Assembly: GCF_900182555.1 (NCBI RefSeq) | Contig: NZ_FXTH01000009.1 | Coordinates: 62,001 to 126,000, forward strand | Direction: 5' to 3' | Source: Fodinibius sediminis | GTDB taxonomy: Bacteria; Bacteroidota; Rhodothermia; Balneolales; Balneolaceae | DNA: 64,000 nucleotides | Shown: piece after piece, positions 1 to 64,000 of the stretch | Layout of the letters: every line of letters starts with the position of its first letter | Position numbering within the stretch: the first letter of the stretch is position 1 | The notes under the pieces: model-generated | Seen by the model: the letters and a program-made list of their open reading frames with translations, nothing else | What the model was told of the DNA's origin: nothing | The model's database searches: none | Made by a program: the position numbers and the translations under genes

Positions 1-1
1 A

Positions 2-436
2 GTGATAACACTGCTCGCCGTCCTAAACGCCATTGGACTATGGATTCTGGGTATGGAGCACGTCCTGTTTTTTGCCGCTTTTGCCGCAATTCTTGCCATC
101 ATTCCCTACGTCGGTATTATTATCGGCAGTTTACCGGCCATTATTTTTGCCCTGTTGTTCACAGAATCTCTGTGGAACCCCGTGGGGGTAATCGCGGTGT
201 TTGCTGTCGTTCAGTTTCTGGAAGGTAATTTTATTACGCCCAACATTGTGGGGTCCCGTGTGAGTATCAACCCGATGGTAGCTTTGTTGGCCCTGTTGAT
301 CGGAGGCGAGCTATGGGGAATTTCGGGAATGATCCTGTTTGTCCCTATTGTAGGGGTCCTGAAACACCTTTTTGATCAGGTCGAGTCGCTGAAACCCCTG
401 GGCTACCTGTTTGGTGATTCGAGGGAATACTCCTGA
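2..436 (+). CDS. AI-2E family transporter, C-terminal part (cut by window edge)
   Basis: This is the last 144 or so residues of a polytopic inner-membrane protein whose 5' end lies outside the window; the GTG at base 2 is not the real start. At least three hydrophobic helices are visible. The stretch IIPYVGIIIGSLPA, the LEGNFITPNIVGSRVSINP segment and the GGELWGISGMILFVP segment are typical of the C-terminal half of the AI-2E/PerM family, where ITP and the following loop are conserved. The family exports or channels small solutes; a role in autoinducer-2 export is shown for only a few members, so no substrate is assigned. It ends 30 bases before the stop of the opposing lycopene cyclase gene. 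Confidence 0.8.
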   Translation: MITLLAVLNAIGLWILGMEHVLFFAAFAAILAIIPYVGIIIGSLPAIIFALLFTESLWNPVGVIAVFAVVQFLEGNFITPNIVGSRVSINPMVALLALLIGGELWGISGMILFVPIVGVLKHLFDQVESLKPLGYLFGDSREYS

Positions 437-466
437 CATTCATAATGGGCTGTATTTCAGACAAGC

Positions 467-1663
467 CTAAATTTCCATCAGCCGTTTGCGACTTCGCCAG
501 ATGGCTCTCAGGAAAGGAAGGTATGGAACACTTGCCATAATTTTCAGGTCTTCGAATGGGCTGGAGTCTTCGTTGAGAAACCGGAATATCTCATCCATTG
601 AATTATTCGTGAAGAGATGATGGAACACATTCAGTGCTTCCCGGGGCTGGGTATAGAGAATGTCCAGGAGCCACAGATCATAGGCTTTAAAGCGAAAGGA
701 TGAAACCGCAGGGGTGCCCGGTGCACCATGCGAAAGAAGTCCCTCCACGATGGCCCGGGCCTGATCCTGAATACGGCTGAAGGTGTAGCCGGTGGATGGC
801 TTGGTTAGACCACCCTGGGTGCCCAGGTTTAAAACACGGGAAGTATACCATGGAATTACGGGGCGGTCCTGCATGGGAATGACCCCTCGTTCGATTCGTG
901 AGATTTGATAATCTCCCGGACTCAGGCCAAAGCGGTTGTCAAGATAACGTGTGATCTTATTCTCATAGGCTTTTTTCTCAAGCAGCTGACCGGAGAAGAC
1001 TGTATACTCCAGCAGTCCTGACTTGGAGCTCCAGGGAAGCATATACATAAAGGAGACCCCCTCGGTGAATGTTTTGTCAAAGTCCATCAACACACAAGTG
1101 GAATCGTCAAAAACCGGCTTGTCAACAGTGAGTTCCCAGCCCAGAAAATGTTGTTTCAGAGGGTAATGAATGGCTTCCTCCTTGAAGCCGGGAGGTTCCA
1201 GGCAGCTTTGGAAAATATAATCAGCTTCAAAGCTTTGCTCTTCGGTATCAAGCACCGCCACCTCTTCAGAGGGGCTGCAGCTGAGCTGTTTTATTGATCC
1301 TTGAAAAAGATCGAAGTTCCGGTGGGCACCAACAGCTTCCAAGACCGTACGCTTGAAATCGACACTTCGCAGTCCATAGTAGTGATATTCATCAACAGAT
1401 TGTGCAATACGCTCGGAGGAAAGGCCTATTTCAATGGTTGTCCATTTCTTGTAAATAAGATCTGCATAGGGAGGCGTTCCAGAATACCAAAAACACCAGG
1501 TCTTATCGTTCTCCGGGGTCAGGTCAGCATCAACGATCAGTATGTTCTTTTCAGCTATCGGGGAATGAAGCATGTGCCAGGCCAGTGAGAGTCCCGAGGC
1601 ACCGGCGCCTGCTATAATATAGTCATACCTTTTCTGCACACTGTCGCTGAATTTACTTGCCAA
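467..1663 (-). CDS. crtY: Lycopene cyclase (CrtY/CrtL type)
   Basis: This is a 398-residue flavoprotein that would cyclise the ends of lycopene to beta-ionone rings, a redox-neutral step in carotenoid synthesis at the membrane. An FAD-binding Rossmann motif (GAGASG, residues 19-24) is followed by an acidic strand end (LIVDAD, about 42-47) and KTWCFW (54-59), the family signature following the dinucleotide-binding region. GTQGGLTKPSTGYTF near residue 290 matches the conserved glycine-rich/STGY block of bacterial CrtY. Length is normal for the family. The start is TTG at 1663, chosen because the FAD motif follows closely and no in-frame ATG fits. No other carotenoid gene is in the window. The assignment to lycopene rather than another polyene is from family resemblance. 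Confidence 0.85.
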   Translation of the reverse strand: MASKFSDSVQKRYDYIIAGAGASGLSLAWHMLHSPIAEKNILIVDADLTPENDKTWCFWYSGTPPYADLIYKKWTTIEIGLSSERIAQSVDEYHYYGLRSVDFKRTVLEAVGAHRNFDLFQGSIKQLSCSPSEEVAVLDTEEQSFEADYIFQSCLEPPGFKEEAIHYPLKQHFLGWELTVDKPVFDDSTCVLMDFDKTFTEGVSFMYMLPWSSKSGLLEYTVFSGQLLEKKAYENKITRYLDNRFGLSPGDYQISRIERGVIPMQDRPVIPWYTSRVLNLGTQGGLTKPSTGYTFSRIQDQARAIVEGLLSHGAPGTPAVSSFRFKAYDLWLLDILYTQPREALNVFHHLFTNNSMDEIFRFLNEDSSPFEDLKIMASVPYLPFLRAIWRSRKRLMEI

Positions 1664-1745
1664 TTGAATGTGATTGTTATGTATTGTTCCAGAAGCGTGT
1701 CAAAGCTGTATAAACATTAAAAATGATGAAAAGGTGCCCCCTGTT

Positions 1746-4166
1746 CTAGAACGAGTGGCCGATGCCAAAGCTGAAATAAAGTTTTTTATTATTAAACCAC
1801 CCTTGCTGTAAATCATGAATGCGGAATGCAAAGTCAAAACGAATGACAATGTATTCCCAGTCAATGCGAAGACCTGCACCTGAACCTACTGCAATCTGGT
1901 TATAAAATTGATCAAATTTAAATTTACCCATCTCCAGCAGCCGGCGTTGATTTGCAACGGTTTCGGCTGAGCTTTGGGAAGTTGATGGAAATTCCGTCCG
2001 TGGTCCGTACCAGATATTTCCGGCATCAGCAAACAGGGCCGCGACCCAGTTTGATGATAAAAAATTGCTGATAAAACGCTGGCGAACTTCAGTCTGTGCA
2101 AGCAATTTTATCTCACCACCACTGATGGTTACCTCATCCAGTGGGATGCTTCCGGGACCCAGGCTGTAAATATTCCAGCCCCGGATATCGTTGGTCCCGC
2201 CGGCGTAGAACCGCTGATTCAGCGGCAGGGAATTACTCTTTCCGTAGGGCAAAGCCAACCCAAGAAAGCCCCGGTAAGCAAAGACACCGTGATTTGATAT
2301 CGGGATATAGCGCCGATAATCGGCCGTCCCTTTTAAAAAACGACTGTAAGCCAGGCTGTTCTGACTCGAAGGAATGATAGGGGGGAGGTTGCCTTCAAGC
2401 GTATCCGGGGTAACAATAAGACGGTCAGCCAGGTAGGGAATATTCCCCCCCACAGCCGCTGAATATTCACTGAAGTATCCATAATTTCGTTTGATGAGGT
2501 CCGTTCGCTTACTCTGAAAAGTATAGCGCAGTATGGAGGAGACCTGGGGGCGGAAGTCTTCCAGGATACGCTGGTACTCAAAGGAATTTTCCCCGAACTT
2601 CTCTTTCAGCGACTGCCGGAACTGGGTAGAAGGGTTGGTATCCAGCAAATCCAGCTCAATAAGGTCAAGGTAGCTGGAAAAGCGGTTGTTGTGGTTAACT
2701 TCATACCGGAGGTTGAACCGAATATCGGAATTAATGTCAAAGAGCAGCTGGTCTGACCGGGTAAAGGAAAGACCATAGCGCGTCCTGGAGTTGGAGAATG
2801 AAGCATTGTCATCCAGGAAGACAAAGGGAAAAATGAGCCGCGGGAGTGTATATTCGGCCCGGGCGTCAAAGTTTTGGAAAAACCCTCCCTCCACAGGGCC
2901 CGAAGCGGAATCAGGAGCGATATCACGAATGGTTTCGGAACTTACGTATTCAAAGCTTCCGTTCAGGCTAAGCTGCAAATTCTCTGCCTTCCCAAAGAGG
3001 TTGTTGTTGGTATAGGTTAGTCCCGCCCCTGAGCCGTACCCATAGCGTCGCATACCGAAAACATTGACGTTGATAGAATGCTTGGGAAGAGATTTCAGTG
3101 AAAACATAACGGGCAGCTCCTCCTTGGAATAATCGGGCAGCGATCCATCCTCACTCAGGCCGAACTGCTGGATCGAGAGCATGCCCAGGTTTTGAAACTC
3201 GTTAACCGTTCGTATGTACAGCGAATTGTCAAAGGTGTCGCCCGGCTTGAAGAGGATCTGGTCGGTGAGGAGGCTGAAATTAGTCTGGGCGGACGGTTCT
3301 TTCTGTAGGTACATTTTATTTTCGTCAGTGGTAAGTTCCGGCCGCTGGACGGTATCCTGCTGAGAGTAACTGACGGAATCGCCCGGTCCGGCCAGGCTGA
3401 TGTGGAGGTCGCCGAAGGTATACTTGCGTCCCGGATTGATGGTGAAGAGAGCATCCATCTGGTGCTTGTTCTGAGGATCCCGCCGCATTAATACCGAGAT
3501 GGAATCATTCTGTACGGCCGCATAGCCATTGTTCTTCAGGAAGGTGATAATCCGGGCACGCTCCTGCGTCAGTGCGTTTTCCGAATAGCGCCGGTTGTGG
3601 GAGTAGGTCGTATCATCAATACGCTCCCGGGTAAGGGGACTGTCATCATAAAACTCAGGTACCCGCGTGGAGTCTTCGAAAGAGGGCATGCCGGTATAGG
3701 CGACGGTCTGTATTGTTGACGGTTCCCCCTCGTTGATGAGAAAGGAGACTTCCACCCGGTTTTTTTTGAACTCTACGATGTTTGTGTCAACAGAGGCTTT
3801 CAGGAACCCCACGCTTCGGTAATAGCGCTGTATGCGTTCAATGTCATTGGCCACTGTTTCACGATTCAGAAAGGAGGGAGGCTCCCCGAATTTTTTGGTG
3901 AGTTTCCAGATAAAATACCAGGGAGTGAAGCGGGGAATACCAAGGAACTCACGGTTGGTTTGGGTACGGATGAGGGTTTCAAGGGTATTATCCTTGATGT
4001 TGTCATTACCTACAAATCGGATCACCCGCACGACATGATCCGTGGTGTCGCCGGAGACGCTGCTGTTTTGAGCCTGGCCGGTATTGGTCATTCCCCATAG
4101 CATTATTCCAACCATGCCGGATAGTAAATACCGGTTCAGCCTGTTTACGGCATTAATCTGTTTCAA
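1746..4166 (-). CDS. BamA/TamA (Omp85) family outer-membrane assembly protein
   Basis: This 806-residue protein has an N-terminal signal peptide (positively charged start, hydrophobic core to about residue 25, cleavage near GQAQ/NSS). A periplasmic region of about 350 residues follows, with repeated POTRA-like blocks (for example VRVIRFVGNDNIKDNTLETLIRT and the KASVDTNIVEF/VEVSFLINEG pair). The C-terminal half is a 16-strand-like barrel with alternating aromatic residues, ending in Phe (FSFGIGHSF), the usual barrel assembly signal. Omp85 proteins insert barrels or translocate proteins across the outer membrane. It is as long as BamA but shows no linked bam or skp genes, so it may be a TamA-like or lineage-specific paralogue. 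GGTNDIRGW (about residues 655-663) resembles the conserved strand region preceding the Omp85 L6 loop. Confidence 0.85.
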   Translation of the reverse strand: MKQINAVNRLNRYLLSGMVGIMLWGMTNTGQAQNSSVSGDTTDHVVRVIRFVGNDNIKDNTLETLIRTQTNREFLGIPRFTPWYFIWKLTKKFGEPPSFLNRETVANDIERIQRYYRSVGFLKASVDTNIVEFKKNRVEVSFLINEGEPSTIQTVAYTGMPSFEDSTRVPEFYDDSPLTRERIDDTTYSHNRRYSENALTQERARIITFLKNNGYAAVQNDSISVLMRRDPQNKHQMDALFTINPGRKYTFGDLHISLAGPGDSVSYSQQDTVQRPELTTDENKMYLQKEPSAQTNFSLLTDQILFKPGDTFDNSLYIRTVNEFQNLGMLSIQQFGLSEDGSLPDYSKEELPVMFSLKSLPKHSINVNVFGMRRYGYGSGAGLTYTNNNLFGKAENLQLSLNGSFEYVSSETIRDIAPDSASGPVEGGFFQNFDARAEYTLPRLIFPFVFLDDNASFSNSRTRYGLSFTRSDQLLFDINSDIRFNLRYEVNHNNRFSSYLDLIELDLLDTNPSTQFRQSLKEKFGENSFEYQRILEDFRPQVSSILRYTFQSKRTDLIKRNYGYFSEYSAAVGGNIPYLADRLIVTPDTLEGNLPPIIPSSQNSLAYSRFLKGTADYRRYIPISNHGVFAYRGFLGLALPYGKSNSLPLNQRFYAGGTNDIRGWNIYSLGPGSIPLDEVTISGGEIKLLAQTEVRQRFISNFLSSNWVAALFADAGNIWYGPRTEFPSTSQSSAETVANQRRLLEMGKFKFDQFYNQIAVGSGAGLRIDWEYIVIRFDFAFRIHDLQQGWFNNKKLYFSFGIGHSF

Positions 4167-4191
4167 AAGGATCAGTGCTTTGAAGATTCAT

Positions 4192-4228
4192 AAAAAACGG
4201 TTGCACGAACCACTCATGCAACCGTTTT
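4192..4228 (-). terminator. Rho-independent terminator of the DUF2795 gene
   Basis: A perfect 12-bp stem (4194-4205 with 4217-4228) with an 11-base loop lies 31 bases beyond the DUF2795 stop. On the minus strand it is followed by six T residues (4197-4192). It sits between two leftward genes, so the Omp85 gene would have its own transcript. There is also a short T run on the plus strand. Confidence 0.75.
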
Positions 4229-4259
4229 GTTAAATGCTATATTATTACGAGGGAAGGAT

Positions 4260-4514
4260 TTAAACGTCGTCGTAATCGAATCCTTCATCCTGTTCATTAT
4301 GGAAAAAATCTTCTTTGCCAATATAGTCGGGCCAGATATCTTCCATATCCTCATATATAACATCCTCTCCCTCTTCAATCTCTTCCAGATCATACAGATT
4401 GTCAAGCACCTGTTGAGGCGCACCATTACGCTCTGCCCATTCAATGAGTTCTTCTCGGGTTGCGGGGAAGGGTGCGTCGTCTAATGTTGCAGCTAATTCA
4501 ACTGTCCAAATCAT
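4260..4514 (-). CDS. DUF2795 domain protein, acidic
   Basis: This is a small 84-residue acidic cytoplasmic protein. The segment LDDAPFPATREELIEWAERNGAPQQVLD (about residues 11-38, a stretch resembling 'aPFPAtkeeLi.yA...ga...vl..L') matches the DUF2795 pattern, a short helical domain of unknown function found in many bacteria. Its tail is rich in Glu and Asp (EEIEEGEDVIYEDMEDIW, ending DYDDV). It is transcribed alone, away from tatA, with a strong terminator behind it. Nothing in the context gives a function. The start is the first ATG and directly precedes the conserved region. Confidence 0.75.
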   Translation of the reverse strand: MIWTVELAATLDDAPFPATREELIEWAERNGAPQQVLDNLYDLEEIEEGEDVIYEDMEDIWPDYIGKEDFFHNEQDEGFDYDDV

Positions 4515-4702
4515 AAATAGAAGTACTTAATTTTTAATTCTTAGAATTTCATAAAACCTTAACAAAGGTTTCGCACATTAAATTCAACTCATTTTTTAAC
4601 GAAAATGCAATTATTTTTTCCAACTATAACTGAAAGATCTACAAAATAATTCTTATCTTTCCACTTTATAACCAATAAACTTAAAATAACGAGGAATATT
4701 TT

Positions 4703-4933
4703 ATGGGAAGTTTCGGCGGCATGGAGATTTTAATTGTCCTGATGGTTATTCTGCTTTTCTTTGGAGCAAAGCGTATTCCAGAGCTCGCTCGTGGAATTGG
4801 ACAGGGAATGAACGAGTTTCGCAAGGCCTCAGACCAGATCAAGCAGGAGCTTGAACAAGGTGAAAAAGAGGGACTTGGATCTACAGATAAAACCCAGTCA
4901 AGCGAGAAAACCGAAGAAAGCAAAGTTAACTAA
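4703..4933 (+). CDS. tatA: Twin-arginine translocase subunit TatA/TatE
   Basis: This 76-residue protein has one N-terminal membrane helix (about residues 7-20). The hinge FGAKRIPELARGIGQGM (20-36) with the conserved F-G-x-K-R-I-P-E-L follows, then an amphipathic helix and a charged tail. This is the standard TatA layout; TatA oligomers form the passage for folded exported proteins. The start ATG follows an AGGA-like sequence (4692-4697). tatB and tatC are not in the window; many FCB bacteria use only TatA plus TatC. gatA follows after 13 bases, probably on the same transcript, with no functional link known. Confidence 0.93.
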   Translation: MGSFGGMEILIVLMVILLFFGAKRIPELARGIGQGMNEFRKASDQIKQELEQGEKEGLGSTDKTQSSEKTEESKVN

Positions 4934-4946
4934 ATTAAAATCATTC

Positions 4947-6482
4947 TTGAGTTTTTCAGATTTAAGCCAGATCCGTACCTCTTTGGATACGGGTGAGCTA
5001 TCCGTAACAGATGTTGTACAAAACTATATCCAAAATATTGAACAGCGTAATGATAAGATTAACGCTGTTGTAAGCCTTGACAAAGAAACTGCACTTAAAA
5101 GAGCCGGTGAAGTCCAGGAACGTATTGAACAGGGCACAGCCGGCAAGCTGGCAGGCATGGTTGTCGGCATCAAAGATTTGATCTGCGAAAAAGACAAACA
5201 GGCGACCTGTGCATCTAATATTCTTGCCAACTTTGAAAGCGTCTACGATGCCACTGTTATAGAAAGGCTACGAGATGAAGACGCTATTTTATTGGGACGC
5301 TTGAATATGGATGAATTTGCAATGGGCTCCTCCAATGAGAACACCATCTATGGCCCCACTCACAACCCGGTGGATGCTTCGAAGGTACCGGGCGGTTCTT
5401 CCGGAGGAAGTGCGGCGGCCGTCGCTGCTGACTTCTGTACGGCTTCACTGGGTACCGATACCGGCGGTTCTATTCGCCAGCCGGCCTCGTACTGCGGAGT
5501 GGTGGGGCTCAAGCCTACATACGGACGTGTGTCCCGATACGGCCTTATCGCCTATGCTTCTTCTTTCGACTGCATTGGGCCCCTGACTCATAGCGTCAAG
5601 GATGCGGCGATAATGCTGGAGACGCTGGCCGGTCACGACGAAAATGATAATACATCATCCAGCCGGGCCGTACCAGACTATCAACGATTTGTTGACAGAC
5701 CGGACGCCAATATTCGCATTGGCGTGCCGGAAGAATATTTCGGGGAAGGTCTGGACGATGAAATCCGGGAAGGCATCCGTGGACGACTGGCAGAACTGGA
5801 AGAGGCGGGGGCAGAACTGGTACCCATCCATCTTCCTCATATGAAATATGGAATTGCCACCTACTATATACTGGCAACGGCAGAGGCTTCAAGCAACCTT
5901 GCCCGCTATGACGGCATCCGGTATGGCCACCGGGCCGATATCGAAGAGGTTGAGAAGGAGCTTAAGCAAGAGGAAGAAGCGATAAAGGAACAGATGAAAC
6001 TGGCGGGAGGGGACAAAAAAGTGGAGCTTGGAGCACAGCTCGATGATGTCGATTCACCGCTCATACGACTTTACAAGAAAAGCCGCACCGAGGGTTTTGG
6101 CCAAGAGGTGAAGCGGCGTATCATGCTGGGCACCTATGTACTGAGTGCCGGTTATTATGATGCCTATTATGCAAAGGCACAGAAAGTAAGACGACTAATC
6201 AAGGAGGATTTTACCAGTGCCTTTGAAGAGGTGGATGTTATCGTTTCACCTACAGCGCCTACCACCGCCTTCGACATAGGAGCTAATATTGAGAATCCAC
6301 TGCAGATGTATCTCAATGATATCTATACCATTTCAGCCAACCTGGCCGGTATATGTGGTATCAACATACCGGCGGGAGTTCACACCAATGGACTGCCGTA
6401 TGGCATGCAGTTTATGGCCAACACGTTTGAAGAGGGAAAACTCTTCAACGCGGCTCGACTGGTGGAACAGCTGAGTGAATAA
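4947..6482 (+). CDS. gatA: Asp-tRNA(Asn)/Glu-tRNA(Gln) amidotransferase subunit A
   Basis: GatA is the amidase subunit of GatCAB, which liberates ammonia from Gln and helps convert Glu-tRNA(Gln) or Asp-tRNA(Asn) to the amidated forms. The amidase signature is intact: Lys in VVGIKDLIC, the Gly/Ser loop PGGSSGGSAAAVA with the cis-Ser, and GTDTGGSIRQPAS carrying the nucleophilic Ser. The frame is open upstream to an ATG at 4851, but that would overlap tatA by 83 bases and add about 32 non-homologous residues. The TTG at 4947, starting MSFSDLSQIR and 13 bases after tatA, gives 511 residues and fits the family. gatB is 19 kb away in this window; gatC was not seen. Confidence 0.93.
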   Translation: MSFSDLSQIRTSLDTGELSVTDVVQNYIQNIEQRNDKINAVVSLDKETALKRAGEVQERIEQGTAGKLAGMVVGIKDLICEKDKQATCASNILANFESVYDATVIERLRDEDAILLGRLNMDEFAMGSSNENTIYGPTHNPVDASKVPGGSSGGSAAAVAADFCTASLGTDTGGSIRQPASYCGVVGLKPTYGRVSRYGLIAYASSFDCIGPLTHSVKDAAIMLETLAGHDENDNTSSSRAVPDYQRFVDRPDANIRIGVPEEYFGEGLDDEIREGIRGRLAELEEAGAELVPIHLPHMKYGIATYYILATAEASSNLARYDGIRYGHRADIEEVEKELKQEEEAIKEQMKLAGGDKKVELGAQLDDVDSPLIRLYKKSRTEGFGQEVKRRIMLGTYVLSAGYYDAYYAKAQKVRRLIKEDFTSAFEEVDVIVSPTAPTTAFDIGANIENPLQMYLNDIYTISANLAGICGINIPAGVHTNGLPYGMQFMANTFEEGKLFNAARLVEQLSE

Positions 6483-6508
6483 AAAGAGTACCGGCTAACT
6501 ATATTATC

Positions 6509-6615
6509 CCGGAGACCTCCGGCGGTCGGGGTGATCAAAACTGTGTCCTGATTGGCGACCCGCAACGCCCAAGTGCTTGGCGGGTCATCCTGAAACAACC
6601 GCGCGGCTGGGCGTT
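6509..6615. repeat. GC-rich overlapping inverted repeats between gatA and SDR gene
   Basis: The 165-base gap holds several short dyads: CCGGAG-AC-CTCCGG (6509-6522), GACCCGC (6557-6563) with GCGGGTC (6580-6586), and AACGCCC (6564-6570) with GGGCGTT (6609-6615). The last two cannot form at the same time, so alternative foldings are possible. No T run follows, so a classical terminator is not obvious; a REP-like element or attenuator is possible. Confidence 0.45.
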
Positions 6616-6647
6616 AAAGGTTAATCCACAATATCTTAGTCAAAGCT

Positions 6648-7424
6648 ATGGAAAACAGACTCTTGAACAAGTATGCGGTGATTACCGGTGCCACATCCGG
6701 CATCGGAGCGGCAACGGCCCGGGCTTTTGGGAATGCAGGTTGTAACCTCATGCTTACGGGACGCCGGAGGGAACGACTTGAAGAAATCGCGGAAACCATA
6801 TGCTCTGAGTCGGAACATGATATTGAAACACAGACGGCTGCTTTTGATGTCCGGGATGTGGATGCCTGTAAAAAAATGGTTGATAACCTGACTCAGCCGG
6901 TCGATATTTTGGTAAACAATGCAGGCCTAGCCAAAGGTGTCGATGCTGTGTTCAATGCGGATCTGGCTGACTGGGACCTGATGATTGATACCAACATCAA
7001 GGGCCTGGTGACCATGACCCGTCTTATTGCCCCCGGGATGAAGAAGCGCAACGAGGGTCATATTATTAATGTCGGTTCAATAGCAAGCCATGAGAGCTAT
7101 CCGGGAGGGTCTATCTACACTGCTACCAAACACGCAGTGAAAGCATTTACAGAATCCACCAAGAAGGATCTTCATGGCACCAAAGTGCGTGTAAGCATGG
7201 TTTCGCCGGGCCTGGTAGAAACGGAATTCAGTGTGGTTCGCTATGACGGGGATAAAAGCAAGGCCGATCAGGTTTATGAGGATATGCGGCCGCTGGTTGG
7301 CCAGGATATTGCCGAAGTTATCCATTTTACGGCGAATCGTCCAGCGCATGTGAATATTATGGATACCATTATCTTTCCGGTTGACCAGTCCTCGGCAACG
7401 ATGGTCTATCAGGATAATGAATAA
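6648..7424 (+). CDS. Short-chain dehydrogenase/reductase (SDR), YdfG-like
   Basis: This 258-residue classical SDR has the cofactor motif GATSGIG (14-20), NNAG (90-93), catalytic Ser144 and the YxxxK pair Tyr157/Lys161 (SIYTATKHAVKAF). The Arg pair just after the first strand (GRRRERL) suggests NADP(H) preference. It is most like the YdfG/serine 3-dehydrogenase group that oxidises 3-hydroxy acids such as L-allo-threonine or 3-hydroxypropionate, but the substrate cannot be read from the sequence. Its last 8 bases overlap the start of the peptidase gene (ATGAATAA), so the two are co-translated. Confidence 0.85.
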   Translation: MENRLLNKYAVITGATSGIGAATARAFGNAGCNLMLTGRRRERLEEIAETICSESEHDIETQTAAFDVRDVDACKKMVDNLTQPVDILVNNAGLAKGVDAVFNADLADWDLMIDTNIKGLVTMTRLIAPGMKKRNEGHIINVGSIASHESYPGGSIYTATKHAVKAFTESTKKDLHGTKVRVSMVSPGLVETEFSVVRYDGDKSKADQVYEDMRPLVGQDIAEVIHFTANRPAHVNIMDTIIFPVDQSSATMVYQDNE

Positions 7425-8391
7425 ATCCGTTTTCTCAATTGTATTCCTGGCGGCTTGCTTTCTGTTTTTTGGATGTACCAGCGAAGATCAGCAGCGGTTG
7501 AATTTTGAAAAGAAGGGCAGGACGGTTCCTGCTTTTTCAGCCGACAGCGCCTACCAGTACATTGCAGACCAGCTTTCTTTTGGTCCCCGTAACCCCGGTT
7601 CGCAAGGCCACAGGGAGACAAAGTCATATCTTATGGAAAAGCTGGAATCCTATGCAGGGACCGGGAATGCCTATTCCCAGCAATTCACGGCCGAAGGTTA
7701 TGGCGGCGACAGCCTTCAGCTTACCAATATTATTGCAGCCTTTAGTCCCGGCCGGGCAGATCGCATTATGCTTTGTGCACACTGGGATACGCGGCCCCGG
7801 GCCGACCGGGATTCGGTAAAGGCAGACCAACCAATTCCCGGCGCTGATGACGGGGGCAGCGGGGTTGGCGTACTGCTGGAGCTTGCGCGTATTTTCAAGG
7901 AAAACCCTCCTCCTATAGGGGTCGATCTCATTTTCTTCGACGGGGAGGACTACGGACGGGAAGGGGATACGAACCGCTATTTCCTGGGATCCCGCTATTG
8001 GTCTCAACACCCCCCGGTTCCGGGTTACGCCCCGCGCTTCAGTATCTTGCTCGATATGGTTGGTGGGCGTCAGGCGCTGTTTCCCAAAGAACAATATTCC
8101 ATGCAGTATGCACCTGCGCTGGTCAATGAATTGTGGTCTATTGCTGAGCAGGAGGGATACGGTCATCTCTTTCCGGAGCAGGAGGGGAATGCTATTTCGG
8201 ATGATCATGTTGTCATCAATCGTATTCTTGGCATCCCCACCATCGACATCATTCACCATAAACCCAACCGCGGGGGTATGGGGTTTGCTCCCTACTGGCA
8301 TACCCACAATGATAATATGGATATTATTGACAAAAATACGCTGAAGGCCGTCGGTGAAATACTGACGGAATTGATTTACAACCGCATGTAA
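7417..8391 (+). CDS. M28-family lipoprotein, glutaminyl-peptide cyclotransferase-like
   Basis: This is a 324-residue exported Zn enzyme of the M28 fold. The start at ATG 7417 overlaps the SDR stop and gives a lipoprotein-type signal with a possible lipobox at LAAC14 or FFGC20. The metal and active-site blocks are present: AHWDTRPRAD (121-130), GADDGGSG (142-149), FFDGEDYG (173-180), LLDMVGG (211-217) and a late His cluster HHKPNRGG...HTHNDNMD. The set AHWDTRP, DGEDYG and the HTHND tail is characteristic of glutaminyl cyclases, which form N-terminal pyroglutamate, rather than of general aminopeptidases. It would act in the periplasm, tethered to a membrane. The function is strongly suggested but not distinguished from a peptidase by sequence alone. 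Confidence 0.82.
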   Translation: MNKSVFSIVFLAACFLFFGCTSEDQQRLNFEKKGRTVPAFSADSAYQYIADQLSFGPRNPGSQGHRETKSYLMEKLESYAGTGNAYSQQFTAEGYGGDSLQLTNIIAAFSPGRADRIMLCAHWDTRPRADRDSVKADQPIPGADDGGSGVGVLLELARIFKENPPPIGVDLIFFDGEDYGREGDTNRYFLGSRYWSQHPPVPGYAPRFSILLDMVGGRQALFPKEQYSMQYAPALVNELWSIAEQEGYGHLFPEQEGNAISDDHVVINRILGIPTIDIIHHKPNRGGMGFAPYWHTHNDNMDIIDKNTLKAVGEILTELIYNRM

Positions 8392-8485
8392 GCCGGCGTT
8401 GGGTATCGTATAATTGATATCCGGATCTTCCGCTGCCTGCTGCAGACTTAACACATGCCAACCATAGTTTATTTAATGCCACTTC

Positions 8486-9325
8486 ATGAAATATATAAAA
8501 CTGGTAATTGCGATTGATGATGAGTACCAGGAACCGTTTATCGCTGAACTTTTTGATATGGGATTTGACGGGTTTGAACAGCGTGATAACTCGATCATCG
8601 CATATATTACAGAAGAAGGCCTCGGAGTTGGCGACCGGGAACGGATAGAACAGCTTCTGGCGGGTTTTCCCGGAAACGGTTTTATTGAAACAGAAGAATT
8701 GGTAAGCGACAAAAACTGGAACGAAGAGTGGGAGCAGACTATTAAGGCCCAGGAAATTGGCCAATTCTTTGTTAAACCGACATGGTCAGACGACCCTGTG
8801 CCCGAAGGCAAGATACTACTTGAAATCGATCCCAAGATGTCGTTCGGCACGGGCTACCACGAGACCACCCGGCTGATGCTTAACTTTTTACCCTCCCTGG
8901 TGAAGAAAAATGATATCCTCATAGATGCCGGTACCGGCACGGGTATACTAGCTATTGCCGCCGTCAAGCTGGGTGCCCGGCATGCGCTGGCCTTTGATAT
9001 TGATGAGTGGAGCATCGGGAATGCTCGGGAAAATATCCTGCTCAACGGGGTAAAGTCCAGGATAACACTCCGGAAGGGATCGGCCGAGGTTATCCAAGCG
9101 GAGGAAAAGGCAGATCTTTTGATGGCCAATATCCAACGTAACGTCATTCTTGAGCTGCTGCCCGCTTTTACAGAGGCACTTGGTGAGAAAGGGAACCTGC
9201 TGCTATCGGGGCTTCAGGAAGATGACGAGGATGTAGTAAGGAATAAATTGAAAGCCCATTTTGAAATTATCAGTCTTCAACAGGAAAATGAGTGGATCGC
9301 CGTCCACGCGAAGAGAAAGAAATGA
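8486..9325 (+). CDS. prmA: Ribosomal protein L11 methyltransferase
   Basis: This is a 279-residue class I SAM methyltransferase. An N-terminal substrate-recognition domain is followed by FGTGYHETTRL (120-130, the family's F-G-T-G-x-H-x-T motif), the SAM-binding LIDAGTGTGILA (145-156) and LMANIQRNV, the equivalent of the family's NI.. catalytic-loop motif. PrmA trimethylates L11 at Lys and N-terminal positions and is non-essential in studied species. The length is normal. It overlaps ppx by ATGA, so the two are translationally coupled. No SD is obvious before the ATG. Confidence 0.92.
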   Translation: MKYIKLVIAIDDEYQEPFIAELFDMGFDGFEQRDNSIIAYITEEGLGVGDRERIEQLLAGFPGNGFIETEELVSDKNWNEEWEQTIKAQEIGQFFVKPTWSDDPVPEGKILLEIDPKMSFGTGYHETTRLMLNFLPSLVKKNDILIDAGTGTGILAIAAVKLGARHALAFDIDEWSIGNARENILLNGVKSRITLRKGSAEVIQAEEKADLLMANIQRNVILELLPAFTEALGEKGNLLLSGLQEDDEDVVRNKLKAHFEIISLQQENEWIAVHAKRKK

Positions 9326-10245
9326 TTAAAGCTGCCATTGACATAGGTACAAATACGGTGCTTCTGCTTGTTGTGCAACAGAAGAGTGGAAGTGAATTCG
9401 ATGTCCTGGAGGAGCTACAGCGGATGCCACGACTCGGTCGTGATGTTGACAGCCAGAAAAATCTTTCCGGGGAAGCCATGAGCCGGGTTGGGGCTATTAT
9501 CAGGGAATATTACCATTTTCTGCAACTGCATTACCCTGAATGTGATAATCCCATTATCACGGCTACCAGTGCAGTGCGCGATGCCGCCAACCGAAGGCTG
9601 TTTATTGAAAAAGTGAAACAGGAAACCGGCCTGGAAGTACACATTCTCAATGGCGGGGAGGAGGCAGGCTATACGTTCCTTGGAGCTCAGAGTGTACTTG
9701 ACCATACTTTTGAAGAAGAGCCCGTGGTCGTACTTGATATCGGGGGCGGGAGTACTGAGATAGCCTGGGGCCAGAGAGAAGAAATTATCGACCGGCATTC
9801 CTTTGATATGGGCTGTGTACGTTTTACAGAACGTTTTCTTACAACTGATCCCCCGACGCCTCTACAAATGGATACTGCCAGGCAGGCCATTTTGAAAATG
9901 CTTTTAGAACGTCCGTTTGATTTTGATAATCATCCCCGATTGATTGGAGTGGCAGGCACGGTTACGTCACTGGCATTTATTGACCAGGAGCTCAGTATCT
10001 ATGAGAGCGGTCGGCTTAATGGGTACTCCTTATGCCTGTCTGTCATCCGAGACTATATCAGTAATTTCAGTTCCATTCCTACAGATGATCTGGCCGCTCG
10101 TTATCCTGCGGTGTTGGAGGGGCGTGCAGATATCTTTCTGGCGGGATTGTTAATCCTGGAAGGGGTCATGGAACACTACGACTTTCAATCTGTTACCGTT
10201 TCCACGGGCGGGATTCGGCACGGGGCCATAGTGTACGATTCCTAA
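9322..10245 (+). CDS. Ppx/GppA phosphatase family protein
   Basis: This is a 307-residue actin/ASKHA-fold protein. The phosphate-1 motif AIDIGTNTVLLLV (5-17), conserved TSAVRDAANR (82-91), the catalytic Glu region GGEEAGYTF and the phosphate-2 motif VLDIGGGSTE (137-146) identify the exopolyphosphatase/pppGpp phosphohydrolase family. It is the short form, without the C-terminal HD-like extension of E. coli Ppx. The start at 9322 forms an ATGA overlap with prmA; a start 30 bases upstream would lie inside prmA and add a non-conserved charged tail. Whether it cleaves polyphosphate or pppGpp cannot be decided. Confidence 0.87.
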   Translation: MIKAAIDIGTNTVLLLVVQQKSGSEFDVLEELQRMPRLGRDVDSQKNLSGEAMSRVGAIIREYYHFLQLHYPECDNPIITATSAVRDAANRRLFIEKVKQETGLEVHILNGGEEAGYTFLGAQSVLDHTFEEEPVVVLDIGGGSTEIAWGQREEIIDRHSFDMGCVRFTERFLTTDPPTPLQMDTARQAILKMLLERPFDFDNHPRLIGVAGTVTSLAFIDQELSIYESGRLNGYSLCLSVIRDYISNFSSIPTDDLAARYPAVLEGRADIFLAGLLILEGVMEHYDFQSVTVSTGGIRHGAIVYDS

Positions 10246-10275
10246 AAAAAAAGGCCCCTCATTGCGAGGAGCCTT
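10244..10275 (-). terminator. Terminator of the small barrel protein gene
   Basis: Stem 10251-10260/10266-10275 with a five-base loop and one mismatch is followed on the minus strand by nine T residues (10252-10244). It lies just beyond the stop of the leftward gene at 10301 and abuts the ppx stop codon, so it separates convergent transcripts. Confidence 0.75.
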
Positions 10276-10300
10276 GCATGGTGGTGGTATGTACCGTTTA

Positions 10301-10798
10301 TTAGATACCGAATCGCAGGCCGGCAGACAGAGCCAGCTGGTCGGCATTGCCAAGAACATATTTCAGTTCTGTAAATATATTGGCAAAATCCATTCCAAAC
10401 TCAGCTCCACCGCCCAGGTTGAGGCCCAATTCAGAACTGGATACGGAACCGGATCCAAATTCACCCAGATCGTATGAGATGTTAAGGGTAGCATAATTGA
10501 GACCCGCCAGACCGTAGACTTTCATGTCTTCATCGGCCAGGAAATTATAATGACCGTTTATGTTAAGGGCCCACCAATCATAGTTTTCCGGGAAGAAAAT
10601 TGAAAAATCAGCATGTCCGCTTATTTCTGGTGTGAATGCGTATTGGGCACCAGCCTGAATACCAATTGCTTCTACCTCAGAGCCATATTTTATACCACCA
10701 CCAATGGAAAGGGGTGAGGATTCCTGGGCATAGCTTGATGAATTGAAAGCAAACAACAAACCGAAAAGAACACAACTTGTTACTATTATTTTTTTCAT
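10301..10798 (-). CDS. Small outer-membrane beta-barrel protein
   Basis: This 165-residue protein has a clear signal peptide (MKKIIVTSCVLFGLLFAF, cleavage near SYAQ/ESS). The remainder is alternating polar/hydrophobic beta-strands rich in Gly and aromatics, such as GGGIKYGSEVEAIGIQAGAQYAF (as separate strands) and a terminal strand LALSAGLRFGI. The size suits an eight-stranded barrel of the OmpA/OmpW/porin-like type. It is transcribed alone with a strong terminator, divergent from the sigma factor gene 225 bases away. No specific function is recognisable. Confidence 0.72.
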   Translation of the reverse strand: MKKIIVTSCVLFGLLFAFNSSSYAQESSPLSIGGGIKYGSEVEAIGIQAGAQYAFTPEISGHADFSIFFPENYDWWALNINGHYNFLADEDMKVYGLAGLNYATLNISYDLGEFGSGSVSSSELGLNLGGGAEFGMDFANIFTELKYVLGNADQLALSAGLRFGI

Positions 10799-11023
10799 TT
10801 TGTAATGGGTTAATTTAAGTTAGTGATTAGTAGGGTAGTTCCCTTGTCTGCAACATCCTTTCGGCGAGAAGATCCTGCAGATTTCTTGCATTACACTTTA
10901 TATACGTGAGGATCAGTAAAATCAGATCATTTTGGATCAAAAAAATTAGAATGGGAATAAAGCGACACTTTCAGTAAGTTTTAAGCCGTTAATAACAACC
11001 AATAGTTACGGCCCGACGAAGGA

Positions 11024-11662
11024 ATGTCAGATACAAACGGGAGCAATACCAAAGTTTCAGAAACCACCCGCGAGAATGCTTCAGAAAGCAGCCTCGAGGA
11101 TGATAAGCTGGTCAAGGAGGCCAAGGGAGGGAATGAAGGTTCCTATAAAAAACTGGTCGACAAGTACCAGCGGGCGCTCCATTACCATATCAGGAAGATG
11201 GTGAAGGACCGGGAACAGATCGAGGATTTGGTGCAGGAAACCTTTGTCAAGGCTTTTGACAACCTGAATAGCTATAATACAAGCTATGCTTTTTCTACCT
11301 GGCTGTATCGCATTGCGACCAACCATACGATCGATTACCTGCGTAAAAAGAAACTTCGAACGCTTTCTATTGATGAGCCGGTAAAAACGAAGAGCGGGGA
11401 GATGGAGATGCAGCTTCCCGACGACACAGCCCGTACCGACCGGGAAATCATTCGCAGTCAGCGCAAGCAGATGGTGCGTGAAGCCATTGAGGATCTGCCC
11501 CAAAAATACCGCAGGGTGATCGAGCTGCGACATATGGAAGAAAAGACCTACCAGGAAATTTCAGAAGTGCTCGACAAGCCTCTGGGGACGGTCAAGGCTC
11601 ACATTTTCCGGGCCCGTGAGATGCTATACAAGGCATTAAAAGACAAAAGAAGTCGGTTTTAA
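11024..11662 (+). CDS. Sigma-70 family (ECF-type) RNA polymerase sigma factor
   Basis: This is a 212-residue sigma factor. Region 2 is seen in DREQIEDLVQETFVKAF and FSTWLYRIATNHTIDYLRKKK. Region 4 is DLPQKYRRVIELRHMEEKTYQEIS followed by the HTH GTVKAHIFRAREML. There is no region 1.1 or 3, as in extracytoplasmic-function sigmas. The first 35 residues are a Ser/Thr/Glu-rich tail without homology, so a later start is possible. No anti-sigma gene follows, unlike many ECF operons; it is alone between divergent and convergent neighbours. It most resembles the RpoE-like sigma factors common in Bacteroidota and relatives. Confidence 0.88.
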   Translation: MSDTNGSNTKVSETTRENASESSLEDDKLVKEAKGGNEGSYKKLVDKYQRALHYHIRKMVKDREQIEDLVQETFVKAFDNLNSYNTSYAFSTWLYRIATNHTIDYLRKKKLRTLSIDEPVKTKSGEMEMQLPDDTARTDREIIRSQRKQMVREAIEDLPQKYRRVIELRHMEEKTYQEISEVLDKPLGTVKAHIFRAREMLYKALKDKRSRF

Positions 11663-11735
11663 CCCGGTTCACCACCCATACAGAGAGAACATAACGGCTC
11701 CCAGGCATAATCAGGAATGCTCCTCTCTCAGCCGG

Positions 11736-12686
11736 TTAACTGCCTGCATTCATATTTTCTGCTACGGCTGCTACATTGTCCTTGTATTTTTCAAATTTCG
11801 CCCTCCGCATGGCGCTTCCCTCGAAAAGGGCGTCGTACTGTTGGTTATCCAATTCCTTCCAGAAATTGATGTCATGATCCAGGATTTTCTGACGGGGATA
11901 CAGATCCTCCATCTGGCTATATTTGGCATCCCGGTTCCAGGGACAAACATCCTGGCAGATATCACAACCATACAACCACTGGCCGATGCTGTCGCGGTAT
12001 TCTTCGGGGATCCGCTCTTTGAGCTCTATGGTATGATAGGAGATACACTTGCTGCCATCCACGCGATAAGGCTCATAGATGGCATTTGTCGGACAGGCAT
12101 CAATACAACGGGTACAGCTGCCGCAATGATCGGTTACTTGGGTACTGTACAGGAAATCGGCATCAACAATCATTTCCCCAATAAAGAGGAATGAACCCAC
12201 ATTCTTGTTGAGCAGGTTGGAATTCTTTCCAATCCATCCCAGGCCGGCCCTGACGGCCCAGGCTTTGTCAAGTACCGGTGCGGAATCAACAAACACCCGG
12301 CCGTGTAGTTCTCCCAGCAATTCTTCAGTAAAAGAGAAGAGTTTCTTGAGTTTCTTCTTATATACTTTGTGATAGTCTCGTCCCTGCGCATACTTGGCAA
12401 TTTTGGGCCGGTCGCCCTGTTGCTGCTGCCGCCTGTGGTCAGGATGAAAATAACTTCCAATCACGGAAACAACCGATCTGGAGCCGGGGACAAGCCTGGT
12501 CGGGTCAACGCGTTTGTCAAAATGATTCTCCATCCAGTGCATCATACCGTGACGCCCCTGGTTCAGCCATTCTTCAAGCCGCCGCTCTTCCGTTTCCAGC
12601 CGCCCCGCCTTGGCGAAGCCGCAGGCGTCAAAGCCAAGGCGCAGTGCTTCTTCGCGGACTCGTTTTGTGCGTTGGGCCAGATTCAT
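11736..12686 (-). CDS. queG: Epoxyqueuosine reductase
   Basis: QueG is a cobalamin- and 2x[4Fe-4S]-dependent enzyme that makes queuosine from epoxyqueuosine in tRNA anticodons. From the chosen start (MNLAQRTKRVREEA) the protein is 316 residues. FVDSAPVLDKAWA (132-144) carries the conserved Asp134 region. The two ferredoxin-like cysteine sets are CGSCTRCIDACP (188-199) and CDICQDVCP (241-249). The frame is open further upstream to 12818, but that would run into ftsE and is not conserved. It is the last gene of the leftward run from the GWxTD gene; the other cargo of that run is unrelated to tRNA modification. Confidence 0.9.
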   Translation of the reverse strand: MNLAQRTKRVREEALRLGFDACGFAKAGRLETEERRLEEWLNQGRHGMMHWMENHFDKRVDPTRLVPGSRSVVSVIGSYFHPDHRRQQQQGDRPKIAKYAQGRDYHKVYKKKLKKLFSFTEELLGELHGRVFVDSAPVLDKAWAVRAGLGWIGKNSNLLNKNVGSFLFIGEMIVDADFLYSTQVTDHCGSCTRCIDACPTNAIYEPYRVDGSKCISYHTIELKERIPEEYRDSIGQWLYGCDICQDVCPWNRDAKYSQMEDLYPRQKILDHDINFWKELDNQQYDALFEGSAMRRAKFEKYKDNVAAVAENMNAGS

Positions 12687-12774
12687 GCTCCTGGTTGGTT
12701 TTCGTTGCGGTTTCCATGAGTTGAGCCACGTTCCCTGTGCTGGTTGCATGGACAGGGGAATTGAATCCGGTACC

Positions 12775-13458
12775 TTACAGCTGCCGGGGATCCACTTCCG
12801 AGAGCCGGCCATTTTCAAGCTTCAGCGTCCGGTAGGGGTACTGTTTGACCGTATCATAATCATGGGTAACCATCAACACCGCCATGCCGCGGTGATTAAT
12901 CTTTTCAAGCAATTTCATGATCGAGGCGGAGGCTTTCGGATCCAGATTTCCGGTAGGTTCGTCGGCCAGCATTATACGAGGCTCGTTAGCCAGAGAACGG
13001 GCGATAACAACGCGCTGCTGTTCGCCACCGGAAAGATCCTCAGGCATGCTCTTTCGCTTGTGGCTCAGGCCAACCATTCCCAGCACCTCCAGTACACGCT
13101 GCTTAATGTAGCTTTTTTTGTTCCCTGTGACTTTCAATGAAAAAGCCACATTCTCGTAGACCGTTCGGTCCGGCAGAAGTTGAAAGTCCTGGAAGACAAT
13201 TCCCAGCCGCCGCCGCAGATAGGGGATTTGTTTCTTGGATATGGAGGTGACATCGAAATCAGCAACGCGTACGGTGCCGGTGTCCGGGACCAGATCTCTG
13301 TAGATCAGTCGTAAAAAAGAGCTCTTCCCGGCACCGGTTTGACCGATCAGGTAAGAAAATTCTCCATTTCCCAGCTGGAAACTGATATTATCGAGAACTG
13401 TTCGGTAATCATAGGTAACCGAAACATTGTTAAATTCTATTACTGAGTGTTGGGACAT
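12775..13458 (-). CDS. ftsE: Cell-division ABC transporter ATP-binding protein FtsE
   Basis: This 227-residue ABC ATPase has Walker A GQTGAGKS (39-46), Q-loop VFQDFQLL, signature LSGGEQQ (142-148), Walker [10 protein letters not shown] (162-170) and switch His in MVTHDYDTV. The short length and sequence (Y-EN-V--L-V-G motifs) are those of FtsE, which with FtsX links septal peptidoglycan hydrolases to the divisome. The LolD/MacB families are related, but no permease gene is adjacent. ftsX instead appears at the other end of this window, about 50 kb away. The start overlaps the methyltransferase gene by 19 bases. Confidence 0.87.
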
Positions 13459-14231
13459 TGTAATACCATCGTTATTCTTAAACTTTCATCATCTGCTTCC
13501 TCGAACTCGAAGTCGCTGTATTTTGCCCGTATGTTATACGCCGTTTGATTGATAATAGCAAGCATCTGCTGCAGGGTATATATTTTTTGACGATGGGTTT
13601 CGATACACTCATCCAAAACCGTCTCCTGATCCGTGGCCAGCTTCTGAATTTTAAATTTGTTGGTGTGAACCTGCTCGTCTCTATTATAGGTACTGCTTCT
13701 ATAGAATCGAAAATTATTTTCCGTGATACCTTCCTCATTGTGAAGATAATTGATGGCTTCCATGGAATTAACCGGGGTGGTAAAGTCAAAAATGAGCAGA
13801 CTCTGCGGTGTCAACAGTTTCTGGCACTGATTTAAAAAACGGATGATTTCTTCGGGAGTGTGCAGGTAGTTAATACTGTCAAAAACGCAGAAAACCACAT
13901 CAAAAGTGCGGCTCATGGTTATGTCCAGGAAATCCATCACTGAAAAGTCTACTCCGCACATTCGCTGCCGGTTCTTTTCGCGGGCCCGTGCAATCATCTG
14001 GGGCGATTTGTCGGTTCCCCATATATCATAACACTCAAGTTCATCCAGCGAAAGTGCCAGCGAGCCCGTACCGCAGGCCAGCTCCATAACGGTTTTGGGA
14101 TGAGGATGATGGCTGAGCATGAGCGCATCGATATAGTCCGCCCAGAAATCATAATTTACTTCTTCCATCACCGCATCATAGATGGCTGCCAGGGTGGTAT
14201 ATGCAGGTTTTTCTGTTGCCATGGAATTCAT
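13440..14231 (-). CDS. Class I SAM-dependent methyltransferase
   Basis: This 263-residue protein has the SAM-binding motif MELACGTGSLAL (49-60), an acidic loop GTDKSPQMIARAREK and the strand VVFCVFDSINYL, as in Methyltransf_25/UbiE-like methyltransferases. The C-terminal part has an extended sheet region (VHTNKFKIQKL, ETHRQKIYTL) often seen in small-molecule methyltransferases. The substrate is unknown. The start ATG overlaps the pdxA stop by ATGA, and its end overlaps ftsE, so it sits tightly inside the GWxTD-pdxA-MT-ftsE-queG run. Confidence 0.8.
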   Translation of the reverse strand: MNSMATEKPAYTTLAAIYDAVMEEVNYDFWADYIDALMLSHHPHPKTVMELACGTGSLALSLDELECYDIWGTDKSPQMIARAREKNRQRMCGVDFSVMDFLDITMSRTFDVVFCVFDSINYLHTPEEIIRFLNQCQKLLTPQSLLIFDFTTPVNSMEAINYLHNEEGITENNFRFYRSSTYNRDEQVHTNKFKIQKLATDQETVLDECIETHRQKIYTLQQMLAIINQTAYNIRAKYSDFEFEEADDESLRITMVLQCPNTQ

Positions 14232-15232
14232 CCCGAGGCCTCTCTCTTCCTGTTGACAGATAACGCTATTGCCAAACTCAGTGCTTGTTTAAAAGAGGAG
14301 GCATCAGCCTGCCCTTTGCCTGCAATGTCAAAGGCCGTACCATGATCGGGAGAGGTTCGTATAATGGGAAGACCCGCCGTAAAATTGACTCCGGCCCCGA
14401 AAGAAAGTGTTTTGAAAGGAATAAGCCCCTGGTCATGATACATCGCCAGTATTCCATCAAAGTTGTCATATTTTTTATTGCCAAAAAAACCGTCGGCGGG
14501 GTAGGGGCCCGAAGCGGTGATGCCTGCCTTCTTTAGTGACTCAAGGGCGGGGCTAATAATGTCACGTTCTTCGTTTCCTATAATTCCACCGTCACCGGCA
14601 TGGGGGTTTAGTCCCAAAACAGCGATGCGGGGCACAGCAATGCCAAAATCAACGTGCAAGCTCTGGTGCATCAGTTTGACCCGGCGCTCAATGATGCGTT
14701 TATTCAAAGCTTCCGGCACTGCTGAAATGGGAATATGGATGGTGGCCAGTCCAACGCGTAAACCATCATTGACCAGCATCATCAGGAAGTCCTTAGTCCC
14801 GGTGTTTTCGGCCAGAAATTCGGTATGCCCCGGAATATGGTACCCCGCTCGGTTGACAGCTTCTTTAGAGATCGGGGCGGTAACCATGGCATCAGCAGCT
14901 CCCCTTTTGCAAAGCTCAAGACCGCATTCCACCGCTTTCATGGCATAGCCTCCGGCTTGTTTACTCAGCACGCCGGGCGTAATAGAGACCGGTTCATTTT
15001 CGTCATAACAATCCAGGACATTAACCCTGCCCGGGCGCGCTTCATCAATCGCTGGGATCTGATGCCAGGCAAGATTGATATCAAGCAGTGAACAGTAATA
15101 TTCGATGACTTCCGGGGCGGATAAAATGGTGGCCGTGTGGTCGTTCAGCCTGTCTGTTTTGAGGGCTTTGAGGATAATCTCAGGGCCGATGCCGTTGATA
15201 TCCCCGCTGCTGATTACGATATGCTGTGCCAT
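14228..15232 (-). CDS. pdxA: 4-hydroxythreonine-4-phosphate dehydrogenase
   Basis: PdxA oxidises 4-phosphohydroxy-L-threonine in the DXP-dependent pyridoxal phosphate pathway and is a Zn-dependent NAD enzyme. The 334-residue protein shows GDINGIGPEI near the N-terminus, TAPISKEAVN, the metal-site His in YHIPGHTEFLAE, LGLNPHAGDGG, and AMYHDQGLIPFK, all conserved. The length is standard. It starts 22 bases after the GWxTD gene ends. No pdxJ is in the window. Confidence 0.94.
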   Translation of the reverse strand: MAQHIVISSGDINGIGPEIILKALKTDRLNDHTATILSAPEVIEYYCSLLDINLAWHQIPAIDEARPGRVNVLDCYDENEPVSITPGVLSKQAGGYAMKAVECGLELCKRGAADAMVTAPISKEAVNRAGYHIPGHTEFLAENTGTKDFLMMLVNDGLRVGLATIHIPISAVPEALNKRIIERRVKLMHQSLHVDFGIAVPRIAVLGLNPHAGDGGIIGNEERDIISPALESLKKAGITASGPYPADGFFGNKKYDNFDGILAMYHDQGLIPFKTLSFGAGVNFTAGLPIIRTSPDHGTAFDIAGKGQADASSFKQALSLAIALSVNRKREASG

Positions 15233-15254
15233 GAATATCCTGGGCAGCTTGTAG

Positions 15255-16673
15255 TTATTGGGATACTAGTTTAAAATCCCCGAAGCCGGAAGTAGCCCGG
15301 AATACAAATTCGCGGTTGGGATAACTCCAGATTTCCACAGGGGAGCCGTCGATAGGGAATTTTCGTTCAATATTGTTGGGAGGACCGTATTTAATATACA
15401 CTTTGCCCTGATCGCTTTCGTAACCGATGATATTGTTGGTTGTAAAATGTCGATAGGCGTAGTCGATACGACGGTAATACTCGGCCATAAGCTCATTGTA
15501 TTCCGTATCGGGCGTAGGGTCGCGCTCTTTCCAGAAAGCACGAAACTTACGCTCCCGCTCTTCTTTAGAACCTTCTGAGAGCCGGTCCAGTGTTTGGTCA
15601 TTCACCATGTATCGGAGCATTTCTGTGGCAATGTCCAGGCTCAGCAAAGAGCGCGGCATATCGAGCCACTTTGACTGGTAGGTGGTGCTGGATACTGTTT
15701 TACGGTCATTCTCACGAATAGTGATTCGGTATGAGGTATTGGGGAATCTACTATTGGGTATTTTAACCAGGGCGTAGGTAAAGCCATCCGGATCCGGGGA
15801 CAGTTGGAGCATGTTGGCTTTGGAGTTGCGGCCAGAATTCAGGCAGGGTTTTATTCCCCTGCGCAGATCGTCAGTGCCAAGCTCCTGTGAATAGAGCTGA
15901 TCTGTAACGCTCGTGTCACCTCGTGATGTGCTGATGGCATTAACATCAAGAGAGTACGATGCTTCTTCAGTATAGCCGGGTAGGTAAGCCAGAGCATAAA
16001 AATCGCTTCCGTACTTTACGTTGTCGCCCATGCTGATCAGCTGAAGCTGACTTCCGTCGGAGGATAACTTTTCGCCCAAATAAACATTTCCTATAGTCAT
16101 CTCGCTGTAGGGCTTGATACGGATGGTACGGGTTTGGGAGGTCCGGGGGTCCCCGCGATCTCCTCTTTTGAGCTGGAGGACATAGGTATAGATTCCGGGT
16201 TTTAATTCCATCCCAAGGTGGCCATAGAGAAAGGTCAATTCAGATTGCGTCTCTTCATAGGTTCCGGCATAGGCGGTGTCTTCCCAGAAAGCACGTCCGG
16301 CTGGATCAAGTTGCTCAACAGAAATATCGGGATCTTTCCGCTTCAGGAGAGATTCGTTGGAACTAAACACTTCCATGTTCATTGTCACCGGACTGAAAAA
16401 AGCTCGTTTCTTGCCGGAGGATTGAGACTCATTACTTTTCTTGAACGGCATAGAACTATAGGAGAAGCTGTAAACAGATGCTAAAGCAACCGTTTCGTCT
16501 GCCTGGCCTGGCAATATTAAAAAATCAAAAAATTGTGAAGGTCGCTGATCTGCAAATGAGAGCTGCTGGTATTTCAAATTTTGTTGTGCCCGGAGTTCAG
16601 ATGCTGAACCAAAAAGAAGTCCGAAGAGCAGCGCGCCCGCAATACTATATATAGTCTGTTTCACAGAGATCAT
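15255..16673 (-). CDS. GWxTD domain-containing exported protein
   Basis: This 472-residue protein has a signal peptide (residues 1-29, ending LRAQ/QNL), a long beta-rich middle and a C-terminal GWxTD domain. The domain is recognisable by FRAFWKERDPTPDTEYNEL, the YRRIDYAYRHF helix, and GKVYIKYGPPNNIERKF followed by EIWSYP (about 365-460). The GWxTD domain is a conserved module of unknown function largely restricted to Bacteroidota, Acidobacteriota and relatives, and is often attached to exported proteins. It heads a leftward run with pdxA, a methyltransferase, ftsE and queG. No enzymatic residues are evident. Confidence 0.87.
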   Translation of the reverse strand: MISVKQTIYSIAGALLFGLLFGSASELRAQQNLKYQQLSFADQRPSQFFDFLILPGQADETVALASVYSFSYSSMPFKKSNESQSSGKKRAFFSPVTMNMEVFSSNESLLKRKDPDISVEQLDPAGRAFWEDTAYAGTYEETQSELTFLYGHLGMELKPGIYTYVLQLKRGDRGDPRTSQTRTIRIKPYSEMTIGNVYLGEKLSSDGSQLQLISMGDNVKYGSDFYALAYLPGYTEEASYSLDVNAISTSRGDTSVTDQLYSQELGTDDLRRGIKPCLNSGRNSKANMLQLSPDPDGFTYALVKIPNSRFPNTSYRITIRENDRKTVSSTTYQSKWLDMPRSLLSLDIATEMLRYMVNDQTLDRLSEGSKEERERKFRAFWKERDPTPDTEYNELMAEYYRRIDYAYRHFTTNNIIGYESDQGKVYIKYGPPNNIERKFPIDGSPVEIWSYPNREFVFRATSGFGDFKLVSQ

Positions 16674-16722
16674 TTCTTTTAATTGAAAACAGGTGCCTCA
16701 CAAATAGCTACCTTCAAGGTAA

Positions 16723-16730
16723 CAAACTTA
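16723..16730 (-). promoter_or_regulatory. Possible -7 element (TAAGTTTG) for the GWxTD operon
   Basis: On the minus strand TAAGTTTG matches the Bacteroidota -7 consensus TAnnTTTG, 49 bases before the GWxTD start. A well-spaced TTG at -33 is not seen, so support is weak. Confidence 0.25.
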
Positions 16731-16818
16731 GAAGGAAATAACCCAATCATAGCTTTTGTGATTGTAAAAAATCATTATCTTGGAAACGTAATTTCCTACT
16801 CAATATTACTTTGGCACT

Positions 16819-18453
16819 ATGAACTCATCCGATTCTACACCGCTCTCACAACAGGATCTGAAAGAGATGATTCGAACCATCAATGAGGAGGAGGAAAAAA
16901 TAAAAAGGGGCGGAGGAAACAAGCGCATTCAAAAGGAACACGACAAGGGAAAGCTGACGGCCCGGGAACGTATTGAGGTCCTCACTGACGAAGAGAGCCG
17001 GTTTCATGAATTTGGTTTGTGGGCCGGTTATGAAATGTATGAAGAAGAAGGCGGGTGTCCATCGGGCGGCGTTATTACCGGAATCGGACTGGTTGCGGGA
17101 CACGACTGTGTGATCGTAGCGAATGATGCCACCGTGAAGGCGGGTGCATGGTTTCCAATAACGGCTAAAAAGAATCTGCGGGCGCAGGAGATAGCGATTG
17201 AAAATCACCTTCCCATTTTATATCTGGTTGATTCTGCCGGTGTCTACCTGCCCATGCAGGATGAAATCTTCCCTGACAAAGATCATTTTGGTCGTATTTT
17301 TCGCAATAATGCGGTAATCAGTGCCAGGGGAATTCCCCAAATAGCAGCCATCATGGGCAGCTGTGTCGCCGGGGGTGCCTATCTGCCTATCATGAGTGAC
17401 GAAGCTCTGATCGTGGATGGAACCGGCAGTGTTTTCCTGGCCGGCAGTTACCTGGTGAAAGCGGCAATAGGTGAGGAGGTAGACAATGAGACGCTGGGCG
17501 GGGCAACCACCCATACAGAGATCAGCGGTGTCACGGACTATAAGATGGAAGATGATGAGCAGTGTCTGCACACGATGCGTGATTTGGTTGATAAGCTGGG
17601 ACCCTTTGATACGGCCGGATTTAACCGTCGTGAACCAGTGGCTCCCTCACGCGATGTGACTGAAATTCTGGATATCTTTCCCGATGATCGTTCCAGGCCC
17701 TATGACATGCGCCATATTCTGGACTGTATCGTGGATGCAGATACGTTTACAGAATTCAAAAGCGGATATGGACAAACACTTGTTACCGGCTATGCACGTG
17801 TGGACGGTTGGAGTGTCGGGGTTGTGGCCAACCAGAGAAAGATTACAAAAACCAAGCAGGGGGAAATGCAGGTCGGAGGGGTTATCTATTCCGACTCCTC
17901 CGACAAGGCCGCCCGTTTCATCATGAATTGCAACCAGAAAAAAATACCTATTGTCTTCCTTCAGGATGTCACCGGATTCATGATTGGCAAGCGCAGTGAA
18001 CACGGGGGTATTATCAAGGATGGAGCCAAGATGGTCAACGCAGTCTCCAACAGCACCGTCCCCAAAATTACCATTGTACTTGGCAACAGCTATGGAGCCG
18101 GGAACTATGCCATGTGCGGCCGCGCCTATGATCCCCGATTCATCTATGCCTGGCCGACCGCACGGATAGCGGTCATGGGGGGCACGCAGGCTGCAAAGGT
18201 ACTGACTCAAATCCGCGTCTCTTCTCTCGAAAAAAAGGGGCAGGAGATAACGAAAGAGGAAGAGCAGGAAATCATGGAAGAGATAAGCGAGCGCTACGAT
18301 CGCCAAACCGATGTTCGTTATGCCGCTGCACGTCTCTGGGTGGACGGAATCATCAATCCCATCAAAACACGGGCTCATATTTCACATGCTATCCGGTATG
18401 CCAACCATAATCCAGATATCGGGGAGTTCAAAACCGGGGTTATCCAGGTTTAG
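16819..18453 (+). CDS. Acyl-CoA carboxylase carboxyltransferase beta subunit, methylcrotonyl-CoA type
   Basis: This 544-residue carboxyltransferase would transfer CO2 from carboxybiotin to an acyl-CoA. Several blocks match the methylcrotonyl-CoA carboxylase beta group more than the propionyl-CoA one: DHFGRIFRNNAVISARGIPQ, MGSCVAGGAYLPIMSDE, GTGSVFLAGSYLVKAAIGEE, SYGAGNYAMCGRAYDPRF and AWPTARIAVMGG. This points to leucine or isoprenoid catabolism. The partner biotin carboxylase/carrier subunit is not in the window, so the assembly must be completed by a distant gene. A divergent promoter region of 145 bases separates it from the GWxTD gene. The substrate call rests on motif resemblance only. 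Confidence 0.85.
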   Translation: MNSSDSTPLSQQDLKEMIRTINEEEEKIKRGGGNKRIQKEHDKGKLTARERIEVLTDEESRFHEFGLWAGYEMYEEEGGCPSGGVITGIGLVAGHDCVIVANDATVKAGAWFPITAKKNLRAQEIAIENHLPILYLVDSAGVYLPMQDEIFPDKDHFGRIFRNNAVISARGIPQIAAIMGSCVAGGAYLPIMSDEALIVDGTGSVFLAGSYLVKAAIGEEVDNETLGGATTHTEISGVTDYKMEDDEQCLHTMRDLVDKLGPFDTAGFNRREPVAPSRDVTEILDIFPDDRSRPYDMRHILDCIVDADTFTEFKSGYGQTLVTGYARVDGWSVGVVANQRKITKTKQGEMQVGGVIYSDSSDKAARFIMNCNQKKIPIVFLQDVTGFMIGKRSEHGGIIKDGAKMVNAVSNSTVPKITIVLGNSYGAGNYAMCGRAYDPRFIYAWPTARIAVMGGTQAAKVLTQIRVSSLEKKGQEITKEEEQEIMEEISERYDRQTDVRYAAARLWVDGIINPIKTRAHISHAIRYANHNPDIGEFKTGVIQV

Positions 18454-18598
18454 CAGCGAAGAAAGCCGGGAGACTGCAGGAAACTTTTTTGTAGTCGGCA
18501 CGTGCTCATCCTTTACATTTTTTAATTTTCCATTCTTTGGATTCACAGCCAAAATGTTATTATTAAGATTTCCATTTCAACAATAAGAACAGAAGACA

Positions 18599-19927
18599 AT
18601 GATAAAGTTGGTACGCACTGTTATTTGCTGTATCGCCTTACTGATGGCCCTGCCATTGGATGGACAAACCCAGTCAATACCGGCACAAGCTTTCGAGAAT
18701 GTAATTATCCATACCGCTGATGGGCAGGTTATCAGGGGCGGAACAATCGTATGGCGGGATGGCTTGATCCATGCGGTCGGAAAAGAGGTTGCCATCCCCT
18801 TCGATGCTTTCGTGCGGGATGGCGGCGACAGTCTGCATGTGTATCCCGGTTTTATTGATGGCATGGCTTTATGGGGCAGTCCCGGAAACAACGGCCATAA
18901 TGGTACGCCTGAAGAACCTGGTAATCCGGGCTACAGACGAGCCGGAATACAGCCTCACCGTTTTCCTTCCAATCACCTGAAAACGAATGATGATGCCTTT
19001 TCAAAAGCTGTACAGGCGGGGTTTACAACAGCAGCACTGGCAATGAAGGGAGAAATGATGCCGGGTCAGGTTGACCTGTTTTTCATCAATGAAGACATGA
19101 GTACGAAGCAACTCCTGCAAAGGGGCATGGGCATAGTCGCCCAATTTAAGGAAGCCAAGGGATCAGCTTATCCCTCCACAACGATGGGAGTGATGGCCCA
19201 GTTTCGCCAGCTGTTTTATGATGCAGAAGCCCAGCTTGAGCAACAACGTTATTTTGCTGCTGTTTCTTCGAGCTACCCGGCTCCACCCAAAGAAAAGGTA
19301 CTGGAGGCCCTGTACCCGGTGATGCAGCAACAGCAGCCGTTCTTTTTTGTGGCCAACAGCGAGCAGGACATCAAGCGGATGTTCTGGCTGCAGGATGAGC
19401 TCAAATTCAAGGCTGTGCTGGTATCCGGCCGGGAAGCCTATAAGACCGCCCGTGAATTGAAAAAACGGGACATTCCAGTACTGGCAGGCATTGACTTCCC
19501 GGAAAAACCCGAGTGGATGCGCGACGAAGAAAAAGACAAATACGACCAAGAGCTGACTCCGGAGCAGGAACGGTTCAGGGAACGGCAACAAAAAGCATAC
19601 CGGCAGCATATGCAAAATATCAAATCTCTGCAGGACGCCGGCGTCAATGTTGGATTTGCATCCTACGGGCTGAAAGTTTCGGATGTCCGGGAAAATCTAA
19701 CCCTGCTGAAGGAAGAGGGCGGCCTTGACAGCCCTGACGTTCTGCATCTGCTGAGCCAGTCGACAGCGGATATCCTGGGATACGGACAACGAATGGGGGA
19801 TCTTAAAGAAGGACTGATTGCGAATTTTACCGTTTTCAATAAAGCTTTTTCTGAGGATAAGGCCAGGGCTCTTTATTCTATTTCCAATGGAAAGGTGACT
19901 GAGTTTGAATCTGAAACTGATAACTAG
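18599..19927 (+). CDS. Exported amidohydrolase-like protein, metal ligands missing (first of three)
   Basis: This 442-residue protein has a signal peptide (MIKLVRTVICCIALLMAL, cleavage near GQTQS). The composite amidohydrolase fold is recognisable at both ends: the N-terminal beta-sandwich (ENVIIHTADGQVIRGGTI... and VYPGFIDGMA) and the C-terminal ADILGYGQRMGDLKEGLIANFTVF. The HxH motif that normally follows PGxID is replaced by GMALWG, and the late catalytic Asp (GTDS-type loop) is replaced by FASYG. It is therefore probably not a metal-dependent hydrolase and may be a structural partner of the next gene product. The first of three tandem paralogues, it ends 9 bases before the second. Confidence 0.75.
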   Translation: MIKLVRTVICCIALLMALPLDGQTQSIPAQAFENVIIHTADGQVIRGGTIVWRDGLIHAVGKEVAIPFDAFVRDGGDSLHVYPGFIDGMALWGSPGNNGHNGTPEEPGNPGYRRAGIQPHRFPSNHLKTNDDAFSKAVQAGFTTAALAMKGEMMPGQVDLFFINEDMSTKQLLQRGMGIVAQFKEAKGSAYPSTTMGVMAQFRQLFYDAEAQLEQQRYFAAVSSSYPAPPKEKVLEALYPVMQQQQPFFFVANSEQDIKRMFWLQDELKFKAVLVSGREAYKTARELKKRDIPVLAGIDFPEKPEWMRDEEKDKYDQELTPEQERFRERQQKAYRQHMQNIKSLQDAGVNVGFASYGLKVSDVRENLTLLKEEGGLDSPDVLHLLSQSTADILGYGQRMGDLKEGLIANFTVFNKAFSEDKARALYSISNGKVTEFESETDN

Positions 19928-19936
19928 TTTTTATCT

Positions 19937-21334
19937 ATGACTATGAAACGGATTGTGCTATTGTTTTTGGGACTTTGTGTAAGTTTTAGCGGCTATGCAC
20001 AGGAAAAAGGATCCGTACTTATCACTAATGGAACGGTCCTGACGATCACCGATGGCAACAAGGAGAACACTGATGTACTTATAGAAAACGGCATCATCAC
20101 CCGGATAGGCAAGGATATTCCTGCACCCAAAGGGATCAAAACAGTAGATGCAACAGGCAAATATGTGATGCCTGGTATTATTGATGCACATTCGCATATT
20201 GCTGCTGTGGATGTTAATGAGTGGACTCACCCCGTGACAGCCGAGGTGTCGATGGAAGAGTCCGTCAATCCCAACGATATAAATATCTATTGGGCATTGG
20301 CCGGGGGGGTTACGAGCATCCATTTAATGCATGGGTCCGCCAATGTTATAGGGGGGCAAAATGAAACACTGAAACTCCGTTATGGATCAAGCATGAATGA
20401 TATGCGCTTTAAAGATGCGCCGCGAACCATAAAATTTGCGCTGGGGGAAAATCCCACCCGCGTGCACGGGCAGGGTTTCAACGTACAGCCCCGAACCCGG
20501 ATGGGAGTTGAGCAGGTAATCCGCAATCATTTCGATGCCGCACTGGATTACCGGCGGGATCGGCAAGACTACCTGGATGCCCGCGATGCGTATGAAAAGG
20601 GGGAACGGGAAAGCCCCCCGGTGCCGGTGGCTCGGAATATCCGTATGGAAACCCTGGTTGATATCATTGAAGGAGAGATACGAGTGCACTGTCATTCTTA
20701 CCGATCCGACGAAATTATGATGCTGATGCGGGTTTTTGAAGATTACGGAATTAAAAGTTATACCTTCCAGCATGCCAATGAAGCTTTTAAAATCGCCCCG
20801 GAACTCCGTAAAAATAATGCCTATACCTCGGTGTTCTCGGATTGGTGGGCCTACAAGTTTGAGGTATATTATTCAACGGCTTTTAATGCCTCCATCCTCA
20901 ATGCCAATGGCGTTATAAACAGCATCAATTCCGACAGTGGGGAGCTGATTCGCCACCTGAATCACGAGGCGGCCAAGACCGTTCATTACGGGGAAACTTC
21001 AAAACAGGACGCACTTAAGATGATCACCATTAATCCGGCTATACAACTGGGCATAGATGAAAAGGTGGGCAGTCTTGAGGAGGGGAAGCACGGGGATGTG
21101 GCAATATGGAGTGGGCATCCGCTGAGTATTTATAGTGTCGCCGAAGCCACCTTTATTGACGGGCAGCAATATTTTGACCGTTCAGGCGATCCCGATGATA
21201 TGAGGTTGGATCCCGACCCGGAGGGAAGTTTTGCGGAGGCGCGCAAGCGCTGGTATGAAGAACATGGCCGCCGGGGGGCTACCTGCATGGAAGGGGCAGA
21301 AATCCGCTTCAGCAAGCGGGGGATGCAATTTTAG
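19937..21334 (+). CDS. Exported amidohydrolase, catalytic member of the triplet
   Basis: This 465-residue protein has a signal peptide (cleavage near GYAQ/EKG). It retains metal and active-site residues of the imidazolonepropionase-like amidohydrolase group: MPGIIDAHSH (His85, His87), VHCHSY (251, 253), FQHANEAFK (His279) and SINSDSGEL (Asp333). The C-terminal sandwich block KVGSLEEGKHGDVAIWSG is intact. Family members hydrolyse cyclic amides or dipeptides; the substrate here is unknown and would be periplasmic. An ATG two codons downstream is an alternative start. It lies between two degenerate paralogues, 9 and 20 bases away. Confidence 0.83.
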   Translation: MTMKRIVLLFLGLCVSFSGYAQEKGSVLITNGTVLTITDGNKENTDVLIENGIITRIGKDIPAPKGIKTVDATGKYVMPGIIDAHSHIAAVDVNEWTHPVTAEVSMEESVNPNDINIYWALAGGVTSIHLMHGSANVIGGQNETLKLRYGSSMNDMRFKDAPRTIKFALGENPTRVHGQGFNVQPRTRMGVEQVIRNHFDAALDYRRDRQDYLDARDAYEKGERESPPVPVARNIRMETLVDIIEGEIRVHCHSYRSDEIMMLMRVFEDYGIKSYTFQHANEAFKIAPELRKNNAYTSVFSDWWAYKFEVYYSTAFNASILNANGVINSINSDSGELIRHLNHEAAKTVHYGETSKQDALKMITINPAIQLGIDEKVGSLEEGKHGDVAIWSGHPLSIYSVAEATFIDGQQYFDRSGDPDDMRLDPDPEGSFAEARKRWYEEHGRRGATCMEGAEIRFSKRGMQF

Positions 21335-21354
21335 GAATCAATTAAAGCATAGAA

Positions 21355-22698
21355 ATGATGGTTAGTCTAGTAATGATGAAAAAGAAGTATCTGAAGGCTT
21401 TTGCCCTGTCCGGCATAGCTGTTTTTCTGCTGGCAACGACGGCACAGGCGCAAATTACAGAGAAAGCAGAATTTGGAAAATTTGCCATCACTAATGTGAC
21501 GGTTCATACTGTGATTGATGGTGTTATTGAGGGCGGGGTTGTGCTTATAAATGGCGAAGAAATTGAATTTGTAGGGAGGAACGCCCGGATAACATCCGAC
21601 TATCAGCACATAGATGCCTCGGGAAAACATGTTTATCCAGGCTTTATGGATGCCGGTACGCAGCTGGGCCTGCAGGAGATTGGGGCTGTACAGGTAACCA
21701 GGGACCAGGCAGAACTGGGCGAATTCAATCCCCATGTACGGGCTTTTACGGCCATCAATCCCAGCAGCGTCAGTATACCCGTGACGCGCGTCAATGGGGT
21801 TACTCACGTGGTTTCCATGCCCGTATCAGGACGCTTATCGGGAAAAGCAACCCTTATTGATCTCTATGGATACACGCCTGATTCCATGGCCATATCTCCC
21901 AATGCAGCCATGCATCTTAATTGGCCCACTGCCATGAAAAGAGGCCCGCATGATCAGCGGAGTGACAAGGAAGTGGAAGAAGCTTATCAGAAGAATATCA
22001 AGCAGTTGAATGATTTATGGGAACGGGCTGTCTTCTATAATGAGATGATGGAATCCTATCAGGAAGGTTCTGGGGACCAAGAGCGGCCGGAGGTTCAAAA
22101 GAAATTAGAAGCAATGCGGGAGGTGATCAGCGGCAATATTCCGGTTATTATCTCGGTAGATCAGAAAAAAGATATCCTCAATGCAATAGCATGGACCGAA
22201 AAACACCCGAAAACCCATTTTATCCTGGCCGGAGTACAGGAAGGATGGCGCGTAGCCGATGAAATCGCGGAGGCAGATTTACCATGCCTGGTATCCACCC
22301 TTTATACCCCCGAACGCGACTATGACAATTATCAGCGTCCCTATCAGAATCCAGCAATGCTGCACAAGGCAGGAGTGAAAGTGGCCATCGCTACAGGTGA
22401 GATCGAGAATGTGCGCAATGCTCCCTATCATGCCGGTTATGCCGCAACCTACGGGCTCGGCAGGGAAGAAGCCCTGAAGGCCATTACACTGAACCCCGCT
22501 GAAATTTTTGGGGTAGATGATAAGCTGGGCAGCATTGCAAAGGGAAAGCAGGCCAATCTTTTTATTTCCGATGGTGATCCTTTTGAACCGATGACTCAGA
22601 TTGAACAGGTGTTTATTCGCGGGTATAAGATTCCGATGGTGAGTCGACACTCACAGCTCTATGAAGAGTATCTCAACCGGGGAGCAGAGACTAATTGA
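21355..22698 (+). CDS. Exported amidohydrolase-like protein, metal ligands missing (third of three)
   Basis: This 447-residue protein has a signal peptide. ATGs at 21373 or 21376 (MKKKYLKAFALSG) would give a more typical signal start than the first ATG at 21355. The fold blocks are clear: NVTVHTVIDGVIEGGVV, VYPGFMDAG, and LGSIAKGKQANLFISDGDP at the C-terminus. As in the first paralogue the HxH is lost (PGFMDAGTQLG) and the late Asp loop reads IATGEIENVRN. An Ala/Gly-rich region with LNPAEIFGVDD is conserved. It is followed by a terminator, so the three genes probably form one transcript. A non-enzymatic, subunit-like role is inferred, not shown. Confidence 0.75.
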   Translation: MMVSLVMMKKKYLKAFALSGIAVFLLATTAQAQITEKAEFGKFAITNVTVHTVIDGVIEGGVVLINGEEIEFVGRNARITSDYQHIDASGKHVYPGFMDAGTQLGLQEIGAVQVTRDQAELGEFNPHVRAFTAINPSSVSIPVTRVNGVTHVVSMPVSGRLSGKATLIDLYGYTPDSMAISPNAAMHLNWPTAMKRGPHDQRSDKEVEEAYQKNIKQLNDLWERAVFYNEMMESYQEGSGDQERPEVQKKLEAMREVISGNIPVIISVDQKKDILNAIAWTEKHPKTHFILAGVQEGWRVADEIAEADLPCLVSTLYTPERDYDNYQRPYQNPAMLHKAGVKVAIATGEIENVRNAPYHAGYAATYGLGREEALKAITLNPAEIFGVDDKLGSIAKGKQANLFISDGDPFEPMTQIEQVFIRGYKIPMVSRHSQLYEEYLNRGAETN

Positions 22699-22727
22699 CA
22701 AGAACCGGCACGGTAATCCCTTTATTT

Positions 22728-22764
22728 AATGGTGGGGTCTTTAACAGGCCACACCATTTTTTTT
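22728..22764 (+). terminator. Terminator after the amidohydrolase triplet
   Basis: Stem AATGGTG (22728-22734) with CACCATT (22752-22758), loop 17, is followed by a run of eight T ending at 22764. It lies 29 bases beyond the stop of the third paralogue. Confidence 0.6.
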
Positions 22765-23114
22765 GGTGATTGGGCGAGACCAGTGAACATTTATCAGGCA
22801 GAGCAGTACTGCTTTTCTTTTGAGCATAATCCGTTACTGTTAGAGCTTGAGATTAATTTGAGCTCTTTTTGCTGTGGACTTCGTATTAAAAAGTGGAAGG
22901 AATTCATTGCCACTACAGCAAGCTCTAATTCGGTATATAGATCGTAGCATTGCCGTTATCCAAACATAACATCTGATGACCTGCCTGCACCGGAGTGATA
23001 TTCGGTGTGGGCTTATCCCTTTTGCAGATTTATACACGTCTGTGTTAATACATGTAGAATCAACATAGGTTCTTCTCAATTACAACACTATTAGGCTTCA
23101 AAAATAACGATCGT
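22765..23114. other. Gap with no recognisable gene
   Basis: Short open frames exist on both strands (for example 22840-23079 on the minus strand), but none has a recognisable family, a start signal or a neighbour relation. Nothing like a transposase, tRNA or clear promoter is visible. It forms the left flank of the collagen-like lipoprotein gene. Confidence 0.4.
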
Positions 23115-24425
23115 ATGTTCTATAACATGGTAGCATCATTCGCCAGAACATTTGTATTATTAATGATAGCATTTGCTGTTGGAATCGCCGGCTGCGAGGG
23201 TCCCCAGGGACCGGAAGGTCCAAAAGGAACCCAGGGGCCGGAAGGGCCCGTGGGACCGGCCGGAGAGGATGGCAGCGTGATGTACGCCAGTGAGGGCACA
23301 CCGACGTCGGATATCGGGGCCAAGGGCGACTACTACCTCGACAGCAGCACCGGCGAGCTGTATGGACCAAAAGATAATGACGGCTGGGGCAATCCCATTA
23401 TTGTACTGATGGGGGAGGACGGACAAGATGGGGCCAATGGTCAGGACGGGGCGGATGGTGAAGACGGCACTACCATTCACCCGGGGTCCGGATCCCCCGA
23501 TGCCTCCGTCGGTGTGGTTGGCGACTTTTACCTGGATATGGACAATATGAACCTCTATGGTCCCAAGACGGACAGTGGCTGGGGCACGCCGACCAGCCTG
23601 ATGGGCGAGGACGGACAGGATGGGTCCGATGGCCAGGACGGAGCGGATGGTAAAGATGGCAGCCAGATCTACTCCGGCAGCGGAAGCCCGGATGCTTCCC
23701 TGGGCACCAACGGGGATTACTATTTTGATACGGCAAACAAGGAGCTGTACGGCCCCAAGACCGACAGCGGCTGGGGTACGCCCACCAACCTCAGTGGAGC
23801 CGACGGCCAGGACGGGGCTGACGGGCAGGACGGAGCCGATGGCGAAGACGGCAGCCAGATCTATGCCGGCACCGGGGCCCCCGGGGCCTCACTGGGTGTG
23901 GAAGGCGACTATTACCTGGATAAAAGCAGTTATGAACTCTACGGTCCGAAGACCGGCAGCGGATGGGGAATTCCATTGAATCTGAAGGGGGCCGACGGCA
24001 ACGCCAACGTAACACGATACCGGTTTCCAGGCTTTAGTGATGGCACTACCTTGTCTATTGACATAAACAGCGAGGCTGAAATGAGGGAGAGTGCCTGGCT
24101 TGTCTACCTGGTAGTCAGAAATTATTTCGTAACCAGCAGTCCCTTTGCGAATTATACTTATTTTCACATTCCCGGTCAGGGGCGATCCAGCGTGATCTTT
24201 GACGTTTTTCATTATTATAGCAGCTGGACGACAAATCCAAAATTGATCTTCAATATTTCAGCACGGGGAGGAAGCAGTCAATCCTACGATGCCGTGGAAG
24301 TAATAAGGATCGAATCGGAGCAAACCGAGAGCTATTTAAAACAGAATAGCGGAAACCAGGCTATCATACCTGAGGGGATTGATCCAGGAAATTATGAGGA
24401 AGTGGCCAACCACTATGGATTTTAG
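23115..24425 (+). CDS. Collagen-like repeat lipoprotein with four 64-residue modules
   Basis: This 436-residue protein has a lipoprotein signal (hydrophobic core 12-23, lipobox GIAGC with Cys27). Directly after it come Gly-X-Y triplets GPQGPEGPKGTQGPEGPVGP (29-48). Then follow four modules of about 64 residues, each made of GxDGQDGxDGQDGADG-type triplets, a short turn, and a folded stretch ending LYGPKTDSGWGTP (modules near 49-99, 100-163, 164-227, 228-291). A non-repetitive C-terminal domain (292-436) is beta-rich and has no recognised family. Proteins of this type are surface-exposed in other bacteria. The GDYYLD...ELYGPK stretch resembles a module seen in exported collagen-like proteins. 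It is alone, with a terminator 87 bases downstream. Confidence 0.82.
   Translation: MFYNMVASFARTFVLLMIAFAVGIAGCEGPQGPEGPKGTQGPEGPVGPAGEDGSVMYASEGTPTSDIGAKGDYYLDSSTGELYGPKDNDGWGNPIIVLMGEDGQDGANGQDGADGEDGTTIHPGSGSPDASVGVVGDFYLDMDNMNLYGPKTDSGWGTPTSLMGEDGQDGSDGQDGADGKDGSQIYSGSGSPDASLGTNGDYYFDTANKELYGPKTDSGWGTPTNLSGADGQDGADGQDGADGEDGSQIYAGTGAPGASLGVEGDYYLDKSSYELYGPKTGSGWGIPLNLKGADGNANVTRYRFPGFSDGTTLSIDINSEAEMRESAWLVYLVVRNYFVTSSPFANYTYFHIPGQGRSSVIFDVFHYYSSWTTNPKLIFNISARGGSSQSYDAVEVIRIESEQTESYLKQNSGNQAIIPEGIDPGNYEEVANHYGF
23412..23987 (+). repeat. Three tandem 192-base repeats inside the collagen-like gene
   Basis: Units begin at 23412, 23604 and 23796, each 192 bases (64 codons), with a shorter and more diverged leading copy before 23412. 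Copies are in frame and differ by many substitutions, so they are not a recent exact duplication. GC content is high compared with the flanking DNA. Confidence 0.85.
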
Positions 24426-24446
24426 TGGTTATGCAATGCTTTATAT

Positions 24447-24468
24447 GCAGAAGTAGCTCAGTGGATAG
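24447..24468 (+). other. tRNA 5'-end-like fragment (Gly-type), not a functional tRNA
   Basis: These 22 bases (GCAGAAGTAGCTCAGTGGATAG) look like the acceptor strand, positions 8-9 and D-loop of a tRNA. The 3' half of the D-stem is wrong (GTGA instead of GAGC), and no anticodon arm, T arm or 3' acceptor strand follows. It may be a remnant of a tRNA gene or an attachment site. Confidence 0.4.
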
Positions 24469-24511
24469 TGAACAGAGACTGGCTTAGAAAATAAAATGAT
24501 CCTTTCTTTTG

Positions 24512-24548
24512 AATGGGCTCAGCCGCGAGGCTGAGCCCATTTTATTTT
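24512..24548 (+). terminator. Strong terminator after the collagen-like gene
   Basis: A perfect 12-bp GC-rich stem (24513-24524 with 24529-24540) with GCGA tetraloop, extended by an A-T pair, is followed by TTTATTTT. It is 87 bases beyond the lipoprotein stop codon and downstream of the tRNA-like fragment. Confidence 0.85.
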
Positions 24549-24630
24549 GCCTGTCGTATTTCAGGCCTTAGGGCAGATCATTGCTTTGAACATTCAGTCA
24601 GGGAGGAGGTAAGATAAATCGGAATATGTA

Positions 24631-24684
24631 AAAAAATATTTGCAAAAGAGAAGGCGGCGTCCAATATTCCAGGTACGCCGCCTT
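24631..24684 (-). terminator. Probable terminator of the leftward membrane-protein gene
   Basis: Perfect 10-bp stem AAGGCGGCGT (24651-24660)/ACGCCGCCTT (24675-24684), loop 14. On the minus strand it is followed by CTCTTTTG and then a longer T run. The distance of about 240 bases from the stop at 24928 is large, so the assignment is tentative. Confidence 0.5.
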
Positions 24685-24740
24685 TAGGGATTATGATAAG
24701 GGAAATCGTTGTTTAAAACTGGTGATCGGAACTATGTCCG

Positions 24741-24771
24741 ATTTATTAGTTAACGCTGTTAACTAATAAAT
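24741..24771. repeat. Perfect 14-bp-arm palindrome, 3-base spacer
   Basis: ATTTATTAGTTAAC (24741-24754), GCT, then its exact reverse complement (24758-24771). It is AT-rich, lies in non-coding DNA 157 bases beyond the end of a leftward gene, and no T run follows. It looks like a dyad protein-binding site or a strong cruciform/hairpin. Confidence 0.7.
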
Positions 24772-24927
24772 ATTATATCGATTCAATAAATTAATTTTAA
24801 TTCTCTAACCATTCTTGGGCCGTCTTAAAATCAGATCAAAAGGTAGGCCTATACAGAGAGGTTTGTAAATTGATAGTATCTATATCGCTTATCGGTATAT
24901 ACTATTTGAAATAGTTTAGTAAATAGT

Positions 24928-25482
24928 CTATAAACTGAAATAATCTGCTTGCTCAGCTGGGATGTTCACCCCAGGAGTGTGTCTCTTTACGAAGTGCATA
25001 ATCCGGCCGATATCATCCACCTTGAGCGTGAAATGGGCGGATTGAAGGGGGATAAGCTGTTGATAGGCGGTACTGTTTTTCCTTTTCCACACCAAGTGGT
25101 AGTCGTGCGCAAAGTCGAACAAGGCCTCTTTCTCTGTGCGCGGCCTGCTTGGAACAAAGGCGAGGCTTTTTATCTCATCGGTTGCAATGCTGTGCGTATT
25201 GAGCAAAACGTTGCCCTTATGGATGTCAATAACAAGCTTATTTTCTTTAAAATAAAATATGAAGTGATACCGGGATTCTGAGAGTTTAAAAATTCCCGAA
25301 AAACTAATAAAAAATAATAGCAGTGCGGCTACCTGCTTGACGCTCATGACGCTCCAGTTTTCAGAATTAAATGTTCCTGCAAGAAAGAATGCTCCCGTAG
25401 CAGTACTTATCAAAACAACTAAAGACCAGAACAGGTTAGCGGTTTCCTCGTAAATATGCAGTTTTTGCTGTAGAGTCATCAC
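24928..25482 (-). CDS. Hypothetical membrane protein with two helices and a PH-like tail
   Basis: This 184-residue protein is not recognised. It has two membrane helices near the N-terminus (about residues 17-39 and 47-66). A soluble segment of about 115 residues follows, with strand-rich text (YHFIFYFKENKLVIDIHKGN, LIPLQSAHFTLKVDDI) reminiscent of the bacterial PH-like domains of small membrane proteins. It is AT-richer than its neighbours, transcribed alone, and flanked by hairpins and a palindrome. The start is the first ATG; a second ATG follows immediately. No function can be given. Confidence 0.6.
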   Translation of the reverse strand: MMTLQQKLHIYEETANLFWSLVVLISTATGAFFLAGTFNSENWSVMSVKQVAALLLFFISFSGIFKLSESRYHFIFYFKENKLVIDIHKGNVLLNTHSIATDEIKSLAFVPSRPRTEKEALFDFAHDYHLVWKRKNSTAYQQLIPLQSAHFTLKVDDIGRIMHFVKRHTPGVNIPAEQADYFSL

Positions 25483-25625
25483 CGGTAATGTATTGCACTA
25501 TTTCATGATATCAATAAAATCGTATTGGCTATCTATGATAGAAGGTGGGAAAATTTATGTAGCATGACAATAGCATAAGATTTTATATTCTTGTAAATAG
25601 ATTAATAAATGTCCCATACGTTTAA

Positions 25626-25633
25626 TATCTTTG
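25626..25633 (+). promoter_or_regulatory. Candidate -7 element (TATCTTTG) upstream of gatB
   Basis: The octamer matches the Bacteroidota TAnnTTTG -7 consensus and lies 33 bases before the gatB ATG. The nearest upstream TTG (25591) is 32 bases away, farther than usual, so only the -7 box is supported. Confidence 0.35.
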
Positions 25634-25666
25634 CCATCAAAATGAATCGGTAATCAATTGTTATCC

Positions 25667-27109
25667 ATGAGCAGTTCCAATATAGATTATGAAGCGGTTA
25701 TTGGATTGGAGGTCCATGCCCAGCTATTAACAGAAAGCAAAGCATTTGCACCGGTATCCACGGAATTTGGAGGATCACCCAACACGCAGGTTACCCCCTT
25801 GTGTCTCGGTCATCCGGGAACACTGCCGGTACTCAATGAGAATCTTGTGCGCTATATTATAAAGATGGGGCTGGCAACAGACTGCAGCATCGCCCGAAAA
25901 TCAATCTTTGCCCGTAAAAATTATTTCTATCCCGATCTGCCGAAAGGATACCAGATTTCTCAGTATGAGACGCCTATTTGCCATGATGGAAATATTACCA
26001 TTAAACTGGATGATTACAATAAGGATATTGGAATCACCCGTATCCATATGGAAGAGGATGCAGGTAAATCCATCCACGATCAGGATCCCTTCAATACGCT
26101 TATCGATCTCAACCGTTCCGGCGTTCCTCTGATTGAAATAGTTTCAGAGCCCGACCTCCGCACCCCGGAAGAGGCCTATGAATATCTGAAACGCATTAAG
26201 CAAATTGTACAGTACCTTGAAATTTGTGACGGCAATATGGAGGAGGGCAGCCTGCGGTGTGATGCCAATGTTTCGGTACGGCCCAAAGGACAGAAGGCAT
26301 TTGGAACGCGGACGGAGCTTAAAAACATGAACTCCTTCCGTAATGTTGAGCGCGCCATCGCTTTTGAAATCGACCGCCAGATCGACCTCATTGAGTCGGG
26401 CGGTGAAGTTGTTCAGCAAACGCTCTTGTGGGATGCCAATAAGATGGAGACGCGCACCATGCGTTCGAAGGAAGAAGCCCACGACTATCGCTATTTCCCG
26501 GAGCCGGATATTCCTCCGGTAGTTGTTACCGATGAAATGTTATCTGAAATCCGGGAGAGTCTGCCCGAGATGCCGGATGTACGGCAGCAGCGCTTTGCTG
26601 ATGAATTCGGCATGAGCGAAGAAGATGCCCGGACACTTACGGAAAATCGCTACCTCGCGGATTACTATGAAAACGTACTGGAGTATGTTCAACATCCGAA
26701 AGCGGTTGCCAATATCATCCTTTCGGAAGTCTTACGCGTACTCAATGAACAAAGTATCGCCATTGATGCCTTTTCGATTTCCGAGAAGCGTTTGGCCGGG
26801 CTTGTAGAGCTCCGGGAAAACGATAAAATAAACTCTTCCGCCATGACGGAGATCTTTGATGCCATGCTTGATGAAGAAAAATCGGCAGAAGATCTTGCCC
26901 AGGAGATGAATCTGATGCAGGTATCGGATACCGGATTTCTTGAACCCATCGTGGATGAAGTTATTGAAAGTCATCCGGATGAGGTGGCACGCTACAAGGA
27001 GGGGAAAAAAGGGCTTATTGGTTTTTTTATTGGGCAGGTGATGCAGCAGTCGCAGGGAAAAGCCAATCCCCAACTTGTCCGTGAACTAATTGCTGAACGC
27101 CTGAATTAA
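25667..27109 (+). CDS. gatB: Asp-tRNA(Asn)/Glu-tRNA(Gln) amidotransferase subunit B
   Basis: GatB is the tRNA-binding and kinase subunit of GatCAB. From ATG 25667 (MSSSNIDYEAVIGLEVHAQL) the protein is 480 residues. The N-terminal catalytic core has GLEVHAQL, the FARKNYFYPDLPKGYQISQYE block, CDANVSVRP and GTRTELKNMNSF. The C-terminal helical YqeY-like domain is normal, ending QSQGKANPQLVRELIAERL. A TTG nine bases upstream is not needed. It is followed after 33 bases by a thioredoxin-fold lipoprotein and then tpiA, probably on one transcript. Confidence 0.96.
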   Translation: MSSSNIDYEAVIGLEVHAQLLTESKAFAPVSTEFGGSPNTQVTPLCLGHPGTLPVLNENLVRYIIKMGLATDCSIARKSIFARKNYFYPDLPKGYQISQYETPICHDGNITIKLDDYNKDIGITRIHMEEDAGKSIHDQDPFNTLIDLNRSGVPLIEIVSEPDLRTPEEAYEYLKRIKQIVQYLEICDGNMEEGSLRCDANVSVRPKGQKAFGTRTELKNMNSFRNVERAIAFEIDRQIDLIESGGEVVQQTLLWDANKMETRTMRSKEEAHDYRYFPEPDIPPVVVTDEMLSEIRESLPEMPDVRQQRFADEFGMSEEDARTLTENRYLADYYENVLEYVQHPKAVANIILSEVLRVLNEQSIAIDAFSISEKRLAGLVELRENDKINSSAMTEIFDAMLDEEKSAEDLAQEMNLMQVSDTGFLEPIVDEVIESHPDEVARYKEGKKGLIGFFIGQVMQQSQGKANPQLVRELIAERLN

Positions 27110-27142
27110 GCCTAATTCCGAACCACAGTTCATATTTCCTGT

Positions 27143-28483
27143 ATGCTTACGAGACAATTGCCTTTTTTTATTCTTATTGCCCTAATTAGCCTTGGGTGCT
27201 CTGCTAATAAGAAAAAAGAGGCTGTTGTCAGCGGTAAATTTTCTGTAACTGATACGTCGGTACAGGATACGCTCTATTTACCTGTTGACATTACCATTGT
27301 ACAGGAAGATTCGGTTGGTGCCAACCCGGATACCCTTTTCCAGGCGACTACGGATTCAAGCGGGTCCTTTTCCGGCACGGCTTCCTTTGCGTCCAAAAGA
27401 GAATACCCGGCATTTATCAGCCGGGATGGGCGAAACCTGCTTCGTTTTGGCGTTATTCTGGCCGAAGGAGACTCGGTCCAAATTGAGGGCCGATTCCCCG
27501 GCATTGGCAATACGCTTACCCTCTCTTCCAGGGAACATGATGCCCTTCGACAGTTCAGGAACCTGAATAGAGGTTTCCAGCGTGTTGCCCGTTTCATTAG
27601 TGCCGGCCAGCTTCAGGGAGATACTCTTGAACAGGAACTTTCAAAGTGGAGTGATCTGTATTATGAACTCTACAAAGAAAATGAACAAACAAGAGCTGGT
27701 GAATTGGCGATTACAGAATCCATTCGTTTACTGCAGGGATGGGACAACAGTACCATGATGAAACGCATACGCTCGGTTCAGAAACAAGACAACCTGGTAC
27801 ACCTGGCTGCCAATTACGGCAAGGATTATGTTGCAGAGAGCCAGGGGCTCGAGGCTGCCCTGGCATATCTGGACAGCCTTGAGCAGATCAGCGAGGCCCG
27901 CAGGCCCAAAATGCAGATTAGTATTGAGCGCATTGGACTACTATATGACAGCGCACGTGTGGAGGAAGCACAGCATAAGCTGGAGGACTTCAAGAAGCAG
28001 TTTGATGATGACAGCACGGCGCAGAAATGGGCAGAATCAATCAGCTATGATCTGAATTACCTTTCACCGGGCGACCAGCTGCCTGAATTTGAGTTTACCC
28101 AAAAGGGAGCGATTATTAGCAGGGACTCCCTGCTGGGAGAACCGTATATTCTGGAGATAACACGCCTTGCAAATCCACTCTATCAGGAGCAGTTTGATCG
28201 CACGGTAGTCATTCACAGTATCTACAAGAACTATGGGCTTAACGTCGTAACCCTTCCCCTGGATGAAAGCCAAATTACGGTGGATGCATTTTTCGAGGAG
28301 CGGATCAAGCCATGGCCGGTGGCCGATGCCCGCGCATTTGATCGTGAAAATTTGTTGGAAAAATTCAATATACGGCTCATCCCCACCCGTTTTCTGATTG
28401 ACAGGGATGGTAAAATTGTAAGAAAATATGTGGGAAGGGAGTTTCAGGATATCATACAGGACCTTCAATCAATTACCAATTAA
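27143..28483 (+). CDS. Thioredoxin-fold lipoprotein lacking the CxxC motif
   Basis: This 446-residue protein has a lipoprotein signal (ISLGC, Cys19), an N-terminal beta domain resembling the DUF4369-type domain of Bacteroidota redoxins (VSGKFSV...SGSFSGTA), a helical middle, and a C-terminal AhpC/TlpA-like thioredoxin fold (about 315-446). The fold is marked by LSPGDQLPEFEF, EPYILEI, a cis-Pro region LIPTRFLIDRDGKIV and the last helix. The redox motif WCxxC reads LANPL (residues 342-346), with no Cys. It is therefore unlikely to be a disulfide reductase and may be a binding or sensor lipoprotein. It is 17 bases from tpiA. Confidence 0.75.
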   Translation: MLTRQLPFFILIALISLGCSANKKKEAVVSGKFSVTDTSVQDTLYLPVDITIVQEDSVGANPDTLFQATTDSSGSFSGTASFASKREYPAFISRDGRNLLRFGVILAEGDSVQIEGRFPGIGNTLTLSSREHDALRQFRNLNRGFQRVARFISAGQLQGDTLEQELSKWSDLYYELYKENEQTRAGELAITESIRLLQGWDNSTMMKRIRSVQKQDNLVHLAANYGKDYVAESQGLEAALAYLDSLEQISEARRPKMQISIERIGLLYDSARVEEAQHKLEDFKKQFDDDSTAQKWAESISYDLNYLSPGDQLPEFEFTQKGAIISRDSLLGEPYILEITRLANPLYQEQFDRTVVIHSIYKNYGLNVVTLPLDESQITVDAFFEERIKPWPVADARAFDRENLLEKFNIRLIPTRFLIDRDGKIVRKYVGREFQDIIQDLQSITN

Positions 28484-28500
28484 GATAAAGAATAAATATC

Positions 28501-29274
28501 ATGCGAAATTTTTTAGTGGCTGGAAATTGGAAAATGAACTGTGGACCCGAAGAAACCAAGAAGCTGTTACAGGGGATTAAAAATAGCGGAATATCAATAC
28601 CGGAGACTATAGATGTACTCGTGTGCCCCCCCATGATTTCACTGACGGTGGCTTCAGATGAACTTAAAGACGCCGCGGGCATCGCCCTGGGAGCCCAAAA
28701 CGTACATTATGAAGACAATGGAGCCTACACGGGCGAAGTTAGTACCCAGATGTTGAATGAGGTTGACTGTGAATATGTCATCATAGGGCATTCTGAACGC
28801 CGCGAATACTTCGGGGAAACAGACCAGACCGTAAATGCCAAAGTAAAAAAGTCACTTTCAGATGGTCTTCGCCCGGTTATCTGCGTAGGGGAGTCGCTGA
28901 AACAGCGCAAGGCAGGAGAGCATCAGCTCATAGTTCGCAAGCAGGTTGAGGCAGCCCTTACAGAGGTTGATGAAGAGGATGCCGAAGACCTTGTAGTTGC
29001 ATACGAACCCATCTGGGCCATAGGAACCGGGGAGACGGCGACACCGGATCAGGCCCAGGAAATGCATAAAATGATCCGAGGCGTACTGTCCGATTTATAC
29101 GCTTCAAATGTGGCTGATAACATTCAGCTTCTGTATGGCGGCAGTATGAAGCCCCATAACGCCGAGGAGCTTCTGAGCCAGCCTGATGTGGATGGGGGAC
29201 TTATAGGAGGGGCCTCTTTGAAGGCCGACAGCTTTACTGAGATTATTAAGATCGCTGATCAGATATCCTCCTAA
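28501..29274 (+). CDS. tpiA: Triosephosphate isomerase
   Basis: This 257-residue TIM interconverts DHAP and glyceraldehyde-3-phosphate. Catalytic Lys11 is in NWKMN, His97 in IIGHSERR, and Glu169 in AYEPIWAIGTG. The phosphate loops YGGSMKPHN and GGLIGGASL are intact. The length is typical. It is the last gene of the gatB-redoxin-tpiA group and is followed by a terminator. Confidence 0.97.
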   Translation: MRNFLVAGNWKMNCGPEETKKLLQGIKNSGISIPETIDVLVCPPMISLTVASDELKDAAGIALGAQNVHYEDNGAYTGEVSTQMLNEVDCEYVIIGHSERREYFGETDQTVNAKVKKSLSDGLRPVICVGESLKQRKAGEHQLIVRKQVEAALTEVDEEDAEDLVVAYEPIWAIGTGETATPDQAQEMHKMIRGVLSDLYASNVADNIQLLYGGSMKPHNAEELLSQPDVDGGLIGGASLKADSFTEIIKIADQISS

Positions 29275-29296
29275 AAAAGAATCTGCAATATAAATG

Positions 29297-29340
29297 GTGC
29301 AAAGGGGTTGGAACGCTCCTTTGTACTGTTATTTTATTTA
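29297..29340 (+). terminator. Terminator after tpiA
   Basis: An 11-bp stem (29297-29307 with 29316-29326) with two G-U pairs and an eight-base loop is followed by the T-rich TGTTATTTTATTTA. It lies 23 bases after the tpiA stop and before purD. Confidence 0.65.
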
Positions 29341-29394
29341 TATTCTCTCTGTAAATCAGCGTTAATTAAATAATTCCTCAATAATCGTATTGAC

Positions 29395-30684
29395 ATGGGT
29401 TTGAATGTACTTTTACTAGGCAGTGGCGGACGCGAACATGCAATGGCCTGGAGCATGGCAAAATCTGACCGGCTGGATGATCTATATATAGCTCCGGGAA
29501 ATCCCGGAACGGCTCAGCTGGGTGAGAATGTTGATTTGGCCCTAGCGGACTTTGATGCCATTCTGGCTTTCGTGGAGAATAACAATATTGATTTAACCGT
29601 CGTGGGTCCAGAGCAGCCGCTGGTTGAAGGCATTACGGATTTTCTTGAGGCAGAAGGTCACAAAGTTTTTGGTCCGTCCCGAATAGCCGCACAGCTGGAA
29701 GGCAGTAAGAAGTTTGCCAATGAATTCATGAAAAAGAATCATATTCCCACTGCTGATTTTGAGACCTATTCGCAGGATGAGTTTGACCAGGCCCTCTCGG
29801 TGATCAAGAAAAAGGACAACTACCCCGTCGTATTGAAAGCGGATGGACTGGCCGGGGGAAAGGGTGTGTTTATCTGTGAGACCGAAGAGGAGGTCGAAAA
29901 GCGGCTGGATGAACTCAAAGAAAACACTCGTTTTGGTGATGCGGCTGAAACGCTGGTGGTTGAAGAGTTTATGAAAGGGGAGGAGGCTTCTGTCTTTGTC
30001 ATATCAGATGGTAAAACAGCAAAAATCATCCATTACGCCCAGGATCACAAACGGATAGGAGAGGGAGACACCGGGTTGAATACCGGTGGCATGGGGGCTT
30101 ACGCTCCCACACCGGTGCTGGGTAAACGCATGCTTCAGCGCATAGAAAAGGAAGTTATTCTTCCAACAGTATCAGCGATGCTGCTCGATGGAAATCCCTA
30201 CAAGGGCATCTTGTACTGTGGCCTCATGATTACAGAGGAGGGCCCCAAAGTGGTCGAATACAATTGCCGTTTCGGGGACCCCGAATGTCAGGCTATTCTT
30301 CCGTCACTGGAATCCGACCTGCTTGAACTAATGGAAGCCGCAGCGGATCAGCGGCTGGACCAAAAAGAAGTCCGGATCGATGACAAGTACCGATGTTGTG
30401 TGGTGCTGGCCTCCAAGGGGTATCCCCTCGATTATGAAAAAGGCAAAGAAATTACCGGTATCGAAGATGTATCAGATGACGCCCTGGTGTTTCATGCAGG
30501 AACCAAAGCAGAAGGAGGAAAAATTTTCACTGATGGTGGGCGCGTAATGAATGTGGTCGGTGCCGGCAAAACCTTGCCCGAAGCCATCAAGAATACCTAC
30601 AGCGAGGTTAAAAAGATCAACTTCGAAAACAAATATTATCGGTCCGACATCGGGGCAAAAGGTCTTGCCCATTTGGACGAATGA
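29395..30684 (+). CDS. purD: Phosphoribosylamine-glycine ligase
   Basis: This is a 429-residue ATP-grasp enzyme of purine synthesis (GAR synthetase). It shows LLLGSGGREHAMAW near the N-terminus, the HTxxG-like region VVGPEQPLVEGI, KADGLAGGKGVF for ATP binding, HYAQDHKRIGEGDTGLNTGG and EYNCRFGDPECQ for metal and substrate. The length is normal. It lies alone after the tpiA terminator and ends 25 bases before the convergent menE stop, with no clear terminator between. Confidence 0.96.
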   Translation: MGLNVLLLGSGGREHAMAWSMAKSDRLDDLYIAPGNPGTAQLGENVDLALADFDAILAFVENNNIDLTVVGPEQPLVEGITDFLEAEGHKVFGPSRIAAQLEGSKKFANEFMKKNHIPTADFETYSQDEFDQALSVIKKKDNYPVVLKADGLAGGKGVFICETEEEVEKRLDELKENTRFGDAAETLVVEEFMKGEEASVFVISDGKTAKIIHYAQDHKRIGEGDTGLNTGGMGAYAPTPVLGKRMLQRIEKEVILPTVSAMLLDGNPYKGILYCGLMITEEGPKVVEYNCRFGDPECQAILPSLESDLLELMEAAADQRLDQKEVRIDDKYRCCVVLASKGYPLDYEKGKEITGIEDVSDDALVFHAGTKAEGGKIFTDGGRVMNVVGAGKTLPEAIKNTYSEVKKINFENKYYRSDIGAKGLAHLDE

Positions 30685-30709
30685 AGCAGGCAGGGAGGAA
30701 GTGAAGCCT

Positions 30710-32206
30710 CTACAATCTGCTGGCTATACTTTCTTGTACCTTGTCGCGTAGTACTTTACCGGTTTTATTCCTGGGTATTGCATCGAGCTGTATGATCTGT
30801 TTAGGCACTTTAAAGGAACTGATTTTTGACCGGAGCTTTTGCCGTATAGCATCAGGGTCTATGTGCTGACCCTTTTTTGCGACCACTGCGGCTACCACTT
30901 TTTGCCCCCATTCCTCATCCGGCACTCCGACGACGGCAGCCTCCTGTACGGGAGCTACTTTGCGCAGTGCCTGTTCAACTTCAAGGGGGGACACATTTTC
31001 GCCACCGCTCACAATGAGATCGGTGCGCCTGGCCTCAATAAACAGCTCACCACGATGGTTCAGATGGCCGTAATCCCCCGTATTAAACCAGCCGTCCCTG
31101 TCAAAAAAGCAGCCCTGATTCTTTGTTTGGTAATATCCCTCAAATACCTGAGGACCTTTCAGCCATATCTGCCCGGAATCGCCTTCTTCTAGGGCCTGTG
31201 CTGACTCATCACGAATCTCAATGCGGTTAGGACTGAAAACCTGGCCCACACTTTCCCTGGGACGGCTCAAATCTCCCACTGTCATAAGGGGATTGGCAGC
31301 AATCTGGGCACAGGTTTCAGTCATGCCATAGCTTGCAACTACGGGAATACCACGGTTGAAACATTCATCGACAAGCGTTCCATCCAGAGGGCCTCCCCCC
31401 AGCAGAATGGCCATGAAGTGATCATGAACAGAAAAGTCACCCCGCTTCATCAGCCGTTTCAACATCGTGGGAACCATAGAGGCGGCTACCATATGCTGCT
31501 TCTTGTCCAGTAGTTCGGTCACTCTCGAAATGTCAAACGTATCCATGCGATAGACACCCGAGCCGTACAGCAGGGAACGAAGTATGACGGAAACCCCGCC
31601 GACATGGTGCAGCGGCAAAGAGAGCAGCCACAGCTGATTTCTTCCCGGATCTATGTTCGCTTCAGAAGCCTTTGCTCCATACAGCACCTGTCTTCGTTTC
31701 AGAGGAACAATTTTGGGTATGCCGGTGGTACCCGATGTAAAGAAATACCCAAAAATCTGGTCAGGATTGATGTTTTTCTTGTGATCCTTAACCCACGGCT
31801 CGGGGGTGAAATCAGGTTTAAGTATTTTGGCAAGAGCAAACCGGCTGATATGAACTGTTGGGCATGAAAAATCAGGATGCTCAGGGTCCTGGTCGCAGAT
31901 AATGAGTTCGACCCTGACTTGCTGCAGGTACTGGCTCTGTTCCCGTGCAGACAGGCCGGCATCAATTGTCACAAAGGGTATGCCCAGCCTCCAGCATGAA
32001 GCAATAAGAAAGACAAGCTCATCAGAAGAGTCTGCCAAGAGGGCGACGGGTCGGTCAAAATTGAGGTTGCGCTCTTTGAAAAAATACAGAAATGCGTGTT
32101 CAAACTGCCTTAAATCATCATAGATGTAGGTGTGGACCGCTGATTCAAGAAATACATCGATCGGCAGGGGCTCATGGAAAGAGGGAATGGATGGTGCAGA
32201 ACTCAT
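30710..32206 (-). CDS. menE: 2-succinylbenzoate--CoA ligase
   Basis: This 498-residue adenylate-forming enzyme activates o-succinylbenzoate to its CoA ester in menaquinone synthesis. Motifs are FFTSGTTGIPK (P-loop, about 153-163), the A5 block ASYGMTETC, GWFNTGDYG, and the late Lys in the RNKTGKVLRD hinge. The specificity for succinylbenzoate rests on its place directly after menC, 2 bases apart, and after menA. It is convergent with purD. Confidence 0.88.
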   Translation of the reverse strand: MSSAPSIPSFHEPLPIDVFLESAVHTYIYDDLRQFEHAFLYFFKERNLNFDRPVALLADSSDELVFLIASCWRLGIPFVTIDAGLSAREQSQYLQQVRVELIICDQDPEHPDFSCPTVHISRFALAKILKPDFTPEPWVKDHKKNINPDQIFGYFFTSGTTGIPKIVPLKRRQVLYGAKASEANIDPGRNQLWLLSLPLHHVGGVSVILRSLLYGSGVYRMDTFDISRVTELLDKKQHMVAASMVPTMLKRLMKRGDFSVHDHFMAILLGGGPLDGTLVDECFNRGIPVVASYGMTETCAQIAANPLMTVGDLSRPRESVGQVFSPNRIEIRDESAQALEEGDSGQIWLKGPQVFEGYYQTKNQGCFFDRDGWFNTGDYGHLNHRGELFIEARRTDLIVSGGENVSPLEVEQALRKVAPVQEAAVVGVPDEEWGQKVVAAVVAKKGQHIDPDAIRQKLRSKISSFKVPKQIIQLDAIPRNKTGKVLRDKVQESIASRL

Positions 32207-32208
32207 GA

Positions 32209-33288
32209 CTATCTGATTGTTTTTGCTTTTGATGCAATGAGGGTCGGGTTTATGGTCCCAAAATCCAGTTCATCAGCCCGGATGGAGCCGGAATGAATGT
32301 TAGGGAGATTGGATGCGAAATCTTCTGACAGCACAGAACCCGTGGCAAGGCCGTGGGCATAATCCGAAGCCCCCATGCCCAGGGCCAGGGCAGCAGTAAT
32401 CATCCGTCCGATACTGCTCTCCAGGCTCGAGGTAAAAACAATTTTGCAGCCCGTAGCCCGGGCCTGCTGCCGAATAGTAAAGAGGGTAGAGAAACTTCCT
32501 ATTACCATGGGTTTGAGAATAAGTATGGAGCAACTGTCCAGCAGGTCGGCCCAGTTTGGTTCTATGTTGACCGATTCATCCAGGGCCAGCGGCACGGAGG
32601 TTTCGCGTCTGAGTTTATCATAGGCAGACGGGGATGGATGGCGCAGCGGTTCCTCGCAATATTCAATACCAATGGGTTCCAGTGTTTTCAAACGGGTTGC
32701 TGCCTCTTCCAGTGTCCAGGCCCTGTTGGCGTCGACCCGGATGCGAAGGTCGGGAAATAGATACCGGATCCGGGTGAGCTGTTCATATTCCCGCTTAAAA
32801 TTACGACCTACTTTGCATTTAACGGTATTGAATCCATCGCGTGTCAGTTCCTGAATCGCTGTGATGGGGGAGGCTTCCTGCAGAAGGGGGACCAGGCCAT
32901 TCACTGTTATTTTTGAATGAGTGTGACCAAAAAGGAATGTTGAGATTTTTTTTCCCGCTTGTTGGGCCTCCAGCTGTGTGGCCACCGAATCCAGAGCAAA
33001 CTGGAGGGAGGGGGCGGTTTCCCGGGCTTTGTAATAGTTCTGAAGCTGTTTCAGCGGGCTGGGCGAGGAGAGCATATTCAGCCACTGCTGGTGCTGACTG
33101 GTTACGACCGGTGCTAGTTGTTCGAATGTTTCATTGGAAAAGCCGGGCAGGGGTGCTGCTTCTCCGTAGTATTTCTTTCCCGAAGAAGAAAGTACAAAAA
33201 TGATCCCTTTTCGTTCATAGTAGATACGACCACTATTTTTCAAGGGTTCATTAAAAGGCAGTTGATATTGATAGCATGCTAACTTCAC
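32209..33288 (-). CDS. menC: o-Succinylbenzoate synthase
   Basis: This 359-residue enolase-superfamily enzyme dehydrates SHCHC to o-succinylbenzoate. The barrel residues are recognisable: the Lys pair in TVKCKVGR, Asp in RVDANRAWT, Glu in EYCEEPLRHP, Asp in ALDESVNIE and Lys in ILKPMVIG. It resembles the divergent MenC type with an N-terminal capping domain. It overlaps the menA stop by four bases (ATGA), linking the pathway genes. Confidence 0.88.
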   Translation of the reverse strand: MKLACYQYQLPFNEPLKNSGRIYYERKGIIFVLSSSGKKYYGEAAPLPGFSNETFEQLAPVVTSQHQQWLNMLSSPSPLKQLQNYYKARETAPSLQFALDSVATQLEAQQAGKKISTFLFGHTHSKITVNGLVPLLQEASPITAIQELTRDGFNTVKCKVGRNFKREYEQLTRIRYLFPDLRIRVDANRAWTLEEAATRLKTLEPIGIEYCEEPLRHPSPSAYDKLRRETSVPLALDESVNIEPNWADLLDSCSILILKPMVIGSFSTLFTIRQQARATGCKIVFTSSLESSIGRMITAALALGMGASDYAHGLATGSVLSEDFASNLPNIHSGSIRADELDFGTINPTLIASKAKTIR

Positions 33289-34181
33289 AATAGATCAAGC
33301 AATATACCCACACTGAACAAGAGACCAAACAGCGTCATATACTGGGCCGTTTGTTCCAGTGCTTTATTCAGTTTACGTTTGTCCTGTTCCGTCCAGATTT
33401 TATTAAGAAGCATGACGGCCATGGGAAGCGTTATATAGGCAAGAAAAACGGGGAGACCGTAACCAAGACGAAAATAGAAGTGAGGAGGAATGGCAAGGGC
33501 CAGTAGCAGCATCAGGAGGTATTCCCACCGGAGTACTTGTTCACCGAATAGTACACCAAGGGTATTTTTCCCGGCGGGTCCATCTTGTTCGATATCACGC
33601 AGATTATTGACGACCAGGATATTCGTGGATAATGCACCCACAGCCAGCGACGCCCAGAATGAATCGGTACTCCATGCCAGGGCATTTACATAATAGGTGC
33701 CCATGACGGCTATGATCCCGAAAAAAAGAAATACAAAAAAATCGCCGAGCCCATTGTACCCCAGGGGAAATGGCCCCCCGGTATAAAGTACGCCGCAAAC
33801 CAGAGAAGTTACACCGATCCAGAAAACGATCCAGCCTGCATGCCAGACGAGGTAAAGTCCCATCAGAAAAGCCAATCCCATGGTGATGATGGTGGCATTA
33901 CGCATGGTCCTGGCAGGGATCAGTCCTTCGGCCGTGGCCCGTTCGAAACCGATACGTTCCCGGGTATCTGCTCCCTTTTTGAAGTCAAAATAATCATTGG
34001 CAAAGTTGGTCCCTATTTGAATGAGAAATGCACAGAGCAGGGCTACCAGGGAGGGCAGCCAATCAAAAGCCTGGTGATATGCGGCAATGGTGGAACCTAC
34101 ACAAACCGGTACAAAAGCTGCCGGCAGTGTCTGTGGACGTGCAGCCCTGATCCAGGTACCGAGCATGTCTTCATTGGTCAT
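33285..34181 (-). CDS. menA: 1,4-dihydroxy-2-naphthoate polyprenyltransferase
   Basis: This 298-residue integral-membrane UbiA-family prenyltransferase attaches the polyprenyl tail to DHNA, giving demethylmenaquinone. About eight to nine hydrophobic helices are seen. The two Asp-rich metal/diphosphate motifs are NDYFDFKKGADT (about 64-75) and NNLRDIEQD. The N-terminal WIRAARPQTLPAA is characteristic of MenA. It leads the operon menA-menC-menE. The remaining men genes are not in the window. Confidence 0.92.
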   Translation of the reverse strand: MTNEDMLGTWIRAARPQTLPAAFVPVCVGSTIAAYHQAFDWLPSLVALLCAFLIQIGTNFANDYFDFKKGADTRERIGFERATAEGLIPARTMRNATIITMGLAFLMGLYLVWHAGWIVFWIGVTSLVCGVLYTGGPFPLGYNGLGDFFVFLFFGIIAVMGTYYVNALAWSTDSFWASLAVGALSTNILVVNNLRDIEQDGPAGKNTLGVLFGEQVLRWEYLLMLLLALAIPPHFYFRLGYGLPVFLAYITLPMAVMLLNKIWTEQDKRKLNKALEQTAQYMTLFGLLFSVGILLDLL

Positions 34182-34462
34182 GGGTGATGAATGACTCTAA
34201 GTTGAGAAAAATAATCAGCACCAATTATAGGAATAAATTGATCACTTAAAAAAACAAGCCTGGATTTTATTTCAGCAAAAAAAGTTAGTCTGCAAGGGCC
34301 GGTTAGATCCCTTTTACTTAAAAAATAATATTTTAATGCGTAAAGGCCTTTTATAATAATATTACTGCAAATAAAGAATTAAAAAAATTTTGCAATATAA
34401 TTTTCTTCGCGTATTTTACGTGCAGTTTATAATTCGGACCTAAACAACACATTTTAAATAAA

Positions 34463-36646
34463 ATGACGAAAGCAATTCGACGATACGATACACTGGCAGC
34501 TGCCCGTAATTGGTTACCCAATGCCAATGGGGAGCAGTCACAATCGATGAATATTACCGAAATCTTTGGTGAGAATACACTTCAGCTGGAAGCTCTTAAA
34601 GAGCGCTTGCCGAAAGAGATTTGGGTAGCTCTTCAGCGAACCATTCAGGAAGGAGAAGAACTTAACTCAAAAGTTGCGGATGCAGTGGCTGTAGCCATGA
34701 AGGATTGGGCTATGGAAAAGGGGGCCACCCACTTCACCCACTGGTTTCAGCCGCTTACCGGCTTTACCGCAGAGAAGCATGATAGTTTTATCACCCCCAA
34801 TGAAGGAGGTGGCGCCATTGCTGAATTTTCAGGGAAGGAACTGATACAGGGGGAACCCGACGCTTCCAGTTTTCCCCACGGTGGTCTTCGTCAGACTTTT
34901 GAAGCCCGGGGATATACGGCATGGGATCCCACATCGCCGGCCTTTATTATGGAAAATCAGAATGGATCTTACTTGTGTATACCGACGGCTTTTGCCTCCT
35001 GGACCGGGGAAGCGCTGGATCACAAGACGCCTCTTCTGCGTTCAAATGAAGCCCTGAATAAGCAGGCCAAGCGAGCCCTCAAACTTTTTGATGTGGACAC
35101 AAAGCGTGTGGGCTCTACTGTTGGATGTGAGCAGGAGTATTTCCTCGTGGACCAGGAATTCTATTATCGTCGACCGGATTTAATGACCACAGGACGAACC
35201 CTTGTAGGAGCTAAGCCCCCCCGCGGGCAGGAGCTGGATGATCACTATTTCGGCTCCATCCCGGAACGTGTGCTTTCTTTTATGCTTGAAGCCGAGAAGG
35301 AGCTTTATAAGCTGGGCATCCCCGTAAAGACAAGGCATAACGAGGTTGCTCCCAGCCAGTATGAGATCGCGCCCATTTTTGAAAGTTCCAATATTGCGGC
35401 CGACCACCAGCAGCTGATGATGATCACTCTGAAACGCATTGCCCGCAAATACGGCTTCGAGTGCCTGCTGCACGAAAAGCCCTATGACGGGTTGAACGGC
35501 AGTGGCAAGCACCTTAACTGGTCTCTGAGTACCAGCGAGGGCATGAACTTGCTTGAGCCGGGTGACAATCCACATGACAACATGCAATTTCTCTTTTTCT
35601 TTTCAGCCATCCTGAAAGCGGTATATGAAAACCAGGATCTGCTGCGCATCAGTATTGCTCATGCCGCCAATGATCACCGGCTGGGTGCAAACGAGGCTCC
35701 TCCCGCCATTATCTCTGCCTACATAGGTGATCGCCTCGAAGATGTCATCAACCAGCTGCTGGAGGGTGACCTCAAAGAATCCAAGCAGGGCGGACTGCTG
35801 GGTCTCGGAACACCGGTATTGCCGTCTATACCAAAGCATGCAGGAGACCGCAACCGTACGTCCCCCTTTGCTTTTACCGGTAATAAATTTGAATTCCGCG
35901 CTGTGGGATCCAGCCAGTCTATTTCATTCCCCACGGTCGTATTAAATACCATCGTGGCAGATGCACTCGACGAGATGTGTACACAGCTGGAAGAAAAAGT
36001 AGACGGTGACAACTCATTTGAAAAAGCCCTGGGGGCTGTGTTGTCGGATACGCTGGAAACCTCCAAAGACATTATTTTCAATGGCGACGGCTATTCCGAC
36101 GAGTGGACAGAGGAAGCCAAAAACCGCGGGTTGCTTAACCTGCCGACTACGATGGATGCCCTTCCGCTGTTGACCGATGACAAGAACATCGATCTGTTTG
36201 AAAAGCATAAGGTGCTGAATGAGCGTGAAGTTCATTCTCGTCAGGAAATTTGGGCTGAGCAGTACCTGACGACCCTGAATATTGAAACAGATACGACTGA
36301 GGCGATTGCCAAAACCATGGTGTATCCGGCTGCTGTTCGTTACCTGAATGAACTGGCTGAAAGCGTCGAGCGTATTCAACGGCTGGAGCTTGATAACAGC
36401 GGTTCCATGGCTATGCTGCAAAAAGTCAATACGGGCATTAATAGTCTTAATGAATCGCTTGAGGAACTCCGCGAAGCGGTGTTGGAGGGCGAGGAGCTGC
36501 CGCTCATGGAGCGTGCTACCCACATTAAGGATAACGTGATACCCGTCATGACGAAAGTTCGGGATTCTGTCGACTTCCTCGAACGCTACGTCGCTGATGA
36601 CTACTGGCCGTTACCCATCTATCGCGAGATGTTGTTTGTTAAGTAA
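34463..36646 (+). CDS. glnN: Glutamine synthetase, type III
   Basis: This 727-residue enzyme makes glutamine from glutamate and ammonia. It is the large GSIII form, a hallmark of Bacteroidota-type bacteria and some cyanobacteria. An N-terminal GSIII domain with [17 protein letters not shown] is followed by the catalytic region: [28 protein letters not shown], and [19 protein letters not shown]. The C-terminal helical extension is intact. The upstream 281-base gap is AT-rich with two TATAAT-like boxes (34396 and 34428) and no clear operator. A strong terminator follows, so it is a single-gene transcript, as usual. Confidence 0.96.
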
Positions 36647-36668
36647 GCCATAAATCATCTGAGGCAAG

Positions 36669-36706
36669 AGGGCGATGCTCATAATATTGGGCATCGCCCT
36701 TTTTTA
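36669..36706 (+). terminator. Terminator of glnN
   Basis: A 10-bp perfect stem AGGGCGATGC/GCATCGCCCT (36669-36678, 36691-36700) with a 12-base loop and a T run to 36705. It lies 22 bases after the glnN stop. Confidence 0.85.
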
Positions 36707-36883
36707 ATCATTTCAGGGGCCAATATTCCGGCTTTCTATTTAAAAAATCTTTTTTGGAAAAAAGAACTGTGGTTTTTACCGTATATGACAATTCTCGGAA
36801 TGATTCCGTACCCAAATTATTAGAATTGGTGTGCAGGAACCGTATATTCCGATGAAAGAAAATAGTAATTAACACCTGTATTC

Positions 36884-37513
36884 TTGAATTATCAGTCTTC
36901 GAACTACCAGCCCAATACGCAGCTATCCATATTTCCACCGGCTGTTAAACACTTACTTATCATCAATGGCCTTGCATTTGTAGGGCTGAATACCCCTGTC
37001 ATCGGACAGTTCCTTTTCGAATATGGCGCACTGTGGCCCATCGGCTCCGGACGTTTTGATTTCTGGCAGTTGATTACCTACATGTTTCTGCATGCGGGTT
37101 TTAGCCATATCTTCTTTAACCTGTTTGCGCTTTGGATGTTCGGACAGGCCATCGAGAACTACTGGGGAACCCGCCGGTTTACCATTTATTACTTTCTAAC
37201 CGGCATTGGAGCAGCATTGCTGCATATGCTGGTGGGACCCGGAGGGGTACCCACCCTGGGGGCGTCAGGAGCTGTTTACGGCATCCTGCTGGCCTTTGGC
37301 ATGATGTTTCCAGATCGGCCCATTATGCTTCTTTTTCCGCCCATACCCATCAAGGCTAAATATTTTGTAGCCGGCTTTGGGGCTATCGAACTTATCAGTG
37401 GTCTCAGCCGGGCCAATTCAGGAGTGGCGCATTTTGCCCACCTCGGCGGCATGCTTGTAGGTTTTATCCTTATAAAATATTGGGGAATGAGAAGTGAAAA
37501 TTCTCAATATTAG
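36884..37513 (+). CDS. Rhomboid family intramembrane serine protease (first of pair)
   Basis: This 209-residue membrane protein has six hydrophobic helices. Catalytic Ser128 is in GASGAVYG and the His in VAHFAHLGG (His183 and His186, the latter in the usual AHLGG position). The HxxxN motif FSHIFFNL (His75, Asn79) completes the family pattern. Rhomboids cleave other membrane proteins within or next to their transmembrane helix. The start is TTG at 36884 because upstream frames contain stops; no ATG is in frame nearby. It is 56 bases from a second rhomboid gene. Confidence 0.87.
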   Translation: MNYQSSNYQPNTQLSIFPPAVKHLLIINGLAFVGLNTPVIGQFLFEYGALWPIGSGRFDFWQLITYMFLHAGFSHIFFNLFALWMFGQAIENYWGTRRFTIYYFLTGIGAALLHMLVGPGGVPTLGASGAVYGILLAFGMMFPDRPIMLLFPPIPIKAKYFVAGFGAIELISGLSRANSGVAHFAHLGGMLVGFILIKYWGMRSENSQY

Positions 37514-37569
37514 CATAAAAATATTTGTTAATTTTAAATTTATACAGCCCTAAGCAATGAATACATCAT

Positions 37570-38439
37570 ATGTACGAAAACGAATCCTTCAGCAGTTCAT
37601 TTAAACGTGGATACCGGGGGTTGCCGGTTGCCATACGTACCCTGATTACCCTTAATGTAGCCGTCTTTGTTTTACAGGTTGTCCTGGGTATTTTCGGAAG
37701 GGGGTACAGCAGTGCACTTATTCAGGCTTTTGCTTTCTACCCGGAATGGCAGACGGCATTATTTCAGCCCTGGCGGCTGGTAACCTATATGTTCCTGCAT
37801 GGTGGAGCCTTTCACCTGCTGTTTAACATGTTGTGGCTGTGGTGGATGGGACGAGCTGTGGAGGAACGGCTGGGACCGCGTACATTTACAGTCATCTATA
37901 TGGGGGCCGGCATCGGGGGAGCGCTTCTGGATATACTGTTCGCACAAATCATGGGCTTTAATTTTGTCATTGGTGCTTCCGGGGCTGTCTACGGGATCAT
38001 GGTGGCTTTTGCCATGCTTTTCCCGACCATGCCGATCATGCTTATTCTGCTGCCGCCTATACAGGCACGATATGTCGTAGCCGGACTTATTGCCCTGGAT
38101 GTTCTTTTGCTGGGCTCTCAGGACGGGACAGCCCGCATTGTTCACCTGGGAGGGGCGGGCATAGGGTATCTTTTAATGCGGGCTCAAATCCAGGGCACTG
38201 ATCTGAGCAAGTGGATGTTACCCGTTGAACAGTTTTGGTATCGTCTGAAGGGAACCTATCAGAAATCAAAGTCCAAACCGAAAAATAAAAATATGTATAC
38301 GGTTTCGGACGTTGAAATTGTTGATGAAACAGAACAGTCTGAACTGGATCAAATACTGGAGAAAATTTCTGAGAAAGGATATGACGGGCTGACCCAGGAA
38401 GAGAAAAAGAAGCTGTTTGAGCTTAGTAAAAAGAATTAA
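37570..38439 (+). CDS. Rhomboid family intramembrane serine protease with cytoplasmic-like tail
   Basis: This 289-residue protein has six membrane helices with catalytic Ser138 in GASGAVYG, His192 in VHLGGAG, and the HxxxN motif FHLLFNML (His82, Asn86). About 85 residues after the last helix are hydrophilic, Lys-rich and then acidic (TYQKSKSKPKNKN then VSDVEIVDETEQSELD), ending in a short helix. This last part resembles the C-terminal extension found in many Bacteroidota rhomboids of unknown role. It is the second of two adjacent rhomboids that are clearly different in sequence. Confidence 0.87.
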   Translation: MYENESFSSSFKRGYRGLPVAIRTLITLNVAVFVLQVVLGIFGRGYSSALIQAFAFYPEWQTALFQPWRLVTYMFLHGGAFHLLFNMLWLWWMGRAVEERLGPRTFTVIYMGAGIGGALLDILFAQIMGFNFVIGASGAVYGIMVAFAMLFPTMPIMLILLPPIQARYVVAGLIALDVLLLGSQDGTARIVHLGGAGIGYLLMRAQIQGTDLSKWMLPVEQFWYRLKGTYQKSKSKPKNKNMYTVSDVEIVDETEQSELDQILEKISEKGYDGLTQEEKKKLFELSKKN

Positions 38440-38512
38440 GAACATTAATTGTTACAGGTATATTATCCCATTGTCGATGCAGTGGAATATAACCGATTAA
38501 GTTGTTTCCAAT

Positions 38513-39751
38513 ATGTCTCATATTAAACGTCGAGAATCAATCCAGGTAATGGTCGGAGATGTTCCGGTAGGTGGAGGAGCACCCGTTGTGGTACAATCGA
38601 TGACTAATACCGACACCGCTGATGTCGATGCCACCGCTGATCAGATAAAATATTTGCACCGGGCCGGGTCCGAAATTGTGAGAATCACCGTTAATAACAA
38701 GGAGGCGGCACAGGCCGTCCCTCACATCAAGGACCGCTTATTGAAAGAAGATGTCACTGTTCCCATTGTCGGCGACTTTCATTATAACGGCCATAAACTG
38801 CTGGTCGACTACCCGGAAGCCGCTAAAGCACTGTCGAAATTCAGGATTAATCCCGGCAATACCGGAACCAAAACACGGGACGAAAATTTTTGCACCATCG
38901 TTGAACAGGCCATAAAACACGAAAAGCCGGTTCGTATTGGGGTGAACTGGGGATCACTGGATCAGCAGCTTCTTGCTGACAAGATGGACGACAACAGCAA
39001 GCTCGAGAATCCCAAGTCCTCGAAACAGGTAATGCTGGATACGATGGTTGAAAGTGCTCGCAGATCCGCTGAACTGGCCGAAGATGTGGGGCTGGCCTCA
39101 AACAAGATTATAATCAGCTGCAAGATGTCGCACGTTCAGGATGTGGTTCACGTTTATGAACGTATTGCCGATCTGCTCGATTATCCTCTGCATGTGGGCC
39201 TGACCGAAGCGGGCATGGGGATGAAAGGCATGGTAGCCAGTTCTGCGGCCCTGTCGGTGCTGTTGCAACAGGGTATTGGAGACACCATTCGCGTTTCTCT
39301 AACCCCCAAACCCGGCGGCGATCGGGCAGAGGAAGTTCGGGTCTGCCAGCAGGTCCTCCAATCACTTGGGATTCGCAGTTTTGTCCCACAGGTTACCGCC
39401 TGCCCGGGCTGCGGCCGCACCAACAGTACCTATTTTCAGGAGCTGGCCGAAGAGATCCAGGATTATTTGAGGGAGATGATGCCCGTCTGGCGCGAGGTAT
39501 ACCCGGGAGTAGAGGAGATGAATGTGGCCGTTATGGGATGCGTGGTCAATGGTCCCGGCGAGTCGCGCAATGCAAATATTGGGATCTCACTGCCCGGTAC
39601 CTTCGAAGAGCCGAAAGCCCCGGTCTATATGGACGGAGAACATCACAGTACCCTGAGAGGCGATAATATTGCCGGGGAATTCCGTGAAATCCTGGATAAT
39701 TACGTAATGCGTAATTACGGAAAGAAGGGGAAGGTTGAACAAACACACTAG
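38513..39751 (+). CDS. ispG: 4-hydroxy-3-methylbut-2-en-1-yl diphosphate synthase (GcpE)
   Basis: This 412-residue [4Fe-4S] enzyme converts MEcPP to HMBPP in the MEP isoprenoid pathway, which feeds quinone and carotenoid synthesis here. It starts with the TIM-barrel [21 protein letters not shown]-type block (conserved as QSMTNTDT). The cluster Cys are seen in ACPGCGRT (Cys297, Cys300) and GCVVNGPGE (Cys343), followed by the conserved Glu. The length is normal for the short bacterial form. It is 73 bases after the second rhomboid gene. Confidence 0.96.
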
Positions 39752-39793
39752 AAAAACGGTCCGCTGTAAAACCCTTGATACAAATGGACCATT

Positions 39794-40435
39794 ATGACAA
39801 AATCTATATGGCATACTTTTTCGGCAATGATTTTGCTGACTTTTTTTTCCGGCTGTCAGGGGTCAGAGAGGGAAATTGTGAACCAGCAGTATTTAGAATC
39901 CGATGCGTACCATACCTTTTCTGACAAAGCGGAACAAGAAATCCGCAGGTCACGAAACCGCGAGCGTGATCTTTTTGAACAGTTGAAACTAATCGGAGAT
40001 TGCCAAGCACCGCAAACCCTGGTCGTTCCTTTCACTATTGATTCATTGTCAGTCTCAGCATGGGCACTGGAAAACAAATACAACTGTTTCGATGACCGTG
40101 CCTTTACAGACAGGCTATATCGGCTTAAGGCAGCAGCCCAGACCCGATTTGGGAAGATGAATATATGGTGGGTGCTTCGTTCAAAACAAACGATTTACAA
40201 AGATCATGAATTATGGCTGGCCATCTTCAAAGAGAAAACGTTACACTCCGCGGAACTTATCGGAATTTTTAAAGAAAACCTGAGAGAGCAAATTACCACA
40301 ACACTGAACGTCTCGAGCGTGGATGGCAAGCTGCTTATTCAGAGTAAGCAGCATCGAAAAATTATCTATCCCTTTGAGCAGAATAATTCTGTGGAAAAAT
40401 CGTATCTAATTGGACCGCAGGGGGTTATAGATTAA
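39794..40435 (+). CDS. Hypothetical lipoprotein
   Basis: This 213-residue protein has a lipoprotein signal (FFSGC, Cys21) and then a helical charged region (DKAEQEIRRSRNRERDLFEQL). A mixed alpha/beta part follows (QTLVVPFTIDSLSVSAWALENKY, TIYKDHELWLAIFKEK), ending in a segment of polar strands. I do not recognise the family. It lies between ispG (42 bases) and a TPR protein (145 bases). Confidence 0.6.
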   Translation: MTKSIWHTFSAMILLTFFSGCQGSEREIVNQQYLESDAYHTFSDKAEQEIRRSRNRERDLFEQLKLIGDCQAPQTLVVPFTIDSLSVSAWALENKYNCFDDRAFTDRLYRLKAAAQTRFGKMNIWWVLRSKQTIYKDHELWLAIFKEKTLHSAELIGIFKENLREQITTTLNVSSVDGKLLIQSKQHRKIIYPFEQNNSVEKSYLIGPQGVID

Positions 40436-40580
40436 TGAAAGTTGGTATTATTCTGTTTTCCATTAGAAATCGGGTGGTATCCTCGGATTGGTATAAAGAA
40501 GGGCCGGGGTGATTATATTTTTTACAGCTCTTATAATTTTATACCTTGAAACAACCGGTTTCCATTTAACCCAGATGATT

Positions 40581-41348
40581 ATGAAAATATCATATCCTTT
40601 TTGCTGGCTGGCGGTCTTATATTACGTGTTATTTCCCTCCATGCTTGCAGGCCAGGAGGCCGATCAACTACTCAGGGAGGCCGATTCATCCTATGCCGCA
40701 TATGAAGAAGAGCAGGCGCTGAACCTTTACCAGCAGGTATTGGACGAAGAGCCCAATCATTACAGGGCACTCTGGAGGAGCAGCTTTCTCCATGCCCGTA
40801 TAGGTAACCGCCTGGATACCGAAGAAAAAAAGAAAGAGTGTTTCGACCGGGCCATCCAGCTGGCAGAACGGGCACTGGAGGTCGATTCAACGGATTCTCA
40901 ATCCAATTTTGTAATGGCTGTGGCGATGGGACGAAAGGCACTTATCTCAGGTGCCAAAGATCGTGTGGCAGCTTCACGGGCCATTAAAAAGTATGCGGAC
41001 CTGGCAATAAAATATGACAGTACCCATGCGGGAGCATGGCACGTACTGGGTCGATGGCATTTTAAAGTGGCCAATCTAAGCTGGGTCGAACGCCTGGCCG
41101 CCAACACACTGTTTGGAGGGGTTCCCGGTAATGCAAGTAATCAAAAGGCTGCAGAAAGTATCCGGAAGGCAATATCGCTGAACGACAAGTATATTCTTTA
41201 TTATTATGATTTGGCCAGGATATATGAGGAACTGGACCGCGAAAAAGAGGCTATTGAGACCTGTCAGACTGCCATGGAATTGCCTCTGTTGACCCCTGAT
41301 GATCTTGACCTGAAAAACCAGTGCCAGCAGCTTATCCAAAATATTTGA
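40581..41348 (+). CDS. Exported TPR-repeat protein
   Basis: From ATG 40581 (MKISYPFCWLAVLYYVLF, cleavage near MLAGQ) this is a 255-residue protein. Helical repeats follow: ALNLYQQVLDEEPNHYRALWR, CFDRAIQLAERALEVDSTDSQSN, ADLAIKYDSTHAGAWHVLGRWH, ESIRKAISLNDKYILYYYDLARIYEEL and EAIETCQTAMEL, each with the TPR spacing. LSWVERLAANTLFGGVPG between repeats is conserved in related exported TPR proteins. An ATG six bases upstream and a longer frame upstream exist, but the signal peptide supports this start. A protein-protein interaction role in the envelope is inferred. Confidence 0.72.
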   Translation: MKISYPFCWLAVLYYVLFPSMLAGQEADQLLREADSSYAAYEEEQALNLYQQVLDEEPNHYRALWRSSFLHARIGNRLDTEEKKKECFDRAIQLAERALEVDSTDSQSNFVMAVAMGRKALISGAKDRVAASRAIKKYADLAIKYDSTHAGAWHVLGRWHFKVANLSWVERLAANTLFGGVPGNASNQKAAESIRKAISLNDKYILYYYDLARIYEELDREKEAIETCQTAMELPLLTPDDLDLKNQCQQLIQNI

Positions 41349-41363
41349 AATTCTGTTGATATC

Positions 41364-41377
41364 TGTAAGCGCTTTCA
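41364..41377. promoter_or_regulatory. LacI/CcpA-type operator (perfect cre consensus)
   Basis: TGTAAGCGCTTTCA matches the consensus TGWNANCGNTNWCA at all positions and is nearly palindromic around CG. It lies 39 bases before the TTG start of the LacI-family gene, the expected place for an autoregulatory operator that would also control the downstream genes. Confidence 0.72.
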
Positions 41378-41415
41378 TTATTATCTCATGCATTTACAAT
41401 TAGATCGAATACCAG

Positions 41416-42417
41416 TTGTCTCATACTATCTACGACATAGCCCGCAAGGCAGGGGTCAGTATTGCAACCGTCTCCAGGGTATTCAATGAAAGTTCCAAGG
41501 TCTCGGCTGCTACACGAAAGAAGGTTCTTCACATTGCCAACAAAGTGGGGTATCAGCCGCAGGGCTATGCCAGGGGACTTGCAAGCAGGCAGTCTAACGT
41601 TATCATAGCCGTAGTACCACTGCTCTCGAACTATTTTTTTCTGCAGGTGCTGAATGGCATTCAGGGTGTTATATCGGAGACAGATTTCGAGTTGCATATT
41701 TATAATGTAAAGCCTGAAGAAAATCCTCTTAAACAGCTTAAAAGGCTATTGGGTCGCCGATGGGCAGATGGCTATCTGTTTGTTTCTGTTCATCTTGATG
41801 AGGATGACTGGGCTGAAGTCGCCCGTCTGAATCAGCGAATGGTTCTGATCGATGATGCATACAGCGGCTGCGACTATTTCCAAATCAACAATAAGAAAGG
41901 AGCACGCAAGGCCACAAAATTTTTCCTGGACCGTGGTTTTGAACATATCGGTATGATTACAGCTGCAAAGCGTTCCATTCCCGCCGGTAAACGCTGCAAA
42001 GGGTTTTTGGAAATACAGCGGGAATACGGGCTGACACCTGATGACTCGCTGGTTGTAAGGGGCAGTACGGCTTATCGGGACGGCTTCAATGAACGCAATG
42101 GCTACGAGGCGATGCATCAGTTACTGGCACTGGACAGTCCACCAGAAGCGGTTGTCTGTGTTTCGGATATTCAGGCTATTGGCGCACTTTCAGCTATGAA
42201 GGAACAAGGAATACGGATTCCCATCATCGGCTATGATGATATACAGCTTTCAGAATATATCGGACTTTCAACAATGCGACAGCCCATGTACAAAATGGGA
42301 CGCGAAGGAGCCCGGCTCTTGCTTGATAGCCTTAGCGAAAGGCCATCAGAACTGGTTCAGGAAAATTATACACCTGAACTCATTTTGCGTTCCACGACCA
42401 ATGGTATTGAACAATAA
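41416..42417 (+). CDS. LacI-family transcriptional regulator
   Basis: This 333-residue regulator has the LacI HTH and hinge at its start (TIYDIARKAGVSIATVSRVF, then TRKKVLHIANKVGYQP). A periplasmic-binding-protein-like sensor domain follows (NVIIAVVPLLSN..., VVCVSDIQAIGALSAMKE, IIGYDDIQLSEYIGLSTMRQP). It starts with TTG at 41416; no in-frame ATG precedes it. The operator upstream and the following pfkA and GH13 glycosidase genes suggest it senses a sugar or sugar phosphate and controls this operon. The ligand cannot be inferred. Confidence 0.9.
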   Translation: MSHTIYDIARKAGVSIATVSRVFNESSKVSAATRKKVLHIANKVGYQPQGYARGLASRQSNVIIAVVPLLSNYFFLQVLNGIQGVISETDFELHIYNVKPEENPLKQLKRLLGRRWADGYLFVSVHLDEDDWAEVARLNQRMVLIDDAYSGCDYFQINNKKGARKATKFFLDRGFEHIGMITAAKRSIPAGKRCKGFLEIQREYGLTPDDSLVVRGSTAYRDGFNERNGYEAMHQLLALDSPPEAVVCVSDIQAIGALSAMKEQGIRIPIIGYDDIQLSEYIGLSTMRQPMYKMGREGARLLLDSLSERPSELVQENYTPELILRSTTNGIEQ

Positions 42418-42446
42418 AGTATAAACAAACTATTTTAGACGAATTT

Positions 42447-43442
42447 ATGTCAGCTAAGCAACAACAGATAAAACGGATTGGAGTGTTAACCTCGGGGGGC
42501 GATGCCCCGGGAATGAATGCCGGCATACGAGCCGTAGTCCGGGCTTCAGTTTACTACAAAATGACTCCCCTGGGTATTCGACATGGCTATGATGGCTTTA
42601 TAAATAATGAAATACACAAGATGGATGCCGGTTCTGTCAAGCATATCATCCATCAGGGAGGCACCATCCTGAAGTCAGCCCGGAGTATGGAGTTCAAAAC
42701 GGATAAGGGCATGCAGAAAGCCTGGAAGAATGTCCAGAAACATAACCTGGACGCCATGGTCGTTATCGGGGGCGACGGAACCTTTAAGGGAGCCATGGAG
42801 TTTGGGAAGAAGTTTGATTTCCCTATCGTTGGTATTCCGGGAACCATTGATAATGATATTTACGGCACGGACTTCACGGTCGGTTTCGATACGGCCGTCA
42901 ATACGGTAGTGGAAGCGGTGGATAAGATTCGCGATACCGCTACGTCTCATAATAGACTCTTTTTTGTGGAGGTTATGGGCCGGGATGCCGGCTTTATTGC
43001 CATGTATTCAGGAATAGGGGCAGGGGCTGAGGAAATTCTCATCCCTGAAAAGGATCGCGGCATCGAGCAGCTGTTTGAATCGCTTGAACGAACCTCAAAA
43101 CGGCGGAAAAGCTCTCGACTGGTTGTGGTAGCAGAAGGTGACAAAAACGGCAATGTGTACGACCTGGAAGAACAGGTCAAAGAACGATTTGGCGACCGCT
43201 ATGAAACCAAAGTGACCATTCTGGGTCATGTGCAGCGGGGAGGACGTCCCAGCTGTACCGACCGTGTTCTGGCAAGCAGGCTGGGAGTAGCTGCTGTGGA
43301 GGCGCTCAAAGATGGTAAAAGAGGTGTTATGGTGGGGGTACGCAACCGCAAGGTGGAATTTACTGATCTGGAGCAGGCTACAAAACGCAATCCCGAAATG
43401 GACAAGGAACTGATGCGGGTTGCCAATATTATTTCAATATAA
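42447..43442 (+). CDS. pfkA: ATP-dependent 6-phosphofructokinase
   Basis: This 331-residue PFK phosphorylates fructose-6-phosphate. It has GGDAPGMNAG (sugar-nucleotide entry), GGDGTFKGA and PGTIDND, the residues associated with ATP use; PPi-dependent enzymes have GGDDT and PKTIDND instead. The effector/substrate block VEVMGRDAG and LGHVQRGG are intact. It follows the regulator by 29 bases and precedes the GH13 gene by 3 bases, so its level is probably tied to the sugar signal. Confidence 0.94.
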   Translation: MSAKQQQIKRIGVLTSGGDAPGMNAGIRAVVRASVYYKMTPLGIRHGYDGFINNEIHKMDAGSVKHIIHQGGTILKSARSMEFKTDKGMQKAWKNVQKHNLDAMVVIGGDGTFKGAMEFGKKFDFPIVGIPGTIDNDIYGTDFTVGFDTAVNTVVEAVDKIRDTATSHNRLFFVEVMGRDAGFIAMYSGIGAGAEEILIPEKDRGIEQLFESLERTSKRRKSSRLVVVAEGDKNGNVYDLEEQVKERFGDRYETKVTILGHVQRGGRPSCTDRVLASRLGVAAVEALKDGKRGVMVGVRNRKVEFTDLEQATKRNPEMDKELMRVANIISI

Positions 43443-43445
43443 CAA

Positions 43446-45236
43446 ATGGATACGGTACAACATATCAGGCAGCCGGGCACAGTGACACCCCACAGCGGAC
43501 CTCAGTACCATACCCCGTCGTGGGCAAAACACGTAATCTGGTACCAGATCTTCCCCGAGCGATTCCGGAACGGGGATCCCTCCAATGATCCGGTTGCTGA
43601 ACGAGTCCACGGTCCCCGGGGATGGGAAATCATGCCATGGACTTCCGATTGGTACAGCCGGGCTCATTGGGAGCGTTCCATGGGCCCTAACTTTTTAGAC
43701 AGCGTGTACCGGCGTCGCTACGGGGGCGACCTGCAGGGTATTATTGATAAACTTGATTACCTGCAAAGTCTGGGCATCGGGGCCCTCTACCTTAACCCCA
43801 TATTTGATGCTGTTTCCCTGCATAAATATGATGCGAGCTGTTATCATCATGTGGATCGTTTTTTTGGTCCGGACCCCGAAGGCGACGCACGTATCATGGA
43901 ACAGGAGGACCCGATGAATCCCGAAACATGGCAGTGGACTACTGCTGACAGGCTTTTCCTCAAGCTCATTGACGAAGTGCATCAACGGGGGATGAAGATT
44001 ATAATCGATGGGGTCTTTAATCACACGGGAACCGATTTTTGGGCGTTTAGAGACCTGGCTGCAAAACAGCAGGGCTCTCCTTTTAGCGATTGGTATGCCG
44101 TCCGGTCCTTCAAGAATACTGATGACAGTGATTCGGAATTTGATTATGCCGGTTGGTGGGGGCACAAATCCCTGCCGGAATGGAGAGAAGAAAATGGTAC
44201 GCTCGTTCGGCCTGTCCGGGAGCATATTTATGCCATTACGCGACGCTGGATGGATCCCGATAATGATGGGGATCCATCCGACGGAGTTGACGGATGGCGT
44301 CTGGATGTGCCGGAAGAAGTAGGTGTGGATTTTTGGAAAGAATGGACGTCATTGGTGCGGACAATCAATACGGAGGCCTTCACGGTGGGAGAGATATGGA
44401 CGGACAAATCCGGGGAATGGGTGAACGGGGACCTTTTTAATGCCGCCATGAATTATCCCTTTGCCAAAGCGGTTCAGAAATATATGATTGATCGTGCCAT
44501 ACCGGTTGATGCATTCCTGAAAAGACTGAAGGAGCTACGAAGAAGTTTGCCCGAGGAAGCATCGTTTGTCATGCAAAACCTAATGGACAGTCATGATACG
44601 CCTCGTCTGGCCTCCATGATTGTTAACCCCGGACGAGAATACAATGAAGAGGGAAGGCCGGGGGAGGGCTTTGATGTTCGGAAACCCAATGCGGAAGAAC
44701 GCCGTCTTCAAAAATTGATTGCTTTGTTTCAATACACCTACCCGGGCGCTCCGATGATTTACTATGGTACCGAAGCCGGCATGTGGGGCGCGGGAGACCC
44801 TGATGATCGCAAGCCCATGGTATGGAAGGAATTCGAGTATGAGCCGGAAACGACTCACCCGATGGGTAAAAACCGCCCGCGGGATGATAATAATTTTGAC
44901 CCGAAGCTCTTTGACTGGTATCAAAGACTGGCGAAAATAAGGAATGAACATTTAGCACTTCAGACCGGCAGCTTCGAATTGCTGGCCATGGACGGAGAAA
45001 ATGATTTTTTTGCTTTTGCCAGGTTTCTGAGTCATGAACAGTTCGCAGTGACTGTGCTGAATCGATCAGAGATGTCACAGAATATTCGCATTCCCTTGTC
45101 TGACGTTTCATTTCCGGAATTACGCTATATGGATAATCCTCTTACAGATACCCGCCATGCTGTCGGGGATGATCATGTTGAACTCAATCTTCCGCCCGTT
45201 GCCGGAGCCATTTTAATCCCTGTGCGAGGAGACTGA
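43446..45236 (+). CDS. GH13 alpha-amylase-family glycosidase (cytoplasmic type)
   Basis: This 596-residue alpha-glucan-active enzyme has no signal peptide. Starting at HVIWYQIFPERF (about 29-40), the four GH13 regions are present: DGVFNHTG, GWRLDVPEE with nucleophile Asp287, GEIW with acid/base Glu316, and LMDSHDTPR with Asp384. It looks like the cyclomaltodextrinase/neopullulanase group but lacks their large N-terminal domain. It probably degrades maltodextrins or related alpha-glucosides inside the cell. It is 3 bases from pfkA, giving a compact glucan-to-glycolysis unit under the LacI regulator. Confidence 0.87.
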   Translation: MDTVQHIRQPGTVTPHSGPQYHTPSWAKHVIWYQIFPERFRNGDPSNDPVAERVHGPRGWEIMPWTSDWYSRAHWERSMGPNFLDSVYRRRYGGDLQGIIDKLDYLQSLGIGALYLNPIFDAVSLHKYDASCYHHVDRFFGPDPEGDARIMEQEDPMNPETWQWTTADRLFLKLIDEVHQRGMKIIIDGVFNHTGTDFWAFRDLAAKQQGSPFSDWYAVRSFKNTDDSDSEFDYAGWWGHKSLPEWREENGTLVRPVREHIYAITRRWMDPDNDGDPSDGVDGWRLDVPEEVGVDFWKEWTSLVRTINTEAFTVGEIWTDKSGEWVNGDLFNAAMNYPFAKAVQKYMIDRAIPVDAFLKRLKELRRSLPEEASFVMQNLMDSHDTPRLASMIVNPGREYNEEGRPGEGFDVRKPNAEERRLQKLIALFQYTYPGAPMIYYGTEAGMWGAGDPDDRKPMVWKEFEYEPETTHPMGKNRPRDDNNFDPKLFDWYQRLAKIRNEHLALQTGSFELLAMDGENDFFAFARFLSHEQFAVTVLNRSEMSQNIRIPLSDVSFPELRYMDNPLTDTRHAVGDDHVELNLPPVAGAILIPVRGD

Positions 45237-45241
45237 ACCCA

Positions 45242-45784
45242 ATGAAAATAGATCCCAAATATTTTAACAGCTTTCTGGGCGTGGTCGCGATTATTGCTGC
45301 GCTTTTAATTGCCTACTACACCGTAAGCAGCCAGCAGGACAAGCGGAAAGCGTTCAAAGAACGTATCATGCAGCAGGATTCTCTTCAAACTGTCTCCTGG
45401 CCGATGGTCCAGCGGCAGGACAGTCTCAGGATAGCAGATTTTAAAGGGCATCATGTATTGATTCACTTTTGGTCCAACTGGTCGGATGCCTCTATCAGTG
45501 CCCATCAAAAATTAGCGACTCTCAAGGGCAAGCAGGGAAAAGCTCTTTCTGTAATAGCTGCAGCAGTGGGACTTCGAAAGCAAGAAGCTCTGTCTTACAT
45601 CAATAAGCATGAGTTCCCTTTTTACCACGTGGCCGGCTCCAAACAGTTTTCATCCTTTGGAATACCCGGGGTGCCCGCCTATCTTTTATATACACCCGCG
45701 GGGCGGCTTCGGTATGTCTCCCTGGGAATTCTTGACGATGTAAAAGTTGACAGTATAAGTAATATAATCAATGGAAACCCCTGA
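45242..45784 (+). CDS. Membrane-anchored TlpA-like thioredoxin fold with SxxS instead of CxxC
   Basis: This 180-residue protein has one N-terminal membrane helix (about 10-28) and a periplasmic thioredoxin-like domain. Where TlpA-type proteins have WATWCGPC, it reads WSNWSDAS (77-84), so both Cys are Ser (81 and 84). The preceding HVLIHF strand, the cis-Pro loop FGIPGVPAYLLYTPAG and the last helix are conserved. The loss of both cysteines excludes a normal disulfide role. Its last 14 bases overlap pabC, so it is part of the LacI-pfkA-GH13-pab operon. Confidence 0.78.
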   Translation: MKIDPKYFNSFLGVVAIIAALLIAYYTVSSQQDKRKAFKERIMQQDSLQTVSWPMVQRQDSLRIADFKGHHVLIHFWSNWSDASISAHQKLATLKGKQGKALSVIAAAVGLRKQEALSYINKHEFPFYHVAGSKQFSSFGIPGVPAYLLYTPAGRLRYVSLGILDDVKVDSISNIINGNP

Positions 45785-46658
45785 TGAGAGCTGGATCTTA
45801 TTTGATGGTATGCTGAAACCGGCCAGCAGCCCGGTAATACCCGCCGACTCAAGGGGACTTATGTACGGCGATGGGGCTTTTGAGACCATTCGTGTATACA
45901 GGGGAAGCACGTTGCTTCTTGAGAACCATCTGGACCGTCTTAACAGGGGACTTCATGCACTGGGTATGGATCAACTGGACCGCACAAGAAAAAAAACTCT
46001 TGAAGGTAAGCTTTATCAGCTACTCCGGAAAAATGATCTTCTGTCACGCGATGCCATCATACGGTTGCAGTTCTGGCGCAAGGGGGGACGAGGCTATCAT
46101 GCCGTGGATGGTCATTCACGCTACGCGGCTGTAGCTTCCGTCTGTCCTGATTACCGGCAATATTATCCTGTACTGGCAACCGTATCGACCAGACGCATTC
46201 CTTCCGGGTGCCTGCCTTCCGAAGGCAAGTTCACCAATGGCATCAACTACATACTGGCGGCCAGGGAAGCCGCTGATAAAGGGGCAGATGATGCCCTTAT
46301 GCAAACTGTGGACGGGGCAGTTTCGGAAACCACCATCGCCAACATATGCTGGATCAAGGGCACGAGCATCTTTACGCCCTCCCTGCAGTGCGATCTTCTT
46401 CCGGGCATAACTCGTAACATTATGCTGGATATTGTCAATCGGAACTCTGAACTTGAAATGCGGGAGGGTATCTACTCGGTAGAATCATTGTACAAGGCAG
46501 AAGCTGTCGTATTATGCAATTCAGTACGGGAAATCATGGCCGTCAGTAAAGTCGATGGCCATGTTTTTGAAACGGATCACCCTGTTGTAAGTGAATTGCA
46601 GCAGCTGTATACCGCTTTTCGAATTGAGCATTCCAAAGTCCTTCCGCATACATCATGA
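45771..46658 (+). CDS. pabC: Class IV aminotransferase, probable aminodeoxychorismate lyase
   Basis: This 295-residue PLP enzyme of the branched-chain aminotransferase/ADC lyase fold has PADSRGLMYGDGAFETIRV at the start, the schiff-base Lys153 in GKFTNGINY, and VDGAVSETTIANI. Its close overlap (4 bases) with pabB points to release of p-aminobenzoate from aminodeoxychorismate for folate synthesis. A D-amino acid or branched-chain aminotransferase function is possible from sequence alone. Confidence 0.85.
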   Translation: METPDESWILFDGMLKPASSPVIPADSRGLMYGDGAFETIRVYRGSTLLLENHLDRLNRGLHALGMDQLDRTRKKTLEGKLYQLLRKNDLLSRDAIIRLQFWRKGGRGYHAVDGHSRYAAVASVCPDYRQYYPVLATVSTRRIPSGCLPSEGKFTNGINYILAAREAADKGADDALMQTVDGAVSETTIANICWIKGTSIFTPSLQCDLLPGITRNIMLDIVNRNSELEMREGIYSVESLYKAEAVVLCNSVREIMAVSKVDGHVFETDHPVVSELQQLYTAFRIEHSKVLPHTS

Positions 46659-47938
46659 AGATGGATCTGGCTGCAATAACAGAAGCATTCGCCCGAAAAG
46701 GACCTGTGATCCTGCTGGAATCCCAGTCCAGTGACCATCCATGGTCGAAAAAATCTTACATAGCCGCCCGGCCCCGTGCCGAAATCACTGCATTTGGAAC
46801 GAAGATCCGGATCATTAGCCGGGAAGGCACGCAAGCCTTCCAGGCCAATCCGTGGGAAGCACTGAAAGTATTCAGAAAGCAGTATGGTGGCTGGTTGTTT
46901 GGTTATCTGGGATACGACCTGAAAAATCAAATCGAATGTCTTCAATCAAAGAACCCGGATCCTGTTGGCGCCCCCGATCTCTATTTCATGGTACCTGATT
47001 TTATTGTGGAACAGGATCGAGGCGCATCGCAGAGCACCCTGATTCATGGAAGCTGGCCTCCTGAAGGAATCTCAGAGGGAGCAACGTTCAGCAGCGATGA
47101 ATTTGACGTCCGAGTATTCCGTCCCCGGCAATCGATGTCTGACTATCTTTCTCGTATTAAAAAAGCCCAGAAGGCCATCTTTGAAGGGGAGTTTTATGAG
47201 ATTAATCTTTCGCACCAACTCAGGGGGGAATTCACCGGTTCTCCCTTTGCACTGTATCAGAAGATGAAAAAAAATGGTCCCGTACCGTTTGGAGCGTATC
47301 TGCAGACCCCTGATTTTGCTGTATGCTCTCAATCACCGGAACGGTTTTTGCGAAAGGAAGGAAATCTTATTTTTACTCAGCCTATCAAGGGAACGGCCCA
47401 GCGGGGCAGGAGTGAACAGGAAGATCAGGCCCTCAAAGCGGCCCTCAGCCATTCGGCAAAAGAACGGGCCGAGAATTTGATGATCGTAGATCTGGTCCGC
47501 AATGACTTAAACCGGGTGGCCCAGAAAGGATCGGTAAGTGTTCCCAGGTTATTTGATATAGAGACATTCAGTACCGTTCACCAGATGGTCTCCACCGTTG
47601 AAGCCCGTACCCGGGAGTCAGATCCAGTCCGGATCCTTAAATCCTGTTTTCCCATGGGATCGATGACCGGGGCTCCAAAAATAAGGGTCATGAAAGCCAT
47701 TGATACACTGGAAAAGTATCGTCGTGGTATTTATTCAGGGGCCATTGGATATATTAAACCCTGGGGGGATTTTGATTTCAATGTGGTTATCAGGACAGCC
47801 ATTATCAAGGAACAGAATCTTTTTTATTCGGTAGGCGGAGCTATTACCGGCGACTCGAACCCCCGGAAGGAGTGGAAAGAAACGATGATAAAGGCACAGG
47901 CACTGCGTAATGTTCTCAGCAGGTCTGAGCAGCAGTAA
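46655..47938 (+). CDS. pabB: Aminodeoxychorismate synthase component I
   Basis: This 427-residue chorismate-binding enzyme adds ammonia to chorismate. The N-terminal part (WLFGYLGYDLKNQIE) and the C-terminal chorismate-binding domain are typical: QPIKGTAQRGRS, DLVRNDLNRVAQ, FPMGSMTGAPKIRVMKAID and YSGAIGYI. The PIKGT motif is that of PabB rather than TrpE (PiAGT). No glutamine amidotransferase (pabA) is in this operon. It overlaps pabC by four bases and is followed by a possible terminator. Confidence 0.9.
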   Translation: MKMDLAAITEAFARKGPVILLESQSSDHPWSKKSYIAARPRAEITAFGTKIRIISREGTQAFQANPWEALKVFRKQYGGWLFGYLGYDLKNQIECLQSKNPDPVGAPDLYFMVPDFIVEQDRGASQSTLIHGSWPPEGISEGATFSSDEFDVRVFRPRQSMSDYLSRIKKAQKAIFEGEFYEINLSHQLRGEFTGSPFALYQKMKKNGPVPFGAYLQTPDFAVCSQSPERFLRKEGNLIFTQPIKGTAQRGRSEQEDQALKAALSHSAKERAENLMIVDLVRNDLNRVAQKGSVSVPRLFDIETFSTVHQMVSTVEARTRESDPVRILKSCFPMGSMTGAPKIRVMKAIDTLEKYRRGIYSGAIGYIKPWGDFDFNVVIRTAIIKEQNLFYSVGGAITGDSNPRKEWKETMIKAQALRNVLSRSEQQ

Positions 47939-47943
47939 TAGGA

Positions 47944-48011
47944 GACAGGGGATAAACGGAATCATCCTGAAGCCGTTCGGGCAGGACCCTGTCCGGCATG
48001 CGATATTTTTT
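47944..48011 (+). terminator. Possible branched terminator after pabB
   Basis: Outer stem GACAGGG/CCCTGTC (47944-47950, 47987-47993) encloses AACGG/CCGTT (47955-47959, 47973-47977). A TTTTTT run occurs 13 bases later (48006-48011). The distance is longer than usual. Confidence 0.35.
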
Positions 48012-48053
48012 ATCATTCAGCAATAATTCTTTGAATTACCGGAAACCTCTGTA

Positions 48054-48070
48054 TATCATGTAACATGATA
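48054..48070. promoter_or_regulatory. Palindrome before the Gfo/Idh gene, possible operator
   Basis: TATCATG-TAA-CATGATA is an exact 7-bp inverted repeat with a 3-base centre, 26 bases before the ATG of the next gene. The size and place suit a repressor site; the regulator is unknown. Confidence 0.35.
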
Positions 48071-48084
48071 CTGTTTAACCTAAC

Positions 48085-48094
48085 GGAGGAGGAG
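48085..48094 (+). promoter_or_regulatory. Unusually strong Shine-Dalgarno sequence
   Basis: GGAGGAGGAG ends two bases before the ATG at 48097, with GGAGG spaced suitably. Most other genes in this window have no clear SD, so this gene is probably well translated. It also fixes the start. Confidence 0.75.
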
Positions 48095-48096
48095 CC

Positions 48097-49191
48097 ATGA
48101 GTGATAAGATTTCCCGAAAGAATTTTTTAAAAACAACGGGCTCGGCATTGGCAGTGGCCTCGCTGGGCTTTCCATCCATCATACTGCCCAGGAAGAAAGA
48201 AAAACTGGGTGTGGCACTGGTTGGCCTGGGTAATTACAGTACCTCGCGGTTAGCACCCGGATTACAACAGACGGAGCACTGTGAACTGCGGGGCATTGTT
48301 ACCGGATCTCCGTCCAAAATTCCGGTTTGGCAGGAACGCTATGGTATACCGGACGGCAATGTATATAATTATCAGACCATGCACGAGCTGGCCAGCAACG
48401 ACGACATTGATGTGGTCTATATCGTGGTACCAACCGGGCTTCATGCCAAGTATGCCATTAATGCCGCTGAGGCGGGAAAACACGTATGGTGTGAAAAACC
48501 AATGGCCATGAATGTCGATGAATGCCAGTCCATTATAGATGCTGTCAATAAAAATGATGTCCAGCTTGCCATTGGCTACCGCATGCAGCATGAGCCCAAT
48601 ACCCGAACCATCATACGCTATGGAAAGGAAGAGACTTATGGTTCCGTGACCGGCGTACAGACGGGAGCGGGGTATAATGGAAGCCATCCGGAGGGAAACT
48701 GGAGACGCGATGCGGAGCTGGGAGGAGGTGCCTTGTACGATATGGGCGTCTATCCGATCAATGCCGCACGTTATGCGACTAGCATGGAGCCGGTGGCCGC
48801 CAGTGGTATTCAGCGCTCAGAACGATCCGAGATGTACAGTGAAGTTGACGAAACCACGGTCTTTGAACTGGAATTTCCAGGCGGCGTTATTGCCAAGGGA
48901 GAGACCAGTTTTGGAAAATCAATGAACTACCTGGATGTGGAATGCACCGATGGCTGGTATAATTTGCGTCCCTTCCAGTCCTACAGCGGGGTACAGGGAG
49001 AAACCAGTGACGGAACGAAACTACCTCCCGATCCAAACCACCAGCAGGCCCGTCAAATGGATAACGAAGCCCTGGCCATTAAAGAGGGCCGTCCGCCTGT
49101 TGTACCCGGTTCAGAAGGGCTGAGAGACATCAGGATTGTACGTGCTATTATGATGTCTTCCGACAAGGGCGGAAGCCAGATTAAATTGTAG
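48097..49191 (+). CDS. Exported Gfo/Idh/MocA family oxidoreductase
   Basis: This 364-residue NAD(P)-dependent sugar-type dehydrogenase has a Tat-like leader with SRKNFLKTTGSALAVASLG; it has Arg-Lys rather than Arg-Arg. The Rossmann motif VALVGLGNYS is at about 39-48 and the catalytic-region EKPMAMN at 133-139. GGGALYDMGVYPIN is the family's conserved metal/substrate loop. Members act as glucose-fructose oxidoreductase-like or inositol/sugar dehydrogenases, with periplasmic ones carrying tightly held NADP. The substrate is not known. It has its own operator-like palindrome and strong SD. Confidence 0.83.
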   Translation: MSDKISRKNFLKTTGSALAVASLGFPSIILPRKKEKLGVALVGLGNYSTSRLAPGLQQTEHCELRGIVTGSPSKIPVWQERYGIPDGNVYNYQTMHELASNDDIDVVYIVVPTGLHAKYAINAAEAGKHVWCEKPMAMNVDECQSIIDAVNKNDVQLAIGYRMQHEPNTRTIIRYGKEETYGSVTGVQTGAGYNGSHPEGNWRRDAELGGGALYDMGVYPINAARYATSMEPVAASGIQRSERSEMYSEVDETTVFELEFPGGVIAKGETSFGKSMNYLDVECTDGWYNLRPFQSYSGVQGETSDGTKLPPDPNHQQARQMDNEALAIKEGRPPVVPGSEGLRDIRIVRAIMMSSDKGGSQIKL

Positions 49192-49230
49192 GTTGGTTTT
49201 CCATATGGAAGAAGAGGAAGCATTTTTTAC

Positions 49231-49259
49231 ACATCCTGCGTCTCCCGATGTTTTTTTTT
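49231..49259 (+). terminator. Weak terminator after the Gfo/Idh gene
   Basis: A short stem ACATC/GATGT (49231-49235, 49247-49251) with an 11-base loop leads into a run of nine T (49251-49259). The stem is short, so the run of T is the main support. Confidence 0.4.
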
Positions 49260-49393
49260 GACTCTCATTTTTGGGTATTATATCCTCATTCAATGAAATG
49301 ATAAACCGGCAAGTCTGGTTATAGGGGTAGGTATATCCTCCCAACACGACGGTGGAGGTCACTCGCAATTGCATTAAGGAATACTGGAGATAG

Positions 49394-50917
49394 ATGACAG
49401 AAAGCAATATCGATCAATGGCGCCAAAATGTTGAAACATTGGGACAGCTTAAGGAAACCGAATGGCAATCTGTTTCTGTAAAAGAGGAAATTCGGCGTAA
49501 TCTAATTGCCAGAATTCGGTCAGGTGAGACACTCTTCCCCGGGATCAAAGGGTACGACCAGTCCGTCATTCCCGAGTTGCAGCATGCGCTACTGTCCCGG
49601 CACGATTTTATTTTGCTGGGATTGCGGGGACAGGCCAAGACAAAGATCCTTCGTCAGCTGCCTGACTTTCTGGATGAGTACCGGCCGGTTGTGAAGGGGT
49701 CTGAAATTAATGACAATCCGCTGAATCCTATTTCCAAACAGGCCCGGGAGCTCATCGCCGGAAAGGGAGATGAAACACCGGTTGAATGGATACATCGCAG
49801 CCGGCGTTACGGCGAGAAGTTAGCAACTCCCGATACCACCGTTGCCGACCTGATCGGTGACATCGATCCCATCAAGGCCGCTGCTCGGAAACTTACGCTG
49901 GCTGATGAAAACGTAATCAATTTTGGGCTGGTGCCACGGACCAATCATGGTATTTTTGCCATCAATGAACTGCCTGATCTCCAGCCACGGATCCAGGTGG
50001 CACTGTTAAATATAATGCAGGAGCGTGATATCCAGATCCGGGGATTTAATGTCCGAATTCCGCTTGATGTTCTTATGGTATTTTCAGCCAACCCGGAAGA
50101 CTATACCAACCGTGGCAACATCATTACGCCGCTTAAAGACCGTATTGATGCGCAAATACTGACGCATTATCCGCGGGACATAACTATTGGTATGGAAATT
50201 ACGCAACAAGAGGCCTGGACCAGCCGAGACGGATTGCCGGAAGTCAGGGTGCCAGCGATTATGAAGGAGCTGCTGGAACAGATCGCCTTTGAGGCGCGGG
50301 AATCAGAGTATATCGACCAGAAAAGCGGGGTTTCTACACGCATGACAATCACAGCAATGGAGCAGCTTATTTCATCTGCCGAACGAAGGGCGCTTCTTAA
50401 TAACGAGAAGGAAACAACCGCCCGCATTACCGATCTGTTTCATACCGTTCCCGCTCTCACCGGCAAGCTGGAGCTCGTCTATGAAGGTGAGCAGGAGGGA
50501 GCATTGAATGTGGCAAAACATATCATCGGCAAAGCAGTTAAACATATATTTGCCAACTATTTTCCCGACCCCGAGCTCCAAAAACGGCAGGATGACAGGA
50601 GTATTTACCAGCCGGTTCTGGACTGGTTTGCTGACGGCCACGCCCTTGAAATCAGCGACCAAATGTCGAGTAAGGCCTACAGAGAAGCACTCTCAGAAAT
50701 TACAGGCTTAAAGCAGCTGGTGGAGAACGAGAGCAGGGCGCCGTCTCAACATGAAGAAGAAACCTATGTATTGATGGATTTTGTTGTTGAGGCATTGCAC
50801 CAGCACTCCATGCTGGGCAAAGAAGATATGGATAACCGTCGTTCCTATTCCGATATGCTTGGAAGTATGCTCGGTTCCATGGATGATCTGGATGATCTTG
50901 GAGACTTTAAAGAATAA
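49394..50917 (+). CDS. AAA+ ATPase, ChlI/MoxR-like (Mg-chelatase subunit I family)
   Basis: This 507-residue protein has Walker A GLRGQAKT (76-83), a Walker B-like FAINELPDL with Asn before Glu, the sensor region VFSANPEDYTNRG and an arginine-rich PLKDRIDAQI segment. These are the hallmarks of the ChlI-type group of MoxR AAA+ ATPases. The C-terminal third is helical and acidic, ending DDLDDLGDFKE. Relatives normally work with a von Willebrand A-domain partner for metal insertion or protein remodelling. No such partner and no porphyrin gene is adjacent here. The start is ATG 49394; the gap before it is 202 bases. Confidence 0.8.
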   Translation: MTESNIDQWRQNVETLGQLKETEWQSVSVKEEIRRNLIARIRSGETLFPGIKGYDQSVIPELQHALLSRHDFILLGLRGQAKTKILRQLPDFLDEYRPVVKGSEINDNPLNPISKQARELIAGKGDETPVEWIHRSRRYGEKLATPDTTVADLIGDIDPIKAAARKLTLADENVINFGLVPRTNHGIFAINELPDLQPRIQVALLNIMQERDIQIRGFNVRIPLDVLMVFSANPEDYTNRGNIITPLKDRIDAQILTHYPRDITIGMEITQQEAWTSRDGLPEVRVPAIMKELLEQIAFEARESEYIDQKSGVSTRMTITAMEQLISSAERRALLNNEKETTARITDLFHTVPALTGKLELVYEGEQEGALNVAKHIIGKAVKHIFANYFPDPELQKRQDDRSIYQPVLDWFADGHALEISDQMSSKAYREALSEITGLKQLVENESRAPSQHEEETYVLMDFVVEALHQHSMLGKEDMDNRRSYSDMLGSMLGSMDDLDDLGDFKE

Positions 50918-50923
50918 TTGAAA

Positions 50924-50954
50924 TTGCAAATAGGTTTATATACCCTTATCTTTG
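50924..50954 (+). promoter_or_regulatory. Bacteroidota-type promoter before the L31 gene
   Basis: TTG (50924-50926), a 20-base spacer and TATCTTTG (50947-50954) match the TTG-N(19-21)-TAnnTTTG consensus for the primary sigma factor of Bacteroidota. Transcription would begin about 7 bases beyond the box. The ATG of the L31 gene is 37 bases further. Confidence 0.6.
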
Positions 50955-50991
50955 TCCACGGAAATAGGCAATAAAGAAATTTAATGATCTC

Positions 50992-51204
50992 ATGAAAAAA
51001 GGAATCCACCCAGAATACAACGAAATTACGGTTGTAATGAGCGATGGTACGGAATTTAAAACCCGCAGCACCATGAATCCGAAAGATGGAGTTTACCGCA
51101 GTGAGGTTGACTCTAAGAATCATCCGTTCTATACCGGAAATATGAACTTTCAGAAGAAAGCTGGCCGTATTGACCGCTTTAAGAAGCGTTACGGAACTGA
51201 CTGA
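50992..51204 (+). CDS. rpmE: Ribosomal protein bL31, Cys-free form
   Basis: This 70-residue ribosomal protein has MKKGIHPEYNEITVVMSDG, then FKTRSTMN, SKNHPFYTGN and AGRIDRFKKRYG, matching bL31 throughout. The Zn-binding CxxC-type cysteines of the C+ form are replaced (VVMSDG, SEVDSKNHP), so this is the Zn-independent C- type. bL31 forms the central protuberance bridge of the 50S subunit. It has its own promoter and terminator. Confidence 0.95.
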   Translation: MKKGIHPEYNEITVVMSDGTEFKTRSTMNPKDGVYRSEVDSKNHPFYTGNMNFQKKAGRIDRFKKRYGTD

Positions 51205-51230
51205 GTTTACCAGATCGAACCAGGTCATTC

Positions 51231-51267
51231 AAGGATGCATGTCGTACTGAGATGCATCCTTTTTTTA
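51231..51267 (+). terminator. Terminator of the L31 gene
   Basis: Perfect 10-bp stem AAGGATGCAT/ATGCATCCTT (51231-51240, 51252-51261) with an 11-base loop and seven T. It lies 26 bases after the stop. Confidence 0.85.
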
Positions 51268-51309
51268 TTAACTGAAATGGATTACACTGCCCGCAGGCAG
51301 TAAATCTCA

Positions 51310-51966
51310 ATGGTTGCACAGATTATGGACATCACCTGTTTTACGGTTGGACCTTTTGCTGAAAATACCTACCTGCTGGCTGAAAAAGGGCAGGCGCTCA
51401 TCATTGACCCGGGATTCTCCAGTCAAAATGAATTCAATGAACTTAGGTCAGTACTTGAAGAGCAGGATCTGACCTTGCTTGCCGTTTTGCTGACACATGC
51501 CCACGTAGATCACGTGATGGGCCTACCGTATGTTCTCAGCCATTTTGAAGTCCCCGTCTACCTGAGTGACAAGGATCGCTATCTATGGGATAACTTTTCT
51601 TCCCAGGCAGCCATGTTTGGTTTCCAGGTCAAAGGATTTGATTTTAATCCCCGATCACTGCCCATAACTGAAGACTGGGCCATCGGTCCCTTTGAATTTG
51701 ACGTACGATACACACCGGGACATGCTCCTGATCATCTGTCTCTCTACCACGCCAAAAGTGGCAGCCTTATTGCCGGAGATGCCCTGTTTAAAGAAGGCGT
51801 GGGGCGCACGGATCTCTATAAAGGCGATATGAATCTTCTGAAAGAATCTATACGCGAACAGCTATATGTTCTTCCTGATGAAACCAGGGTTTATTCCGGA
51901 CATGGCCCGGAAACGACCATTGGTCATGAAAAAGAGTCAAATCCTTTCGTAAAGCTTGAGGCGTAG
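51310..51966 (+). CDS. Metallo-beta-lactamase fold hydrolase, glyoxalase II-like
   Basis: This 218-residue enzyme has the metal motif THAHVDHVMG (His-x-His-x-Asp-His), DPGF at the strand before it, YTPGHAPDHLS for the third His, GDALFKEGVGRTDL for the bridging Asp, and YSGHGPETTIGHEK at the end. This is the YcbL/hydroxyacylglutathione hydrolase-like group, Zn-dependent and usually cytoplasmic. The substrate is unknown. ATG 51325 is an alternative start. It converges on the TPR gene, 5 bases apart. Confidence 0.85.
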   Translation: MVAQIMDITCFTVGPFAENTYLLAEKGQALIIDPGFSSQNEFNELRSVLEEQDLTLLAVLLTHAHVDHVMGLPYVLSHFEVPVYLSDKDRYLWDNFSSQAAMFGFQVKGFDFNPRSLPITEDWAIGPFEFDVRYTPGHAPDHLSLYHAKSGSLIAGDALFKEGVGRTDLYKGDMNLLKESIREQLYVLPDETRVYSGHGPETTIGHEKESNPFVKLEA

Positions 51967-51971
51967 GCTAT

Positions 51972-52604
51972 TTATTCTTCTTCCTTTCCTTCCTTTAGTT
52001 GACGCAGTCGATCTATCTGTTTATTAAAATAATCGCTCTTATTTTTTTTGATGCTTTTAAGCTGTTGATAAGAACGAATAGCTGTATCTATCTTTCCCTG
52101 TTTTTCATGAATCCTGGCCAACGTTTCTGATACGATATCATCCACCTCGCTGACAGCCGCCGTCCGTTCCCTCGACGGTTCGTCCCGGGAAGAGGAGTTG
52201 TCAGCTTTGATACGGTGGGTTTCCACACCGGAAAGTTTCTGTATGAGCGAATCCAGATCAAGTACCGGCCCGGGCCGGTCAAGTGTTTTGGAGGTGTTAC
52301 GTATGGAGGGGCCGGGATCGGGTGTCCATGCTTCAAAGGCATCCGGATGACTCAGATAATAATGCAGCTTACGGAAAAAGGAGCTGCCCGGGGCATAAAT
52401 ACGCGCTTTGAGCGCTTCCTTCACAGCTTTTTCGTGCATGTCCTGCAAGTGATAAAACCAGGCCAGCAGGAAATATCCAACAGCATCGGGCCCCCGTTTG
52501 TTCAGCTGTTTTTTTAACCGCTCAGTTGCCTTGACAGGATTCTGGTCAAATATTTCAACATAGGAAGAAAGTGATTTGGATATTTTGAACGGTAATTGAA
52601 GCAT
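51972..52604 (-). CDS. TPR-like helical protein
   Basis: This 210-residue protein has no signal peptide. Two repeat-like blocks are seen: ATERLKKQLNKRGPDAVGYFLLAWFYHLQDMHEKAVKE and ARIHEKQGKIDTAIRSYQQLKSIKK, each with TPR spacing. A Pro/Ser-rich linker (about 100-150) and a Lys/Glu-rich tail separate and follow them. It is in the same direction and 140 bases beyond lptE, so it is probably co-transcribed with the sigma54 activator and lptE. Confidence 0.65.
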   Translation of the reverse strand: MLQLPFKISKSLSSYVEIFDQNPVKATERLKKQLNKRGPDAVGYFLLAWFYHLQDMHEKAVKEALKARIYAPGSSFFRKLHYYLSHPDAFEAWTPDPGPSIRNTSKTLDRPGPVLDLDSLIQKLSGVETHRIKADNSSSRDEPSRERTAAVSEVDDIVSETLARIHEKQGKIDTAIRSYQQLKSIKKNKSDYFNKQIDRLRQLKEGKEEE

Positions 52605-52744
52605 CTATTCTATTTAAAAAGTTCCCGACCCAGCTGCTTGTTAATTATACAAATTGATGATGTTAGCAGTCAAATAATTAAATGACTAATTATTTCCCGG
52701 AAAGCGCTGGAAACCGATATATCTTACACCCCGGCATGCTGGCC

Positions 52745-53263
52745 TTACCACCCACTTACAGCGTCGTTAAACATATTGTCGGCCACCCGGCCCAGCGCCT
52801 CAGCTGCCGCATTGGTCTCCCCGTCAATGGGGTTTTCATTAATATCATAGGTCGCAGAGCCACTGAACGATTTGCTCCATTCCGACTGCTCCTCGCTGGT
52901 ATACTTGAAAGTAGCACTTATACCGATTGTTACCTCATTAAGACTGGTCTCGTCTTCGCCGGTAACGCTGAATGGACCGTTTCTATAGCTGGTTATTGAG
53001 CCTTCCAAAACAGCATCTGCTGAAGCTTCCGAGTTGGCCAGCTGCAAGCGGGTCTGGTTAATAAACCGCTCAACGAGTGCATCATTGAGTCGATCACTTA
53101 AGTTTCCTATTCCACTGGAGGACTGGTCGGCAAAGAAGGGGATGTAAACGGAATTCACATTTTCTGGTATGGAGGTACCGGTAAAACTATACCGGAAACA
53201 CCCCGTGGCCATCAGGCTTGCCAGCATTACAAGCACCAGGGCTGTTTTGTTCTTAAAGATCAT
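52745..53263 (-). CDS. lptE: LptE-like lipoprotein (LPS assembly)
   Basis: From ATG 53263 (MIFKNKTALVLVMLASLM) this 172-residue protein has lipobox ATGC and then CFRYSFTGTSIPENVNSVYIPFF, typical of LptE in Bacteroidota-like bacteria. The body has RLNDALVERFINQTRLQLAN and VLEGSITSYRNGPF, the LptE core. LptE plugs the LptD barrel that places LPS in the outer leaflet. Longer upstream frames overlap the sigma54 gene. The start overlaps that gene by 11 bases. Confidence 0.85.
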   Translation of the reverse strand: MIFKNKTALVLVMLASLMATGCFRYSFTGTSIPENVNSVYIPFFADQSSSGIGNLSDRLNDALVERFINQTRLQLANSEASADAVLEGSITSYRNGPFSVTGEDETSLNEVTIGISATFKYTSEEQSEWSKSFSGSATYDINENPIDGETNAAAEALGRVADNMFNDAVSGW

Positions 53264-54545
53264 ATTGATCGAGCTTTCGATATAGTGTTCGTTCACTAAT
53301 TCCAAGGGCTTCGGAGGCCTTGCGGCGATTGCCTTCGTATTTTTTTAGGGCCTGTTCGATAAGAAACTGTTCCGTCTTTTCAATAGAGGGTATCGAACCT
53401 GTATTGAAAAACTGCATAAGCTCTTCACCTGCCTGTTCCTTTTCCTCGGAAATATCAGCTTCTGCAAAAGATTGCACTCCAATATTTTCTTCTGTGGCTT
53501 CATCCATATCAATATCCAGGTCCGTCATAGTGCCGTGTTGTACTTCATCCTGAATATTCTGGGGAAGCGCCTTTAGATTCTTCTGAGAAAAAGTTGAGTA
53601 GAGGAAGGTGCCAAGCATTTTCTTAAGTTCGCCAATATCATTTCTCAGCTCCACCAGGGCCCGGTAGATCAGCTGCTGGTCACCATCACCGAAAGCGCCG
53701 TTGGTCGATTGTCCCTGGTGCTGGCTTGCCAGCATGGGCAGGTTATCGGCAGAACCGGTATGCTGGCGCCCCTTAAGGTATTTTTGAAGCTTCTCTGTAT
53801 CAATAAACTGAGACTTCTCCAGTACAACGAGCTGTTCAGCCACATTTCGCAGCTCCCGAACGTTGCCGGGCCAGCGGTAGGAGATGAGCAGTTCTTTGGC
53901 TTCATCGGAAAAGCCCTTGAAGACAGAGTCATATTTGGCAGAGAATTCGGTGACAAATTTCCTGAAGATGGGAATGATATCGTCGGGGCGTTCCCGGAGA
54001 GGAGGAAGCTTGACTTTAACCGTATCGAGGCGATAGTAGAGATCTTCACGAAATGATTCTTCCTGCACAAGCTGCCAGAGATCTTTGTTGGTGGCTGCAA
54101 TAACGCGGACATCCGTGGTACGTAATTTGCTGGATCCCACCCGGAAATATTCCCCGGATTCAAGAACGCGCAACAGCTTCACCTGCACATTCGCTGGCGT
54201 ATCCCCAATTTCATCCAGGAAAATGGTGCCCCTGTTAGCTTTCTCAAAATAGCCTTCCCGTGCTTCATGGGCCCCGGTAAAAGCCCCCTTCTCATGACCA
54301 AAGAGCTCGCTTTCAATAATGCCCTCGGGGATGGCACCACAATTGACAATCACCATATTTTCATGCTTGCGATGACTTATCTCGTGAATGGCCTTCGCTG
54401 TGATATCTTTACCAACCCCACTTTCGCCCTGCAACAGGATGGTGATATCCGTATCAGCCACCTGTATAACTTTGTCAATGACCTGCTTTAAGGCAGCCGA
54501 TTCACCAATGAGCCCAAATCGTTCCTGAAATGCTTCCCGATCCAT
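53253..54545 (-). CDS. Sigma54-dependent transcriptional activator without receiver domain
   Basis: This 430-residue enhancer-binding protein starts directly with the AAA+ core. Walker A is GESGVGKD (40-47), sigma54-contact GAFTGA (87-92), Walker B IFLDE (108-112), and arginine-rich DLYYRLDTVKVKLPPLRER. WPGNVRELRN follows. After a linker of about 110 acidic residues there is a Fis-type HTH, NRRKASEALGISERTLYRKL, at the C-terminus. There is no response-regulator or PAS domain, so activity is probably controlled by another protein or by expression. In many Bacteroidota-type genomes this gene lies next to lptE, as here, with the stop inside lptE. Confidence 0.9.
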   Translation of the reverse strand: MDREAFQERFGLIGESAALKQVIDKVIQVADTDITILLQGESGVGKDITAKAIHEISHRKHENMVIVNCGAIPEGIIESELFGHEKGAFTGAHEAREGYFEKANRGTIFLDEIGDTPANVQVKLLRVLESGEYFRVGSSKLRTTDVRVIAATNKDLWQLVQEESFREDLYYRLDTVKVKLPPLRERPDDIIPIFRKFVTEFSAKYDSVFKGFSDEAKELLISYRWPGNVRELRNVAEQLVVLEKSQFIDTEKLQKYLKGRQHTGSADNLPMLASQHQGQSTNGAFGDGDQQLIYRALVELRNDIGELKKMLGTFLYSTFSQKNLKALPQNIQDEVQHGTMTDLDIDMDEATEENIGVQSFAEADISEEKEQAGEELMQFFNTGSIPSIEKTEQFLIEQALKKYEGNRRKASEALGISERTLYRKLDQYDL

Positions 54546-54636
54546 ATGGAATACGCCTGTTTAAAACTTAAATGCCTAATTTCTCTATGCTCTAAAGGTA
54601 AGAATTACTGCTCTAGATACATAAATATATTCTACC

Positions 54637-54674
54637 GTTCAGGGAGCGATTTGAGTCCATAAGTATCCCTGAAC
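54637..54674. repeat. Inverted repeat in the 343-base gap before the activator gene
   Basis: GTTCAGGGA (54637-54645) and TCCCTGAAC (54666-54674) are exact complements with a 20-base loop. Apart from this and the terminator near 54830, the gap 54546-54888 holds no convincing gene. It lies 92-129 bases before the activator start, a place suitable for an operator or leader hairpin. Confidence 0.4.
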
Positions 54675-54829
54675 AGCACCTGTCCAGATGCTGTACTATG
54701 AGGGCATATGTCACGGAGGATCCATGATCAGGCCGTCGGATAAATCTTTCAATTTCGCCAATTGTTTCGCTGGCTGAGGAACCAACCCCGGTTCTTAAAT
54801 GCCATGGAAGAAGCGGGCCGATGTACACA

Positions 54830-54854
54830 AAAGCCTGCCACTACATCAGGCTTT
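54830..54854 (-). terminator. Terminator of miaB
   Basis: On the minus strand AAAGCCTG, a nine-base loop and CAGGCTTT form a perfect 8-bp stem, with one further T. It lies 34 bases after the miaB stop. Confidence 0.5.
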
Positions 54855-54888
54855 CAGACTTTTATTCCCGACACTAACAATACAAAAG

Positions 54889-56250
54889 TCAGGCTGTGAT
54901 CTTTTCTGCTTCAAACTCTGCAATACTGCTTTTTTTGATGGGATCCCCCATCAGGGTAGCCGATGTACAATCGGTGATAACAACTTCTACATATTCTCCC
55001 TTGGCATAGTCCTCGCGGTCGAATACCACCATTTTGTTGGTATCCGTACGTCCGCACAGTTGTTCATCGGAACGTTTACTGGGGCCTTCCACCAATACCA
55101 GGTGACGGCGACCGATCTCTTTTTTGTTGAGTTCCTCCTGGATATTCATCTGCTGTTCAATGATCTCAGAAAGGCGACGCTTTTTAACCTTTTCAGGTAC
55201 ATCGTCCTCATACTTGCGCTGGGCCAGCGTCCGCCCCCGTTCTGAGTAGGCGAACATGTAGGCCAGGTCATATTTTACCCTGGCCATCAGGGAGAGGGTA
55301 TCTTCGTGTTCCTCTTCTGTTTCCCCGCAAAAGCCGGTTATAATATCGGTCGACAAGGTAACACCCGGAATGATTTCACGCATCCTATCAACGAGATCCA
55401 GGTACTGCTGCCGTGTGTAAGGACGCCTCATGCGCTCAAGTACCTCATCATTGCCGGACTGCGCCGGAATATGGATGTAATTGCACAGATTGGGCTGCTC
55501 ACTGATGATCTTAAGAAGTTCTTCAGGGAAATCCTTGGGGTGTGGAGAAGAAAATCGAACACGCATTTCAGGATCCACCTGGCTCGCTTTATACATCAGG
55601 TCGGCAAAAGAGTGTTCCCCGTCATTGTACGAATTTACATTTTGTCCCAGCAGGGTAACCTCCCTGTATCCCTGATCACTGAGCCGCTCCAACTCATCGA
55701 GAATACTCTCCGCCGGGCGGCTTCGTTCTCTTCCACGGGTAAAGGGGACCACACAGAAAGCACACATATTGTCGCAGCCCCGCATGATGGTCACAAAGGC
55801 ACTGACTCCGTTGTCATTGGTACGCACTGGCTTCACATCTGCGTATGTTTCTTCCAGCGACAGCAGAACATTGACAGCTTTTCGCCCGTCGTCAACATCG
55901 GCAAGCAGCTTGGGTAAATCCCGGTATGCGTCGGGGCCCACCACGAGATCGACCAGTTTCTCTTTTTCCATGATCTTGTCGCGGATGCGTTCGGCCATAC
56001 ATCCCAGAACCCCCACGGTAAGGTCGCCCTCTTTTTCCTTTTTAAGGGCTTTAAACTCCTTGAGCCTGTTCCAGACTCGCTCTTCGGCATTTTCCCGAAT
56101 TGAACAGGTGTTGATGAATATGACTTCTGCCTGATTCGGTTCATTGACCGGCTGCATGCCATCTTCCATCAGTATGGAGTTGACGATCTCCGTATCGGAG
56201 ACATTCATTTGACAGCCGTATGTTTCGATATAAAAATTCCGTTGATCCAA
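54889..56250 (-). CDS. miaB: tRNA-2-methylthio-N6-dimethylallyladenosine synthase
   Basis: This 453-residue radical SAM methylthiotransferase modifies A37 of tRNA reading UNN codons. The N-terminal cluster Cys are at 13, 49 and 84 (YGCQ, INTCS, GCMAER). The radical SAM triad Cys159, Cys163 and Cys166 lies in [21 protein letters not shown] domain ends the protein. The start is TTG at 56250 ([10 protein letters not shown]), with no in-frame ATG before it. The size is standard. Confidence 0.95.
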
Positions 56251-56356
56251 GAGAATAGAGTTTTGCTTACTGGTTGTGAAAGAGCATGAAATATAAGAAG
56301 AGATTCGCTCTTTATGAAAGGCAATAAGAAAGCTGGCCAGTCGGGAAATGTCCTCT

Positions 56357-56728
56357 CTATAATTTTCTCTCCAGATAGTCCTTCAGCACCACAGCATTAT
56401 TATGATCCCGATCCCTGGCTGCAAAAACAAGGGTTGCCTTGCAGTGCTCCCGGATGGTGGAAAGCAGTTCCTGCACCGCCTCCTGCTTCTCATGGAGTTC
56501 TCCGCGATACCGACGGCTGAACTCTTCAAATTTTTCCGGATCGTGGTCAAACCATCTTCTCAGTTTATCCGATGGGGCCAGCTCTTTATTCCAGGCATCG
56601 AGCTGAAGCTCCTGTTTGCTAACGCCCCTCGGCCAAAGCCGATCTACAAGCACCCGCCAGCCGTCTTTTTCTTTTTCTACATCCTCATAGGCGCGTTTGA
56701 TTTGAATGGTTGGTTGTTTACTCATCAT
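56357..56728 (-). CDS. DUF488 family protein
   Basis: This 123-residue protein has [13 protein letters not shown] (26-38), then [18 protein letters not shown] and the C-terminal [20 protein letters not shown]. These are the conserved parts of the YeaO-like DUF488 domain, which includes a conserved Arg and His-Asn pair. The function of the domain is unknown. A second ATG is one codon downstream. It is divergent from the dehydrogenase gene. Confidence 0.85.
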
Positions 56729-56895
56729 CTGAAGCTTCCAATAGGATAAAAGGTTCGGGGAATCTATTTAATATGTAGAAAATTAACAGGCAAATAATAT
56801 AAGGGCGGAAGTTGTCCCATAAAATCTTTTAATTTTGCTGCTGTTTACGGAACTTTGAGCCGATAATATGTTTTTTAATCGAAACCATACGCCAT

Positions 56896-57906
56896 ATGTT
56901 GAGAATACCATTTGAGGAAATCAAACAAACGCTGGTCACGATACTGGAGAAGTATGATTTTTCTCCTGCAAAAACCAAAATTATAGCTGAGACTCACACA
57001 CAGTCCAGCTGCGATGGGGTGTACTCTCATGGACTTAACCGTTTTCCCCTTTTCATTGAATATGTCGAAAAAGGACTGATTGATATTACCGCAGAACCTG
57101 AAAAAGTGGCCTCTTTTGGGACTATGGAACGGTGGGATGGCCGAATGGGGCCGGGAGTAACCAACGCTCACCACTGTATGGAACGGGCCCTCGAACTGGC
57201 AAAAGATCATACCCTGGGTGCAGTGGCCCTTCGCAATACCAACCACTGGATGCGCGGGGGAACCTACGGATGGAAAGCAGTGAACAAGGGGATGATTGCC
57301 ATCTGTTTTACCAATACAACACCCAATATGCCCCCGTGGGGCGGAAAGGAAAGTCGTATAGGCAATAATCCCTTTATTATTGCCATCCCCCGGAGCAGGG
57401 GACATGTGGTACTGGATATGTCCATGTCACAGTTTTCATTCGGGAAAATTCACAATTACAAGCTCAATAACGAACAGCTTCCTTTTCCGGGCGGATGGGA
57501 TGAACAGGGTAATCTGACCCGCGACCCGAAAAAAATTCTTGCCAGGGAGCGTGGGCTGCCCATCGGCTACTGGAAGGGATCGGCGTTGTCGATGGTATTG
57601 GATATGCTGGCGGCCCTGCTGTCTGACGGGAAATCGACCAGGGAAATAGGCAGCAAAGAATATGAGACCGGCATTTCACAGGTCTTCCTTTGCATCGACC
57701 CCGCCAAATTTTCGGATGGAAACCTCAAAGATCAGCTGCTGGATAATATTATTGATTATGTACACGATGTGCCTCCCATGAACAAGGGAGATCACACCTA
57801 TTATCCCGGCGAGCGAACCCTGGCAACCCGAAAAGAGCAGCTGAAAAACGGCATAAGGGTCAGCGAGGAAATATGGGAAACCATCAACCAGCTAAAAGAT
57901 CAGTGA
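56896..57906 (+). CDS. YiaK-like Ldh family oxidoreductase (3-dehydro-L-gulonate 2-dehydrogenase type)
   Basis: This 336-residue NAD(P)H-dependent malate/L-lactate-type dehydrogenase closely follows the pattern of YiaK/DlgD. Visible blocks are DGVYSHGLNRFPLFIEYVEKG, GAVALRNTNHWMRGGTYGW, NMPPWGGKESRIGNNPF and GYWKGSALSMVLDMLAALLSDG. The catalytic His in NTNHW and YSHG are present. In enteric bacteria YiaK reduces 2,3-diketo-L-gulonate in ascorbate catabolism. No other gulonate or ascorbate gene is nearby, so the pathway is open. It overlaps the pyrE 3' end by 7 bases, convergently. Confidence 0.85.
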   Translation: MLRIPFEEIKQTLVTILEKYDFSPAKTKIIAETHTQSSCDGVYSHGLNRFPLFIEYVEKGLIDITAEPEKVASFGTMERWDGRMGPGVTNAHHCMERALELAKDHTLGAVALRNTNHWMRGGTYGWKAVNKGMIAICFTNTTPNMPPWGGKESRIGNNPFIIAIPRSRGHVVLDMSMSQFSFGKIHNYKLNNEQLPFPGGWDEQGNLTRDPKKILARERGLPIGYWKGSALSMVLDMLAALLSDGKSTREIGSKEYETGISQVFLCIDPAKFSDGNLKDQLLDNIIDYVHDVPPMNKGDHTYYPGERTLATRKEQLKNGIRVSEEIWETINQLKDQ

Positions 57907-58541
57907 GGCCACTTTTCAGGATTTTCTCTCCATTTACCAAGGGTCTGCAAATCTTCCTCGTCTACAAAGCCGTTCTCACTGGCCACCTTGATCAGGGTGG
58001 CATAGTCCGTCAGGGTATGGACGGGAATATCCGAATCCTCGAATCGTTTCAGGGCCTTGTCAAAACCATAGGTGAAGATGCTCAGCACTGCCCAAACATC
58101 TGCGCCAATAAATGTAAGGGCTTCAACCACTGAAATGGCAGAACCGCCGGTTGAAATGAGATCTTCGATAATAATCGTTGACTCACCCTTTTGGATGCCG
58201 CCTTCAATCTGGTTGCCCAGACCATATGATTTGGCCTTCGATCGAACATAGGACATGGGTTTGTTGATATTCTCCGCAACCCATGCGGCGTGTGGAATAC
58301 CTGCTGTGGCCGTTCCCGTAATTACATCCACATCAGCATACTCGCTATTGATAAACTCAACAAAATTTTTGGCAATTTTTTTCCTGATTTCCGGATACCG
58401 CATTGTCAGGCGGTTATCGCAGTAGATAGGGGAATTCCAGCCGGAGGACCATGTAAACGGATCGTTGGGTCGCAGTATCACGGCATTGATATTAAGCAGG
58501 TCAAGCGCAAGTTCTTCAGCAAAAGATGAATCGATAATCAT
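57900..58541 (-). CDS. pyrE: Orotate phosphoribosyltransferase
   Basis: This 213-residue PRTase joins orotate to PRPP. The PRPP loop STIIIEDLISTGGSAI and the flexible region YVRSKAKSYGLGNQIEGG with the catalytic Lys are seen. The N-terminal FTWSSGWNSPIYCDNRLTM matches PyrE. The size is normal. It follows pgpA by 75 bases and may be part of a pgsA-pgpA-pyrE transcript. Confidence 0.95.
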   Translation of the reverse strand: MIIDSSFAEELALDLLNINAVILRPNDPFTWSSGWNSPIYCDNRLTMRYPEIRKKIAKNFVEFINSEYADVDVITGTATAGIPHAAWVAENINKPMSYVRSKAKSYGLGNQIEGGIQKGESTIIIEDLISTGGSAISVVEALTFIGADVWAVLSIFTYGFDKALKRFEDSDIPVHTLTDYATLIKVASENGFVDEEDLQTLGKWRENPEKWPH

Positions 58542-58616
58542 ATAAAAAAGGGTTTATCTACAGGCTGTACAGCATTGAAGCTGCCAGTCATCACTCGTAA
58601 TGTTGTTAAGTTGCTA

Positions 58617-59084
58617 TCAAATGATAAATAATATAACGCTTAAGCATAAAAAGGCATAAAATCCGGCCAGCAGGTCATCAACCAGGATACCGAGTCCGCC
58701 TGGAAGTTTTTGCAGCTCGTCTACGCCCAGGGGTTTCTTAATGTCAAAGAATCGAAATATAATGAATCCAGCTACTAAAAGCAGAATATCATGGGAGGGA
58801 GTCCCGAAAAAGGGGATGGCAATAAATGCCATGCCCTGTCCTGCAAATTCATCCATGACCAGGGGCGAGGGATCACCGCCCCATACTCGTTCGCACTCCT
58901 CCGATACCCAGACGGTGATGAAGGAGCAGAGCAGAGTAAAGAGGGCAATGCCGTACCAGGGAGCATAAACACCAATAAAATAAATCGGGAAAAGAGCAAA
59001 AAAACTGCCCCAGGTACCGGGCGCATTGGGTAAAAAACCAGCGTAAAAAAAACTACCTAAAATCGGTTTAATTTTTTGCATCAT
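58617..59084 (-). CDS. pgpA: Phosphatidylglycerophosphatase A
   Basis: PgpA dephosphorylates phosphatidylglycerophosphate to phosphatidylglycerol. From ATG 59084 the protein is 155 residues, with four hydrophobic helices. The motifs GSFFYAGFLPNAPGTWGS (near the start), VMDEFAGQGMAF, RFFDIKKPLGVDELQKLPGG and GILVDDLLAGF match the family. A longer frame to 59150 would add residues inside pgsA. The start overlaps pgsA by 17 bases, which fits the pathway. Confidence 0.92.
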   Translation of the reverse strand: MMQKIKPILGSFFYAGFLPNAPGTWGSFFALFPIYFIGVYAPWYGIALFTLLCSFITVWVSEECERVWGGDPSPLVMDEFAGQGMAFIAIPFFGTPSHDILLLVAGFIIFRFFDIKKPLGVDELQKLPGGLGILVDDLLAGFYAFLCLSVILFII

Positions 59085-59664
59085 ACTGTGTAGTAAAAAT
59101 ATTTTTATTGACGTAAATGTATTCAATTCCGGAATATAATGTAAGAGCAACGATAAGCATCATCAGCCATCCGAGAATGCCCGATTGCAGCAATTGCAAG
59201 CAATAACGGCTGAGCCAGACATCCGCTGAAACGAAAACACCGACAAGGAGCACAAGATAAAGAAAAATCATCTGGCTCATAGTTTTAATTTTAGCGGTCC
59301 ACCGTGTTTTCATGGTAATGTTCCGCCAGTCTGCAGCAATGCGCATGCTCGTGATTGTGACATCCCGTAATACAATGACTCCTATAGCCCACCACGGAAA
59401 TTGTGTGGCATCAATAAAGGGTAAACAGATAAAACCTGCAAAAGTTAAAAATTTATCAGCCAGGGGGTCAAGGAAAACGCCGTAGGGGGTCTGGGCTTCA
59501 TACAGGCGTGCCAGGTAGCCGTCAAAAAAATCGGTTACCACAGCAACAGCGAAGATACCTACGCTGAGTGCACGCCAGACGACTTCATCCTGTACGTATA
59601 AAATTAAGAATATGGGTGCCAGAATAATACGTATGGTACTTAGTATATTTGGAAGTAGATGCAC
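59068..59664 (-). CDS. pgsA: CDP-diacylglycerol--glycerol-3-phosphate 3-phosphatidyltransferase
   Basis: This membrane CDP-alcohol phosphatidyltransferase makes phosphatidylglycerophosphate. The signature DGYLARLYEAQTPYGVFLDPLADK (D-G-x2-A-R-x8-G-x3-D-x3-D) is complete and lies after the second helix. GTG at 59664 gives 198 residues starting MHLLPNILSTIRIILAP, as in homologues. An ATG at 59700 would add 12 unusual residues. pgpA follows with overlap. Confidence 0.92.
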   Translation of the reverse strand: MHLLPNILSTIRIILAPIFLILYVQDEVVWRALSVGIFAVAVVTDFFDGYLARLYEAQTPYGVFLDPLADKFLTFAGFICLPFIDATQFPWWAIGVIVLRDVTITSMRIAADWRNITMKTRWTAKIKTMSQMIFLYLVLLVGVFVSADVWLSRYCLQLLQSGILGWLMMLIVALTLYSGIEYIYVNKNIFTTQYDAKN

Positions 59665-59792
59665 GTATTTACAGATGCAGTCGTCAGTGGCCATTCCCAT
59701 TCAAAGCTGAAAATATAAAGTGCTTCGAAAAGCTGCCAAAGATTGATATTTTGGGATTCAATTTTATCTAAAATAAGAATTAGAATAACAGT

Positions 59793-61085
59793 ATGCAGTG
59801 TCGGATTATAAGTATAGGCGATGAGTTGCTTCTCGGCGATACCGTCAATACCAATGCCAGCTGGATGGCACAGGCTCTTACGGAAGCCGGTATCGACGTC
59901 GAGCGTATCGACACCATCAAGGACGATTTGGTGGTTATTAAAGATGTTCTCGAAGAAGCGCTTTCCTCTGTGGATGCTGTTATTACTACGGGAGGACTGG
60001 GGCCAACACACGATGATATGACGAAGAGGGCGGTGACTGAGCTGTGGAATTCCGAACTTGTTGTGCATGAACCGACCCTCTCATTTATCAGGGAAAAATT
60101 CAAAAAGCGGAACATCCCTTTTAGCAAATCCAACTATCACCAGGCGGAGGTGCCCGCCGACTGCGAGGTGCTGTTCAACAAAGAGGGCACGGCCCCCGGC
60201 ATGTGGTTCGAGCGGGATGGACATCGCCTGGCCGTCCTGCCGGGTGTTCCATCGGAAATGAAGCATCTCATGCGGGAATACATCTTACCGAAGCTCACAG
60301 AGCGGCAACAGGGGACAGAGGTACGAAGAACGCATTACCTGCTAACCTCCGGAATTGGGGAAAGTACGCTCAGTGATGAGGTCATAGGATCCCTGGAAAA
60401 TTTCTTGACGCCCAGTGCGAATATAAGTGTTGCTTATTTGCCCAGCCCCTCCGGAACTCGCATACGCATACGCGGGCACGCTGCTTCGGAAGCTGAACTG
60501 GATGAACGCCTGAAGCCGGTTGTAGCATATATTCGTGACAGGGCGAAATCGTATCTCGCAGGTGAAGGAAAAGAATTACAGCTGGCAGAGGTGGTGGGAA
60601 AACTATTGTATGAACAGGGGCTGACGGTATCCACCGCCGAAAGCTGCACGGGCGGAGCCCTGTCTAATCAACTAACAGACATCGCAGGAAGCAGCCGGTA
60701 CGTAAGAGGAGGGATTGTCGCCTACGCCAACGATGTTAAAATAACGGAACTGGACGTCGCTGCAGATGATATAAAAGATGCCGGTGCGGTCAGCAAGACG
60801 GTTGCCTTACAGATGGCCCGCGGGGTAGCGCGGAAGATGGATACTGACATCGGTCTCTCCACAACCGGAATAGCCGGCCCCGGCGGGGGAACAAATGGAA
60901 AGCCGGTAGGTATGGTTTGGATAGGTTTCTGGAGCCGGAAACAGCATTTTGCCCTGCGGGCCCAGTTTACGAAAGATCGTCTGGCAAATAAAGAACGTAC
61001 GACAGCCGTTGCCCTTGAAATGGTGCGCCGCGTATTGCTGGATATTCCAGAAATGCCCTACGGACTTAAAAAACAGCTGGCTTGA
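59793..61085 (+). CDS. cinA: CinA family protein (nicotinamide-nucleotide amidase / competence-damage inducible)
   Basis: This 430-residue protein has an N-terminal MoCF-like domain (GDELLLGDTVNTNASWMAQ, GGLGPTHDDMTKRAV) and a C-terminal PncC-type amidase domain (STAESCTGGALSNQLTDIAG, GIAGPGGG). Bacterial CinA hydrolyses ADP-ribose and deamidates NMN in NAD recycling. The length is typical. It is divergent from pgsA (92 bases), and its stop overlaps the next gene by TTGA. Confidence 0.93.
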   Translation: MQCRIISIGDELLLGDTVNTNASWMAQALTEAGIDVERIDTIKDDLVVIKDVLEEALSSVDAVITTGGLGPTHDDMTKRAVTELWNSELVVHEPTLSFIREKFKKRNIPFSKSNYHQAEVPADCEVLFNKEGTAPGMWFERDGHRLAVLPGVPSEMKHLMREYILPKLTERQQGTEVRRTHYLLTSGIGESTLSDEVIGSLENFLTPSANISVAYLPSPSGTRIRIRGHAASEAELDERLKPVVAYIRDRAKSYLAGEGKELQLAEVVGKLLYEQGLTVSTAESCTGGALSNQLTDIAGSSRYVRGGIVAYANDVKITELDVAADDIKDAGAVSKTVALQMARGVARKMDTDIGLSTTGIAGPGGGTNGKPVGMVWIGFWSRKQHFALRAQFTKDRLANKERTTAVALEMVRRVLLDIPEMPYGLKKQLA

Positions 61086-63139
61086 GATTAGCGCTATCCA
61101 CATATCTCTTACTGTTGCTTCTCTGGATGCCTGTGAAACTGTGGGCCCAGGTGGACCAGACATCCATCGATTCGGTTGCAATTGACCGTACCCTTTTGGA
61201 AAAGATAACACTATCGGATGTATCCACGTCCAGAGACGAGGATACGGCCCCCGCAGATTCCGCGAAGCCCCTGATTAAAGTGATCCCCTGGGAATTCCGT
61301 TCCCCAATCGGGGCCGAAGTTACTGCCACAGACAGCACCCTTCGCTGGCAGATATGGCCCGACTGGACCTACAAACTCAATCGCGAGCCGGGAGTGGTGA
61401 GTTACCGGATGGGTACCAGCATACGATCCAATGCCGTACAGCGGTATGCCCATGAACCGCGACACCAGGAGCTTTACTGGGAGGGCATCCCCCTTAATGA
61501 TCCCGTTTCCGGCATGCTGAACTGGTCGCTGATTCCGCAGCATAAAATAAGCACGGTCTATGGAGAGGATTTAGGCACCCATTACCGTACCACCTACTAT
61601 CTTACCCAGTACTACCTGAACAAGCCACTGTCGAGGCTCATCTACAGTGAAAGTAAATTTTCGAGCCGCAATCTTGAATTTGAAGTCAGTCACAACCTGT
61701 CTCAGAAAACGAATATCGAACTCAGGTACTGGGATCGACGGGAGGGAGGTGAGTATGATAATTCCGAGGTCAAGGGACGCCAGATATTTGCCAAAGCCAG
61801 TCATCACCTGGACGACCGGCACCTGCTAAAACTCAATTACGTTAACAATAAACTGGATGTGGGACGTCCCTTTGGCTATATCACCGGAGCGTTGCGGACC
61901 TTTAATTTTGACCGATTTGAGACTGTTCCGCGCGAGGGCTCCGGAAATTCAACGGAAATAAACAATTTGCTTGCCCTCAACTTTTACAGGCGGAGTGCTG
62001 ATTCAACGCTGGCTACAGATAATTTACACGGCAGCCTGTATTACCGCAGTACCCAGCGCATGTTGCAGCGGACGGCCGATTCCACCTCCTACAACATCAG
62101 CTCGCTGGGTCTGACGACTCGTAAATGGTGGTCAGCCGGCCTGTTGGACATGGAAGGGGGGATCACCTATGAATATTTTTTAAATCGCGAACAGCACCCC
62201 GCCGGCGTTCTCGCCACCGGTAACTGGGGGCTGCTGGAAGCGGAAGCTAAAACATCGGTACATCCCGCATCCTTTGTGACGCTACGGGTCGATGGTGCTT
62301 TAAAAACGCGCAGTGACGGTTTCAGCGGTCATCGACTTAATGGAGTCCTCGACTTTGACATAGGTAAATTTGCTCTGACGGCAGGCTTATCCTCAGGTTC
62401 TCTGATGCCCACCCCCCAGCAGCTGTACTGGAGATCAGGGGCCTTTAGTGGAAATCCCGGACTCTCGAATGAAGACATACAGGAAGGGCGGGCACAGCTG
62501 ACCTATCATTTCACCCCAGGCACTCGACTAGGTATTCGCGTACAGCACAAGGACATAACGAATGGTCTGATGGTAGATGCCTCTTCCATATCCAACAACC
62601 TTGATAATTTTAAACCTGGCCCAACCATAGGAGCAGACAGCATTTTTATCAATGTGAACAGTTATGCATCGCAATCTGCCGCCGCTTTTTTTGACTGGGA
62701 TGCCCCCCATTTTGAATTTAACGGATCTGCGACCCTTCACCAGTTTACAAACCCTACTTTTGCCCCGGATCAGGCCATACCGATGTCAGCACAGCAACGA
62801 TTCTGGATAAAGGCAGGGGCCTATTGGAAAGGATACCTATTTGATCGAGCGACCTATGTTAAAGCGGGGCTTTCAGGCATGCTAACCCCCTTTCGCTATC
62901 AGGCGGACCACTACAATCCCGAACTGGATTACTGGCTTCCGGTAAGCAGCGACCAGCGGCTGCCTGCCTTCAACCGCCTGGACCTGGACATTTCAGCACG
63001 TGTACGGTCAATTATGTTTGTTATGCGCTGGCAAAATATACTTGATGATGTAAGCCAGCCGGGCTACTTTGAGACGGCCGGATACCCCATGTCTCAGCGG
63101 AAATTCCTTTTCGGGGTTCGTGCTTTATTCAGAAACTAA
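61082..63139 (+). CDS. Predicted outer-membrane barrel protein, TonB-receptor-like
   Basis: This 685-residue exported protein has signal MRLALSTYLLLLLLW (cleavage near LWAQ/VDQ) and a polar N-terminal region of about 100 residues. A plug-like segment follows (RHQELYWEGIPLNDPVSGMLNWSLIPQHKISTVYG split over several strands), resembling the plug of TonB receptors. Then come about 20 amphipathic strands up to a terminal Phe-Arg-Asn (FGVRALFRN). No TonB box is evident. The start is TTG, overlapping the cinA stop. A specific substrate is not suggested. Confidence 0.7.
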   Translation: MRLALSTYLLLLLLWMPVKLWAQVDQTSIDSVAIDRTLLEKITLSDVSTSRDEDTAPADSAKPLIKVIPWEFRSPIGAEVTATDSTLRWQIWPDWTYKLNREPGVVSYRMGTSIRSNAVQRYAHEPRHQELYWEGIPLNDPVSGMLNWSLIPQHKISTVYGEDLGTHYRTTYYLTQYYLNKPLSRLIYSESKFSSRNLEFEVSHNLSQKTNIELRYWDRREGGEYDNSEVKGRQIFAKASHHLDDRHLLKLNYVNNKLDVGRPFGYITGALRTFNFDRFETVPREGSGNSTEINNLLALNFYRRSADSTLATDNLHGSLYYRSTQRMLQRTADSTSYNISSLGLTTRKWWSAGLLDMEGGITYEYFLNREQHPAGVLATGNWGLLEAEAKTSVHPASFVTLRVDGALKTRSDGFSGHRLNGVLDFDIGKFALTAGLSSGSLMPTPQQLYWRSGAFSGNPGLSNEDIQEGRAQLTYHFTPGTRLGIRVQHKDITNGLMVDASSISNNLDNFKPGPTIGADSIFINVNSYASQSAAAFFDWDAPHFEFNGSATLHQFTNPTFAPDQAIPMSAQQRFWIKAGAYWKGYLFDRATYVKAGLSGMLTPFRYQADHYNPELDYWLPVSSDQRLPAFNRLDLDISARVRSIMFVMRWQNILDDVSQPGYFETAGYPMSQRKFLFGVRALFRN

Positions 63140-63151
63140 CGAGTACTTTTT

Positions 63152-64000
63152 ATGAGCTTAGGATATGTTATAAAAGAAGGATTTGCAGGATTCAGACGCG
63201 CCCGGCTGGCTTCTTTTACTGCCGTGTTTTCTCTTTTTGTGGCGATTTTGTTGCTGGGCGTACTGGCGCGGGTCTCCTATAATGCTTATGAAGTAGCCCA
63301 GTCTCTGAAACAATCCATTGATATTGAAGTTTTTCTCAATGAGATTGATGATAACAGCCTTCACAATCTCAGGACAACTCTCGAAGAGGAAGAGCTGGTA
63401 CAGGAGGTGACCTATATCTCGCAAGACAGCGCTGCCGCAATCTTTAAGGACGAATTCGGGACCGGTGCCGCAGCCATGGCGGAGCTTAATTTTCTACCGG
63501 CCTCCTTTCGGCTGGTCATGACATCCGATACGGATATCGGGCGCATCGACAGCCTGGTCTCTGAAATTGAAACATATGAAAGCGTTGATGAAGTGCGATT
63601 TAATCAGCAGCTGCTGCAGATGATGGAGCAGCGCTTTCAAACCGTCGCAACAGCCGGCGGGGGACTGGGAGTACTTATTCTGCTGGCCGCCTTAATCCTG
63701 GTATTCAACACCATTCGCCTGACGATCTATGCCAAGCGTGACCTTATCAAGGCCATGAAACTGGTCGGAGCCACAAACGGATTCATCCGCAGACCCTTTG
63801 TGGTGGAGGGCGTAATACAGGGGACAATAGCGGGGATTCTGGCGATGGGGGTGATGTACCTCGTTTTTCACTTTGTCCTTCCGCAGTATGTTCCTCAGTT
63901 CGGCATCCTGGCCTGGCCCTTTGGACGCTGGTATTACCTGAGCGGAGCTATGCTGTTTCTTTCGATCTTTATGGGATACTGGGGAAGCCAGTGGGCCGCA
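63152..64000 (+). CDS. ftsX: FtsX-like cell-division permease (3' end beyond window)
   Basis: The frame from ATG 63152 stays open to the window end (283 codons). It begins MSLGYVIKEGFAGFRRARLASFT and has a first membrane helix at about 20-45. A periplasmic loop of about 120 residues follows (SIDIEVFLNEID..., YISQDSAAAIFKDEFG, LPASFRLVM), then three membrane helices from about 170. IRLTIYAKRDLIKAMKLVGATNGFIRRPF is the conserved FtsX cytoplasmic loop. It is 12 bases after the barrel gene. FtsE is encoded elsewhere in this window, so the pair is split. Confidence 0.93.
   Translation, partial: MSLGYVIKEGFAGFRRARLASFTAVFSLFVAILLLGVLARVSYNAYEVAQSLKQSIDIEVFLNEIDDNSLHNLRTTLEEEELVQEVTYISQDSAAAIFKDEFGTGAAAMAELNFLPASFRLVMTSDTDIGRIDSLVSEIETYESVDEVRFNQQLLQMMEQRFQTVATAGGGLGVLILLAALILVFNTIRLTIYAKRDLIKAMKLVGATNGFIRRPFVVEGVIQGTIAGILAMGVMYLVFHFVLPQYVPQFGILAWPFGRWYYLSGAMLFLSIFMGYWGSQWAA

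Follow-up and report, generated by a model that had tools for sequence, protein, structure and literature searches.

The window, which is the whole 64,000-nucleotide stretch of Fodinibius sediminis DNA that was analyzed, contains a genuine coding frame at 23115-24425 (+) whose 436-residue product is a predicted bacterial lipoprotein, anchored at Cys27, in which collagen triplets alternate with a small folded unit. We consider it probable that this lipoprotein is of the outer-membrane type and assembles into a homotrimeric beaded stalk, where the compact units would act as serial trimerization clamps, holding short acidic triple helices below a small beta domain.

The protein begins with a signal peptide and lipobox ending at the lipid-anchor cysteine (...FAVGIAG-C27; 23115..23195, +), and a lipobox was also found in many relatives. 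This is followed by an N-terminal Pro-rich collagen stretch (residues 29 to 52; 23199..23270, +) of eight in-register triplets, mostly Gly-Pro-X (GPQ GPE GPK GTQ GPE GPV GPA GED). Pfam recognized only the collagen triplets of the protein (PF01391, 38.9 bits versus a cut-off of 27.2), and these have the Gly-X-Y pattern. Four compact units, with boundaries refined from alignments, were located at residues 53 to 99 (unit 1, First-type, ...GWGNPIIVLM; 23271..23411, +), 118 to 163 (unit 2, Mid-type; 23466..23603, +), 182 to 227 (unit 3, Mid-type; 23658..23795, +) and 246 to 291 (unit 4, Last-type, ...DKSSYELYGPKTGSGWG; 23850..23987, +). Triplet-register analysis placed three Gly-X-Asp linkers of six triplets each between them (23412..23465, 23604..23657 and 23796..23849, all +). 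Alignment and AlphaFold modeling identified the remainder, from residue 292, as a nonrepetitive C-terminal domain, designated type A (GADGNANVTRY... to ...NYEEVANHYGF; 23988..24422, +), which is predicted to be beta-rich with a C-terminal helix. The original prediction of a modular collagen-like lipoprotein was upheld, and it was also correct in describing the linkers as rich in Asp, Gln and Ala rather than Pro and the C-terminal domain as beta-rich. Its division into four 64-residue modules was accurate for units 2 to 4, where the period comprises an 18-residue linker and a 46-residue unit, but not for unit 1, which comes directly after the Pro-rich stretch and, with one extra residue inserted (IIVLMG), is about 47 residues long.

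A profile of the compact unit recovered all four copies in the window with E values from 1.6e-23 to 3.7e-20 (the latter for unit 1), and the repeat is therefore not due to chance. The three 64-residue copies (units 2 to 4) have 42 to 46 of 64 residues in common and are approximately 68 to 70% identical in nucleotides, while the codons at the shared residues are identical in 19 to 22 of the 42 to 46 cases (about half). These low identities indicate that the copies are old. In a tree of 66 units, whose fine branching is unsure because there are few columns, the units grouped mainly by position (First, Mid, Last) and not by protein or species, with 3 label changes compared to 28 in shuffles. Window units 2 and 3 clustered with their counterparts, units 2 and 3, from a different species, which indicates that the four-unit layout is also old. 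A recent tandem expansion in the window gene was ruled out by the codon comparison together with this cross-species clustering by position. In F. salsisoli, units 3 and 4 were almost identical to each other and represent a recent duplication.

The closest protein matches outside the genome were from F. salsisoli (53% identity) and Aliifodinibius species. The unit profile matched 10 of the 12 genomes of the genus and, across the phylum sample, 17 of 395 genomes in 7 of 170 genera. The number of units, which had been proposed as a feature to compare among related strains, was 2, 4 or 6 in the genus relatives that were read. One 1,337-residue open frame (L053, G325) has eight unit-profile matches and very long triplet linkers of 39 to 81 residues, and a paralogue in the window's own genome (L002, G000:C3, around 150337-150816, - strand) is an open frame of 335 residues carrying two units and another type of C-terminal domain, type B. 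Beyond bacteria, the unit was matched in tail proteins of Streptomyces, Erwinia, Burkholderia, Achromobacter, Agrobacterium and Sinorhizobium phages, the weakest of these matches being near chance, and was contained in the predicted structures of giant-virus collagens, for example those of Megavirus, Tupanvirus and Orpheovirus. Since phage tail proteins also interleave this unit with collagen triplets, and giant-virus collagens contain it, the design is less unusual than the earlier description held. A search of viral contigs found no relatives of the whole protein, and a plasmid search gave weak unit-level matches only, in Cupriavidus.

At the locus itself, the open reading frame list placed amidohydrolase-like genes upstream of the collagen gene and, downstream, a convergent gene of 184 residues followed by gatB. 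Three successive amidohydrolase-like frames with signal-peptide-like starts lie directly 5' on the same strand (18599-22698). A strong terminator-like hairpin (24511..24542, +), with 14 pairs and a T-rich tail behind them, was located downstream, and the collagen gene appears to terminate a transcript of its own there. The order of collagen gene, 184-residue gene, gatB and lipoprotein gene was kept in two other genomes (L007 and L008), where each collagen gene has two units compared with four in the window gene, indicating that unit number varies at one locus. In L008 (4992-6914), two tandem two-unit genes are present compared with the one four-unit gene of the window. The GC content was 62% in the unit region (23412-23987), 45% in the C-terminal domain region (24015-24425) and 48% in the window, part of the contrast between the two regions being due to Gly, Asp and Ala codons. 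A candidate tRNA remnant at 24448-24480 (GCAGAAGTAGCTCAGTGGATAG), whose sequence is like that of a tRNA gene's 5' half, was rejected after negative ARAGORN and Rfam searches.

To judge from its sequence, the compact unit lies outside any described Pfam family, as none of 38 copies had a credible match, and comparison of the unit profile with PDB sequences gave chance-level matches only (designed propeller repeats at E values of at least 0.12 and one viral capsid chain at 3.5). AlphaFold2 modeling of unit 3 alone produced a confident monomer fold with no helix (pLDDT of 94.5), consistent with the original view that the triplets alternate with a small folded unit. In a VIA-align search with this model, the top PDB group comprised the human collagen XV and XVIII trimerization domains, whose best chains matched 47 to 48 of 49 residues at 2.3 to 2.4 A with Z scores of 5.0 to 5.4, against 2.5 for the next row, although these scores fall below 8 for a very small domain. 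This hit had also come up with another model, of unit 4 together with the C-terminal domain. Foldseek gave TM scores of 0.52 to 0.68 by query length for these domains, with E values of 0.8 or worse. Profile-profile comparison of the unit with PF20010, the Pfam entry of the collagen XV/XVIII (multiplexin) domain, was not significant (hhalign P of 0.25, matched by 55 of 300 shuffles), and a PF20010 search found none of the 12 genus genomes above the cut-off, no match at the units and none among the 38 unit copies. Because sequence comparison gave no support for descent, we limit the claim to function and not membership: the unit would work like the collagen XV/XVIII trimerization domain. It seems distinctly unlikely that the two share descent, such that a collagen-zipping module became dispersed across phages, giant viruses and bacteria and gave rise to, or came from, animal basement-membrane collagens, with its serial use in bacteria letting acidic helices of few triplets exist.

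Of the sequence evidence, the register of the inter-unit linkers in related proteins spoke most strongly for the linkers acting as triple helices. All 50 linkers that were delimited, of which a few may derive from loci that overlap in the same gene, were multiples of three, between 6 and 81 residues long, and carried Gly at each third position; four more lay outside the pattern used. This strict register indicates that the collagen spacing is under selection, and it was retained in the relatives despite quite different X and Y residues. In the Balneolaceae relatives, Asp occupied 161 of 182 linker Y positions (88%) compared with 20 of 155 in other relatives, and with 27 of 256 (about 10%) in these Balneolaceae proteins' own N-terminal stretch. 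The Asp dominance is peculiar to this lineage, and it is unusual in that Thr is the predominant Y residue of bacterial collagens (review, PMC8968730).

Together these findings led us to favor the following arrangement. Three chains would begin at their lipid anchors, enter the Pro-rich triple helix and continue as Gly-X-Asp triple helices, three in number, short and acidic, each flanked on both sides by a beta unit of approximately 46 residues, before finishing in the small beta-rich domain. Each unit would nucleate and lock the three chains in register, as the collagen XV/XVIII trimerization domain does, which would allow helices of no more than six low-Pro, Asp-rich triplets to form, while the number of units would set the length of the stalk. 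Known trimerization domains align chains and start collagen folding (PMC5126661), and a Klebsiella phage K1 lyase has an N-terminal domain with the collagen XVIII trimerization fold that forms a similar trimer (PMC8822698). This arrangement is favored by the triplet register, the confident unit model, the collagen XV/XVIII fold match, this lyase precedent, the position of the unit between triplets in a phage tail protein, its occurrence in other tail fibers and in predicted viral collagens, its position-specific conservation across species and the PF01391 match. Against it stand a fold match without sequence backing, the poor Foldseek E values, the low Z scores for so tiny a domain, the lack of a helix in the unit, unlike what is published for this fold in the lyase (PMC8822698), and the use of Asp at the Y position, where it does not favor triple-helix stability.

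Several known systems share parts of this layout. The collagen XV/XVIII domain (PDB 3n3f, 3hon and 3hsh) resembles the unit in its size of about 50 residues and its place beside collagen triplets, was its whole-length match in the fold searches, and differs in having no significant sequence similarity to it, whereas the window unit has no helix and is used in series. In the minor tail protein of Sinorhizobium phage Phosso (XYS97521.1), three copies of the same unit (51% identity over 47 residues) alternate with Gly-X-Y triplets, but this is a virion protein without a lipid anchor and with other N- and C-terminal domains. A second kind of interspersed unit, with four copies of KSAY..AV..GFVG.EA.W.ASL, was observed between collagen triplets of the Phosso tail protein (L016, 1885-4098). 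The K1 lyase domain has the collagen XVIII-type trimerization fold in a phage protein, yet it is a single copy on an enzyme, and the available part of its description mentions no adjoining collagen triplets (PMC8822698). The E. coli O157 prophage proteins EPclA and EPclB join collagen stretches to noncollagen domains, are trimeric and vary in collagen length in threes (PMC3368898), but they use PfN, Pf2, PCoil and PfC domains, to which the window protein had no Pfam match. Legionella Lcl (PMC11162425, NF046116) also has a collagen stalk of variable repeat number and a C-terminal domain; however, DUF1566 is absent from the window protein, which scored 33.3 bits against a cut-off of 500 for NF046116, in the collagen part only, and Lcl binds the surface through an N-terminal helical region and not a lipid (PMC11162425). 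The window protein also scored below the cut-offs of the Scl1/Scl2 streptococcal adhesin models (NF038329, 56.3 versus 325 bits; NF038330, 32.3 versus 400 bits).

The C-terminal domain is, by alignment, the fastest-changing part of the protein, with 34 to 43% identity between relatives and the window protein, or 46 to 55% when the last unit is included. Type A was found in 17 of 92 family genomes. A profile search of the PDB gave no solved-structure match, and the fold search gave only middling matches, the best (Z of 5.9) to a phage P1 baseplate chain, with weak resemblances to phage tail and viral beta domains and no family assigned. Type B, which is a probable distant relative of type A (hhalign 70%, local match), was found in 46 of 395 genomes, often in open frames of 160 to 250 residues, and no Pfam entry was found for it. 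Three full type B sequences proved to be small Bacteroidota lipoproteins that share the signal peptide, the cysteine and a short collagen stretch with the window protein but have no compact units.

The stalk proposed above could project outward from the outer membrane as a surface adhesin, with the C-terminal domain as an adhesive or ligand-binding tip as in Lcl, whose trimeric C-terminal domain binds glycans (PMC11162425); we regard this as a real possibility, though short of an even chance. The combination of anchor, stalk and terminal domain is a known adhesin layout, and the rapid change of the C-terminal domain and its faint likeness to phage tail and viral domains fit such a role, but the missing DUF1566 and the lack of a solved-structure profile match do not. 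Moreover, the residues after Cys27 (EGPQG) include Glu at +2 but no acidic residue at +3, which was present in 13 of 22 SusD-like lipoproteins of the source genome; the acidic surface-export signal after Cys was defined in other Bacteroidetes (PMC5080379). The words "surface" and "adhesive tip" in the original prediction were not supported. The absence of such a motif would suit a periplasmic spacer instead, with the N terminus in the inner leaflet of the outer membrane, the stalk reaching across the periplasm and the C-terminal domain in contact with the cell wall or a partner. A Niabella drilacis protein (L013, 4953-5912) has the same lipid anchor and collagen stretch with three units and ends in an OmpA domain (PF00691, 33.7 bits versus a cut-off of 27.2). 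A lipid anchor with an OmpA domain is the arrangement of Pal-type lipoproteins. This relative would thus be a Pal-like lipoprotein with a collagen-type stalk, and by analogy it suggests that a stalk of this type can be periplasmic. We nevertheless find a periplasmic location somewhat doubtful for the window protein, as its own C-terminal domain is not OmpA by Pfam and, with four beads added to 26 triplets (approximately 22 nm, taking 0.286 nm per residue), its stalk would be a long one to fit in the periplasm, the six-unit relatives being longer still.

Two further readings question the collagen nature or the origin of the protein. Six Pro-free triplets would form a weak helix alone. Together with the concentration of Asp in the linkers of this lineage, this could mean that the Gly-X-Asp linkers are flexible polyanionic spacers, perhaps binding divalent cations, and that collagen is confined to the Pro-rich N-terminal stretch. 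We judge this unlikely, since a flexible spacer needs neither strict triplet spacing nor Gly at every third residue, yet both are kept at all linker lengths and by relatives with quite different X and Y residues. That the unit is common in phage tail fibers might instead mark the gene as a stranded tail-fiber gene, an origin that we consider extremely improbable given the signal peptide and lipobox, the cellular genes on both sides with no phage genes recognized among the neighboring frames, the gatB synteny in two other genomes and the presence of the unit throughout most of the genus.

The proposed homotrimeric beaded stalk with its serial clamps offers a testable role, that of a predicted trimerization clamp, for a unit that lacks a Pfam entry and spans Bacteroidota, phage tail fibers of several host genera and giant viruses. 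If true, a clamp role would explain how very short triplet runs hold together in prokaryotic and viral collagens, and the unit would provide a small bacterial trimerization tag. The near-exclusive use of Asp at the linker Y positions would furnish a clean natural case for learning how a salt-loving lineage keeps acidic triple helices stable.
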